Shown one piece after another: positions 1-41,819 of a DNA stretch of 41,819 bases. How positions within the stretch are numbered: position 1 is the stretch's first letter; every line of letters begins with the position of its first letter. A program made the translations under genes and the position numbers. This DNA is from Chloroflexota bacterium (GTDB taxonomy: Bacteria; Chloroflexota; Anaerolineae; Anaerolineales; Anaerolineaceae), in the NCBI GenBank assembly GCA_021779955.1, contig JAJXZS010000032.1:1-41819 (forward strand), given 5' to 3'. The notes below the pieces were generated by a model, which searched no databases, was not told the origin of the DNA, and worked only from the letters and a program-made list of their open reading frames with translations.

Positions 1-3000
1 TCGCCTGCTGCAAGGTCTCGAGAGCTTTGTGGAAATCGCGCCGTTTCTGATAGACCTTTGCCAGTTCCAGGTAGCCGTTGACTGCCGAAGCATCGAGGGC
101 GATCTCTTCGCTAAAGTGATAAACAGCCTGGTCGAGATTGCCATCTTCGATCTTGAGTTTTCCCAGGAATTCGTGCAGGTCCGGTTGAGCGCTTTCAAGC
201 CGAAGCGAATGGCGGGCGGTCTCTTCAGCGGCCACTTTTTCACCGCAGTCTAGTTGAGATTCAGCCAGCAGCTTAAGGAGTTCGGTATTCTGGGGATATC
301 TCTTGACCAACCCCTCGAAGATTGCCTTCGAATTCGAAGAACCTTTGATCTCACGCACAAGATGGGCATGCTTGAGCATCAGGTCGAGCGTGGCATTTTC
401 GCTCGATGCAGCTTTCTCCAATGCAGCCAGCGCTTGCGCCTTGTCGCCCTTCTTCAGGAGAACCTTGGCCAGGAAGGTGATCGCTTCGGCGCTGGTTTCG
501 TTCTTCGAAATGGCAATTCGGGCTTGCTCGAGCGCTTTCGCAATCTCGCCCTTTTCGAGTTCGATTTCACCGGTCAGCAGAATCGGTTTGACCGAGAATG
601 GATTGGAAATGCTTGCTCGTTCGGCGGTTTTAATTGCCTTGTCCAGATTGCCCGAGCGGTAATAGACGTCTGCCAGGGCTTCGAGGATATCGGATCGATT
701 CATGTCTTTTGAGGAAGCCTGCTCGAGCATCCGGATGGACTCTGCAAATTGGTTGAGTGAAGCGTATGCGCTGCCGATCTGGAACTCGATCTCTGCGTTA
801 TCGTTCTCTAGAGATGCCGAGTTCTGCAAGTGCTCCACCGCCTTCTTCGGATCTCCGGCTGATTGCCAGAGTCTGGCGGCGCGGATATGCCAGCCGGCTT
901 CATCGGGCCAGTAGGAGAGCGCATTTTCCATACTCTGGATCGCGTTTTCCTTCTCGCCAAGCTTCTCTTCCAGAATAGACCTGGCCGCCCAGATTTCGGG
1001 TTGACCTTCAGCAAACAGGAGCGAACGCTGTAGGGAGAGCAAGGCGGTATTGTCATCGGTTGCTGCCTGGCATTTGGCAAGCTCGGCAAGCACCGCAGGA
1101 TGGTTTTCGAATTTATGGGCCACCTGGACGGCAGTTTGGTCGTCGTCAAGGGCGTGTAAGGCGCTCATCATGGCGACAATATCGTCTGGCTTGGGCGAAA
1201 TCAGGGCAAGCGCTCGTAAGTTTTCCTGACTGGGTTGAAGAGCAAGCTGGCCGCGGATCAACCAGCGGGCAATGGATTTGGATGAAGGAGTCTCCATGGA
1301 TGAATGGATTTCAGCAAATTCCTTCTCGATGGAATCAAGACGGCTGGCAGAGACGGCATGCGCTTTAATCTCAAGGCACTGCTGCGCGTGCGCCGCTTCG
1401 ATTGCGCTGACCAGGGTCTGCAGGTGAAGCGCCGCGACCTCCAAATTGGCAGGATTGGACTGTTTCAGGGCAGAAGCCAGGTCGAGTGCGGCGTCCCAAT
1501 GATTGAGTGCAATATTGGCGTGGACATGGCTCGAACAACGGACAATGTCTTCCGCTTTGACGCACACTGCAGACTGCATTGCCGTAGAGGCGAGCTCGCC
1601 TTCGTTGACTTGAGCCTCGATCAATTCGCCTCGAGCCACGGCTGCCTGGATCCGTAGCGCACTGATCCACGCGCCATCGCCTCCATTTTCGGCTGCGCGT
1701 TCGATCAGACCCATGCCGCGGTCGGTATTCCCCGAATCGAGGTTCTCCTGCGCCATAGCGCATAAGACCATGACCGGAGCAGTTTCCAGATGATCGATCT
1801 TGTGCGGAACCATATCCGCGCCAATGGCACAGTGTGCCTGATCCAAATAGAATGAGGCATTAGCATTATCAGATTCGGCAGAATGCCATTTTTTACAAAT
1901 CTCGACCGTCTTTTTGAAGTTTGCTTTGGCGAAATGGACCCTCGCGCCTAAGTATTCAGCAGGATGCTTCTGTTGGAGCATTATCTGCCATGCGGCTGGC
2001 AGGAAACTGTTCACCGCTATGCCTTCAGGTTTTGAAGTTTCCGGGCTGCTCTCCAGCAGTATTGCGGCCGCATCGAAATCCGATTCCTGGTAACGAGCCT
2101 CGGCTGCAATCAGCGCGATTGCGGGTTCGGCAACCAGTGCAGACAGGATCTCGTTGGAGCGAATGGCATTTCCGGTCTGAGCCAGGATACCGGCGTAATC
2201 GAGCTTTGCCTGTATCGAACCCGAAAAGTCCTGGGCGCGTTTCTCGAGCAAGATTGCTGCAGATTTTGTATCGCCGTTCGACCAATAGATCTCGGCAGCC
2301 TTCACCAGGTCAGCCTCGGCCGGACGTGTTTGCAATAGAGCTTCGGGGGTGCCGAGAGTTGTGCTCAACTCAGAAGCACGGCCCGATTTCGTGAGCAGCT
2401 CGGCAAGAGCAATACGGTACTTGATCTCAGCAGGCTTGGTTGCGATTGCCTTCTGCAATTCCTTTTCGGCATCTGCCGGACGGTTCAACCCGCTCAAGAA
2501 GTTGACAAACCAGAGAACGTTCTCGACAACGTTTGGCGCGATCACCAAGACCTGATTTGCAGCTTCGACCGCAGCCAGGGTGTTCCCCGAGGCCTTGTGC
2601 ACGTCGGCCAGAATCTTGTGAAGCCCGGCAAGACCGGGCTGTTGGCTGATGGCATCCTGAATGGAAGCAAGAGCCATATCGAACTTGCCAAGGATTGTCG
2701 CAGCGCGGGCAAGGCCTGCTTGCAGGCGCCAGTACCATTCGTCATCAGGTGAAACCTGTTTGGATTCAACTGTCGAAAGAATACGGAAAGCTTCAGTTGC
2801 ATTACCTTCGCTTAATAAGAGTTCCCCTGAAACCGCGGCAGCCAGCGCATCGGATTCGACGCGAGCCGATTGTTCGAGGGCTTTCTTGGCCTTGTCAACA
2901 TGGTCGGCAGTTCGAACTTCGTTTGAATCTACAGACCGGTAATCCTCGCCGGCAAGCGAATCGGCGTAAGCAACCAGCCATTCGGCATCGGGTTTGGCGA

Positions 3001-5119
3001 TTTCAACAGCCTTGGACAGCACATTTTGCGCTTCTCCGCGCATGCCGGTTTTGAGGAACCGTTCGCCGACGAGGTAGTTTACCTCGGCTGATTCGGGGAA
3101 TAAGCGGGCTAGTTCATCGATCTTCTCATCCGCACCCTCATGATTGACGGATTTCATTGTCTTGACGGTCAGAATCTGGCCGGGCAGATAATCTGGGAAT
3201 TGCGTAATCAACTCGTTCAGCATGGTCAGGGCTTCGGAAGGTGAACCTTGATCGATAAGACGCTTCGCCAGAGCGAAGAGAATTTCTTTCGATTCGGGAA
3301 AGACCGATTTGGCTGCGCGCAATGTATCGGCGGAGCGTTCGGGTTCGCCATTCCTGGCGTAAAGGTCAGCAAGGGCCAGCCAGGGCTCGGCCTCGTCTAC
3401 TTCGGTTTCAATGGCTTTTGCCAGGTACTCAATCGCCTGGGGAATGTCGCCCAGCTTTCTGTATGATTTGCCCAGAACGACCAGGGCTTTACCGTACTTG
3501 GTAGACGTTTCCGGAATGGCAGAAGCTGCCTGGATGGCGGCATGCACATTGCCGACCTTGTTGGCGGTACGGGCCAGGTGGAGCAGGTCGTCCTCCGTGG
3601 CATCCTGGGCGTTTGGCGTAAAAGCCGACCAGGCACGCAGGGCGGCTTCATCATCGCCAAGGGCTTCGAGGCTCAATGCCTTGGCGCGTTTGATCTGGGT
3701 CGAAGCGGGGTCAAGGACTTCGAGATTACGGTAAAGATCGAGTGCCTCGGAATAATCGCCTGCCTGCAAGAACAAGGGTGCGCTCTTTTCGATCACGGCG
3801 AAATTGGAGGGGTTTTCTGCCAGTATCTTGCGGGCGATCACGGTAGCTTCATCATTCAACCCAAAATGAACCAGTGTGTCGAAAAGCCTGGTCAGATTGA
3901 AATTGTGAGCGAAGCGGGGCTGACGTGCTTTGGAAATCGCATCAGGCTGTGCGATCAGTGCAGAGAAAGCGTTGGCAGCAGCTTCTCTTGCCAGGGGCAG
4001 GTTGCCGGCGGCTTCGATGGACTTGGCCTGGACAAAGCCGGCCACCGGAGCTTCGGGCTGCGTAGTTTTGATACCAAGGTCAGCCGGGGCTTTAGGTTCG
4101 AGCGCCATCATCAACTCGGATGCCACATCGCTATTCGCCGGCTCTTCCTCCATGATGCGGGAAGCCAGGGCGTTGGTCTCTTCCTTGCGATCGAGACGCG
4201 AAAGAAGCGCCAGCTTCTGCAGGTTCAATCCGGTTTTAATGGCGCCAAGTGTCTTTTCTGCAGCCTCTACAAACTCGAGGGCGGCCGCGTCCTTGTGGGC
4301 AAGTTGGGCGACAGTGCCCAGGTTCTGATAGCGCGTCACCTGATTCAACGCATCAGCCGGCTTTGACCAAACTTCGCCAGGGCTTGCGGGTGAGACAGGT
4401 GCAACTTTGCTTGATTCGAGCAGAACAGAAGCAGCATCGGCTGTGAATTGTTCGCCTGCCTGGTTTTGCAGCAAGTTCAATAGGACGATCTGGCGCGGCT
4501 CAGATTGTGTCGAAAGTGCGTTTGCGATCTGCCGGACCTTTGCATTTGGTTCAACAGGTTGAGTCAATACGCAGTGAACGAAAATTGTTAAGAATGCCAG
4601 CGGTGCATCCGCTTGGGTGAGAACGTCAAGCAATTCATCCCGGTGTGGGTCGAGGTGCGATGCAATGGCGAGCGGAGTATTCCACCACGCGGCAAGGTCG
4701 GCATCGTTGCGCCCATTGCGGTTGCGCAAGGCATCGGCCAAAACCACTTTCCAGTGTGTCGCGATTTTGCGCTTCTCGATCAATGCCAGCGCCACATCTA
4801 CAGCTTGTGTGAGGAATTCTGCTGGAGCGCCGGCTTGCTTGAATGCCTCGAAATCGGTCATGAGGCGCTCGAGGGTCTGAGTATCGAGCGGGACCTCAGA
4901 AATGGCTGCCATGTTGGGATAAACGGCTGCTATGGCGAAATCACCTGGCGTAAAATGATTCTGGAGATACTCTTTGGCGGCGACCAGGTTCTCCACGTGT
5001 TCAGGAGTCTGCAACCCCGTAATAATCAAAGAATCCTGCCTCAGAGCAGGCAGTACGAGGGGTTTTTGTTCAGAATTCAGCAAATCGCTTAAGAAATCGT
5101 AGAAATTTATGGTGGACAT
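1..5119 (-). CDS. Giant tetratricopeptide-repeat protein (3' end outside window)
   Basis: The reading frame is open from an ATG at 5119 to the left edge, giving at least 1706 codons with no stop seen. A clear AGGAG lies just upstream of the ATG (5120-5128). After roughly 170 residues without obvious repeats, the rest is back-to-back TPR-like helical pairs with the usual small/large residue pattern, for example LAKVYQKRRDFHKALETL near the left edge and LADVYYRSGNLDKAIKTA near 660. I see no signal peptide or membrane segment, so it is probably cytoplasmic and acts as a protein-binding scaffold. It follows the small membrane protein gene by 49 bp and probably shares its transcript, which may start at the sigma-54-type promoter at 5530-5544. 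The full length and C-terminal domain are unknown, and no enzymatic domain is visible in the part present. Confidence 0.88.
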   Translation of the reverse strand, partial: MSTINFYDFLSDLLNSEQKPLVLPALRQDSLIITGLQTPEHVENLVAAKEYLQNHFTPGDFAIAAVYPNMAAISEVPLDTQTLERLMTDFEAFKQAGAPAEFLTQAVDVALALIEKRKIATHWKVVLADALRNRNGRNDADLAAWWNTPLAIASHLDPHRDELLDVLTQADAPLAFLTIFVHCVLTQPVEPNAKVRQIANALSTQSEPRQIVLLNLLQNQAGEQFTADAASVLLESSKVAPVSPASPGEVWSKPADALNQVTRYQNLGTVAQLAHKDAAALEFVEAAEKTLGAIKTGLNLQKLALLSRLDRKEETNALASRIMEEEPANSDVASELMMALEPKAPADLGIKTTQPEAPVAGFVQAKSIEAAGNLPLAREAAANAFSALIAQPDAISKARQPRFAHNFNLTRLFDTLVHFGLNDEATVIARKILAENPSNFAVIEKSAPLFLQAGDYSEALDLYRNLEVLDPASTQIKRAKALSLEALGDDEAALRAWSAFTPNAQDATEDDLLHLARTANKVGNVHAAIQAASAIPETSTKYGKALVVLGKSYRKLGDIPQAIEYLAKAIETEVDEAEPWLALADLYARNGEPERSADTLRAAKSVFPESKEILFALAKRLIDQGSPSEALTMLNELITQFPDYLPGQILTVKTMKSVNHEGADEKIDELARLFPESAEVNYLVGERFLKTGMRGEAQNVLSKAVEIAKPDAEWLVAYADSLAGEDYRSVDSNEVRTADHVDKAKKALEQSARVESDALAAAVSGELLLSEGNATEAFRILSTVESKQVSPDDEWYWRLQAGLARAATILGKFDMALASIQDAISQQPGLAGLHKILADVHKASGNTLAAVEAANQVLVIAPNVVENVLWFVNFLSGLNRPADAEKELQKAIATKPAEIKYRIALAELLTKSGRASELSTTLGTPEALLQTRPAEADLVKAAEIYWSNGDTKSAAILLEKRAQDFSGSIQAKLDYAGILAQTGNAIRSNEILSALVAEPAIALIAAEARYQESDFDAAAILLESSPETSKPEGIAVNSFLPAAWQIMLQQKHPAEYLGARVHFAKANFKKTVEICKKWHSAESDNANASFYLDQAHCAIGADMVPHKIDHLETAPVMVLCAMAQENLDSGNTDRGMGLIERAAENGGDGAWISALRIQAAVARGELIEAQVNEGELASTAMQSAVCVKAEDIVRCSSHVHANIALNHWDAALDLASALKQSNPANLEVAALHLQTLVSAIEAAHAQQCLEIKAHAVSASRLDSIEKEFAEIHSSMETPSSKSIARWLIRGQLALQPSQENLRALALISPKPDDIVAMMSALHALDDDQTAVQVAHKFENHPAVLAELAKCQAATDDNTALLSLQRSLLFAEGQPEIWAARSILEEKLGEKENAIQSMENALSYWPDEAGWHIRAARLWQSAGDPKKAVEHLQNSASLENDNAEIEFQIGSAYASLNQFAESIRMLEQASSKDMNRSDILEALADVYYRSGNLDKAIKTAERASISNPFSVKPILLTGEIELEKGEIAKALEQARIAISKNETSAEAITFLAKVLLKKGDKAQALAALEKAASSENATLDLMLKHAHLVREIKGSSNSKAIFEGLVKRYPQNTELLKLLAESQLDCGEKVAAEETARHSLRLESAQPDLHEFLGKLKIEDGNLDQAVYHFSEEIALDASAVNGYLELAKVYQKRRDFHKALETLQQA

Positions 5120-5168
5120 GAGACTCCTTTACTGATCCGAGCGGGAGAACCCTGGAATGGATGCGGGA

Positions 5169-5492
5169 TTATTTGATCTGCATGACGAGAGCGTAAGCCC
5201 CGCCCATTAATGCAACGCCAAGCAGCACCAGGAATATTCCAACTCCCGCGGCAGTCTTGACCAGTTCGTTCAAGGTTTCGATCAGTGTGCGGGCGTTGCC
5301 GACGAGTCCGGTGATGTCATCGGTGATGCCTTTCTGGGCAAGTTTCGCGGTCTGATTGGCGATGGTTCGAATGTCATTACCCATCATCTTGCTGACCAGG
5401 ATGTAGACGCCTACTCCCAACACAAGCACGCCCACGATCACGATTGCAGAAGCCATACTCAGCAAAAAGTCATTTACGGTCATCGAAAACAT
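5169..5492 (-). CDS. Small two-helix membrane protein of unknown function
   Basis: This is a 107-residue protein with two strongly hydrophobic segments, near residues 14-33 and 82-102, separated by a polar, probably helical stretch of about 45 residues. I do not recognise the family. The ATG at 5492 is chosen because GGAGGG (5497-5502) sits four bases upstream; a TTG at 5504 would place that site inside the gene. The gene lies between the sigma-54-type regulator and the giant TPR gene, 49 bp from the latter. It is the first gene downstream of a sigma-54-like promoter, and its ribosome-binding site lies in one arm of a strong hairpin. It could be a membrane partner or anchor for the TPR protein, but that is inference from position only. 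Confidence 0.8.
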   Translation of the reverse strand: MFSMTVNDFLLSMASAIVIVGVLVLGVGVYILVSKMMGNDIRTIANQTAKLAQKGITDDITGLVGNARTLIETLNELVKTAAGVGIFLVLLGVALMGGAYALVMQIK

Positions 5493-5493
5493 A

Positions 5494-5526
5494 AAACCCT
5501 CCAAAGATTGATCTCTTGGAGGGTTT
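5494..5526 (-). terminator. Hairpin over the ribosome-binding site of the small membrane gene
   Basis: Arms AAACCCTCCAA (5494-5504) and TTGGAGGGTTT (5516-5526) are perfect 11-base complements, with three further inner pairs (AGA/TCT). On the minus strand the hairpin is followed by TTTT, so it resembles a weak intrinsic terminator for the rpoN-kinase-regulator transcript. Its second arm contains the GGAGGG ribosome-binding site of the next gene. Confidence 0.65.
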
Positions 5527-5529
5527 GAT

Positions 5530-5544
5530 GCAAGAATTATGCCA
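5530..5544 (-). promoter_or_regulatory. Sigma-54 (-24/-12) promoter candidate
   Basis: The minus strand reads TGGCATAATTCTTGC, matching the sigma-54 consensus TGGCACG-N4-TTGC with the required GG-N10-GC spacing. The only differences are T for C and A for G at positions 6 and 7. Predicted +1 is near 5518, about 25 bases before the ATG of the small membrane gene. It starts six bases past the stop codon of the sigma-54 activator gene. In a visual scan of the other main intergenic regions I found no comparable match. Confidence 0.72.
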
Positions 5545-5549
5545 AAACT

Positions 5550-6725
5550 TTATGCCATCTGGATGCTCACGTCCCGCGGCAGATCGGGAAGGTCGATGCG
5601 CTCGCCATCACAGAAAATGATGGCTCGTTCGATCGCATTGGACAGTTCGCGAATGTTGCCAGGCCAGTCGTACTGCTGCAGTGCCTGCATCGCCAGTGGC
5701 GTGACCCCGGTGACGTTCATGCCTTTTCGGGCATTCGTTGTGCGGATAAAGAAGCCGACGAGCTCCGGAATATCCTCTTTGCGTTCGCGTAAAGGTGCCA
5801 GGTTTAGATCGACAATGTTGAGACGGTAAAAGAGGTCTTCGCGAAATTGATTTTCCCGAATCATCTTAGGAAGATCGCGATTCGATGCGGCCAGGATCTG
5901 CACATCGACCTTGATCAAGTTCGTCCCGCCGACGCGGCGGAAGGATTGCGATTCGATGGCGCGCAGCAGCTTCGCCTGGATATCCAGGGACATAGAAGAG
6001 ATTTCATCGAGGAAGAGGATGCCGCCGTCTGCCACCTCCATCAACCCGGGTTTGCGCCTCTCTGCGCTTGTGAATGCTCCGGCTTCATACCCGAACAGTT
6101 CTGATTCGAGCATGGTATTCTGGATGGCTGCGCAGTTGATGGCGATGAATGGTTTGTTCGCTCGTGGCCCGTTTGCATGGATGTATTGGGCGAGAATATC
6201 CTTGCCTGTGCCCGTCTCGCCGGTGATCAGCACCGAAACCTGGGCATCGGCGGCCTTGAGCGCATGTGAAATGACCTCCTTCATGCGTGGAGATTCTCCG
6301 ATCACAAAGTCTACTTTCTGCGCTTGGGCTTCGCGGTAATGCTCCAGTTCGCGGCGCATTTTGACCACCTCTGAGGCGCGTTGAAGGGACAGGTCCAATT
6401 GGGCAAAGTCTACAGGCTTGGTCAGGAAATCGTGGGCGCCGTTCTTCATCGCATCCACCGCAGTCTCGATGTCGCCAAAACCGGTGATGACGATGATGGG
6501 CGGCCGGCTGGGCATGTTGGAAGTTTCGTAGAGCAAGTTCGGCCCATACCCATCGGGGAGTTGGATGTCCAGGAGAACGATATCTGCATCCCCTTTGAGG
6601 AGATGTTCGCGGGCATCTCCAAGCGTGCCTACGCCGATCACATCGTACGACTTGGTGGCCAGGAGTTCGCCCAAATTCTGGCGGGCATTCTCTTCGTCAT
6701 CAACAATCAATACTGTAAGACTCAT
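5550..6725 (-). CDS. NtrC-family sigma-54 activator, receiver + AAA+, no DNA-binding domain
   Basis: This 391-residue response regulator activates sigma-54 RNA polymerase by ATP hydrolysis. The receiver domain (about 3-115) has acidic residues D9/D10, phosphoacceptor D53 and K103. The AAA+ domain (about 140-375) has Walker A GETGTGKD (169-176), Walker B LFLDE (237-241), the REDLFYRL stretch with probable arginine fingers (295-302) and GNIREL (356-361). The sigma-54-contacting loop reads GAFTSA (216-221) rather than the usual GAFTGA. The protein ends about 15 residues past the AAA+ domain, so the Fis-type helix-turn-helix of full-length NtrC (about 470 residues) is absent, as in FlgR-type activators. 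The start overlaps the kinase stop by four bases (ATGA). The upstream kinase is the likely phosphodonor and the adjacent rpoN product the likely partner. Confidence 0.93.
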   Translation of the reverse strand: MSLTVLIVDDEENARQNLGELLATKSYDVIGVGTLGDAREHLLKGDADIVLLDIQLPDGYGPNLLYETSNMPSRPPIIVITGFGDIETAVDAMKNGAHDFLTKPVDFAQLDLSLQRASEVVKMRRELEHYREAQAQKVDFVIGESPRMKEVISHALKAADAQVSVLITGETGTGKDILAQYIHANGPRANKPFIAINCAAIQNTMLESELFGYEAGAFTSAERRKPGLMEVADGGILFLDEISSMSLDIQAKLLRAIESQSFRRVGGTNLIKVDVQILAASNRDLPKMIRENQFREDLFYRLNIVDLNLAPLRERKEDIPELVGFFIRTTNARKGMNVTGVTPLAMQALQQYDWPGNIRELSNAIERAIIFCDGERIDLPDLPRDVSIQMA

Positions 6726-8671
6726 GAATTACTCTCCAATGCTGCGGGAATCCTGACGGTAAACACCGTGCCTCCAGGGAATGAATTGACAGTGATGCTT
6801 CCCTTGTGAGCGGTGACGATCTGTTTTGTAATGGCAAGCCCGAGACCGGTGCCTTGCTTTCTCGTGGTAACAAATGGCTCGAAGATGTGCTCGCGCAAAT
6901 CTTCCGGAATCCCCGGCCCGTTGTCAGAAACGGTGATCTCCACTTGAGGGTGACCTGAGATTTCGTGGTTCATCACGGCGCGTATTGCCAAAGTATCGCC
7001 TGAAGCGGTCATGGCGTCAAGCGCGTTGGAGATTAAATTGGTGAACACCTGGTCGAGTGAGCGCGAATCGCCGCGCATCTTTTCGATGGGATCGTCGACA
7101 TGCAGCACAGGCGTAACGTTGACCTTTGCGAACTTGGGACGCCAGCGCTCGATGATCCGCTGCAGGAAGAGAGCAACATCGATATCTTCGATGCGGGGTT
7201 CGATGGGGCGTGAGAACGCGAGGAAGGATTCCATCAAATGGTTCAGGCGGGTGCAATCGTTTTGTACCCGGCCAATGACTTCCTGATTCGGATCGTCCGG
7301 GCTGAGTTTGGCGCCCAGGAGCTGGATGCCCGTGTGGATGCTATTGATCGGGTTGCGCACGTCGTGGGCGAAGGCAGCCGTATAGTCGCCAAGCACCGCG
7401 CGATGCTCGAGTTGCTGAGTCAATGCCTTCGACTGTTCCTGCTCGCTCAAGTCTGTCAATATTACTTCGATGCCTACAACTAGTTCATTTTCCAAAACCG
7501 GGATCACCTGGATCTGCACCGGGAACGATTGCCCATTACGCCTGTTGAGCGAAACCATGCCGATATTGTGCGTGCGATTCCCCTTCTGGGCGTCCTCGAG
7601 AGCAGGCAGGATTCGGTCGGTGCCGATCAGTATATTCTCATATGACTGGCCATTGACTTCCCAGCTTGCGTACCCGAGCATCCATTCGGCAGCAGGATTG
7701 ATCTCATCGATCTTGAGATCGCTGCTAAGGAAAATGACGCCTTCCTGAATGGCTTCGACTGTGGCTGCCCGCAGTCGATTGCCCGTCTGGGCATCTGTGA
7801 CTTCTTTTTGAAGATTGCCGACGAGCATGAAATGCTGGATCATGCCGGCTGCCATGGCGGCAGCCACCTCGAGCAATTCAGGGGAAACCTCGGAGGGCTG
7901 CACATCGATGCCCCCGGCAACCAGCAGCCCAAGCACCCCTTTCCCCTGCTTGAGGGGAGCCGTAATCAGGTAGTTGAAGTTGTTAAGCTTCGAGAAGCGG
8001 TGCACATCGGTAAGCACCCGGCTGGCGGGTTTCCACACATTTGGCTCGGCCAGACGGAAGATGTCGGAAGAAGGCAGCGAATCGGGAAAGATAATGTTCG
8101 ACTCGGAAGCAGCTGTCTTTTGAAGCTGCGGAAAGGCCGGGTCGGCCTGGTAGATAACCACGGCTTCGGTATTGAGCAGTTCGCGGGTGAGCGAGACGAA
8201 TTGGGCTAGGGCATCCGAAAGTCCGGTCAATTCGTACAACTGATTCACCGCCAGGAAGTATTTCATGAACGGATCGGAGAGCAGCGATCCCTGGCTGCCC
8301 AATGCAGGATTGGTGAGTAGACGGATGCGCAGCCACTTCGCGCCCTGGTCAAGATAATCGAATTTGGCAGTCACGCGAACGGCAGGTTGGTCACGCCGGT
8401 TGAGTAGTAGGTTTCGGATCTCTCCGCTATTGACCGCTTTGAGCGCTAATTGGGAAAACAATAAATCGGCGGGTTTTTCCCACATATCGCCGGTGGTAAA
8501 TGAACAGAGTTTGACAAGCCTGCTGTTGATAAAAAGGAGGGTTTCTGTCTCGCAGTCGACCAGCGCTGCCGGTTCTTCATCCAGGTTGATGAGCGTACAG
8601 GTTTCGTTGAAACCGGGGGTCTTGCTTCGCTTGAACAGGTTGGCAGCCAGGTTGACAGGAGAAGGTTTCAT
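6722..8671 (-). CDS. Cytosolic PAS-GAF-PAS sensor histidine kinase, NtrB/AtoS-like
   Basis: This 649-residue kinase has no membrane segment, so it should sense an intracellular signal. An N-terminal PAS-like region (about 28-120) is followed by a GAF-like region (about 140-285), a PAS domain (about 300-410), a HisKA domain and a HATPase domain. The phosphoacceptor is H436 in [16 protein letters not shown]-site boxes are N545/N549 (N box), DNGPGI (583-588) and GTGLGL (607-612). The H-box form and gene order match NtrB/AtoS-type kinases paired with sigma-54 activators. The ATG overlaps the rpoN stop by four bases and its own stop overlaps the regulator start in the same way, so all three should be translationally coupled. 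The signal it detects cannot be read from sequence. Confidence 0.93.
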
Positions 8672-10077
8672 GGATGTTGAGCCACAGCTTTCCTCAAATG
8701 TGCGGGCAAAATGCCCTCGATCGAACGATATTTCGCAACTGTCCGTCGCGCGACTTCAAAACCGTGCTCGGCAAGTAAATCGACCAGATCGGCATCGCTA
8801 TAAGGTTTGGATTCACCTTCGATGATCTCTTTTAGTACGGTTCGCACATTCAGGCTGCGGTCGAAGAACGACGAAAGCGGAACGATCCTGCGGTTGGGCA
8901 TCTGCACAGCCTTGTTTGCCACTGCGCGCGAAATGGTGGATTCATGTACTTCCAGTTCGCGGGAAATCTGCGCGCGGGTGACCGGTCGCAAGTATTTTTC
9001 GCCAAAGAGGATGTAATCGCGCTGCAGCCCCACAACCCTTGAAAGCAGCCGTTCCATGGTGTGATTGCGCTGTTGGAGGCACTTGACGAACAGCGAGGCC
9101 TTTTCGAGATCCGCCTTCAGATCCAGTTTCTTTTCCGCATCTGCCTGGTGAACTGCCTGCTTGAACATCGGGTTGACCTGCAAGGTACCGTTCAACGGCA
9201 TAATGATTTCAACCACCAGCGGACGATGGGGATCGTCATTGAGATAACTGATGATCACGTCCGGCTGGTGATACACCTGCACAGATTCCTGCGCCGGTTG
9301 GCGCATATCCCCCCAGTGAGAACGCCCGGGGAACGGGTTGAGATTTTCAGAAATGAAATGGGCTGCTTCCACGATCAACCGCGTGGGCTCGCCAAAACGA
9401 TGCGCCAGTTCGGGATACTGGTGGCGGCTCAATTCGTCCATGCCCTCTCTGACGATCCGCTCTGCAAGCTGTGGAACTGGACCGGTCTCACCAAGCACTT
9501 CAAGCTGGACCAGCAGCGCTTCCTGGGGATTGGAAGAGCCTACTCCAACGGGATCGGCACGTTGAATCAGGTGTTTGATTTTTTCAACCTCGCCGGGCAT
9601 CACGTGGAGATATTTGGCTACCTCGAACACAGACGTCGTCAGGAAACCGTCTTCATCCAGGTGAGTCAGTAGAAAAGCAGCAATCCCGCGCTGCTCCTTC
9701 GCAAGATCGGGCGCAATCTGGCGCAGGACATAGGTTGGCAGTTCTTCACCTTCGGTAGCGTATGGCTCGTCATCGACGACCTCGTCGACGTAATCCTTCT
9801 TGGGGATGAACTCGTCGCGTGGTGAAAGGAACACCACCGGTTCCTCCGATGCAGGATTGGCGGGGATGCTGCACACCGGGCAGACACCGTGCTCTGGAAT
9901 GAGCCGGTGGCAGGTTGGACAGCGCCTTTCCTCGACAAGTTCGAGCGCCGGATTTGTGGAAATCTCAGATTCGATCTGCTCGCGGAGTTCCTCCGTAGTC
10001 AAACTGAGCAGAGTCATCGTCTGCGCCAGGTGAGCAGTTGTTAGTGGTCGAGTCGTGTGATATTGTGCTTGAAACAT
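8668..10077 (-). CDS. rpoN: RNA polymerase sigma-54 factor with zinc-ribbon-like insert
   Basis: Sigma-54 directs RNA polymerase to -24/-12 promoters and needs an AAA+ activator. The 469-residue protein has region I (about 1-47, ending in the typical NPALE), a core-binding region, a helix-turn-helix (about 366-391, ESTISRAVANK) and the RpoN box ARRTVAKYR (443-451). Between region I and the core-binding domain is a CxxC-x9-CxxC motif (C53, C56, C66, C69), absent from well-known proteobacterial RpoN. The ATG at 10077 is preferred because a longer reading from TTG at 10128 would put the gene's own promoter (10100-10128) inside the coding region. It is the first gene of a coupled rpoN-kinase-activator operon. 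Confidence 0.95.
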   Translation of the reverse strand: MFQAQYHTTRPLTTAHLAQTMTLLSLTTEELREQIESEISTNPALELVEERRCPTCHRLIPEHGVCPVCSIPANPASEEPVVFLSPRDEFIPKKDYVDEVVDDEPYATEGEELPTYVLRQIAPDLAKEQRGIAAFLLTHLDEDGFLTTSVFEVAKYLHVMPGEVEKIKHLIQRADPVGVGSSNPQEALLVQLEVLGETGPVPQLAERIVREGMDELSRHQYPELAHRFGEPTRLIVEAAHFISENLNPFPGRSHWGDMRQPAQESVQVYHQPDVIISYLNDDPHRPLVVEIIMPLNGTLQVNPMFKQAVHQADAEKKLDLKADLEKASLFVKCLQQRNHTMERLLSRVVGLQRDYILFGEKYLRPVTRAQISRELEVHESTISRAVANKAVQMPNRRIVPLSSFFDRSLNVRTVLKEIIEGESKPYSDADLVDLLAEHGFEVARRTVAKYRSIEGILPAHLRKAVAQHP

Positions 10078-10099
10078 GGCCAACCCCAGTCTAAGGTAG

Positions 10100-10128
10100 A
10101 GTATAGCGGATATGCAATAGTGGTGCAA
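10100..10128 (-). promoter_or_regulatory. Sigma-70-type promoter of rpoN
   Basis: On the minus strand TTGCAC (10123-10128) and TATACT (10100-10105) are separated by exactly 17 bases. Transcription would begin near 10093, giving a short leader before the ATG at 10077. This fixes the rpoN start codon. Confidence 0.75.
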
Positions 10129-10157
10129 GTTTTATGCCATGCCAATTTTCCGGCTGA

Positions 10158-10166
10158 TGGTAGAAT
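10158..10166 (+). promoter_or_regulatory. Extended -10 promoter of trmFO operon
   Basis: TGGTAGAAT is an extended -10 element (TGn plus TAGAAT) with no clear -35 box. The predicted start near 10173 leaves about 20 leader bases, including GGAG (10181-10184), before the TTG at 10193. It is divergent from the rpoN promoter about 30 bp away. Confidence 0.5.
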
Positions 10167-10192
10167 TGGACAGGGAAAACGGAGTAAGCAAA

Positions 10193-11557
10193 TTGATTGA
10201 AGTCAGTGTGATCGGCGGAGGATTGGCCGGTTCTGAAGCAGCCTGGCAGCTAGCAAACGCAGGTTTTCGCGTTTCGTTATACGAAATGAGGCCTTCAGTC
10301 TCGACGGGTGCGCATGAGACGGATCAACTCGCTGAGTTGATCTGCTCGAACTCGCTTGGGTCGAACCTGACCAATCGCGCAGGCGGTTTGCTCAAGGAAG
10401 AAATGCGCCGTCTGAACAGCCTGATCGTCGATTGTGCGGAAACGACCTCGCTCCCTGCCGGCGGAGCGCTTGCAGTCGACCGGGTTGGTTTTTCCAGGCT
10501 TGTCACCCGGAAAATCGAAGGCCATCCGGGCATCCGGGTTGTCAGGCAGGAAGTGAAAGAGATCCCGCAAGGTCCTGCGGTCATCGCTACAGGGCCGCTG
10601 ACCAGCCCAGCTTTCGCTGAAGCTTTGTCCCAACTCACAGGCAGAGAATTCCTCTTCTTCTTTGATGCCATTGCCCCAATCGTGACCCGCGGCAGTATCG
10701 ATATGCGCATCGCATTTCGCTCGTCGCGTTACGATTTCGAGAACGAGAGCGGCGGCGATTACATCAACTGCCCCTTCGACCGCGAGCAATACCTGGCGTT
10801 TGTCAGCGAGCTTTGCCGCGCCGAACGGATCAAACTGAGGAGCTTCGAAGAACTGGCTGAGGACGGCGCCAAAGCCGGGCGCGGACACTTTTTCGAAGGT
10901 TGCCTGCCCGTTGAAGTTCTGGCTCGAAGAGACGAACATGCGCTCGCCTTTGGGCCAATGCGCCCGGTTGGCCTGCGAGACCCAAACACTGGGCACCGCC
11001 CCTACGCCATCCTCCAGTTGAGGCAAGACAACCTGGCTGATACCCTCTACAACATGGTCGGTTTTCAAACCAACCTGACCTTCCCTGAACAGAAGCGCGT
11101 TTTTCAAATGATCCCGGGCCTCGAGAACGCTGAATTCGTGCGCTACGGCCAGATGCATCGCAATACTTTCATCTTTTCGCCTGCTTTGCTTGGTGCAACC
11201 CTGCAATTCAAAAGGCGCAGCGATCTCTTCTTCGCGGGCCAGATCGTCGGCGTGGAGGGCTACATGGGCAATGCTGCGAGCGGCCTTGTCGCAGGGCTGA
11301 ACCTGGCGCGCAGTCTGCACAATGAACCTATGCTTGAATTTCCTCCTGCGACAATGATCGGTGCGCTGCTCGCATATATTTCGCACGCGCCTGAAGAAGA
11401 TTTTCAACCGATGAAGGCGAATTTCGGCATCCTCCCGCCATTATTGGCGCCGCCAAAGAGCAAAAAGGAACGCGGCGCTGCCTACGCCGAAAGGGCATTG
11501 CGCGATCTCGATGAATATTGCAGTTCGATGAATCTCTCGGCAAGGATACAAGCATGA
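10193..11557 (+). CDS. trmFO: tRNA U54 methyltransferase TrmFO (folate/FAD-dependent)
   Basis: TrmFO makes 5-methyluridine at position 54 of the tRNA T loop, using methylenetetrahydrofolate and FADH2. The protein opens with the FAD-binding motif [16 protein letters not shown] and contains the family hallmarks [15 protein letters not shown] and [13 protein letters not shown]. At 454 residues it fits the family. The TTG at 10193 is chosen because GGAG (10181-10184) lies eight bases upstream and the protein then begins at the first beta-strand of the nucleotide fold; an ATG at 10139 would overlap the predicted promoter. Its stop codon overlaps the next ATG (ATGA), so the two are coupled. Confidence 0.95.
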
Positions 11558-12453
11558 AAAAGGGCAATAGATTCATGGTCTGGTTGGGCGTCGCGCTGGT
11601 TGCGCTTGGCCTTGGGATGATCGCCTTCACTCAATTATTCGCCGGTTTCCTGCGTTCGTCGCTGGTCTTCGATGCCGAAAGAGCCTACAGTGATGTACAG
11701 GCTCAAATAGCTCTTGGTCCGCGGACGCCCGGAAGCCAGGCGCATGGCGCCGCAATCCAGTACATTCAATCCGAGCTTGAGAAAGCCGGCTGGAATGTGA
11801 CCATTCAGGCGCTCACGTACGACGGCCATGAAATTCAGAATATCATCGCCAAACGTGGAGACAGCGCCAATCCCATCATCATTGGAGCGCATTACGATTC
11901 CAGGCTGGCAGCCGATCAGGACTCCAATCCCCTGCTTGCAGCTCAACCGGTCCCCGGAGCCAATGATGGGGCCAGTGGCGTGGCGATACTGCTCGAGATG
12001 GCCCGGGTGATGCCTGCCAACAGCGCTCACAACGTCTGGCTGGTGTTCTTCGACGCAGAAGACCAGGGCGAGCTTCCCGCTTGGGATTGGATTTTGGGCT
12101 CCAGGGCATTCGTCGCAAATCTCGACCGGTCGGTCAAATCCGCAGTGGTTGTGGATATGGTCAGCGACAAAGACCTGAATATCTACCGCGAAGGCGCCTC
12201 CGACCCGGCCATGACGAGTGACATATGGAGCACTGCCGCAGATCTCGGCTATGCGCACCAGTTTATCGACGAAGGCAAGTACAACATCCTCGACGACCAT
12301 CTGCCCTTCCTCCAGGCAGGCATCCCGGCTGTGGATATCATCGATATGGATTATCCCTACTGGCATACCGGTGCCGATACTGCCGATAAGGTTTCGCCTG
12401 ATAGTTTGAAGATAGTTGGGGATACGTTATTGGCCTGGCTGGCAAAGAACTGA
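11554..12453 (+). CDS. Membrane-anchored M28-family zinc peptidase / glutaminyl-cyclase-like
   Basis: This 299-residue protein has one N-terminal hydrophobic segment (about 8-30) that should anchor the enzyme outside the membrane. The M28 zinc site is visible: H113 (GAHYDSR), D138 (GANDGASG), E169 (FFDAED) with D170, a probable ligand D201 and H271 (WHTGAD). The C-terminal [12 protein letters not shown] and the YWHTGAD context resemble type II glutaminyl-peptide cyclotransferases as much as aminopeptidases, so the reaction could be removal of N-terminal residues or pyroglutamate formation. The ATG at 11554 overlaps the trmFO stop and has AAGGA upstream. There is no obvious functional link to trmFO beyond the coupling. 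Confidence 0.88.
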
Positions 12454-12517
12454 GTGGATATTTTCGTCAAGCGGGCGTAAACTTGTACATATCACTCATA
12501 TCCAAGGAAATGATTTC

Positions 12518-13702
12518 ATGACCCTGACTTCCGCTTTTATCCCGCCTGCCGACCGCATTGCTTCCTTCAAACCCTATTTCTTTGCCGCCCTTGGGAAGAA
12601 GATCAACGAACTCAAAGCCAGGGGAATGGACGTAATTCGAATCGACATGGGATCGCCCGATCTGCCTCCTGCGCCTTTCATCGTCGATAGCTTGATCGAA
12701 TCTGCAAAGCGTGCGGATACGCATGCTTATACGCCCAACGGTGGTACACCTGCTTTCAAACAGGCTGTGGCGAAATATTATTTAGAGCGCTTCGAGGTTG
12801 ACCTCGACCCTCAGTGCGAAGTCATTGGACTCATCGGCTCCAAGGAAGGCTTGTTCAACTTGAGCCAGGTGATCCTCAACCCCGGTGACATTAGCCTGGT
12901 GCCCGACCCCGGGTATCCGGTCTACAGCGCGAGCGGCCTCATTGCGGGTGGCGAAATCTTCTACTTCCCGTTGACCAGGGAACGTAACTTCCTCCCCGAT
13001 CTCGATGCGATTCCCGCGGATGTGCTTGCCAGGGCCAAGATACTCTGGCTGAATTATCCCAACAACCCAACGGGGGCAGTCGCCACCATGGCATTCTTCG
13101 AAGAAGCTGTAGCCTTCGCCAGGAAGCACAACATCCTGCTGGCTCACGATGCTCCTTACACCGAGGTATGTTTCGATGGCTACATTGCGCCGAGTATTTT
13201 GCAGGTGCCCGGTGCTAAAGATGTGACCATTGAATTCAATTCGTTATCTAAATCATATAACATGGCAGGATGGCGTTTGGGAATGGCTGTTGGTAATCAG
13301 GATGTGATCCGTTACCTCTTTACATACAAGAGCCAGATGGACACTTCTACCTTTGCCCCAATTTTCGCAGCAGGTGTGACCGCTTTATCGGGTGACCAGT
13401 CATGGCTGCACGAGCGTAACGCGATCTACAAAGCGCGCAGAGATTTGGTTGTGAACGGCCTGCGCGCAGCCGGCTTTACCCTGGAAATTCCCAGGGCAGC
13501 TATCTATGTATGGGCGCAGCTCCCCAAGGGCTATACCGGCTCGACAGAGTTTTGCGCCAGATTACTCGAAGAAACCGGTGTCAGCATGACGCCTGGAATC
13601 GTTTATGGCCAGCACGGCGAGGGATTCGTGCGTATCTCGTTGGGTACCCCAACCAACCGGATCGAAGAAGCCATGCAGCGGCTGGTGAAATGGATTGAAT
13701 AA
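12518..13702 (+). CDS. Class I PLP aminotransferase, LL-diaminopimelate aminotransferase-like
   Basis: This 394-residue fold-type I aminotransferase carries PLP lysine K245 in SLSKSYNMAGWRLG, the NYPNNPTG loop (179-186) and DAPY (211-214). The early GSPDLPPAPFI and YTPNGGTPAFKQAVA stretches resemble LL-diaminopimelate aminotransferases, which make the lysine and cell-wall precursor in one step in Chloroflexota and others. Exact substrate cannot be decided from motifs, and alanine or aspartate aminotransferase is possible. ATG 12518 is chosen for its AAGGA ribosome-binding site (12504-12508). A weak promoter candidate, TGGATA-N17-TAAACT, lies in the 64-bp gap upstream. hflX follows after only five bases. 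Confidence 0.9.
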   Translation: MTLTSAFIPPADRIASFKPYFFAALGKKINELKARGMDVIRIDMGSPDLPPAPFIVDSLIESAKRADTHAYTPNGGTPAFKQAVAKYYLERFEVDLDPQCEVIGLIGSKEGLFNLSQVILNPGDISLVPDPGYPVYSASGLIAGGEIFYFPLTRERNFLPDLDAIPADVLARAKILWLNYPNNPTGAVATMAFFEEAVAFARKHNILLAHDAPYTEVCFDGYIAPSILQVPGAKDVTIEFNSLSKSYNMAGWRLGMAVGNQDVIRYLFTYKSQMDTSTFAPIFAAGVTALSGDQSWLHERNAIYKARRDLVVNGLRAAGFTLEIPRAAIYVWAQLPKGYTGSTEFCARLLEETGVSMTPGIVYGQHGEGFVRISLGTPTNRIEEAMQRLVKWIE

Positions 13703-13707
13703 TTCAA

Positions 13708-15090
13708 ATGTCAGGTAAAAACCCCATACCAACGCAGCCGCCAAAAGAAAGGGCTTTTTTGGTTGGCGTCGAACTACGCTCCGTACCCTCGGCAATTTCG
13801 CTCGAGGATTCGATGAATGAACTTGCCCTCCTTGCAGATACAGCGGGCCTCGAAGTCGTCGGCGAGACGACTCAAAAGCTCGACAGGCCCAACCCGGAAA
13901 CTTATATCGGCAGCGGCAAAGTGGAAGAGATCGTCGCCCTTGCTGAAGAATTCCTCGCCAACGTGGTCATCTTCGACATCGAACTCTCTCCCCGCCACCA
14001 GCGTGAACTCGAAGAGCATCTTGGCGCTGATGTCAAAGTGCTCGATCGGACAGCTCTGATCCTCGATATCTTTGCTCAACATGCCAACACCCGTGAAGGG
14101 ATTCTGCAGGTGCAGCTTGCTCAAAATGAATACCGGCTGCCTCGGCTGACCCGAGCCTGGACGCACCTGGCCAGGCAGGCGGGTGGAGGAGGCGGTCGCG
14201 CGGGTTCTGTCGGCGGCGTTGGCCTGCGTGGGCCCGGCGAAACTCAGCTCGAAGTCGATCGGCGTGAGATTCGCAGGCACATCAAATTTCTCAAGGAAGA
14301 ACTTGAAAAAGTGCGTGCCCACAGGCAGCGCTATCGTGCGCAGCGCAAACGGTCGCGCATTCCTTTAATTTCACTGGTGGGGTACACCAACGCTGGTAAA
14401 TCTACGCTGCTCAACCAGTTGGCGAAGGCTGATGTCTATGTAGCCAACCAGCTCTTTGCTACCCTCGACCCAACCACCCGGCGTATTGAACTGCCAGGCG
14501 GAAATAACGCGTTGATCACCGATACGGTTGGCTTCATCCAGAAACTGCCAACGCAATTGATTGCTGCTTTCCAGGCTACCCTCGAAGAAATCACCGAAGC
14601 CGATCTGTTGGTCCATGTCGTGGATATCACGCATCCCAATGCTGCTGCCCAGGCACAATCCGTGGAAGAGACATTGAAAGAAATTGGGGCCGAACACATC
14701 CCCATGATCATCGCGCTGAACAAGATCGACCGTCTGCCCGACCCTGCGGCTGCGCAACAGGCGCTGCAAACGTTCCCGAACGCAGTTGCCATCTCAGCCC
14801 TCAAAAAGGTGGGGTTCGATGAGTTGCTTCAATTGGTCAATGCTGAGTTATTTGAGAATTATTCGCGCATCTCGGTGCAAATCCCTTACACAGAAGGTCA
14901 ACTGATCTCACTCTTCCACGAACAGGGTCAGGTGGATCGCATTGAGAACACACGCAAAGGCGTTTTCATCCAGGGATCGCTCCCTGGCAGGCTGGTTGCC
15001 AGGTACAAGCCATTCGAGGCAGCATCGCCGGATACAGGCGCTCCCGATGAAGAAGCTGAATCATTTGAAGAATCCGGGAAAAATCAATAA
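13708..15090 (+). CDS. hflX: Ribosome-associated GTPase HflX
   Basis: HflX binds the 50S subunit and rescues or splits stalled ribosomes under stress. The 460-residue protein has the N-terminal HflX domain (about 15-150), the glycine-rich linker with RGPGETQLE (174-182), a coiled region and a GTPase domain. Visible G motifs are GYTNAGKS (225-232), DTVGF (272-276) and NKID (about 336-339). The C-terminal extension ends in acidic residues. The start has no good ribosome-binding site but lies five bases after the aminotransferase stop, so translation is probably coupled. A perfect palindromic terminator follows. Confidence 0.95.
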   Translation: MSGKNPIPTQPPKERAFLVGVELRSVPSAISLEDSMNELALLADTAGLEVVGETTQKLDRPNPETYIGSGKVEEIVALAEEFLANVVIFDIELSPRHQRELEEHLGADVKVLDRTALILDIFAQHANTREGILQVQLAQNEYRLPRLTRAWTHLARQAGGGGGRAGSVGGVGLRGPGETQLEVDRREIRRHIKFLKEELEKVRAHRQRYRAQRKRSRIPLISLVGYTNAGKSTLLNQLAKADVYVANQLFATLDPTTRRIELPGGNNALITDTVGFIQKLPTQLIAAFQATLEEITEADLLVHVVDITHPNAAAQAQSVEETLKEIGAEHIPMIIALNKIDRLPDPAAAQQALQTFPNAVAISALKKVGFDELLQLVNAELFENYSRISVQIPYTEGQLISLFHEQGQVDRIENTRKGVFIQGSLPGRLVARYKPFEAASPDTGAPDEEAESFEESGKNQ

Positions 15091-15110
15091 ATCACAAAAT
15101 ACATTAACTA

Positions 15111-15138
15111 AAAACGGGCTGAGATCTCAGCCCGTTTT
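15111..15138. terminator. Bidirectional intrinsic terminator, hflX/rpmF
   Basis: This is a perfect 28-bp palindrome, AAAACGGGCTGAGA followed by its complement. It has a GC-rich stem and a T-run on either strand. It sits between convergent hflX and rpmF and should end both transcripts. Confidence 0.9.
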
Positions 15139-15153
15139 TGGATTGCGGAATGA

Positions 15154-15351
15154 TTACTTTTTCTTCTCTTCTTTGCCAACGCTTACCACTTCGCGGCCTT
15201 CATAATGTCCGCAATTTGGGCAGACGGTATGAGGTAAGCGCATTTCCCCGCAATTGCTGCATTGAACAAGGTTCAGTGACTGCAGAGCATCCTGTGCCCT
15301 GCGGCGATCGCGACGACCCTTCGAAAGCTTTCGTTTTGGTTGAGGAACCAT
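15154..15351 (-). CDS. rpmF: 50S ribosomal protein L32, zinc-ribbon form
   Basis: This is a 65-residue basic protein with the L32 signature: a lysine/arginine-rich N-terminus (QPKRKLSKGRRDRRRA) and a zinc ribbon of C31, C34, C44 and C47. L32 is a small protein of the large ribosomal subunit. The ATG at 15351 is chosen because L32 proteins begin at this MVPQPKR-like sequence and AGGAG lies upstream at 15362-15366. It is transcribed alone from its own promoter (15409-15437); the usual DUF177 (yceD) neighbour is absent. The leader can fold over the ribosome-binding site. Confidence 0.95.
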   Translation of the reverse strand: MVPQPKRKLSKGRRDRRRAQDALQSLNLVQCSNCGEMRLPHTVCPNCGHYEGREVVSVGKEEKKK

Positions 15352-15363
15352 CTTCTCTTTACT

Positions 15364-15401
15364 CCTGTCAAAGTATCCCTGCCCGTCAACACCCTGACAG
15401 G
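15364..15401 (-). promoter_or_regulatory. rpmF leader stem overlapping the ribosome-binding site
   Basis: CCTGTCA (15364-15370) and TGACAGG (15395-15401) are perfect complements. In the minus-strand RNA the 5' arm lies at the predicted start of the transcript and the 3' arm runs into AGGAG (15362-15366). Pairing would partly hide the ribosome-binding site. Confidence 0.45.
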
Positions 15402-15408
15402 CCGATAC

Positions 15409-15437
15409 ATTATACTTTTGCATCCAAATAGCGTCAA
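15409..15437 (-). promoter_or_regulatory. Strong sigma-70-type promoter of rpmF
   Basis: On the minus strand TTGACG (15432-15437) and TATAAT (15409-15414) are separated by 17 bases, a near-consensus promoter. Predicted +1 is near 15402, leaving a leader of about 50 bases. Confidence 0.88.
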
Positions 15438-15482
15438 GATGAATTGAAACAGATTGAGTAACTTTTCGAAATAGCGCATTCG

Positions 15483-15513
15483 TTGGCGTAACCGCCTCAT
15501 GCGACAGTATAAT
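15483..15513 (+). promoter_or_regulatory. Possible promoter for the GAF/SpoIIE phosphatase gene
   Basis: A perfect TATAAT (15508-15513) is preceded by a poor -35, TTGGCG, 19 bases upstream. A start near 15520 would leave about 57 leader bases. Confidence 0.4.
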
Positions 15514-15576
15514 AATAGATACTGAAAATCAGCTCATCATGTTTCGCGGATGCCAGAGAACAAATGGGAGGCAACT

Positions 15577-16983
15577 ATGCTTCCGGAATCGCCTGATAGC
15601 CCCGCGGAAGAACCTCTCTCCACGCAAGAACAGATTCCTCAATTTGAGGATCTCATGAATGTAGCCGAAACCGCCACGATCCGCAAGGACTGGAAGAGCG
15701 TTTCAGACTGCTATTCACAGATAATCGCACAACGTGAGGCTGAACTGGCCCTGATCAACGACGTCCAGGAAGGCCTATCACGCAAACTCGACATGCAAGA
15801 GATTTTCAACCTGGTGGGTGACGAATTGCGCGATACATTCAACGCCCAGATCGTCATGATTTCGCGGTACGATTCAGCCTCCAACCGGGTCTTTCACCAC
15901 TATGCGATTGAACGTGGCCGGCACCTTCGTATCCAGGGGTGGCAGCCCATCGACTCTTCCAGGCTGCATATCGTCCAAACCGCCAAGCCGTACATGATCA
16001 ACCAGGATGAGATCAACCGGGTGCTTGGCGCTGGAATGATGAAAGTCATACCGGGTACAGAGGTTCCCAAGACCTGGCTTGGCGTGCCCATGGTGGTCGG
16101 CGATGAGGTCAAAGGTATCGTCAGCCTCCAAAACCTGGATAAGGAAAATGCGTTCAGCAAATCGGACATCGCATTGCTGGCAACCCTGACCAATAGTATG
16201 GCCCTGTCGCTGGAAAATGCGCGTCTGTCGAATGAAACACAACGTTTGTTGGGCATGCTCGAGAAGGAAATGGAGATTGCCCGCTATACCCAGCAAAGCA
16301 TCCTGCCTTCAAAGCTGCCGAAGCACCCCGGTTACGATTTCGGCTCGCTGATGATCCCGGCCAGGGCAGTTGGCGGAGATTTCTACGACTTCATCAAGAC
16401 AGGCAAACATCAGATCAGCGTGGTGCTCGGCGATGTTTCCGATAAAGGCCTTCCTGCAGCGCTTTTCATGGCGCTCACCTTCAGCCTGATCCGCGCCGAA
16501 ACGGAGCGCTCCCACCGGCCTGAAAATGTACTGATCAACGTGAACCACCACCTCAGGACGATGAATGCGTCGGGCATGTTCGTAACGCTCATTTACGCTG
16601 TTCTCGATTTCTGGAGTGGTTCGCTAACAGTATTCAGAGCCGGTCACCTCCAACCGGTCATCATGGATAAGAATGGACGCTTCCTCGAGCTACGCTTGAG
16701 GGAAGGTCAACCTTTGGGGTTATTCGAAGATGTCAAGATCGACCACCAGGAATACAGGATTCCGCCTGGAGGAATGGCCTTTCTTTACAGTGATGGGCTG
16801 AACGAAGCATTCGACCCGTCGGGTGCACAATTCGGCACAGAGAGGATTCATGAAATCCTTTCAAACGAAAGGCGCTCCGGTGCGCAAGGAATCTGCAACC
16901 AGCTTTGGGGTGCAGTCCAGGCGCATTGCGGCGACATGCCGCACCAGGATGATTTCACAACCGTGTTGATCAAACGCGTCTAG
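15577..16983 (+). CDS. GAF-domain SpoIIE/PP2C-type phosphatase, RsbU-like
   Basis: This 468-residue cytosolic protein has an N-terminal region (1-65), a GAF domain (about 65-215), a short coiled linker and a PPM/SpoIIE phosphatase domain (about 240-468). Metal-site motifs are GGDFYD (266-271), GDVSDKG (285-291), YSDGL and HQDDFTTV near the C-terminus. Such proteins dephosphorylate anti-anti-sigma factors in partner-switching pathways, with the GAF domain sensing a ligand or partner. No anti-sigma kinase or STAS protein is encoded nearby, so the target lies elsewhere. ATG 15577 is chosen over an upstream ATG because GGGAGG (15566-15571) lies five bases before it. Confidence 0.9.
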   Translation: MLPESPDSPAEEPLSTQEQIPQFEDLMNVAETATIRKDWKSVSDCYSQIIAQREAELALINDVQEGLSRKLDMQEIFNLVGDELRDTFNAQIVMISRYDSASNRVFHHYAIERGRHLRIQGWQPIDSSRLHIVQTAKPYMINQDEINRVLGAGMMKVIPGTEVPKTWLGVPMVVGDEVKGIVSLQNLDKENAFSKSDIALLATLTNSMALSLENARLSNETQRLLGMLEKEMEIARYTQQSILPSKLPKHPGYDFGSLMIPARAVGGDFYDFIKTGKHQISVVLGDVSDKGLPAALFMALTFSLIRAETERSHRPENVLINVNHHLRTMNASGMFVTLIYAVLDFWSGSLTVFRAGHLQPVIMDKNGRFLELRLREGQPLGLFEDVKIDHQEYRIPPGGMAFLYSDGLNEAFDPSGAQFGTERIHEILSNERRSGAQGICNQLWGAVQAHCGDMPHQDDFTTVLIKRV

Positions 16984-17200
16984 TGAGTTGCGTGGGTTCG
17001 ATTTTGAAACCGCCATTTTAGTCATGGACGCTATCAAACCAACCTGCGTGACTGGACATCGATCATTCTGGGCAGTGCCTGCTGATTTTATGACCTGCCC
17101 TCTTGATGTTCGCGTTGGTTTCACAGACAAATTATCGCCAATCATGCGAATTGCTTGACTGGTATATGGATTTTTTTAAGATTTGTTGTAAAATCTCTTT
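16984..17200 (+). other. Intergenic region between the two SpoIIE phosphatase genes
   Basis: I see no gene in these 217 bp. Near the 3' end TTGACT (17155-17160) and TAAGAT (17177-17182) are 16 bases apart. A separate TAAAAT (17189-17194) ends six bases before the next ATG. Which of the two is used decides whether that gene has a short leader or none. Confidence 0.4.
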
Positions 17201-17920
17201 ATGGAAATTTCAATTGCAGTCGCAAAGACAAACAAATACGCTTCATCCGAAAGCGGAGATACCTTGGAGTTTGTCGAAAGGCCAAATGGCGGCGTCTCAG
17301 TCGTCCTCGCAGACGGTCAGACCTCAGGCAAAGGCGCGAAGAGCATTTCGATGATGGTGGTCCGCAAGGTAATCGGCTTACTCGCCGAAGGGGTCCGCGA
17401 TGGTGCAGCCGCAAGGGCCGCATCGGATACCCTGTTTGCTGAACGCAGCGGTAAAGTCACCGCCACTTTGAATATTCTCTCTGTAGATTTGCAGACCGGC
17501 ACGCTCGTCATCACTCGCAATAATCCCACACCGGTTTTTATTGCCCGCGGCGATACGGTCGAGTGTATCAACACTGGCAGTCAGTCCATTGGAACCTCAA
17601 AGAATATTCGGCCCTCGATCACGGAGTTCCAGCTCGAGAGTGGGATTACGATCATCTGCTACACTGACGGAATTACTCACGCCGGCGAACGCACCGGGCA
17701 GGAGATTGACCTGTGCACGCTGCTGGAACAACTCCTGGAAGACCAGGAGCCCAGCGCCCAGATGATTGCCGACACCGTCCTCAACCAGGCAATCCGCCTC
17801 GATCAGGGACGCCCGAATGATGATATGAGCATCGTCGCATTGAGGGTATTGCCCCAAGAGTCCGACCAGATCCGCAGGATGACCCTGCGCTTACCGGTGC
17901 CGACCGCAATTCCATTTTGA
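17201..17920 (+). CDS. Stand-alone SpoIIE/PP2C-type phosphatase domain
   Basis: This 239-residue single-domain protein resembles RsbX-type phosphatases. Metal-binding motifs are ADGQTSGKGA (D38), CYTDGI and PNDDMSIV. It would dephosphorylate serine/threonine sites on a regulatory protein, probably a STAS-domain partner. There is no ribosome-binding site before the ATG, and a TAAAAT box ends six bases upstream, so the message may be leaderless. It follows a larger GAF/SpoIIE phosphatase and precedes a small P-loop protein by 39 bp. The C-terminal 20 residues are basic and proline-containing, of unknown role. Confidence 0.85.
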   Translation: MEISIAVAKTNKYASSESGDTLEFVERPNGGVSVVLADGQTSGKGAKSISMMVVRKVIGLLAEGVRDGAAARAASDTLFAERSGKVTATLNILSVDLQTGTLVITRNNPTPVFIARGDTVECINTGSQSIGTSKNIRPSITEFQLESGITIICYTDGITHAGERTGQEIDLCTLLEQLLEDQEPSAQMIADTVLNQAIRLDQGRPNDDMSIVALRVLPQESDQIRRMTLRLPVPTAIPF

Positions 17921-17959
17921 TCCGCCCATACCGCCAGAGTTCGTCGCTGGAGTTGCCGG

Positions 17960-18358
17960 ATGGAAAGCAATCCTGGAAATTCTCCTCTGATCGGGATCGT
18001 CGGCGTGTGCGCTTCTGGGAAAACTACACTCATACGCCGGCTCACTGAACTTGGCTTTCGCTGTCGCCATATTGCCCAGGAGCATTCGTACGTGCCGAGC
18101 ATGTGGTTTAAGATCACCCATCCAGATTATCTGGTTTACCTGCAGGTGGACTACCCCACCACCATCTCCCGCAAGCAGCTTGACTGGACTCAGGCAGAGT
18201 ACGACGAACAAATCTATCGTCTTCGTGACGCCTACGCGCATGCCAACTTGGTCATCGACACAAGTCGCCTCAGCCTTGACGCAACCGTCGATCGCATCAC
18301 AGTTCAGCTTCGGGCCGCCGGCATCGAACCCACCCCCCCCGCTCTTGAGAAGGTTTAG
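17960..18358 (+). CDS. Small P-loop NTPase/kinase-like protein
   Basis: This 132-residue protein has a Walker A motif GVCASGKT (15-22) right after a hydrophobic first strand, as in small nucleotide or metabolite kinases. A second hydrophobic strand (LVYLQVDYPT) and a third (ANLVIDTS) fit a compact alpha/beta P-loop fold, but I see no clear LID or substrate motif. GGAG (17949-17952) supports the start. It follows the stand-alone SpoIIE gene closely and probably shares its transcript. Assigning a substrate would be guesswork. Confidence 0.75.
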   Translation: MESNPGNSPLIGIVGVCASGKTTLIRRLTELGFRCRHIAQEHSYVPSMWFKITHPDYLVYLQVDYPTTISRKQLDWTQAEYDEQIYRLRDAYAHANLVIDTSRLSLDATVDRITVQLRAAGIEPTPPALEKV

Positions 18359-18362
18359 CATA

Positions 18363-18392
18363 TTCTCATTTCCATGGCTTTTAGGGTATAAT
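18363..18392 (+). promoter_or_regulatory. Probable promoter of secDF, with leader stem-loop
   Basis: A perfect TATAAT (18387-18392) is preceded by TTCTCA, 18 bases upstream. Just after the predicted start, CCGGC-GAAA-GCTGG (about 18404-18419) can form a five-pair stem, one G-U, capped by a GAAA tetraloop. Confidence 0.5.
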
Positions 18393-18449
18393 CTTTGGGT
18401 TCCCGCCGGCGAAAGCTGGATTTCAATGTGACGGAGGTTGTAAAAGCCA

Positions 18450-19880
18450 ATGGATCGTCGTTATGTCAACCTTATTCTGATCCTGGTCATCCTGGCAGCT
18501 TCAATTTGGGTCGATCTACCCCGTCCCGAAGGCGCCATCGGAATCAAGATCGGAAGCTTCGAACGCTCACTGAACCCCGTTTTGGGTCTTGACCTGCGCG
18601 GTGGTCTGCAAGTCCTTCTGGCTCCTCAGCCCGGCGTAACTGCTGATGCTCAAGCCCTCGCGGATACCAGTGCCATCCTCGAAAGCCGTGCCAACGGACT
18701 GGGTGTTGGTGAAGTCGTGTTCCAGGTTGCGGGCGACAAGTACATCCTCGGAGAATTCCCCGGCCTGACCAATACCGAAGATGTGATCGCTGCAGTCAAG
18801 CAGACCGGTTTACTCGAATTCGTCGATGCCGGGTCAGCTTACATCGATGCAGGCACACAGATCACCACTGATTACGGTTCATCTACAGGCGCGGCAGGTG
18901 CTTCGGCCGCAACCCCCTCTGCCACAGATACTCCTGTTGCAACGTCTACCCCTTCTGCCACACCAACCTCTGACGGCAGCACCGCAACTGCAGTAGCTCC
19001 TGAGACCGTTTATCACACCGTGATGACCGGAGCTGAGATCAAAACAGCATTGGCGGAAGCCGATACCGTAAAGGGCGGATACAAGATCGCCTTCGAACTC
19101 AATCCAACTGGCGCTGCTTCTTTCGCGGAATATACGGCTGCCAATAACAATAAATTCCTGGCAATCGTGCTGGATAAAGTCGTTGTTTCGTGCCCACAGA
19201 TAGCTGCGACAATTTCGGATGGCAAAGGCGAAATCAGCGGTAGCTTCACAAATGCCGCTGCCAACCAACTGGCTGTCACCCTGCGCTATGGCGGCCTTAA
19301 AGTCCCCGTGGAAGTCGTGGAGAGTAATGTAGTCGGTCCAACCCTCGGTTCTGATTCGCTGCAGAAGAGTCTGCTCGCGGGCATCATCGGCTTTGTAATC
19401 GTCTTCCTGTTCATGCTCATCTACTACCGGCTGCCTGGCTTTGTTGCGATTATCGCCATTTCGATTTATGCTGCAATCGTTTTCGCGCTTTTCAAGCTCA
19501 TTCCCGTCACACTCACCCTGCCCGGTATCGCAGGTTTCCTGCTTTCGACAGGTGGTGCGCTGGATGCCAATATCCTGATGTTCGAGCGTATGAAAGAAGA
19601 GTTGCACAACGGACGCACCCTTGGCCAGGCTGTCAGCCTGGGTTGGTCTCGCGCGTGGCCTTCCATCCGTGACTCAAACATCGCCACGATTATCACCAGT
19701 GGAATCCTCTTCTGGTTCGGCTCGACATATGGTGCGAGCATTGTTAAAGGTTTTGCCGTCACGCTTGCGTTGGGCGTTGCCATTTCGCTCTTTGCAGCTA
19801 TTTTCATTAGCCGTACTCTGCTCAGTCTCGTTGTCGATTTTGTCAAGCCCACCGACCATCAAAAGTGGTTTGGTGCTTAG
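18450..19880 (+). CDS. secD: Protein translocase subunit SecD
   Basis: SecD works with SecF and SecYEG in the membrane and uses the proton gradient to complete export. The 476-residue protein has an N-terminal membrane helix (about 6-21), the conserved GLDLRGG (46-52), an external domain and a C-terminal block of five helices. LSTGGALDANILMFERMKEEL lies in that block, close to the usual VDANVLIFERIREEL form but with AL for AV. Residues 143-185 are a Ser/Thr/Pro/Ala-rich stretch that looks disordered, inserted in the external part. GGAGG lies 12 bases before the ATG, slightly far. secF follows after nine bases. Confidence 0.96.
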   Translation: MDRRYVNLILILVILAASIWVDLPRPEGAIGIKIGSFERSLNPVLGLDLRGGLQVLLAPQPGVTADAQALADTSAILESRANGLGVGEVVFQVAGDKYILGEFPGLTNTEDVIAAVKQTGLLEFVDAGSAYIDAGTQITTDYGSSTGAAGASAATPSATDTPVATSTPSATPTSDGSTATAVAPETVYHTVMTGAEIKTALAEADTVKGGYKIAFELNPTGAASFAEYTAANNNKFLAIVLDKVVVSCPQIAATISDGKGEISGSFTNAAANQLAVTLRYGGLKVPVEVVESNVVGPTLGSDSLQKSLLAGIIGFVIVFLFMLIYYRLPGFVAIIAISIYAAIVFALFKLIPVTLTLPGIAGFLLSTGGALDANILMFERMKEELHNGRTLGQAVSLGWSRAWPSIRDSNIATIITSGILFWFGSTYGASIVKGFAVTLALGVAISLFAAIFISRTLLSLVVDFVKPTDHQKWFGA

Positions 19881-19889
19881 GAGGGCAGC

Positions 19890-20813
19890 ATGCTCAATAT
19901 TCTTGGTAAACGCTATTACTTCTTTGCCCTTTCCCTGCTGATCATCATTCCCGGATTGGTGATCCTCTTTGTCAAGGGACTGCCGCTATCCATTGACTTC
20001 AAGGGCGGCACGCTGCTCGAAGTGCAGTTCACGAGTGCTCCTGCGCCTTCAACCGAAGCTGTCAAATCGATTTACGATAGCAAGGGCATCGTTGATCTTC
20101 AGGTTCAACAATCGGGCACCGACATTCTCGTCCTGCGCTCCACTGCTTTAAGCAGCGAACTGCAGACCGAAATCCTGGCTGCATTGAAATCCACGACGGG
20201 CAGCGACGTGATTATCCGCAAGGCAGATACGGTTGGACCTTCCATTGGTCAGGGTGTGGCACAGCGGGCCGTCGAAGCGGTGATTTTTGCCGCGCTGGCC
20301 GTGGTCATCTACATCACATTCGCCTTCCGTGGCCTGCAGCACGCCTTCCGCTATGGCATTTGCGCAATCGCAGCTATGGCTCATGATGTGCTGATCGTGA
20401 TCGCCCTCACTGGCTATGGCACGCTCTTGTTCGGCTGGCAGATCGATTCCATGTATCTCACCGCGCTTCTGACCGTCATCGGCTTCTCGGTGCAGGATAA
20501 GATCGTGGTGTTCGACCGCATCCGTGAGAATAGCGGCATCTATCGCAAACTTGATTTCGAAAAACTGGCCAATCATTCCATCGTACAGACGCTCCAGCGA
20601 TCCATCAACACACAGTTGATGACCTCCGAATTCTTCCTGCTTGCGCTTGCCCTCTTTGGCGGCGTGACGCTGCGGGAATTCGTAGTCATTCTCTTGGTCG
20701 GATTGCTCAGTGGTACTTACTCGTCCATCTTCATCGCCGCTCCCCTGCTCGTGGTATGGGAAAAGAAGGAATGGCGCACCTGGTTCACAAGGAAGAACAC
20801 CGTAGAAGCTTAG
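19890..20813 (+). CDS. secF: Protein translocase subunit SecF
   Basis: The 307-residue SecF partner of SecD has a first membrane helix (about 10-29), the characteristic SIDFKGGT motif (34-41), an external P4-like domain and five C-terminal helices. VGPSIGQGVAQRAVEA and VIGFSVQDKIVVFDRIREN are typical of SecF. GGAGG lies just upstream of the ATG, nine bases after the secD stop, so the two are one operon. A strong terminator follows five bases after the stop codon. Confidence 0.96.
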   Translation: MLNILGKRYYFFALSLLIIIPGLVILFVKGLPLSIDFKGGTLLEVQFTSAPAPSTEAVKSIYDSKGIVDLQVQQSGTDILVLRSTALSSELQTEILAALKSTTGSDVIIRKADTVGPSIGQGVAQRAVEAVIFAALAVVIYITFAFRGLQHAFRYGICAIAAMAHDVLIVIALTGYGTLLFGWQIDSMYLTALLTVIGFSVQDKIVVFDRIRENSGIYRKLDFEKLANHSIVQTLQRSINTQLMTSEFFLLALALFGGVTLREFVVILLVGLLSGTYSSIFIAAPLLVVWEKKEWRTWFTRKNTVEA

Positions 20814-20818
20814 CCAAT

Positions 20819-20848
20819 AAGAGGTTCTGGCATTCCAGAACCTCTTTT
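20819..20848 (+). terminator. Intrinsic terminator after secF
   Basis: AAGAGGTTCTGG (20819-20830) pairs perfectly with CCAGAACCTCTT (20835-20846) around a four-base loop, followed by TT. Confidence 0.85.
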
Positions 20849-20895
20849 CATGTACTGTTCGAGTTCGATTGATTATCTTCAAATTGGAGAGACTT

Positions 20896-21918
20896 ATGCG
20901 CAAAGATGTCGTTTTGATCACTGGTGCAAATGGAGAGATCGGCCATGGTCTGATCGCCCATCTCGGAGAACGAAAGAATCTGAGCATCGTTGCGATGGAT
21001 GTGCAGCCGCTTGACAAGACGCTCGAACCTTATTGTGAAAGGTTCATCCAGGGCGACATTCTGGATACGATGCTTCTTGGCCGCCTGGTTGCTGAATTCG
21101 AGATCCGCACCATCTTCCACCTGGCGTCCATTCTCTCGACCAAAGCGGAATACAATCCCGAGACGGCGCACCGGGTAAACGTCGAAGGCACGCTCAATCT
21201 GCTCCGCCTGGCAGTCGAACAATCGCAATGGCAGGGACGTCCTGTTCAATTCATCTATCCCAGTTCGATTGCAGCTTACGGCTTGGCAGGCGCTGCCGAT
21301 AAAGATAAATGCGGCAAAGTCACTGAAGACGAATGCTGCAACCCGATCACCATGTACGGCTGCAACAAACTTTATTGTGAGCACCTCGGTCAATACTACA
21401 TGCTGCACTACAAACAGCTGGCTGCCGACCATTCGTCGGTGCACGTCGATTTCCGTTGCCTGCGCTTCCCTGGCCTGATCAGTTCGGTGACCATCCCCAC
21501 GGGCGGCACGAGCGATTATGGTCCTGAAATGCTGCATCACGCCGCGCAGGGCATCCCATATGCCTGCTTCGTCCGCCCTGACACGCGCCTGCCCTTCATG
21601 GTGATGCCTGACGCCATCAAGTCACTTCTCGATCTGGCGTCGGCTCCCCGGGAGAACCTGAAGCAGCATGTCTACAACGTCACCAGCTTCAGCCCAACCG
21701 CCATGGAGTTCTACAACCGCGTCAAAAAGGCGTTCCCTGATTCGATCATCACCTTCGAGCCGGACAATGCCCGTCAGAGCATCGTTGATACCTGGCCTGC
21801 CGATATCGATGACAGCGCCGCCACCCGCGATTGGGGTTGGAAACCCGATTACGACGAAGATCGCGCTTTTGATGAATATCTGGTACCTTCAATCAAAGCC
21901 AGATATCAATCCGCGTAG
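20896..21918 (+). CDS. L-threonine 3-dehydrogenase, short-chain (epimerase-like) type
   Basis: This 340-residue NAD-dependent extended SDR protein begins with the Rossmann motif TGANGEIGHGL and has the catalytic YxxxK as YGCNK. The stretch GTSDYGPEMLHHAAQG followed by RPDTRLPFMVMPDAI is characteristic of SDR-type L-threonine 3-dehydrogenases rather than UDP-glucose epimerases. The reaction would convert threonine to 2-amino-3-ketobutyrate for breakdown to glycine and acetyl-CoA. No 2-amino-3-ketobutyrate CoA ligase gene lies beside it, but the downstream ADP-forming acetyl-CoA synthetase could recover ATP from the acetyl-CoA. ATG 20896 has GGAGAG just upstream. Confidence 0.87.
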   Translation: MRKDVVLITGANGEIGHGLIAHLGERKNLSIVAMDVQPLDKTLEPYCERFIQGDILDTMLLGRLVAEFEIRTIFHLASILSTKAEYNPETAHRVNVEGTLNLLRLAVEQSQWQGRPVQFIYPSSIAAYGLAGAADKDKCGKVTEDECCNPITMYGCNKLYCEHLGQYYMLHYKQLAADHSSVHVDFRCLRFPGLISSVTIPTGGTSDYGPEMLHHAAQGIPYACFVRPDTRLPFMVMPDAIKSLLDLASAPRENLKQHVYNVTSFSPTAMEFYNRVKKAFPDSIITFEPDNARQSIVDTWPADIDDSAATRDWGWKPDYDEDRAFDEYLVPSIKARYQSA

Positions 21919-21961
21919 ACAAAGCGGAGAAAATTCTGTACGGGCCTGGCGAAAATTCTAC

Positions 21962-21982
21962 TTCGAGAGCGTATCTCTCGAA
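21962..21982 (+). terminator. Hairpin after the threonine dehydrogenase gene
   Basis: TTCGAGAG (21962-21969) and CTCTCGAA (21975-21982) form an eight-pair stem with a five-base loop. There is no T-run, so it may be an RNA-stabilising or weak termination structure. GAAAATTCT also occurs twice just upstream (21929-21937 and 21951-21959), 22 bp apart. Confidence 0.4.
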
Positions 21983-22044
21983 TGAGGATAAATGATTAGC
22001 CAAATGAGTACTTTCGTATGACTTTTTTTGCGTAAAATGAAATT

Positions 22045-22085
22045 ACTATACTGAATGGAATACGTGATATTCCAGTCTGTATAGT
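22045..22085. promoter_or_regulatory. 41-bp interrupted palindrome, operator candidate for the acetyl-CoA synthetase gene
   Basis: Outer arms ACTATAC (22045-22051) and GTATAGT (22079-22085) and inner arms TGGAATA (22056-22062) and TATTCCA (22068-22074) are both perfectly complementary, with equal four-base interruptions. The element covers the -35 zone of the TATACT box at 22093-22098, so it could bind a dimeric regulator. Confidence 0.5.
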
Positions 22086-22092
22086 TGCGCGT

Positions 22093-22098
22093 TATACT
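22093..22098 (+). promoter_or_regulatory. -10 box for the ADP-forming acetyl-CoA synthetase gene
   Basis: TATACT lies 69 bases before the GTG start. There is no recognisable -35 at the right distance, where the palindrome lies instead, which fits an activator-dependent or regulated promoter. Confidence 0.45.
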
Positions 22099-22167
22099 GG
22101 CCCGTTTGAAATCAATACTTTTATTAGCTTTTGATCCAAATAGCAAAGATTGCGAGGAGGAGTAAGC

Positions 22168-24276
22168 GTGGATAACAATCATTTGAACGGTCTTTTGAGG
22201 CCAAAAAGCGTAGCGGTTGTGGGTGCTTCTGCCACTCCCGGAAAGATCGGTTACACGGTCATCGATAACCTGCTCAAGGGAAAATACGAAGGCAAGATTT
22301 ACCCCATCAACCCAACAGCGACGGATATCCTGGGTTTGAAAGTCTATCCCGATATTGGTGCTGTTCCCGGAACGGTCGATGCTGCGATTATCACCGTACC
22401 TGCGAAGTTAGTCCTCGAAGTTGCTGAAGAATGCGGCAAAAAGGGTGTCAAGGGTCTCATCGTCATCACCTCGGGCTTCAGCGAAGTGGGCCGCAAAGAC
22501 CTCGAAGATGATTTGGTCAAGACCGCGAATAAATACGGCACGCGTGTCCTTGGCCCGAACATCGTGGGCACCCTTTCCAACTCTGATCATTTCAACGGAT
22601 CGTTCGCACCCGGACTGCCCCTCGAAGGCAAGGCTTCCCTGATTTCGCAAAGCGGCGCCTTATTGATTGCACTCGATGCTGCCACCTACACGCGTAAGGT
22701 CGGCTTCGATAAGCTGGTCTCCATCGGCAACATGTCCGATGTCGATTTCGCAGATATCATCGAATTCCTCGAAGAAGACGATGGCACATACTGTATCTCT
22801 CTTTACATCGAAGGCTTGAAAGATGGTCGCCGCTTCATCGAATCTGCCCGCAAGGCCAAAAAACCCGTAATTGCCCTCAAGGCAGGCGTTTCCGCTCACG
22901 GCGCTGCTGCAGCAGCATCCCATACCGGTTCACTTGCCGGCGCAGCAAAGGTTTATGGTTCGGCATTCAAGCAGGCAGGCGTCATTCAGGCTGCCGATCT
23001 AAACGACCTGTTCAATCGCACCCTGGCGCTCTCTCTGCAACCGGGAATGCAAGGCGACAACCTCCTCATCCTCACCAATGGCGGCGGTGTTGGCGTGCTT
23101 GCGACAGATGCAGCCGAAAAGTACGGCTTACCCCTCAAATTCGCACCTGCAGAACTGCAGACTGAAATGAAGAAACACATGCCCGAATTCGGCTCTTCCA
23201 AGAACCCTGTCGATCTGACAGGTATGGCCGGAACCGAGTGGTACTACGATTCGGTGCACTATGCCCTCACAGATAAGTGGGTCGACGGTCTGGTCGTCCT
23301 CTATTGCGAGACTGCCATGACCAACCCAATGGAGATCGCTGGCGCGATCAAACGGGCTGATGTCGAGGTTGGCAACGGAAAACCACTCTGCGTTTCCTTT
23401 GTCGGCGGCGAGAAGTCTGACGCGGCGATTGCCTGGCTGGTCGAAAACGGTATTCCGGCATTCAATGCGCCCGACCTGGCAGTCAACGCCATCGCAGCCC
23501 TGCGCGAATATGCCAAGATCCACCAGGACGGCGGAACACCCAGGTTTATCCCCAATGAAAAGGCCCGCAAAGCCTCGCTCGAGGTCATCGCGAAGGCGCG
23601 CGCCGAAGGCCGCAATGCACTGACAGAGATCGAAGCCAAACAGGTCTTCAATGCCTATGGCTTGCCCGTGACGGTCACTTCTCTGGCCAAATCGGAAGAC
23701 GAAGCCGTGAAACTGGCGAAAGAGATCGGCTATCCCGTGGTTATGAAGATCGTCTCACCCGAGATCCTGCACAAATCCGATGCGGGTGGCGTGAAAGTCA
23801 ACGTCAAGGACGAAGCAGCGGTTCGCGATGCTTTCCAGACGATCATGAAGAACGCCAAAGCTTACAACGCCGATGCAAACATTCACGGTATCGCAGTCCA
23901 GGAAATGGCGCCCTGGGGTACCGAAGTGATCCTCGGCTCAACATCTGACCCGACCTTTGGACCCACAATTATGTTCGGTCTGGGCGGCATCTTCGTCGAA
24001 GTCCTCAAAGATGTCACCTTCCGTGTGACTCCAGTCTCCGAAGAGCATGCCGCAGAAATGCTCGATGAGATTCGCGGCGCGCCCATTATCCGCGGCGCAC
24101 GCGGCGAAGCGCCTCGCGACCGCAAAGCCCTGACCAGGACCATCGTGGCATACGCCAACATGATTCTGGACCTCAGGGACGAGGTCGCCGAATCTGACGC
24201 CAACCCTGTCCTCGTTTACGAAGAGGGCAAGGGCTTGAAGGTGGTTGACGCCCGCATCATCCTCACCAAGAAATAG
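22168..24276 (+). CDS. ADP-forming acetate-CoA ligase, fused alpha-beta subunits
   Basis: This 702-residue enzyme converts acyl-CoA, ADP and phosphate to the acid, CoA and ATP, so it yields ATP in fermentation of sugars or amino acids. The N-terminal half has a CoA-binding Rossmann domain (about 10-140, VAVVGASATPGKIG) and the succinyl-CoA-ligase-like domains with the phosphohistidine candidate H252 (ASHTGSLAG). The C-terminal part is an ATP-grasp domain with EILHKSDAGGV and MFGLGGIFVEVLKD. In archaea the two halves are often separate; here they are fused. The GTG at 22168 is chosen because GAGGAGG lies seven bases upstream. The gene stands alone between a regulated-looking promoter and a terminator. 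Confidence 0.93.
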   Translation: MDNNHLNGLLRPKSVAVVGASATPGKIGYTVIDNLLKGKYEGKIYPINPTATDILGLKVYPDIGAVPGTVDAAIITVPAKLVLEVAEECGKKGVKGLIVITSGFSEVGRKDLEDDLVKTANKYGTRVLGPNIVGTLSNSDHFNGSFAPGLPLEGKASLISQSGALLIALDAATYTRKVGFDKLVSIGNMSDVDFADIIEFLEEDDGTYCISLYIEGLKDGRRFIESARKAKKPVIALKAGVSAHGAAAAASHTGSLAGAAKVYGSAFKQAGVIQAADLNDLFNRTLALSLQPGMQGDNLLILTNGGGVGVLATDAAEKYGLPLKFAPAELQTEMKKHMPEFGSSKNPVDLTGMAGTEWYYDSVHYALTDKWVDGLVVLYCETAMTNPMEIAGAIKRADVEVGNGKPLCVSFVGGEKSDAAIAWLVENGIPAFNAPDLAVNAIAALREYAKIHQDGGTPRFIPNEKARKASLEVIAKARAEGRNALTEIEAKQVFNAYGLPVTVTSLAKSEDEAVKLAKEIGYPVVMKIVSPEILHKSDAGGVKVNVKDEAAVRDAFQTIMKNAKAYNADANIHGIAVQEMAPWGTEVILGSTSDPTFGPTIMFGLGGIFVEVLKDVTFRVTPVSEEHAAEMLDEIRGAPIIRGARGEAPRDRKALTRTIVAYANMILDLRDEVAESDANPVLVYEEGKGLKVVDARIILTKK

Positions 24277-24292
24277 CACGGCTCGATAAACC

Positions 24293-24324
24293 AAAAGACC
24301 GCTTCGATGAAGCGGTCTTTTTTT
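24293..24324. terminator. Bidirectional intrinsic terminator
   Basis: AAAAGACCGCTTC (24293-24305) pairs perfectly with GAAGCGGTCTTTT (24309-24321) around a three-base loop, with a T-run in the plus direction and A/T-rich flank for the convergent gene. Confidence 0.9.
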
Positions 24325-24331
24325 CTTAAGG

Positions 24332-24748
24332 TCAGGCAGCCTTCTTGAATTCCTTCCAGGCTCCCACCCAGGGTGTGCCCAGGTGGTTGCGCTCGGGTAC
24401 TGTTACCTTGCCAAATTTCTGGGCCGTCTTGGCTGCCGTTGCGGCTACCTTCGCCCAGTCTTCGGCAACCAGGGCATCATGCATCTGCCTGGAATAACTG
24501 TTTGCCCACTCCCACTCCAGGCGGAACTTATCCGCCTTGACCCAATAACCGCGTTTCTCCCAGGCTCCCACCGAGGTGTCGATGGTCTGGCTGATCTCGC
24601 CAAGCGACATGGCGATATAAGCTGTCAAATCGAAAGTGAGGTCGTTCGCTTCGGTCTGTTTCATCAACTCGCGCAGCGCAAGCACCACGCCGCGCGTCAA
24701 TAGCTTACGCTCCTTACCCGCGCTATCTGGATTGTAGACTCTGCTCAA
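24332..24748 (-). CDS. Conserved-looking hypothetical protein, tryptophan-rich, 138 residues
   Basis: I do not recognise this family. The protein is soluble, mostly helical in appearance, with no signal peptide or membrane segment. It has seven tryptophans, including WEKRGYW and EWEWANSY in the middle and PWVGAW near the end, so it may be a helical bundle with an aromatic core. The TTG at 24748 is chosen because AGGAG lies six bases before it and no ATG fits. A TATAAT box on the minus strand (24795-24800) could serve as its promoter. It is a single gene, convergent with the acetyl-CoA synthetase gene across a shared terminator. Confidence 0.75.
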   Translation of the reverse strand: MSRVYNPDSAGKERKLLTRGVVLALRELMKQTEANDLTFDLTAYIAMSLGEISQTIDTSVGAWEKRGYWVKADKFRLEWEWANSYSRQMHDALVAEDWAKVAATAAKTAQKFGKVTVPERNHLGTPWVGAWKEFKKAA

Positions 24749-25143
24749 TGTTTACTCCTGTACGGTTGTTCCGGCTTGTTCCGCCGACACGTGCATTATA
24801 TTCGATTTCCACCCTGTCGAGGAGAATCAAGAGCTTGGTGAAACCCTCCTGAACCTCGTACCCATATCGCAAGCATCTCCGAACGATAAGACAACATTAT
24901 GCAAATGCTTACAGATTTCTTATAGAGGTCGAGTATGATTTCGCTAAGGTTGCAACTGAAAGACCGGTATCGACCCGGAAGAGGATGATCAAAGATGCCC
25001 ATGGGAAGATCAATGCTGATATCCTGGCTGAATGACTTTCCGAAGTTCATACAAAAATAGGTTAAAATAGGATGTTGGGCAATCTGAGGGCAATCTCCGG
25101 ATGCAGAATGATGCAGATCATTCCGGAGTGCTGCTCCTTGACC
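24749..25143. other. 395-bp intergenic region upstream of tRNA-Leu
   Basis: I find no convincing gene. It holds a TATAAT box for the minus-strand gene (24795-24800), a TAAAAT box (25063-25068) that could be the tRNA/tig promoter -10 without a good -35, and a strong hairpin (25095-25128). A 60-codon stop-to-stop frame (24853-25032, plus) has reasonable composition but no usable start. Confidence 0.5.
25095..25128 (+). repeat. Hairpin with internal direct repeat, 15 bp upstream of tRNA-Leu
   Basis: Outer arms CTCCGGA (25095-25101) and TCCGGAG (25122-25128) and an inner stem ATGAT (25108-25112)/ATCAT (25117-25121) with loop GCAG form a long hairpin with a six-base bulge. ATGCAGA is directly repeated at 25101-25107 and 25111-25117. 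There is no T-run, so it is not a typical terminator. Confidence 0.55.
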
Positions 25144-25225
25144 GGGGAAATGCTGGAATTGGCAGACAGGCATGACTTAGGATCATGTGCCGCAAGGCGT
25201 GAGGGTTCAAGTCCCTCTTTCCCCA
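25144..25225 (+). tRNA. tRNA-Leu, anticodon UAG
   Basis: Acceptor strands GGGGAAA (25144-25150) and TTTCCCC (25218-25224) pair fully, followed by discriminator A and no encoded CCA. The D arm contains the AATTGGCAGAC pattern of leucine tRNAs. The anticodon stem CATGA/TCATG encloses CTTAGGA, anticodon TAG at 25178-25180. A long variable arm (TGCCGCAAGGCGT) and T arm GAGGGTTCAAGTCCCTC complete a class II tRNA that reads CUN leucine codons. The tig start is only 36 bp away, so both may be on one primary transcript. Confidence 0.95.
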
Positions 25226-25261
25226 TAGCAAAATAAACCATGCTGTTAAAGGGTGAAGAAC

Positions 25262-26842
25262 TTGAAAATTGAAACTCAACCACGTGATGACCATCAGGTA
25301 AAAGTGACCGCCGAATTCGAACCGGGCACGCTCGAAAAGTACAAACACATTGCTGCCCGCAAGATTTCGCAGAAGGCAAAGATCCCGGGTTTCCGCCCGG
25401 GAAAGGCTCCGTATGAAGTGATCCTTCGCGCTTACGGCGAAAAGGCCATCGAAGAAGAAGCCATCGAGACAATGGTGGAAGGTGTCTATCCATCCATCCT
25501 CGACGAAGCCAAGATCAATCCGGGTGCGCCCGGATCGCTGGAAGAGGTCATTTCGACCGAACCTGTGAAGCTCTCATTCATCATCCCTCTCGAACCGACG
25601 GTGGAACTTGGCGATTATCGCGCTGTGCGCGAAGAGTATTCCCTCGAAGCGGTCACTGACAAGCAGGTTGATGACTTTATCACACGCATGATGAAGAATT
25701 ATGCCACGGCAGAGCCTGTAAATCACCCGGCGGCTGATGGCGACCTGGTTGCCCTCAAGTTGGATGTCACATTGGCGAAACCCGCCGATGAAGAAAAGGC
25801 CGAGGTGCTCAAGGACTCTCCCCTGCAAGTGATCATCGGCGAAAACGATCCTGAGGAAAACGACTTTCCGTACGTTGGGTTCAGCGATGAACTCAAAGGT
25901 CTTTCCGAAAACGAGGAAAAGACATTCAAATACACTTATCCTGAAGATTCGAAATACGACCGGCTGCGCGGCAAGGAAGCTGAATTCCACGTCACAGTCC
26001 AAAACGTCAAATCGCTGGTGCTGCCCGAATTGAACGACGAATTCGCTCAAACCCTGGGGAATTTCGAGAACGTCGCAAAGCTGCGCGACACAGTCCGCCA
26101 GCAGCTCGAAACCCAGAAGAAAGCCGATTATGACGAGGGATATTTCGACCGCGTGATCGACAAGCTCGCCGAGAAAGCGGTCATCAAGTACCCGCCGCAG
26201 CTGCTGCAGGATGAGATCGATCATACCCTCGAGCACATTCAGGAAGATCTTGCCCAGCAGAAGCTTGAACTCGATGTCTATCTGAAGACGTTGAAAAAAG
26301 ATCGCGAAAAGTGGCTGGAAGAAGAGATCAAGCCTGTGGCGCGCAAGCGCCTGGAGCGCTCATTGTTGCTGGATGAGATTGCCAAAACCGAAAAGCTCGA
26401 AGTCGGCAACGAGGAACTGAATACTGAATTCAACAATCTCGTCTATGCCATGCAGGGTCAGCAGGACTTCAAGAAAATGCAGCACAAATTGACCAATGAG
26501 AAACTTGCCAACGCCATCGCCATGCAGGCAGCCACCCGTGTGCTGAACCAGCATGTCCGCGACCGCATGAAGGAAATCGCTACTGGCCATGCTCCCGACC
26601 TGGAAAAGAAGGCCGAAGAAGCTCCCGCAGCGGCTGGCGAAACCCCTGCCAAACCGAAACGCGCGGCCAGGAAGAAGACCGAAGACCAACCGGCATCTGA
26701 AGCTGTTGCACAAGCTGTAAAGCCTGCTGCCAAACCAAAATCTGCAACCAAAAAGAAAGCGGTTGTCGAACCCGCCGCTGCTGATCAACCCGCTGAGACT
26801 CCCAAACCAAAACGGGCTGCGAAGAAATCGGCGGATGCCTGA
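25262..26842 (+). CDS. tig: Trigger factor chaperone with long basic C-terminal tail
   Basis: Trigger factor binds the ribosome exit tunnel and folds new chains. The protein has the ribosome-binding domain with the signature GFRPGKAP (43-50), a middle FKBP-like domain (about 155-245) and the C-terminal chaperone arms. Total length is 526 residues against about 430 in E. coli. The extra is a tail from about residue 440, rich in Lys, Ala and Pro with repeated PKRAARKK-type blocks, like histone-H1 tails. The TTG at 25262 is chosen because the protein then begins MKIETQPRDDHQVK, as trigger factors do; a GTG at 25253 is the alternative. clpP follows 42 bp downstream. Confidence 0.94.
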   Translation: MKIETQPRDDHQVKVTAEFEPGTLEKYKHIAARKISQKAKIPGFRPGKAPYEVILRAYGEKAIEEEAIETMVEGVYPSILDEAKINPGAPGSLEEVISTEPVKLSFIIPLEPTVELGDYRAVREEYSLEAVTDKQVDDFITRMMKNYATAEPVNHPAADGDLVALKLDVTLAKPADEEKAEVLKDSPLQVIIGENDPEENDFPYVGFSDELKGLSENEEKTFKYTYPEDSKYDRLRGKEAEFHVTVQNVKSLVLPELNDEFAQTLGNFENVAKLRDTVRQQLETQKKADYDEGYFDRVIDKLAEKAVIKYPPQLLQDEIDHTLEHIQEDLAQQKLELDVYLKTLKKDREKWLEEEIKPVARKRLERSLLLDEIAKTEKLEVGNEELNTEFNNLVYAMQGQQDFKKMQHKLTNEKLANAIAMQAATRVLNQHVRDRMKEIATGHAPDLEKKAEEAPAAAGETPAKPKRAARKKTEDQPASEAVAQAVKPAAKPKSATKKKAVVEPAAADQPAETPKPKRAAKKSADA

Positions 26843-26884
26843 TCTCAGAGAAATCTGAAGAAGGTTGTTGTAGAAGGAGTAAAA

Positions 26885-27490
26885 GTGTCCTTACCTAATT
26901 TCAAATCCGTAATTCCCATGGTCATCGAATCCTCAGGTCGAGGAGAACGGGCTTACGATATCTATTCCCTGCTCTTCCGCGAACGTATCATCTTCGTAGG
27001 CACGGCTATCGACGATCAGGTTGCCAACTCGGTGGTTGCCCAGCTTCTTGTGCTCAGCCGCGAAGACCCGGATGCCGATATCCAGATGTACATCAACTCG
27101 CCCGGCGGACAGATTTACTCGGGCCTCGCCATCTATGATACGATGAAGATGATCCCGAACCATGTTTCCACCGTTGCGGTGGGCGTAACCGCCTCATTTG
27201 GCACTGTGCTGCTGGCAGCCGGTACGAAGGGTAAACGCTATGCCCTGCCCAACTCGACCATTCACATGCACCAGCCGCTCGGCGGTGCCGAAGGCCAGGC
27301 CTCGGATATCGAAATCCAGGCGCGTGAGATTCTGCGCCTCAAGACCCGCCTCCTCGACATTCTCGCTGAATCGACGGGGCAAAGCCTCGAGACGATCCAG
27401 CACGATACCGATCGCAACTACTATCTCGATGCCCAAAGCGCAGTGGAATATGGCCTTGTCGATCAAGTGCTGACCCCTCCCGCGCATTGA
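26885..27490 (+). CDS. clpP: ATP-dependent Clp protease proteolytic subunit, Ser-His-Asn triad
   Basis: ClpP forms the barrel protease used by ClpX/ClpC unfoldases. The 201-residue protein has catalytic S104 in GVTASFGT and H129 in HMHQP. Aligned with E. coli ClpP, the third catalytic residue (Asp171 of the mature enzyme, in TERD) corresponds to N178 here (codon AAC at 27416-27418). The residue after the serine is Phe rather than the usual Met. A Ser-His-Asn triad is known from ClpP1 of Listeria, which works with a second ClpP. No ClpX or second ClpP is in the window. GTG 26885 has a good AAGGAG ribosome-binding site and the gene follows tig closely. Confidence 0.94.
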
Positions 27491-27509
27491 TTTCAACTTA
27501 CCATAACCG

Positions 27510-27543
27510 AGCCGGGTGGCTGATGCTATCCGGCTTGTTTTTT
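27510..27543 (+). terminator. Intrinsic terminator abutting the next ribosome-binding site
   Basis: An 11-pair stem, two pairs being G-U, spans 27510-27535 with loop TGAT and is followed by TGTTTTTT. GGAG of the next gene begins at 27544, directly after the T-run, so the phosphatase gene lies beyond a terminator without space for a separate promoter. Confidence 0.75.
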
Positions 27544-27553
27544 GGAGAACCGC

Positions 27554-28339
27554 ATGCAAATCAAGCACCTCGATCACATCAAAGCCCTTGTCCTCGACAT
27601 GGATGGCGTACTATGGCGCGAACGTGAACCGATTGGCAACCTGCCGGTCATTTTCAAAAGCTTCTCCAAAGCGGGCTTGCAGGTGGTGTTGGCAACCAAC
27701 AACGGAACCCGGACTCCAGCCCAGTATGTCGAAAAATTGGCCGAATATGGGGTGAAGATCCGCCCTGAGCAGGTCATCACTTCATCATTGGGAGCCGCCT
27801 ACCTCCTGCAAAAACGCTTCCCCATGGGTGGGCATGTTTTTGTCATCGGCGAGATGGGTGTAGAGACAGCGATGAAGGATGCGGGATTTGCGATTTCCGA
27901 GAAAGATGCCGTGGCTGTCGTTGCAGGCATGGACCGGTCGATCTCATTTGGCAAGCTGAAGACCGGCTGTCTGTGTATTCGCGCCGGGGCAGCCTTCTAC
28001 GGCACCAATCCGGACCGTACTTTTCCCACTCCAGAAGGGTTGATTCCGGGTGCGGGGTCGATTCTTGCCGCGCTTGAAGCCTGCACCGATGTCAAACCCA
28101 TCATCGCCGGTAAACCGAACAGTACGCTTTTCGAATTTGCCGAGCAGCGCCTGGGAATCGCCGCGGACGAGATGCTCGTCGTTGGCGACCGCCTCGATAC
28201 GGACATCCTCGGCGGGTACCGTGCAGGCTGCAAGACCGCGCTGGTGCTCACCGGAATTTCGAGTTTCGAAGACGCCACCCGTTTCGAGGTGAAGCCCGAT
28301 TTGATCGTGCCTGCCTTGGAGAATTTACTGGACGATTAA
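27554..28339 (+). CDS. NagD-type HAD-superfamily phosphatase
   Basis: This 261-residue phosphatase of the NagD/p-nitrophenylphosphatase group has nucleophile D15 and acid D17 in LDMDGVLW. The LATNNGTRT motif carries the phosphate-binding Thr/Asn, and IIAGKPN and VVGDRLDTDILGG hold the later lysine and metal-binding aspartates. The large C2-type cap between the motifs is present. Likely substrates are small phosphomonoesters such as nucleotides or phosphoglycolate. ATG 27554 is chosen for GGAG six bases upstream. rlmN starts two bases after the stop, so the two are coupled. Confidence 0.9.
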   Translation: MQIKHLDHIKALVLDMDGVLWREREPIGNLPVIFKSFSKAGLQVVLATNNGTRTPAQYVEKLAEYGVKIRPEQVITSSLGAAYLLQKRFPMGGHVFVIGEMGVETAMKDAGFAISEKDAVAVVAGMDRSISFGKLKTGCLCIRAGAAFYGTNPDRTFPTPEGLIPGAGSILAALEACTDVKPIIAGKPNSTLFEFAEQRLGIAADEMLVVGDRLDTDILGGYRAGCKTALVLTGISSFEDATRFEVKPDLIVPALENLLDD

Positions 28340-28341
28340 GA

Positions 28342-29403
28342 ATGGCAATAAAGAACGATTCTGAACTTTATTTATTCGATCTCGACCTGAAGGCGTTGGA
28401 AGAATTGTTCGCCTCCTGGGGCGAACCCGCCTATCGCGCACGCCAATTGTGGCATGCCGCATATGTGGATCTGATCCAGGATTATGCCGAAATTTCGACC
28501 TTCCCCAAGGAATTGCGGGCGAAGCTATCTGAATCTCTGACATTCTCTCACCTTCGCGCCATTGACCAACTCTCCTCGGATGACCGCGAAACCGTCAAGA
28601 CCCTGTTTGCCCTTCCGGATGATCGCATGATCGAAGCCGTTTTGATGCATTACGATGTGCGGGATACGCTCTGCATCTCGTCGCAATCCGGTTGCGCCAT
28701 GGGCTGCGTGTTTTGCGCCACCGGTCAGATGGGATTCAAACGGAACCTGAGCTCGGGAGAGATCGTCGAGCAGGTGGTGGTTTACGCCCGTGTCCTCAAA
28801 GCAGAAGGAAAGCGTGTGACCAATGTGGTCGTTATGGGCATGGGTGAGCCTTTCCATAATTACGAGGCTGTAATGGCTTCCATCGATCGCTTGAACGATC
28901 CACAGGGAATGAGCCTGGGTGCAAGGCGCTTTACCATTTCCACAGTCGGACTTGTGCCTGTAATCCGGCGTTTTGCCGCCGAAAAGCGCCAGGTCAACCT
29001 GGCAGTCAGCCTGCACGCAGCCAACGATACTCTGCGTGCGTCGATGATGCCGGTGGATCGTAAATATCCCATCTCAGAGCTGATGGCGGCGGTTCGCGAA
29101 TACACTCAACAGACAGGGCGAAGGATCACCTTCGAGTGGGCGCTGATTCGCGATGTAAATGACCGCGAAGAAGATGCCATCGAGCTGGCGGAATTGGTCA
29201 GGGGCATGCTGTGCCATGTCAACGTCATTCCGCTCAATCCCACCCGAAAGTATGCCGGTCAGGCTACAACGCATGAGAGAGCCCTCGCGTTCCAGAAAGT
29301 GCTGGAATCCCGGGGCATCCCGTGCACCATTCGGCTGCGCCGCGGCATCGATATTCAGGCTGGCTGCGGTCAACTCGCTTCTCGCGCCGCTGAAAAGAAC
29401 TGA
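28342..29403 (+). CDS. rlmN: 23S rRNA/tRNA adenine-C2 methyltransferase RlmN
   Basis: RlmN is a radical-SAM enzyme that methylates C2 of A2503 in 23S rRNA and A37 in some tRNAs. The 353-residue protein has the cluster motif C118, C122, C125 (CAMGCVFC) and the methyl-carrying C342 near the end in QAGCGQL. RlmN-typical MGMGEPFHNYEAV, SLHAANDTLR and NVIPLNP are present. It starts two bases after the phosphatase gene and ends 35 bp before ftsY. Confidence 0.96.
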   Translation: MAIKNDSELYLFDLDLKALEELFASWGEPAYRARQLWHAAYVDLIQDYAEISTFPKELRAKLSESLTFSHLRAIDQLSSDDRETVKTLFALPDDRMIEAVLMHYDVRDTLCISSQSGCAMGCVFCATGQMGFKRNLSSGEIVEQVVVYARVLKAEGKRVTNVVVMGMGEPFHNYEAVMASIDRLNDPQGMSLGARRFTISTVGLVPVIRRFAAEKRQVNLAVSLHAANDTLRASMMPVDRKYPISELMAAVREYTQQTGRRITFEWALIRDVNDREEDAIELAELVRGMLCHVNVIPLNPTRKYAGQATTHERALAFQKVLESRGIPCTIRLRRGIDIQAGCGQLASRAAEKN

Positions 29404-29420
29404 GCCGCGTCATTTCATCA

Positions 29421-29429
29421 TGCTATAAT
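29421..29429 (+). promoter_or_regulatory. Extended -10 promoter immediately before ftsY
   Basis: TGCTATAAT is a consensus extended -10 element with no clear -35. It ends nine bases before the ftsY ATG, so transcription from it would start only about three bases before the start codon. Confidence 0.55.
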
Positions 29430-29438
29430 TTCAGGACT

Positions 29439-30353
29439 ATGGATAACCTCTTCTCGAAATGGAAAGATAGCCTCGAAAAAACGCGCAAAGCAACATTCGG
29501 GCGCATTACCACCATCTTTGGCGCTTCCGAGATCACTCCGGATACCTGGGATGAGCTCGAATCCATGCTCATCCAGGCGGATATCGGGGTCGCTACCACC
29601 CAGTCGGTCGTCGAGAATCTCAAGAAACAGGTAACTGCTGAAGGTGTCGTCAAGACTGCCGAGCTTTCCACTTTGCTCGAAAGTGAACTCCTCGCCCGCC
29701 TTTCAGCGCCTTTGGATCTGGATTTGGGCAGCGTTAAACCCGCGGTGATGCTGTTGGTGGGCGTGAATGGGTCTGGGAAGACCACAACCGCTGCGAAGCT
29801 GGGCAAGAGGTATACCAACGAAGGCAAGAAAGTGCTTCTGGCGGCTGCAGATACCTACCGCGCCGCGGCGATTGACCAGCTCCAGGTATGGGCAACCCGC
29901 CTGAACCTGCCGGTCGTCGCCGGCCAACCGGATAGCGACCCGGGAGCCGTGGCTTACGATGCAGTGCAATCGGGTATCTCGCGCGGTATGGATGTGGTCA
30001 TCGTGGATACTGCAGGCAGACTGCACACCCGCTATAATCTGATGGAAGAGCTCAAGAAAGTGTACAGAGTGGTCGGTAAGGCGCTTCCAGGGGCTCCACA
30101 GGCTGTGCTGCTCGTTTTAGATGCCACTACAGGGCAAAACGCCATCCACCAGGCACGCGCCTTCCAGGAGGCCGTCAAGGTCAATGGCGTTATACTGACC
30201 AAGCTCGACAGTTCCGCACGTGGCGGAATGGCTTTCGCGATCCAGCAGGAATTGAACTTGCCCATTCTCTATGCCGGATTGGGAGAAAAACCCGAAGACT
30301 TGACTCCGTTCGACCGCACGGCATTTGTACGCGGAATAATGAATAGGAATTAG
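29439..30353 (+). CDS. ftsY: Signal recognition particle receptor FtsY
   Basis: FtsY is the membrane-targeting GTPase that receives SRP-bound ribosomes. The 304-residue protein consists of the NG domain: an N-domain helical bundle (about 1-90) and a GTPase with GVNGSGKT (108-115), DTYRAAA, VDTAGR and TKLDSSARGG. The long acidic A domain of E. coli FtsY is absent, as in many short FtsY proteins. AGGA lies too close to the ATG (about three bases) to be an ideal site, while an extended -10 box ends nine bases upstream, so the message may be almost leaderless. prfB follows 10 bases after the stop. Confidence 0.95.
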   Translation: MDNLFSKWKDSLEKTRKATFGRITTIFGASEITPDTWDELESMLIQADIGVATTQSVVENLKKQVTAEGVVKTAELSTLLESELLARLSAPLDLDLGSVKPAVMLLVGVNGSGKTTTAAKLGKRYTNEGKKVLLAAADTYRAAAIDQLQVWATRLNLPVVAGQPDSDPGAVAYDAVQSGISRGMDVVIVDTAGRLHTRYNLMEELKKVYRVVGKALPGAPQAVLLVLDATTGQNAIHQARAFQEAVKVNGVILTKLDSSARGGMAFAIQQELNLPILYAGLGEKPEDLTPFDRTAFVRGIMNRN

Positions 30354-30363
30354 AGGAACGCTT

Positions 30364-31450
30364 ATGAGCGACATGGTTGAAACACTCGACACCAATCTCA
30401 GCACCATCCACTCCCTCATGGAGCGTCTTTGACTTATCCCAAAAGGAAACTCAACTGCGTGAGTTGGAGAAGAAATCCGAAGATCAGGCCCTCTGGAACA
30501 ACCCAACCTCCGCCCAGCAATTGATGAAGTCAATCGCAGACCTGCGTAACGAAGTTCAGCTATGGCGCTCACTCGAAAAACGCATCCTCGACACACGTGA
30601 ACTCATGGAACTCGGCGATGACTCGCTCTTGCCCGAACTGACCCAGGAATTCAACGGCATCCAGGAAGAGCTCCGAGGGTTGGAGTTTTCGACGCTCCTC
30701 GGCGGCAAACACGATCGCGGCAATGCGCTGCTGACCATCAATGCCGGCGAGGGTGGAACCGATGCGGCAGACTGGGCTGGCATGCTCGAGCGCATGTATC
30801 TCCGCTGGGCGGAACGTCACAAATTCACGACTGAGATTCTCGACCAAACCGAAGGTGAAGAGGCTGGCATCAAGACTGTCAGCATCGCGGTCGATGGATT
30901 GTACGCATATGGCTATCTGCGCGCGGAAAAGGGTGTGCACCGTCTGGTGCGGCTCTCGCCATTCGATTCAGCCCACAGGCGCCACACCTCGTTCGCTCAG
31001 GTCGAGGTGCTGCCCGAAAGCTCTCAAGACGATCCCGAGGTGCAGATCAACCCGGAAGATATCAAGGTGGAAGTGTTCCGTTCCTCAGGCGCAGGCGGCC
31101 AAAATGTGCAAAAGAACTCCACCGCTGTGCGTATCATTCACATCCCAACGGGAATCGTGGTGACCTGTCAAAACGAACGCTCTCAGATGCAGAACCGCGA
31201 AAACGCCATGCGTGTGCTGCGGGCTCGCCTGCTGGATATTGCGGAACAGAACCAGAACAAGGAATTGCAGGAATTGCGCGGAGTGTATCAAAAGGCGGAA
31301 TGGGGCAGCCAGATTCGCTCGTATGTGCTGCACCCCTACCAGATGGTCAAAGATCACCGCACCGAACACGAGGTGGGAAACGCCCAGGCCGTGCTAGATG
31401 GCGATATCGACGGCTTCATCGAAGCCTACTTGAAATCTGCGAAGAAATAA
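30364..31450 (+). CDS. prfB: Peptide chain release factor 2, programmed +1 frameshift
   Basis: RF2 releases chains at UGA and UAA. The frame from ATG 30364 encodes 22 residues and meets CTT TGA C at 30427-30433. A +1 slip on CTT, skipping T30430, gives GAC and continues to 31450, for about 361 residues. GGAG CGT CTT TGA C has the internal ribosome-binding-like element at the same distance as in the E. coli site. Downstream are the peptide-anticodon region with LVRLSPFDSAHRRHTS and the GGQ motif in SGAGGQNVQKN. GAGG precedes the ATG. It probably shares a transcript with ftsY. Confidence 0.96.
30421..30433 (+). promoter_or_regulatory. prfB frameshift site
   Basis: GGAG then CGT, slippery CTT (30427-30429), in-frame stop TGA (30430-30432) and C. 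Low RF2 slows termination at the UGA and favours the +1 shift, which restores RF2 levels. This is the standard autoregulatory circuit. Confidence 0.95.
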
Positions 31451-31454
31451 CAAA

Positions 31455-31478
31455 CCGGGCGCACGAAGGTGCGCCCGG
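31455..31478 (+). terminator. GC-rich hairpin after prfB
   Basis: CCGGGCGCAC (31455-31464) pairs perfectly with GTGCGCCCGG (31469-31478) around GAAG. There is no T-run, so termination efficiency is uncertain. Confidence 0.6.
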
Positions 31479-31525
31479 AATGATCATGTTCTACGCTTGG
31501 CAGTCGACTGCGCCGTTTTGTCGTT

Positions 31526-32494
31526 TTAGTCCAGAACATGCAGCATTTCGAGTAGCGACATGTCCAATCCTTTGGGCTCGTTGATCACTTTCTCGAGCGG
31601 AGTGGCAACCACTTCGCCTTTGATTTCTCCAACCAGGGTGCCGTAGTTCCCCTTGTCGATCTGCTCCACAGCAGCCACGCCAAGGCGCGTCGCCAGGATC
31701 CGGTCTGAAGCGCTTGGCACTCCGCCGCGTTGTACGTGGCCGATGATGGTCATGCGCAGGTCGAAGCCCAACCGCTCGCGGTGTTCGCAGAAGTATTGAT
31801 CCAGGGCTGTGGCGTTGTACTTGGCGCCTTCGGCCACCACAATGATCGCGTGCCCCTTGCCTTTCTCATATGCTTTTGACAGCACAGTCGCGATCTCTTC
31901 GGGGTCGGTTTCAACCTCAGGCAGAACAACATATTCGGCGCCGCCAGCGATGCCAGACATCAAGGCCAGGTATCCGCAATTGCGTCCCATCACTTCGATC
32001 AGGAATGCCCGCTGGTGCGAAGAAGCCGTCGTCTTCAGACGGTCGATCGATTCGAGTGCGATATTCAAAGCGGTGTCAACCCCGATGGTCACGTCGGATC
32101 CTGTGAGGTCATTATCGATCGTGGATGCGACACCCACCACCGGGAAGCCATGCTGGTGTAAGGCATAGTTGCCTGTCTGCGAGCCGTTTCCCCCGATAAC
32201 CACAAGCGCATCGACACCTTCCTCATTCATCGAGCGGATGGCAGAGATCTGCCCCCGCTGAGTTTTAAACTCTTCAGACCGCGCGCTGCCGAGGATTGTC
32301 CCTCCGCGCTGCATGATACCGCCCACATCCCGCGTGCCCAGCGGAACAAAAATTCCGTTGATCAAACCTTCGTAACCACCCCTCACCCCCACTGTTGTCC
32401 ACCCTTTGGAATTGCTTGCACGGGTCACCGCGCGGATCGCGGCGTTCATGCCGGGTGCATCCCCACCGCTTGTCAGAACAGCGATTTTCTTCAT
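31526..32494 (-). CDS. pfkA: 6-phosphofructokinase with unusual phosphodonor-site residues
   Basis: PfkA phosphorylates fructose 6-phosphate in glycolysis. At 322 residues it has the bacterial form: LTSGGDAPGMNAAIR near the N-terminus, RGGTILGSAR (63-72), TIDND (125-129), HQRAF and MGRNCG. Two positions that mark the phosphodonor differ from E. coli: the GGDGS motif is GGNGS (N103, G104 kept), and the Gly124 typical of ATP enzymes is Ser124 (Lys in pyrophosphate enzymes). ATP is still the likelier donor because G104 is retained, but this is uncertain. The second of two adjacent ATGs (32494) is chosen for its six-base spacing from AGGAG. It is divergent from the dehydrogenase operon. Confidence 0.93.
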   Translation of the reverse strand: MKKIAVLTSGGDAPGMNAAIRAVTRASNSKGWTTVGVRGGYEGLINGIFVPLGTRDVGGIMQRGGTILGSARSEEFKTQRGQISAIRSMNEEGVDALVVIGGNGSQTGNYALHQHGFPVVGVASTIDNDLTGSDVTIGVDTALNIALESIDRLKTTASSHQRAFLIEVMGRNCGYLALMSGIAGGAEYVVLPEVETDPEEIATVLSKAYEKGKGHAIIVVAEGAKYNATALDQYFCEHRERLGFDLRMTIIGHVQRGGVPSASDRILATRLGVAAVEQIDKGNYGTLVGEIKGEVVATPLEKVINEPKGLDMSLLEMLHVLD

Positions 32495-32497
32495 CAT

Positions 32498-32716
32498 AAT
32501 CTCCTGAATAATAAACATAAATCCAAATGTGATTTTATCACTATACGATACCATAACACCATGCGCGGGCTTTTCGGATTGCCGGTTCCGCCCCAAATGC
32601 ATTTCAATTCGACTGAAAGATGGGGTAAAATTCTAATCGCGTTGGTTCAGGTCTATTGCTGGTTCAATGTTGCACGGGAAATTGAGCTCAATCAAATACC
32701 TTCAACAGGACACTCT
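32498..32716. other. Divergent intergenic region, pfkA and dehydrogenase operon
   Basis: No gene is visible in these 219 bp. On the plus strand TAAAAT lies near 32627 without a good -35. On the minus strand, AT-rich stretches with TATAGT and TAAAAT about 45-55 bp upstream of pfkA are weak promoter candidates. Confidence 0.35.
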
Positions 32717-34804
32717 ATGCCGGACTTTCGAATCAAGAAACACCCAATCCTCCCCGTTCCTGAACGAAAGAACATTCAATTTACTTGGCAGGGAAAATCG
32801 CTCACAGCACAGGAAGGTGAAACGATTTCTGCTGCTTTGTTTGCCAACGGCATCCGCATCTTTGGGCATCATCCCAAGGACGGTTCGCCGCTCGGACTTT
32901 TCTGCGCCAATGGCCAGTGCTCTCAGTGCATGGTCATCGCAAACGGATCGCCTGTCAAATCGTGCATGGAACTGATCCAGCCAGGCATGGACGTGCAGCC
33001 AAACGACGGCCTGCCCGCCTTGCCGGCAGTCGATGCCGTACCCGAGTTCGCCCCCATCCCTGAGATCGATGTGCCTGTTCTCATCATCGGCGGAGGGCCT
33101 GCAGGGCTCTCGGCAGCCATCGAACTGGGCAAGTCGGGCATTCAAACCCTGTTAGTCGACGATAAACACAAGTTGGGCGGCAAATTGGTGCTTCAGACCC
33201 ACCGCTTCTTCGGCTCTACAGACGCGGTTTACGCCGGTACCCGCGGCATCGACATCGCCACTCGCCTTGAAAATGAAGTGCGCCAATACCACTCGGTCGA
33301 TATCTGGCTTCAAAGCACCTGCCTTGCCGTGTTCAGCGACAAGAAAGTCGGCATTTTGCGGGATGGCGTCCAATACACGCTGGTCAAACCGCAGATCCTG
33401 CTGGTGGCAAGCGGCGCGCGTGAGAAGTTCCTGGCCTTCAAGGGCAATACCCTCCCTGGCGTCTATGGCGCAGGCGCATTCCAGACCCTCGTCAACCGCG
33501 ACCTGGTGCGCCCCGCCGAAAAGCTTTTCATAGTCGGAGGCGGCAATGTCGGGCTGATCGCCGGATACCACGCCCTGCAGGCGGGCATCGGTGTGGTTGG
33601 CCTGGTCGAAGCCCTTCCAGAGTGCGGCGGTTACAAGGTCCACAAAGACAAATTGGCTCGCATGGGCGTGCCGATCTACACTTCCCATACCATTTTGAGC
33701 GCCAACGGCACGGACAAAGTCGAATCGGTAACCATCGCTCAGGTGGATTCCCATTTCGCTCCCATCCCGGGTACTGAGGAAAGCTTCGAGTGCGATTCCG
33801 TCCTCATCGCCGTCGGACTCGACCCTGTGAACGAGTTCTACCTTAAGGCGCGCGATTTTGGCATCGAAGCCTTAAGCGCAGGCGATGCGGAAGAGATTGC
33901 CGAAGCCTCCGCTGCCATTTTCTCAGGCAAGATCAAGGGACGCGAGATCGCCAAAATGCTTGGCAGCCCTGTGAGCGACGTGCCCCCGGTATGGTACAAA
34001 ACCGGCGAGATTCTTAAATCGAAGCCAGGCAAGACCTATTTTGAGCAGTTTCCCGACCTCGCGGAGGGCGTGATGCCGGTGATCCATTGCAGCCAGGAAA
34101 TCCCGTGCAATCCGTGCGCCGGTCTCTGCCCGAACGGGCTGATCATCGTGGATAAGAAGGACATCCGCTCGGTGCCCACGTTCATCGGCAATAACTACTG
34201 CTGCGCCGGCTGTGAGCGCTGTGTCGCAGGCTGCCCCGGCCTGGCAATCACGCTGGTGGACTATACTTCCAACCCCGACCGCCCTGTCGTCTCTATTCCA
34301 TACGAGTTTACGCGCGATGTGATCAGCGCGAAGGATATCGTCATCGTGCTCGACACACAGGGCCAAAAATTGGGATCGCTCGAAGTCATCGATGTGCACA
34401 CGATCCCATCCAGCGACCGCACGATGATTGTGCAGGTTGCCGCTGATCGTGAGATCGCTCCGCATATCGCCGGAATCCTCATCCAGGAAGCCAATATCAC
34501 CCACCCCATGCTGCAGTACGTCAAACACATGACAGACGACACCATCATCTGCCGCTGCGAGCACGTGACAGCAGGCGAAATTCGCCGGCTCATCCGCGAC
34601 GGATACCGCGACATCAACGAAATCAAGACAGTCACCCGCGCGGGCATGGGCTCGTGCGGTGGAAAAACCTGTTCCCCGCTCATCCAGCGTCTTTTCAAGG
34701 AAGAAGGAGTGCCATATAACGAGGTGACAGGTCCATCACGCCGGCCGCCGTTCATCGAGGTGCCGCTCGGATCGTTCGCAGGCGAGAAGCGGGAGGCAAA
34801 ATAA
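32717..34804 (+). CDS. Iron-sulfur/FAD dehydrogenase large subunit (sarcosine/proline dehydrogenase alpha-like)
   Basis: This 695-residue subunit resembles the alpha subunits of heteromeric sarcosine oxidase, HcnB/OoxA and dye-linked proline dehydrogenase. Residues 15-95 form a [2Fe-2S] domain with C63, C68, C71 and C83. Next come an FAD motif GGGPAG (125-130) and a second dinucleotide motif VGGGNVG (273-279). Two cysteine clusters (C458, C464, C467, C471 and C495, C496, C499, C502, C506) resemble [4Fe-4S] sites. A BFD-like [2Fe-2S] module (C612, C614, C647, C652) ends the protein. It would take electrons from the substrate-oxidising flavin of the next gene's product and pass them on. AGGA precedes ATG 32717, and the partner gene starts one base after the stop. 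Confidence 0.88.
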   Translation: MPDFRIKKHPILPVPERKNIQFTWQGKSLTAQEGETISAALFANGIRIFGHHPKDGSPLGLFCANGQCSQCMVIANGSPVKSCMELIQPGMDVQPNDGLPALPAVDAVPEFAPIPEIDVPVLIIGGGPAGLSAAIELGKSGIQTLLVDDKHKLGGKLVLQTHRFFGSTDAVYAGTRGIDIATRLENEVRQYHSVDIWLQSTCLAVFSDKKVGILRDGVQYTLVKPQILLVASGAREKFLAFKGNTLPGVYGAGAFQTLVNRDLVRPAEKLFIVGGGNVGLIAGYHALQAGIGVVGLVEALPECGGYKVHKDKLARMGVPIYTSHTILSANGTDKVESVTIAQVDSHFAPIPGTEESFECDSVLIAVGLDPVNEFYLKARDFGIEALSAGDAEEIAEASAAIFSGKIKGREIAKMLGSPVSDVPPVWYKTGEILKSKPGKTYFEQFPDLAEGVMPVIHCSQEIPCNPCAGLCPNGLIIVDKKDIRSVPTFIGNNYCCAGCERCVAGCPGLAITLVDYTSNPDRPVVSIPYEFTRDVISAKDIVIVLDTQGQKLGSLEVIDVHTIPSSDRTMIVQVAADREIAPHIAGILIQEANITHPMLQYVKHMTDDTIICRCEHVTAGEIRRLIRDGYRDINEIKTVTRAGMGSCGGKTCSPLIQRLFKEEGVPYNEVTGPSRRPPFIEVPLGSFAGEKREAK

Positions 34805-34805
34805 A

Positions 34806-35972
34806 ATGACCCCCAACCCTGACACTACTTTCGATGCGATCGTCATTGGCGCGGGTTCCATCGGCACCCCAACGGCCTATTACCTTGCTAAAAGCGGATT
34901 GAAGGTGCTCGTCCTCGAGTCTGTTCCCAGCGTTGGACAGGGCTCGAACAAGCGCGCCATTGGCGGCATCCGTGCCACCCACTCCGACCCTGCCAAGATT
35001 GCGCTCTGCTTGCGCAGTATCGAGATTTTCTCGACATTCAAAGAGCAATTCGGCGATGACATCGAATGGGACCGCTGCGGCTATGCTTTCGTCGCCTACC
35101 GCGATCTTGAAGAAAAGACACTCAAGAATCTTTTGGTCACCCAAAAATCCTTCGGCCTGAACATCGACTGGTACGACGCCCAGGCGTTCAGCGAGATTAT
35201 CCCCGATATCAATCCCAATGGCCTCATCGGAGGCACGTTCAGCCCGGAAGATGGCAGTGCTTCCCCCCTCCTGACCAATCACGCTTACTATACGCATGCC
35301 GTCGAGCTGGGCGTCGAGTTCCATTTCGTCGAACCCATCCGCGCAATGGACGTTCAGAATGGCAAAATTCGCTCTATTACGACGGATAACGCCACCTACT
35401 CCGCAGGCATCGTGGTCAATTGCGCCGGCGCCTGGGCGGCTGACGTTGGCAAGCTCGCCGGCATCGACCTGCCTGTCAGGCCCGATTCGCACGAAGCCGC
35501 CATCACCGAACCGGTTGCCCGCTTCCTCGGCCCCATGGTTGTGGATATTCGTCCTGCTCCCGGCTCTACCAACTACTACTTCTACCAGCACATCACTGGC
35601 CAGATCATCTTCTGCATCACTCCAGCTCCAAACGCCTGGGGTTTCGATACCCGCGAGACGAGCAGCTACCTGCCCATGGTTTCCAGGCGGATGATCGAGG
35701 TGATGCCGCGTCTAAAGAACCTGCGCGTGAGGCGCACCTGGCGCGGCCTCTACCCCATGACCCCCGACGGGTTCCCAATCTTCGGCTGGGCCCCCGGCAT
35801 TTCGAACTTCCTGCTTGGCGTTGGACTGTGTGGCCAGGGATTTATGCTCGGGCCTGCCGGAGGTGAGCTGTTGGCGCGGATAGCCCAAAATGCATCTACC
35901 GAAAATGATCAAATGATATTAAAATATGTTTCGCCCGAAAGAAAATTCGAGGGCCAGGAACTGCTGAAATAA
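34806..35972 (+). CDS. FAD-dependent amine/imino-acid dehydrogenase, DAO family (beta subunit)
   Basis: This 388-residue D-amino-acid-oxidase-fold flavoprotein resembles SoxB, HcnC and the beta subunit of dye-linked proline dehydrogenase. The FAD-binding motif VIGAGSIGTPTAYYLAKSG is at 12-30, the KRAIGGIRATHS loop follows, and the C-terminal VGLCGQGFMLGPAGGELLA closes the flavin site. It probably oxidises a secondary amine such as proline, hydroxyproline or sarcosine and feeds electrons to the iron-sulfur partner encoded one base upstream. GGGAGG (34791-34796) serves as ribosome-binding site. The exact substrate cannot be read from sequence. A terminator-like hairpin follows. Confidence 0.88.
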   Translation: MTPNPDTTFDAIVIGAGSIGTPTAYYLAKSGLKVLVLESVPSVGQGSNKRAIGGIRATHSDPAKIALCLRSIEIFSTFKEQFGDDIEWDRCGYAFVAYRDLEEKTLKNLLVTQKSFGLNIDWYDAQAFSEIIPDINPNGLIGGTFSPEDGSASPLLTNHAYYTHAVELGVEFHFVEPIRAMDVQNGKIRSITTDNATYSAGIVVNCAGAWAADVGKLAGIDLPVRPDSHEAAITEPVARFLGPMVVDIRPAPGSTNYYFYQHITGQIIFCITPAPNAWGFDTRETSSYLPMVSRRMIEVMPRLKNLRVRRTWRGLYPMTPDGFPIFGWAPGISNFLLGVGLCGQGFMLGPAGGELLARIAQNASTENDQMILKYVSPERKFEGQELLK

Positions 35973-35992
35973 ACTTCGCACATCGACACTGA

Positions 35993-36034
35993 CCAACTCC
36001 GGCTTTGTTCTTGAAGCGGGGGTTGGTTGTTATT
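35993..36034 (+). terminator. Probable terminator after the dehydrogenase operon
   Basis: CCAACTCCGGCTT (35993-36005) and AAGCGGGGGTTGG (36014-36026) form a 13-position stem with one G-U pair and one G-G mismatch around an eight-base loop. TTGTTATTT follows. Confidence 0.6.
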
Positions 36035-36051
36035 TATGGATGGAATGACTT

Positions 36052-36726
36052 ATGCACATGAGCGGCCTTGTTTTCGACTTCGATGGCTTGATCGTCGACA
36101 CGGAGATGCCCCAGTTCATCATCTTTCAAGAGGAATTCAAAAAACTGGGATTTGCATACACCTATAAGGATTGGTGGAAGATCATCGGAAGCGGCTACGG
36201 TGAGTACAATCCTTACGAACACCTCGCCAGTCTGGCAGGCGACCACCATGACGCGGACAACTTCAAGAAGTCCATCGACGGCCGCATCCGCGCGCTGCTC
36301 AATCAGGCTCAACCTCTCCCCGGCGTAGTTGACTTCATCAACGAAGCCAGGCGGATGCGGATACCCATGGCAGTGGCGTCCAGTTCTCCGCAAGGATGGG
36401 TGCATGGGCATCTCAAGCGCATTGGCCTCTTCAGCGCCTTCGACAAGATCATCACGTCTGCCGATGTGACCAATGTAAAGCCGGATCCTGAGATTTTCAG
36501 GCTTGCAGTCGAGAGCCTGGGCTTGAAACCTGACCAATGTGTCGCTTTCGAAGACTCGCTCAATGGCATCAAATCGGCCAAAGCTGCGGGGCTGTATTGC
36601 ATTGCCATCCCGAACGATATTACCCGCAGCATGCCTCTAGATCTTGCCGACCGCATCGTCGCTTCATTCAACGACCTGCGTATCGAAGATGTGCTTGAAT
36701 TAACAAACCGTACGAAGTATGTTTGA
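36052..36726 (+). CDS. HAD-superfamily phosphatase, beta-phosphoglucomutase-like
   Basis: This 224-residue subfamily I HAD protein has the nucleophile pair D9/D11 in VFDFDGLIVDTE, motif II VASSSP, the lysine motif KPDPEIF and the acidic motif FEDSLNG. A helical C1 cap lies between residues about 20 and 85. These features fit the beta-phosphoglucomutase/sugar-phosphatase group, and motifs alone do not separate mutase from phosphatase. Translation can start at either of two close ATGs (36052 or 36058), and the ribosome-binding site is weak (GGATGGAA). It is the last gene before the RelA/SpoT promoter. Confidence 0.87.
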   Translation: MHMSGLVFDFDGLIVDTEMPQFIIFQEEFKKLGFAYTYKDWWKIIGSGYGEYNPYEHLASLAGDHHDADNFKKSIDGRIRALLNQAQPLPGVVDFINEARRMRIPMAVASSSPQGWVHGHLKRIGLFSAFDKIITSADVTNVKPDPEIFRLAVESLGLKPDQCVAFEDSLNGIKSAKAAGLYCIAIPNDITRSMPLDLADRIVASFNDLRIEDVLELTNRTKYV

Positions 36727-36762
36727 GTTCCGTTTGTGGTGCTGGTTTTGAGTGCTATTAGA

Positions 36763-36771
36763 TGCTACAAT
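36763..36771 (+). promoter_or_regulatory. Extended -10 promoter of the RelA/SpoT gene
   Basis: TGCTACAAT is an extended -10 element (TGn plus TACAAT). Predicted start near 36778 leaves about 17 leader bases before ATG 36795. Confidence 0.5.
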
Positions 36772-36794
36772 AGCCCACAAAAGAGTTGTGCATA

Positions 36795-39014
36795 ATGGTC
36801 AGTACTGAAAAATTGGCTCCTTTACTCGAAAACTTGATGGAATCGCTTCCGGAATCGTATTCTGTGGTCGACCGGGAGATGATAACGCACGCCTATCACT
36901 TTGCTGAAGCGGCGCACGCAGGTCAAAAGCGAGCCTCAGGGGAGCCTTATATCACCCACTGCGTTGCAGTGGCCATGATCTTGGCAGAAATGAGTGTGCA
37001 GCCGATCGTCGTAGTGGCTGCACTTTTGCACGATACGGTCGAAGACACTTCGGTGACCCTTGCCGATATCCGCCGCGAGTTTGGCGATGAAGTCGCCAAA
37101 CTGGTCGACGGCGTCACGAAGTTGACCAAGCTGCCTCATGTCAGCCGCGCTGATGGCATTGGTGACAACGGCATGGAATTCGAAGAACCTGCCGATCAGG
37201 CGCGCAAGGATCGCCGGCGCGACCTGGTCAACGAAACACTGCGCAAAACCTTCCTGGCGATGGGCGAAGATATCCGCGTCGTGCTCATCAAACTTGCCGA
37301 CCGCCTGCACAATATGCGCACCTTGGGCTACCTGCCCGAACCGAAACGCAAACGCATCGCCCAGGAAACGATGGACATCTTCGCTCCACTGGCGAACCGT
37401 CTGGGTATCTGGCAGATCAAGTGGGAGCTTGAAGACCTGTCCTTCCGCTATATCAACCCGGAGAAATATCGCGAGATCGCCCAAAACCTGGCAGAAACCC
37501 GCGTCGAACGCGAACGCCAGATGAAAGAGATCATCGAGCGGCTGCAAAAGATTGTCAAAGACGCCAGCATTTCCGCGCAGATTACCGGCCGCAGCAAACA
37601 CATCTATTCCATCTATCGCAAGATGATGGACAAGCAGAAACCCTTCGAACAGGTGCGGGATATCCGCGGCGTGCGGTTGATCGTCCCTGATATTCCATCC
37701 TGTTACGCCGTTCTCGGCATCATTCACACGCATTGGCGGCCGATGCCAAGCGAGTTCGATGATTACATTGCTGCGCCAAAAGATAATTTCTACCAATCGC
37801 TCCACACCGCTGTGATTTATGATGATGGAAGGCCGCTCGAGGTGCAGATTCGCACCCCCGAGATGGACGAGAACGCTGAATTCGGTATTGCAGCTCACTG
37901 GCGTTACAAGGAAAAAGGCCCGCGTGATGAGCAGTACGAGCAGCGCATCAACTGGCTCAAAAAACTCATGGACTGGCGCCAGGACGTCGAAGATGCAAAC
38001 GAATTTGTCGACGGCATGAAAACAGACGTCTTCCAGGACCGCGTATACGTCTTCACCCCGCGTGGCGACATCATCGACCTGCCCGCAGGTTCCACCCCCA
38101 TCGACTTCGCCTACCATGTCCACACCGAGATCGGTAACCGCTGCCGCGGCGCAAAGATTAACGGCAAGCTGGTAACGCTCGACTATGTACTCAAAACCGG
38201 TGACCAGGTGGAAATCCTGGCTGCAAAGCGCGGAGGCCCGTCGCGAGATTGGCTCAACCCGAATCTCGGCCTGGTGCGCACGCAGCGCGCTCGCTCCAAG
38301 ATACGCGCCTGGTTCAAACATCAAAACCGTGAGCAAAACCTCAGCCAGGGCAAGGTGATCATCGAGCGCGAATTGCGCAGGCTTGGCTTGCTCAACCTCG
38401 ACATTGACAAGTTGGCGACTGATTTCGATTATCGCAGTACCGACGATTTCTATGTGGCGATCGGCACGGGCGACCTGTCGCTCGGGCACGTCATCAACAC
38501 CATCTCCGAGAATTTAAAAAAGGAAACTGATGTTCTTGCCGTCAAGCCAGCCGCGCCTGTCAAAGAGATCACGGGCAACGAAGTTGCCGTCCTGGGGCTG
38601 AAAGGCATCCTGACCACCTTTGCCAAGTGCTGCCATCCTGCTCCAGGTGATCAGATTGTCGGCTACATCACCCGCGGGCGCGGCGCCACCATTCACCGTT
38701 CGGACTGTCCGAATATCCTGAGAATGAAGGATCGCGAGCGCATTGTCAAAGTCACTTGGGGCGAGCCGCAAAACACCTTCCCGGTGGATATCCAGATCAA
38801 AGCATACGATCGCCAGGGTCTGATGGGCGACATTTCGAACATCCTGAACAACGAAAACATCAACCTTAAAGACATCAAGTTGAATGTCACCCACAACCTT
38901 GCTACCATCGTCCTGATTGTTGAAGTATCGGATATCGTGCAGCTTTCGCGAACGCTGACTTTGATCGAAAATCTTCCCAATGTTATGGAAGCCCACCGCC
39001 TGAATCCCGGATGA
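36795..39014 (+). CDS. Bifunctional (p)ppGpp synthetase/hydrolase (RelA/SpoT homologue)
   Basis: This 739-residue long RSH protein controls the stringent response. The N-terminal hydrolase domain has an intact HD site with H79, D80, E83 and D84 (LLHDTVEDT). The synthetase domain follows with GRSKHIYSIYRKM, RDIRGVRLIV and NFYQSLHT. A TGS domain (VYVFTPRGDIIDLPAGSTPIDFAYHVH), a helical region, a conserved-cysteine stretch (FAKCCHPAPGDQ) and a C-terminal ACT domain complete the usual order. The intact HD motif suggests both activities. ATG 36795 is chosen because the TTG at 36786 falls too close to the predicted transcript start. Confidence 0.95.
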   Translation: MVSTEKLAPLLENLMESLPESYSVVDREMITHAYHFAEAAHAGQKRASGEPYITHCVAVAMILAEMSVQPIVVVAALLHDTVEDTSVTLADIRREFGDEVAKLVDGVTKLTKLPHVSRADGIGDNGMEFEEPADQARKDRRRDLVNETLRKTFLAMGEDIRVVLIKLADRLHNMRTLGYLPEPKRKRIAQETMDIFAPLANRLGIWQIKWELEDLSFRYINPEKYREIAQNLAETRVERERQMKEIIERLQKIVKDASISAQITGRSKHIYSIYRKMMDKQKPFEQVRDIRGVRLIVPDIPSCYAVLGIIHTHWRPMPSEFDDYIAAPKDNFYQSLHTAVIYDDGRPLEVQIRTPEMDENAEFGIAAHWRYKEKGPRDEQYEQRINWLKKLMDWRQDVEDANEFVDGMKTDVFQDRVYVFTPRGDIIDLPAGSTPIDFAYHVHTEIGNRCRGAKINGKLVTLDYVLKTGDQVEILAAKRGGPSRDWLNPNLGLVRTQRARSKIRAWFKHQNREQNLSQGKVIIERELRRLGLLNLDIDKLATDFDYRSTDDFYVAIGTGDLSLGHVINTISENLKKETDVLAVKPAAPVKEITGNEVAVLGLKGILTTFAKCCHPAPGDQIVGYITRGRGATIHRSDCPNILRMKDRERIVKVTWGEPQNTFPVDIQIKAYDRQGLMGDISNILNNENINLKDIKLNVTHNLATIVLIVEVSDIVQLSRTLTLIENLPNVMEAHRLNPG

Positions 39015-39061
39015 AATGGATGAGAAAATCCGGGCGGTAACAAGCCTGTTGGATTAAATGC

Positions 39062-39090
39062 TTTACAGAATCCGCATCATAGGGTAAAAT
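39062..39090 (+). promoter_or_regulatory. Sigma-70-type promoter of the VKOR gene
   Basis: TTTACA (39062-39067) and TAAAAT (39085-39090) are separated by 17 bases, each one mismatch from consensus. Predicted start is near 39097. Confidence 0.7.
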
Positions 39091-39123
39091 GCCGTCGTTT
39101 TCTACGCCTGAATTGGGGTGAAC

Positions 39124-39558
39124 ATGCCAAAATGTACGACACTCGTGCTTACCTGGATCGCCACAGTCGGTGGCATCCTCGATGCCGGATACCTTTCTTA
39201 TATCCACCTGACTCAGGCGCCCATTTATTGCACGCCCGGGCTTGGACACTGCGAAACGGTGAACTCGAGCCCTTACGCGCTTCTCTACGGAATCCCTGTC
39301 GCCTACCTTGGCCTCCTCTCCTATCTGGCGATACTTTTCCTTCTTTTCTTTGGCGAAAAGATCCATTTCTTGAAGCCATATGCGCTCTACCTTGTCTTCG
39401 GTCTCAGCGCTTTTGGATTTTTATTCTCGCTTTACCTCACCTATCTTGAAATCTGGGTGATCAAAGCGATTTGCCAGTGGTGTGTAACATCTGCAATATT
39501 AATGACGGTTATACTGATCTGCGCCACGATTCGTGTGTTTAACCGTCAAGAATCTTAA
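39124..39558 (+). CDS. Vitamin K epoxide reductase (VKOR) family protein
   Basis: This 144-residue four-helix membrane protein has the VKOR redox centre C117-Q-W-C120 in the last helix and the loop cysteine pair C36 and C43 beside the conserved ETVNSSPYA. Bacterial VKORs reoxidise a thioredoxin-like DsbA partner and pass electrons to quinone, supporting disulfide formation outside the membrane. No thioredoxin domain is fused to it, and no DsbA gene lies nearby. ATG 39124 is chosen for GGGG five bases upstream. The acidic small protein gene follows 20 bp later. Confidence 0.93.
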   Translation: MPKCTTLVLTWIATVGGILDAGYLSYIHLTQAPIYCTPGLGHCETVNSSPYALLYGIPVAYLGLLSYLAILFLLFFGEKIHFLKPYALYLVFGLSAFGFLFSLYLTYLEIWVIKAICQWCVTSAILMTVILICATIRVFNRQES

Positions 39559-39578
39559 TTTTTGGATGGAGGAGTAGC

Positions 39579-39821
39579 ATGCCTCGAATTAGATGTCACT
39601 ACATTGACTGCGTTTTCCTTGATGAAGGTTACTGCAGCGCCGGTCAGATCGAACTTGACCCGGATACCGGATGTAAGACATATTCGGCAAACATCGAAGC
39701 AGCCACTGATGACAACTGGGACGAAGACGACGACGAAGAATTGGAAGAATGGGAAGAAACGGACGAAGACGAAGATGAAGACCTATGGGGGGATGATGAA
39801 TCTGAGAGCGACGATATATAA
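39579..39821 (+). CDS. Small protein with four-cysteine motif and highly acidic tail
   Basis: This 80-residue protein has two halves. Residues 1-35 carry C6, C11, C19 and C32 in a pattern resembling the small metal-binding DUF1540 motif (CxxxxCxxxxxxxC then Ala, Ile and a final Cys). Residues 44-80 are almost all Asp and Glu with a few Trp. The protein could bind a metal through the cysteines and a basic partner through the tail; this is inference. GGAGGAG (39568-39574) gives strong support for the start. It lies 20 bp after the VKOR gene and probably shares its promoter, ending at the hairpin at 39854-39877. Confidence 0.82.
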   Translation: MPRIRCHYIDCVFLDEGYCSAGQIELDPDTGCKTYSANIEAATDDNWDEDDDEELEEWEETDEDEDEDLWGDDESESDDI

Positions 39822-39853
39822 CTAAACTGAATACATATTACTGAAAGCATTAC

Positions 39854-39879
39854 CACCCCGGCAAAACAGCCGGGGTGTT
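39854..39879 (+). terminator. Hairpin after the acidic protein gene
   Basis: CACCCCGGC (39854-39862) pairs perfectly with GCCGGGGTG (39869-39877) around a six-base loop, followed by only TT. Confidence 0.65.
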
Positions 39880-39948
39880 GCGCTAATACCACCTTGCCGA
39901 ATTCGAACGCATAACCAAATTCCTAACCATCTCCTCACTTACTCTCTC

Positions 39949-39965
39949 TATACTCTGTTCAGAGT
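39949..39965. promoter_or_regulatory. -10 box overlapping an inverted repeat before the RibD-like gene
   Basis: TATACT (39949-39954) runs into ACTCTG-TT-CAGAGT (39952-39965), a 6+6 inverted repeat. No good -35 is seen. The repeat sits where a repressor would block RNA polymerase. Confidence 0.35.
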
Positions 39966-40000
39966 TGATTTTGTGATGTTGTGCCAGAAGGAGAAGAACC

Positions 40001-40549
40001 ATGAGACGCATCATCTTATTGCAGAGTGTTAGTCTGGACGGCTATTTCGAAGGCCCAAATCACGATCTTTCCTGGATCGAGCAGGACTATGAAGCCTTTG
40101 ATACCAGGGGTGAGTACACAATCGACGCGTTTCTTTTCGGACACCGCACATATGACCTGGTCAAAGCATTCTGGTCCACAGACCAGGGGATGCAAACGGC
40201 GCCCGAAATGGCAAAGAGCTTGACGGATAATGTAAAAATCGTCGCCAGCCGCGTCGGTTTCGAGCCTGGCTGGAACAACGTAAAGGTCATCACGGGCAAT
40301 GTGATCGGGCAGATTCGAAAGATCAAAACTTGGCCCGGCGCAGACCTGATGATGTTCGGCAGCAATCAGCTGGTCGTCAGCTTGATGGAAGAGGGACTGG
40401 TCGATGCATTTCAGATCATCGTCAGGCCTGTGGCGATCGGCAAGGGCACTCCGCTGTTTGCGGGGCTGAAAAAGCGCGTGGCCCTCGATCTCAAAAATGT
40501 GAACAAATTCAAGTCAGGTGCCGTGATGCTGACGTACGAGCCGAAATAA
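40001..40549 (+). CDS. DHFR/RibD C-terminal-domain family reductase
   Basis: This 182-residue protein has the dihydrofolate-reductase fold of the RibD C-terminal family: an opening strand IILLQSVSLDGYFEG, FLFGHRTYDLV, a nucleotide-binding MMFGSNQLVVSLMEEGLVDAF and a final IIVRPVAIGKGTPLF. Members use NAD(P)H, but many stand-alone copies have unknown substrates. AAGGAGAAG lies seven bases before ATG 40001. It is a single gene, bounded by a hairpin upstream and a terminator downstream. Confidence 0.88.
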   Translation: MRRIILLQSVSLDGYFEGPNHDLSWIEQDYEAFDTRGEYTIDAFLFGHRTYDLVKAFWSTDQGMQTAPEMAKSLTDNVKIVASRVGFEPGWNNVKVITGNVIGQIRKIKTWPGADLMMFGSNQLVVSLMEEGLVDAFQIIVRPVAIGKGTPLFAGLKKRVALDLKNVNKFKSGAVMLTYEPK

Positions 40550-40598
40550 CCACCAGAGATGCGCTTTTCTCGTCCGCGGCGGTGTTTCCATTTGAAAT

Positions 40599-40618
40599 CC
40601 CACCGCAGGTGGGTTTTT
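40599..40618 (+). terminator. Intrinsic terminator after the RibD-like gene
   Basis: CCCACC (40599-40604), loop GCA and GGTGGG (40608-40613) are followed directly by TTTTT. Confidence 0.75.
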
Positions 40619-40776
40619 AGGTATTGACATCCTTTCGTGCATTGTCTGTCTGAACGGATCCTTTTCAGTCTCATGCCGCTCTCCATACGAAGCAGGCTTT
40701 CAGGCCGGTATGAAGATTCAGCGTTTGATGATATATTTCCGTTGTCTGAATCCATCTGACAGACACCGGATGCCCG
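40619..40776 (+). other. Intergenic region before the membrane protein gene
   Basis: There is no gene in these 158 bp. TTGACA occurs just after the terminator (about 40624) without a matching -10 box. TGTCTG (about 40744) and CAGACA (about 40761) form a small inverted repeat just before the gene. Confidence 0.35.
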
Positions 40777-41819
40777 ATGAAATCGCTGATCAAAAAACTC
40801 CAACCCCTCTGGGCTTTTCTCTACTTCTGCCTGGCGACCGCCTTCATGACCTATCCGGTCGCTTTCCAATTGAGCAAATCCGTCCTGGGCGGCATGGGCG
40901 ACGATATCTACTTCGTCTGGCTGATCCACTGGTATCAAAAAGTCATCCTCAGCGGCAACTGGCATCCCTTCTTCAACCCATGGATGAACTATCCCCAGGG
41001 TTGGAACCTGTCCACCACCGACACGACCCTGGCGTCCGCTTTGCCCGGTGTGCCGTTCAGCGTCCTCCTTGGGCCTGTCGCAGGCTACAACATCGCCATG
41101 CTGCTCACCTTCGTGCTCTCCGGCTTCTTCATGTATCTCTGGGTACGCAGCCTGACCAAATCGAACATGGCTGGCTTGCTCGCGGGTACGATCTACGCCT
41201 TTTTGCCAAATCACATGGCGCATTTCCTCGCCGGCCATCTCAACCTGGCGGGTATCGAATGGTTCCCGCTCTACTTCTGGGGGCTTTACAACCTCTTAAG
41301 GGCGGGCAGGAAATTCGATTGGCTATCCATGCTGCTGACGGGGCTCGCCCTCGGCGCCATCGCCTTTACGTCCATGTACTACCTCTATATGACGCTGCTC
41401 TTCTCCGCAGTTTTCGTCCTGGGATACCTGATCTTTACCCGCTTCAAAGTCTTCGGGCAGAAAAACTTCTGGTTCCAGGCAGCCGCAGCAATCCTCATCG
41501 CCCTGCCCTTCATGGTCTACTCGCTCAAGCCTTTCTTCACCCTTTCTTCGCAGGGCGGTATCGCCAGCCGCTCGGTCGAATACGCTGCCATGTACTCCGC
41601 CAGCCCAACCGACTTCTTCCTCCCTTCGTCCGATCATTTCCTCTTCGGCGCGCCTTTGAGCAAAATCTTCGACCGCTCGCTCTGGATGGAAGGCTCGCTC
41701 TATATCGGTGTCATCGGATTCGTGCTTGGCATCTTCGCCCTGGTCAAAAGCAAGAAGAGCGAACATCGCTGGCTCATCTGGACCGCGCTCGTCGTAATGG
41801 TCGTTTCGTTCATCCTGGC
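40777..41819 (+). CDS. Polytopic membrane protein, GT-C/YfhO-like glycosyltransferase candidate (3' end outside window)
   Basis: The frame is open from ATG 40777 to the right edge, at least 347 residues. After one N-terminal helix there is an external loop with GGMGDDIYFVWLIHWY, whose acidic pair lies where GT-C glycosyltransferases keep their catalytic Asp/Glu, and PWMNYPQGWNLS. At least seven further hydrophobic segments follow. This layout fits membrane glycosyltransferases that use polyprenyl-phosphate sugars, such as the YfhO or PMT-like groups, but the family is not certain. The ribosome-binding site is weak. The C-terminal part is missing. Confidence 0.78.
   Translation, partial: MKSLIKKLQPLWAFLYFCLATAFMTYPVAFQLSKSVLGGMGDDIYFVWLIHWYQKVILSGNWHPFFNPWMNYPQGWNLSTTDTTLASALPGVPFSVLLGPVAGYNIAMLLTFVLSGFFMYLWVRSLTKSNMAGLLAGTIYAFLPNHMAHFLAGHLNLAGIEWFPLYFWGLYNLLRAGRKFDWLSMLLTGLALGAIAFTSMYYLYMTLLFSAVFVLGYLIFTRFKVFGQKNFWFQAAAAILIALPFMVYSLKPFFTLSSQGGIASRSVEYAAMYSASPTDFFLPSSDHFLFGAPLSKIFDRSLWMEGSLYIGVIGFVLGIFALVKSKKSEHRWLIWTALVVMVVSFIL

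Follow-up and report, generated by a model that had tools for sequence, protein, structure and literature searches.

The window, i.e., the whole stretch of 41,819 nucleotides of Chloroflexota DNA that was analyzed, carries on its minus strand, in this order, rpoN (encoding sigma-54; positions 8668 to 10077, the ATG at 10077 being our choice of start), a histidine kinase gene (6722 to 8671), an NtrC-type response regulator gene (5550 to 6725), a predicted sigma-54 promoter, a gene for a 107-residue membrane protein (5169 to 5492, with its ATG start codon at 5492-5490) and the gene of a long TPR protein. The latter lies directly 3' of the membrane-protein gene, extends from 5119 to 2 and out of the window, codes for at least 1,706 residues and is probably co-expressed with its small neighbor. 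Domain searches assigned a PAS domain and a weak GAF match to the kinase, and receiver, AAA+ and lid domains to the regulator, the last gene of the upstream operon, in which they detected no HTH domain. FlgR and CtcC are among the sigma-54 activators that an excerpt of PMC3162934 lists as devoid of a DNA-binding domain, a likeness that concerns the regulator and not the hairpin described below. Pfam yielded no family at an E value of 0.1 for the small protein of the window, and 22 of its relatives gave scattered weak matches, the best being to DUF3899 (4e-5), which was found in 2 members. In the whole genome, rpoN has one match and the sigma-54-activator family three, the strongest of which is the window regulator (230 bits); the two others are weak and partial (33 and 28 bits, in frames of 845 and 839 residues) and are taken to be other AAA+ proteins. 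This outlines a very small sigma-54 circuit, with one sigma factor, one clear activator and apparently few targets.

Between the regulator gene and the small gene, TGGCATAATTCTTGCA (5529 to 5544, minus strand) matches the pattern TGGCAYN5TTGCW exactly and, by this pattern and its -24/-12 spacing, is predicted to be a sigma-54-dependent promoter. The regulator ORF ends at 5550 and the promoter begins at 5544; with five bases between the stop and the promoter, transcripts of the operon would enter the target gene directly. Sigma-54 transcripts usually start 12 bases downstream of the C of the -12 element, which places the predicted start at 5518. The motif alone, in one window, is weak evidence, as two exact matches are present and four with one mismatch allowed, for 4.06 expected; the whole genome has 15 exact matches versus 3 for the reversed pattern. 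A second sigma-54 motif, not followed by a hairpin, lies upstream of rpoN (10124 to 10139, minus strand). In that region (10139-10077, minus strand), the sigma-54 TTGCA overlaps a sigma-70-like -35 element, with TATACT or a near variant about 17 bases further on, an arrangement that inspection by eye showed in the window and in 11 of the 12 loci retrieved (L229-L239), which had been chosen among matches to a promoter model. Sigma-54 may repress or boost its own rpoN operon, and because this operon has a sigma-54-type site, read-through into the small gene may itself be sigma-54-driven.

Overlapping the predicted start is an inverted repeat on the minus strand. Its 5' arm, AAACCCTCCAA (5516 to 5526, about -8 to +3), is an anti-Shine-Dalgarno (anti-SD) sequence and is separated by a loop of 11 bases (5505 to 5515) from the 3' arm, TTGGAGGGTTT (5494 to 5504), which holds the ribosome-binding site (RBS) with its SD sequence GGAGGG (5497 to 5502). 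The perfect 11-pair repeat burying GGAGGG, on which the sequence-only reading had been built, is real and far from chance, and the predicted sigma-54 start does fall within the 5' arm. By the 12-base rule, sigma-54 RNA would retain 3 arm bases out of 11, the other 8 lying upstream of the predicted +1. The RNA that would result from read-through (5550-5470) folds at -26.0 kcal/mol (z = -3.7), a value reached by none of 200 shuffled sequences, versus -4.4 kcal/mol for RNA from 5518, for which 195 of 200 shuffles folded at least as well. The unpaired probability of the SD sequence was modeled as 0.0002 and 0.21, respectively. No known RNA family was matched at the Rfam gathering score between 5000 and 6000, where the best match reached 22.8 bits for a gathering score of 70.

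We searched for the small gene in relatives of the same order. It was detected by protein search in at least 163 of 201 genomes; this is a lower bound, because L241 (genome G002) contains the element together with the beginning of the small gene, yet its genome gave no match in the protein search. Longilinea, Bellilinea, Leptolinea, Anaerolinea and Pelolinea are among the named carriers of the gene, besides many uncultured Chloroflexi. From the 163 genomes, 150 loci were read, and two were dropped (L129, no tblastn match; L023, no start). Of the resulting 148 orthologous loci, all from Anaerolineae relatives of this order, 133 have a sigma-54 motif, counted with GGC[AC]N6[TC]TGC, which is looser than the exact pattern and in L064 settled on a site that has a better one upstream of it. 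Folding was restricted to the stretch between -11 and the start codon, with 100 dinucleotide shuffles for comparison. In 101 of the 133 promoter loci at most 5 of the 100 shuffles folded equally well, with 7 or 8 such loci expected, and the median z was -4.2. The median energy over the 133 loci was -15.6 kcal/mol for this stretch versus -2.8 kcal/mol from +1. A covariance model of promoter and hairpin, run on 61 genomes of which several had supplied its training rows, found one site with an E value below 1e-6 in each of 33, by our count always at this gene, and weaker sites elsewhere. In the genome of the window this model found no second strong site (best other E value, 0.0027).

What the stem covers is the start of translation. 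In the window fold it pairs the SD sequence, and among 94 regulator-adjacent loci with a hairpin the SD core is paired wholly in 75 and partly in 19, with at least one base of the start codon paired in 30. In L025, L032 and L040, pairing involves chiefly the spacer and the start codon, which argues that an occluded place is conserved rather than one DNA word. Loop length varies between 3 and 16 bases, and the start codon lies at a distance of 25 to 49 from -12. With the start predicted from the promoter motif, 775 of the 1,241 pairs in the 100 loci whose regulator lies within 200 bases would lose their 5' base in sigma-54 RNA. Accessibility was modeled by partition function with 40 coding bases included: in 99 loci the median unpaired probability of the SD sequence was 0.00 for read-through RNA versus 0.31 for sigma-54 RNA, and it rose from below 0.2 to above 0.5 in just 12 of the 99. 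For 33 loci in other contexts the medians were 0.15 and 0.26, respectively, with 19 of the 33 below 0.2 in read-through RNA. SD accessibility in these models thus separates the two RNAs less sharply than does fold energy, and the sigma-54 RNA would be only moderately open.

The 3' arm of the window runs into TTTT (5496-5493, minus strand), three of whose T's belong to the arm itself. The hairpin might serve primarily as an intrinsic terminator for the rpoN-kinase-regulator operon, overlapping the next promoter, with occlusion of the RBS as a by-product. A T tract, defined as at least five T's in the eight bases after the SD core, is commoner beside the regulator (39 of 100 loci versus 1 of 33 others; p = 2e-5), and at least four T's occur in the six bases after the helix in 52 of the 100 loci. 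In L142 and L134, which belong to another family, we saw by eye terminator-like hairpins in the gap between regulator and small gene, in place of the RBS hairpin. Conversely, depending on the definition, the T tract is absent from 48 to 61 of the 100 loci, including by eye most of those of the window's genus, and each of the 94 regulator-adjacent hairpins pairs the SD core, completely or in part. The window copy has five T's in those eight bases by hand count and a loop of 11 bases, and it was not scored as a terminator: a scan of 5300-5800 returned no site with the combination of GC-rich stem, short loop and T tract typical of intrinsic terminators. We therefore consider a primarily terminating role unlikely and reject termination as the general mechanism, keeping it as a possible main effect in a subset of loci. 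The sequence-only reading had left it open whether read-through RNA would fold and terminate or block translation; the block is favored, and the hairpin may also terminate in about four tenths of the loci.

A T-tailed hairpin was also found directly behind the promoter in L219, one of 62 additional named loci. Of these, 61 were readable and 15 were new; no regulator was found upstream in any of the 15, 7 have the motif and only L219 has a hairpin. The same arrangement, a sigma-54-type promoter directly followed by a strong hairpin and a run of T's, is present in L205, whose motif is one base off. As the 5' arm in L219 lies mostly upstream of +1, this hairpin is perhaps a terminator that only read-through RNA would form; it counts in favor of a terminating role.

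We then compared loci by their upstream neighbor. A hairpin was present in 95 of 102 promoter loci with the regulator co-directional upstream versus 6 of 31 without it (p = 2e-15), the term denoting in these counts a fold score and not RBS occlusion itself, and the start codons of L289 and L290 being uncertain. When adjacency was defined as less than 200 bases, the counts were 94 of 100 versus 7 of 33, and by genus majority they were 39 of 43 versus 4 of 15 (p = 6e-6). Exceptions exist on both sides, as 7 of the 102 regulator-adjacent loci have no hairpin by the threshold and 6 of the 31 others have one. In many loci without the regulator, the longest upstream frame, in our reading, points away from the gene or is distant. 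In one genus (10 genomes with the gene), the promoter was lost in the 6 loci read and the gene lies 13-18 bases behind the regulator, a gap that, judged by its length, leaves no room for two arms. In the window, the small gene has a co-directional gene upstream, and the scan of 5300-5800 gave no separate terminator.

A second conserved sigma-54 target family (L153/L249 in the window's own genome, L243, L245 and L277), of about 460 residues with a GFHYF/GMHYF-like motif near the start, allowed the comparison to be repeated. It was found in 128 of 151 genomes; 91 loci were read, and 70 have a promoter in range. By script, a hairpin was scored in 3 of 6 co-directional, 2 of 52 divergent and 2 of 12 ambiguous loci (p = 0.006). 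After nine loci had been reassigned by our reading of the upstream ORFs, the counts were 6 of 11 co-directional versus 1 of 55 divergent (p = 3e-5), with 4 unassigned loci lacking a hairpin. Without L243, which had been found by the hairpin model itself, they were 5 of 10 versus 1 of 55 (p = 2e-4). Five of the 11 co-directional loci have no hairpin. When corrected for the tree, the context tests were underpowered and not significant, with three independent pairs on supported branches for the small gene and one for the second target. For each target, where hairpin presence differed it tracked context, with a single exception among 200 random pairings. Taken together, these comparisons support the view that hairpin presence follows predicted exposure to read-through.

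Among the weaker sites of the covariance model that we inspected, L242 and L243, whose folds were equaled by 6 and 1 of 200 shuffles, respectively, lie ahead of other genes, and a long frame in the same direction is found upstream of each. L245 has a divergent frame upstream and no hairpin, and L244 is ambiguous. The gene of L242 (genome G027), which has the sigma-54 motif and an RBS hairpin, resembles in our reading a glycoside hydrolase 25 gene, and the co-directional frame upstream of it is membrane-protein-like. In the genome of the window, the rpoN site (z = 0.9) and the candidate target sites L153 (0.0), L159 (-0.5) and L161 (-1.2) have no significant hairpin. L159 is a candidate sigma-54 target with the promoter TGGCACGCATCTTGCA and a product that we read as a lipoprotein resembling an M23-type peptidase. 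Against specificity, three sites of this genome fold well, L160 (z = -6.8), L157 (-3.0) and L152 (-2.0). Those of L160 and L157 are inside long ORFs, and no likely gene start was seen just downstream of any of the three; in L160 a very strong inverted repeat comes after the sigma-54-like motif.

Being a stable stem shortly after the stop of the regulator gene, and occurring where the regulator is upstream, the hairpin could instead stabilize the 3' end of the regulator operon mRNA or serve as a processing site. We regard such a role as very unlikely: it would leave unexplained why the RBS or start codon coincides with one arm and the -12 element borders the other, and L242, L243 and L331, which are sigma-54 targets with different co-directional genes upstream, have the hairpin as well.

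Whether the arms are conserved and co-vary in relatives had been named beforehand as the test of the hairpin. For every locus whose regulator is no more than 200 bases away (100 loci), we replaced the first 16 bases of the leader by those from other genera. The median fold energy was -16.8 kcal/mol with native versus -9.5 kcal/mol with foreign arms (p = 2e-17), a cost of about 7 kcal/mol, and the native arm was among the best 5% in 56 of the 100 loci. Substitutions were counted on an alignment (A3) of 76 distinct regulator-adjacent loci, chosen because a hairpin was present and the region measured 36-44 bases, a selection that biases its paired percentage upward. There were 136 cells changed on both sides versus 80 +/- 8 in shuffled alignments, and the covariation score was 0.352 versus 0.249, neither value being reached in 500 shuffles; slid registers all scored lower, at most 0.189. 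Two of five covariation measures, the pairs with both-sided change and the further pair types, were not above the shuffles. On the tree of the small protein, purine/pyrimidine switches on both sides numbered at least 5, 10, 7 and 4 at -8, -7, -6 and -5 (sum, 26), counted for standard pairs only, without a shuffled control and on a weakly resolved tree. These switches and the counts for the named structure rest on the one shared alignment. RNAalifold, run on the plain MAFFT alignment A3, returned no hairpin, which we put down to slipping registers; arm exchange and named-structure counts were used in its place. The pairing thus passed the test by arm exchange, both-sided counts and tree switches, with RNAalifold negative.

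The covariation is strongest at -8 to -5, upstream of the predicted +1, and selection therefore seems to act on transcripts that arrive from upstream and not on sigma-54 RNA. Our main argument is that pairing is retained at positions expected to be missing from the transcript of the gene's own promoter. A hairpin acting within the sigma-54 transcript, as a thermometer or a trans-acting switch, would work only if transcription started upstream of the arm. Start positions of sigma-54 promoters do vary by some bases; against this, the best covarying bases lie at -8 to -5 and the median fold energy from the predicted +1 is -2.8 kcal/mol, which makes this explanation highly improbable. Least credible is a palindrome acting as DNA, be it a repressor operator or a start-site element for sigma-54 polymerase: the 5' arm does keep a nearly fixed phase to the -12 box, but no one word recurs in the arms, which change on both sides together, the variable loops and -12-to-start distances do not keep helical phase, and 25 of the 31 promoters without the regulator upstream have no palindrome, so that a place is kept where an operator should keep word and phase. 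We regard the covariation as firm evidence and the association with context as a strong but phylogenetically clustered correlation.

From these sequence comparisons, we hold it to be very likely that the hairpin is a translational insulator built into the sigma-54 promoter that acts on read-through RNA only and blocks translation initiation. Transcripts of the rpoN-kinase-regulator operon would run straight into the small membrane-protein gene. In such RNA, the bases just past the -12 element would pair with the SD sequence, and sometimes with the start codon, excluding the 30S subunit; where the 3' arm leads into a T tract, the hairpin may terminate transcription too. When sigma-54 polymerase starts at its own promoter, we infer that most of the 5' arm is left uncopied, so that the hairpin would not form and the message would be translated. 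The target would then be silent unless sigma-54 fires, as the sequence-only reading proposed.

Related arrangements are known. In the IS10 and IS50 transposase genes, an inverted repeat hides the RBS in RNA coming from outside, and the element's own promoter starts inside the repeat. Those are mobile elements protected from activation upon insertion, and the window case differs in this respect. The predicted behavior of the window hairpin is like that of phage T4 genes e, soc, 49 and I-TevI, in which, according to an excerpt of PMC3014915, a hairpin hides the translation start in long early transcripts, while late transcripts, which begin within the structure and are missing its 5' part, are translated efficiently, with a 100-fold effect for lysozyme. 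The T4 cases involve a phage, late promoters and the timing of lysis; here, a chromosomal sigma-54 promoter lies beside its own regulator operon. In Bacillus subtilis, a hairpin was proposed to form in read-through RNA of sigG (spoIIIG), behind spoIIGA-sigE, but not in RNA started at the promoter of the gene itself (PMC5942855), as predicted here. The sigG hairpin has at least 20 pairs and a sigma-F/sigma-G promoter, and the portion of PMC5942855 available gives no covariation or neighbor-orientation test for it. The openly accessible literature that was searched for similar mechanisms yielded the T4 and sigG cases and no sigma-54 case; the words hairpin and read-through are absent from PMC12316311. 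The kind of mechanism is thus already known from T4 gene e and proposed for sigG, and its use at sigma-54 promoters, the depth of its conservation and its recurrence look new.

On a wider scale it is possible, if somewhat doubtful, that throughout the order sigma-54 targets behind a co-directional gene repeatedly gain such a self-erasing insulator, by a start region complementary to the RBS, with only foreign transcripts being silenced. If so, the insulator would arise anew behind unrelated neighbors (regulator, RecO-like and membrane-protein genes, the names being our reading), and it would amount to a general principle in the design of short-leader sigma-54 promoters, one that could be searched for in all bacteria. 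Short sigma-54 leaders with an anti-SD sequence at about -8 to +3 are suggested as a predictor of insulated targets. The orientation of the neighbor provides a natural experiment and thereby a comparative test of a mechanism otherwise described gene by gene. The proposed insulator also illustrates how a promoter under tight control could be leak-proof even though its regulators are transcribed straight into it.
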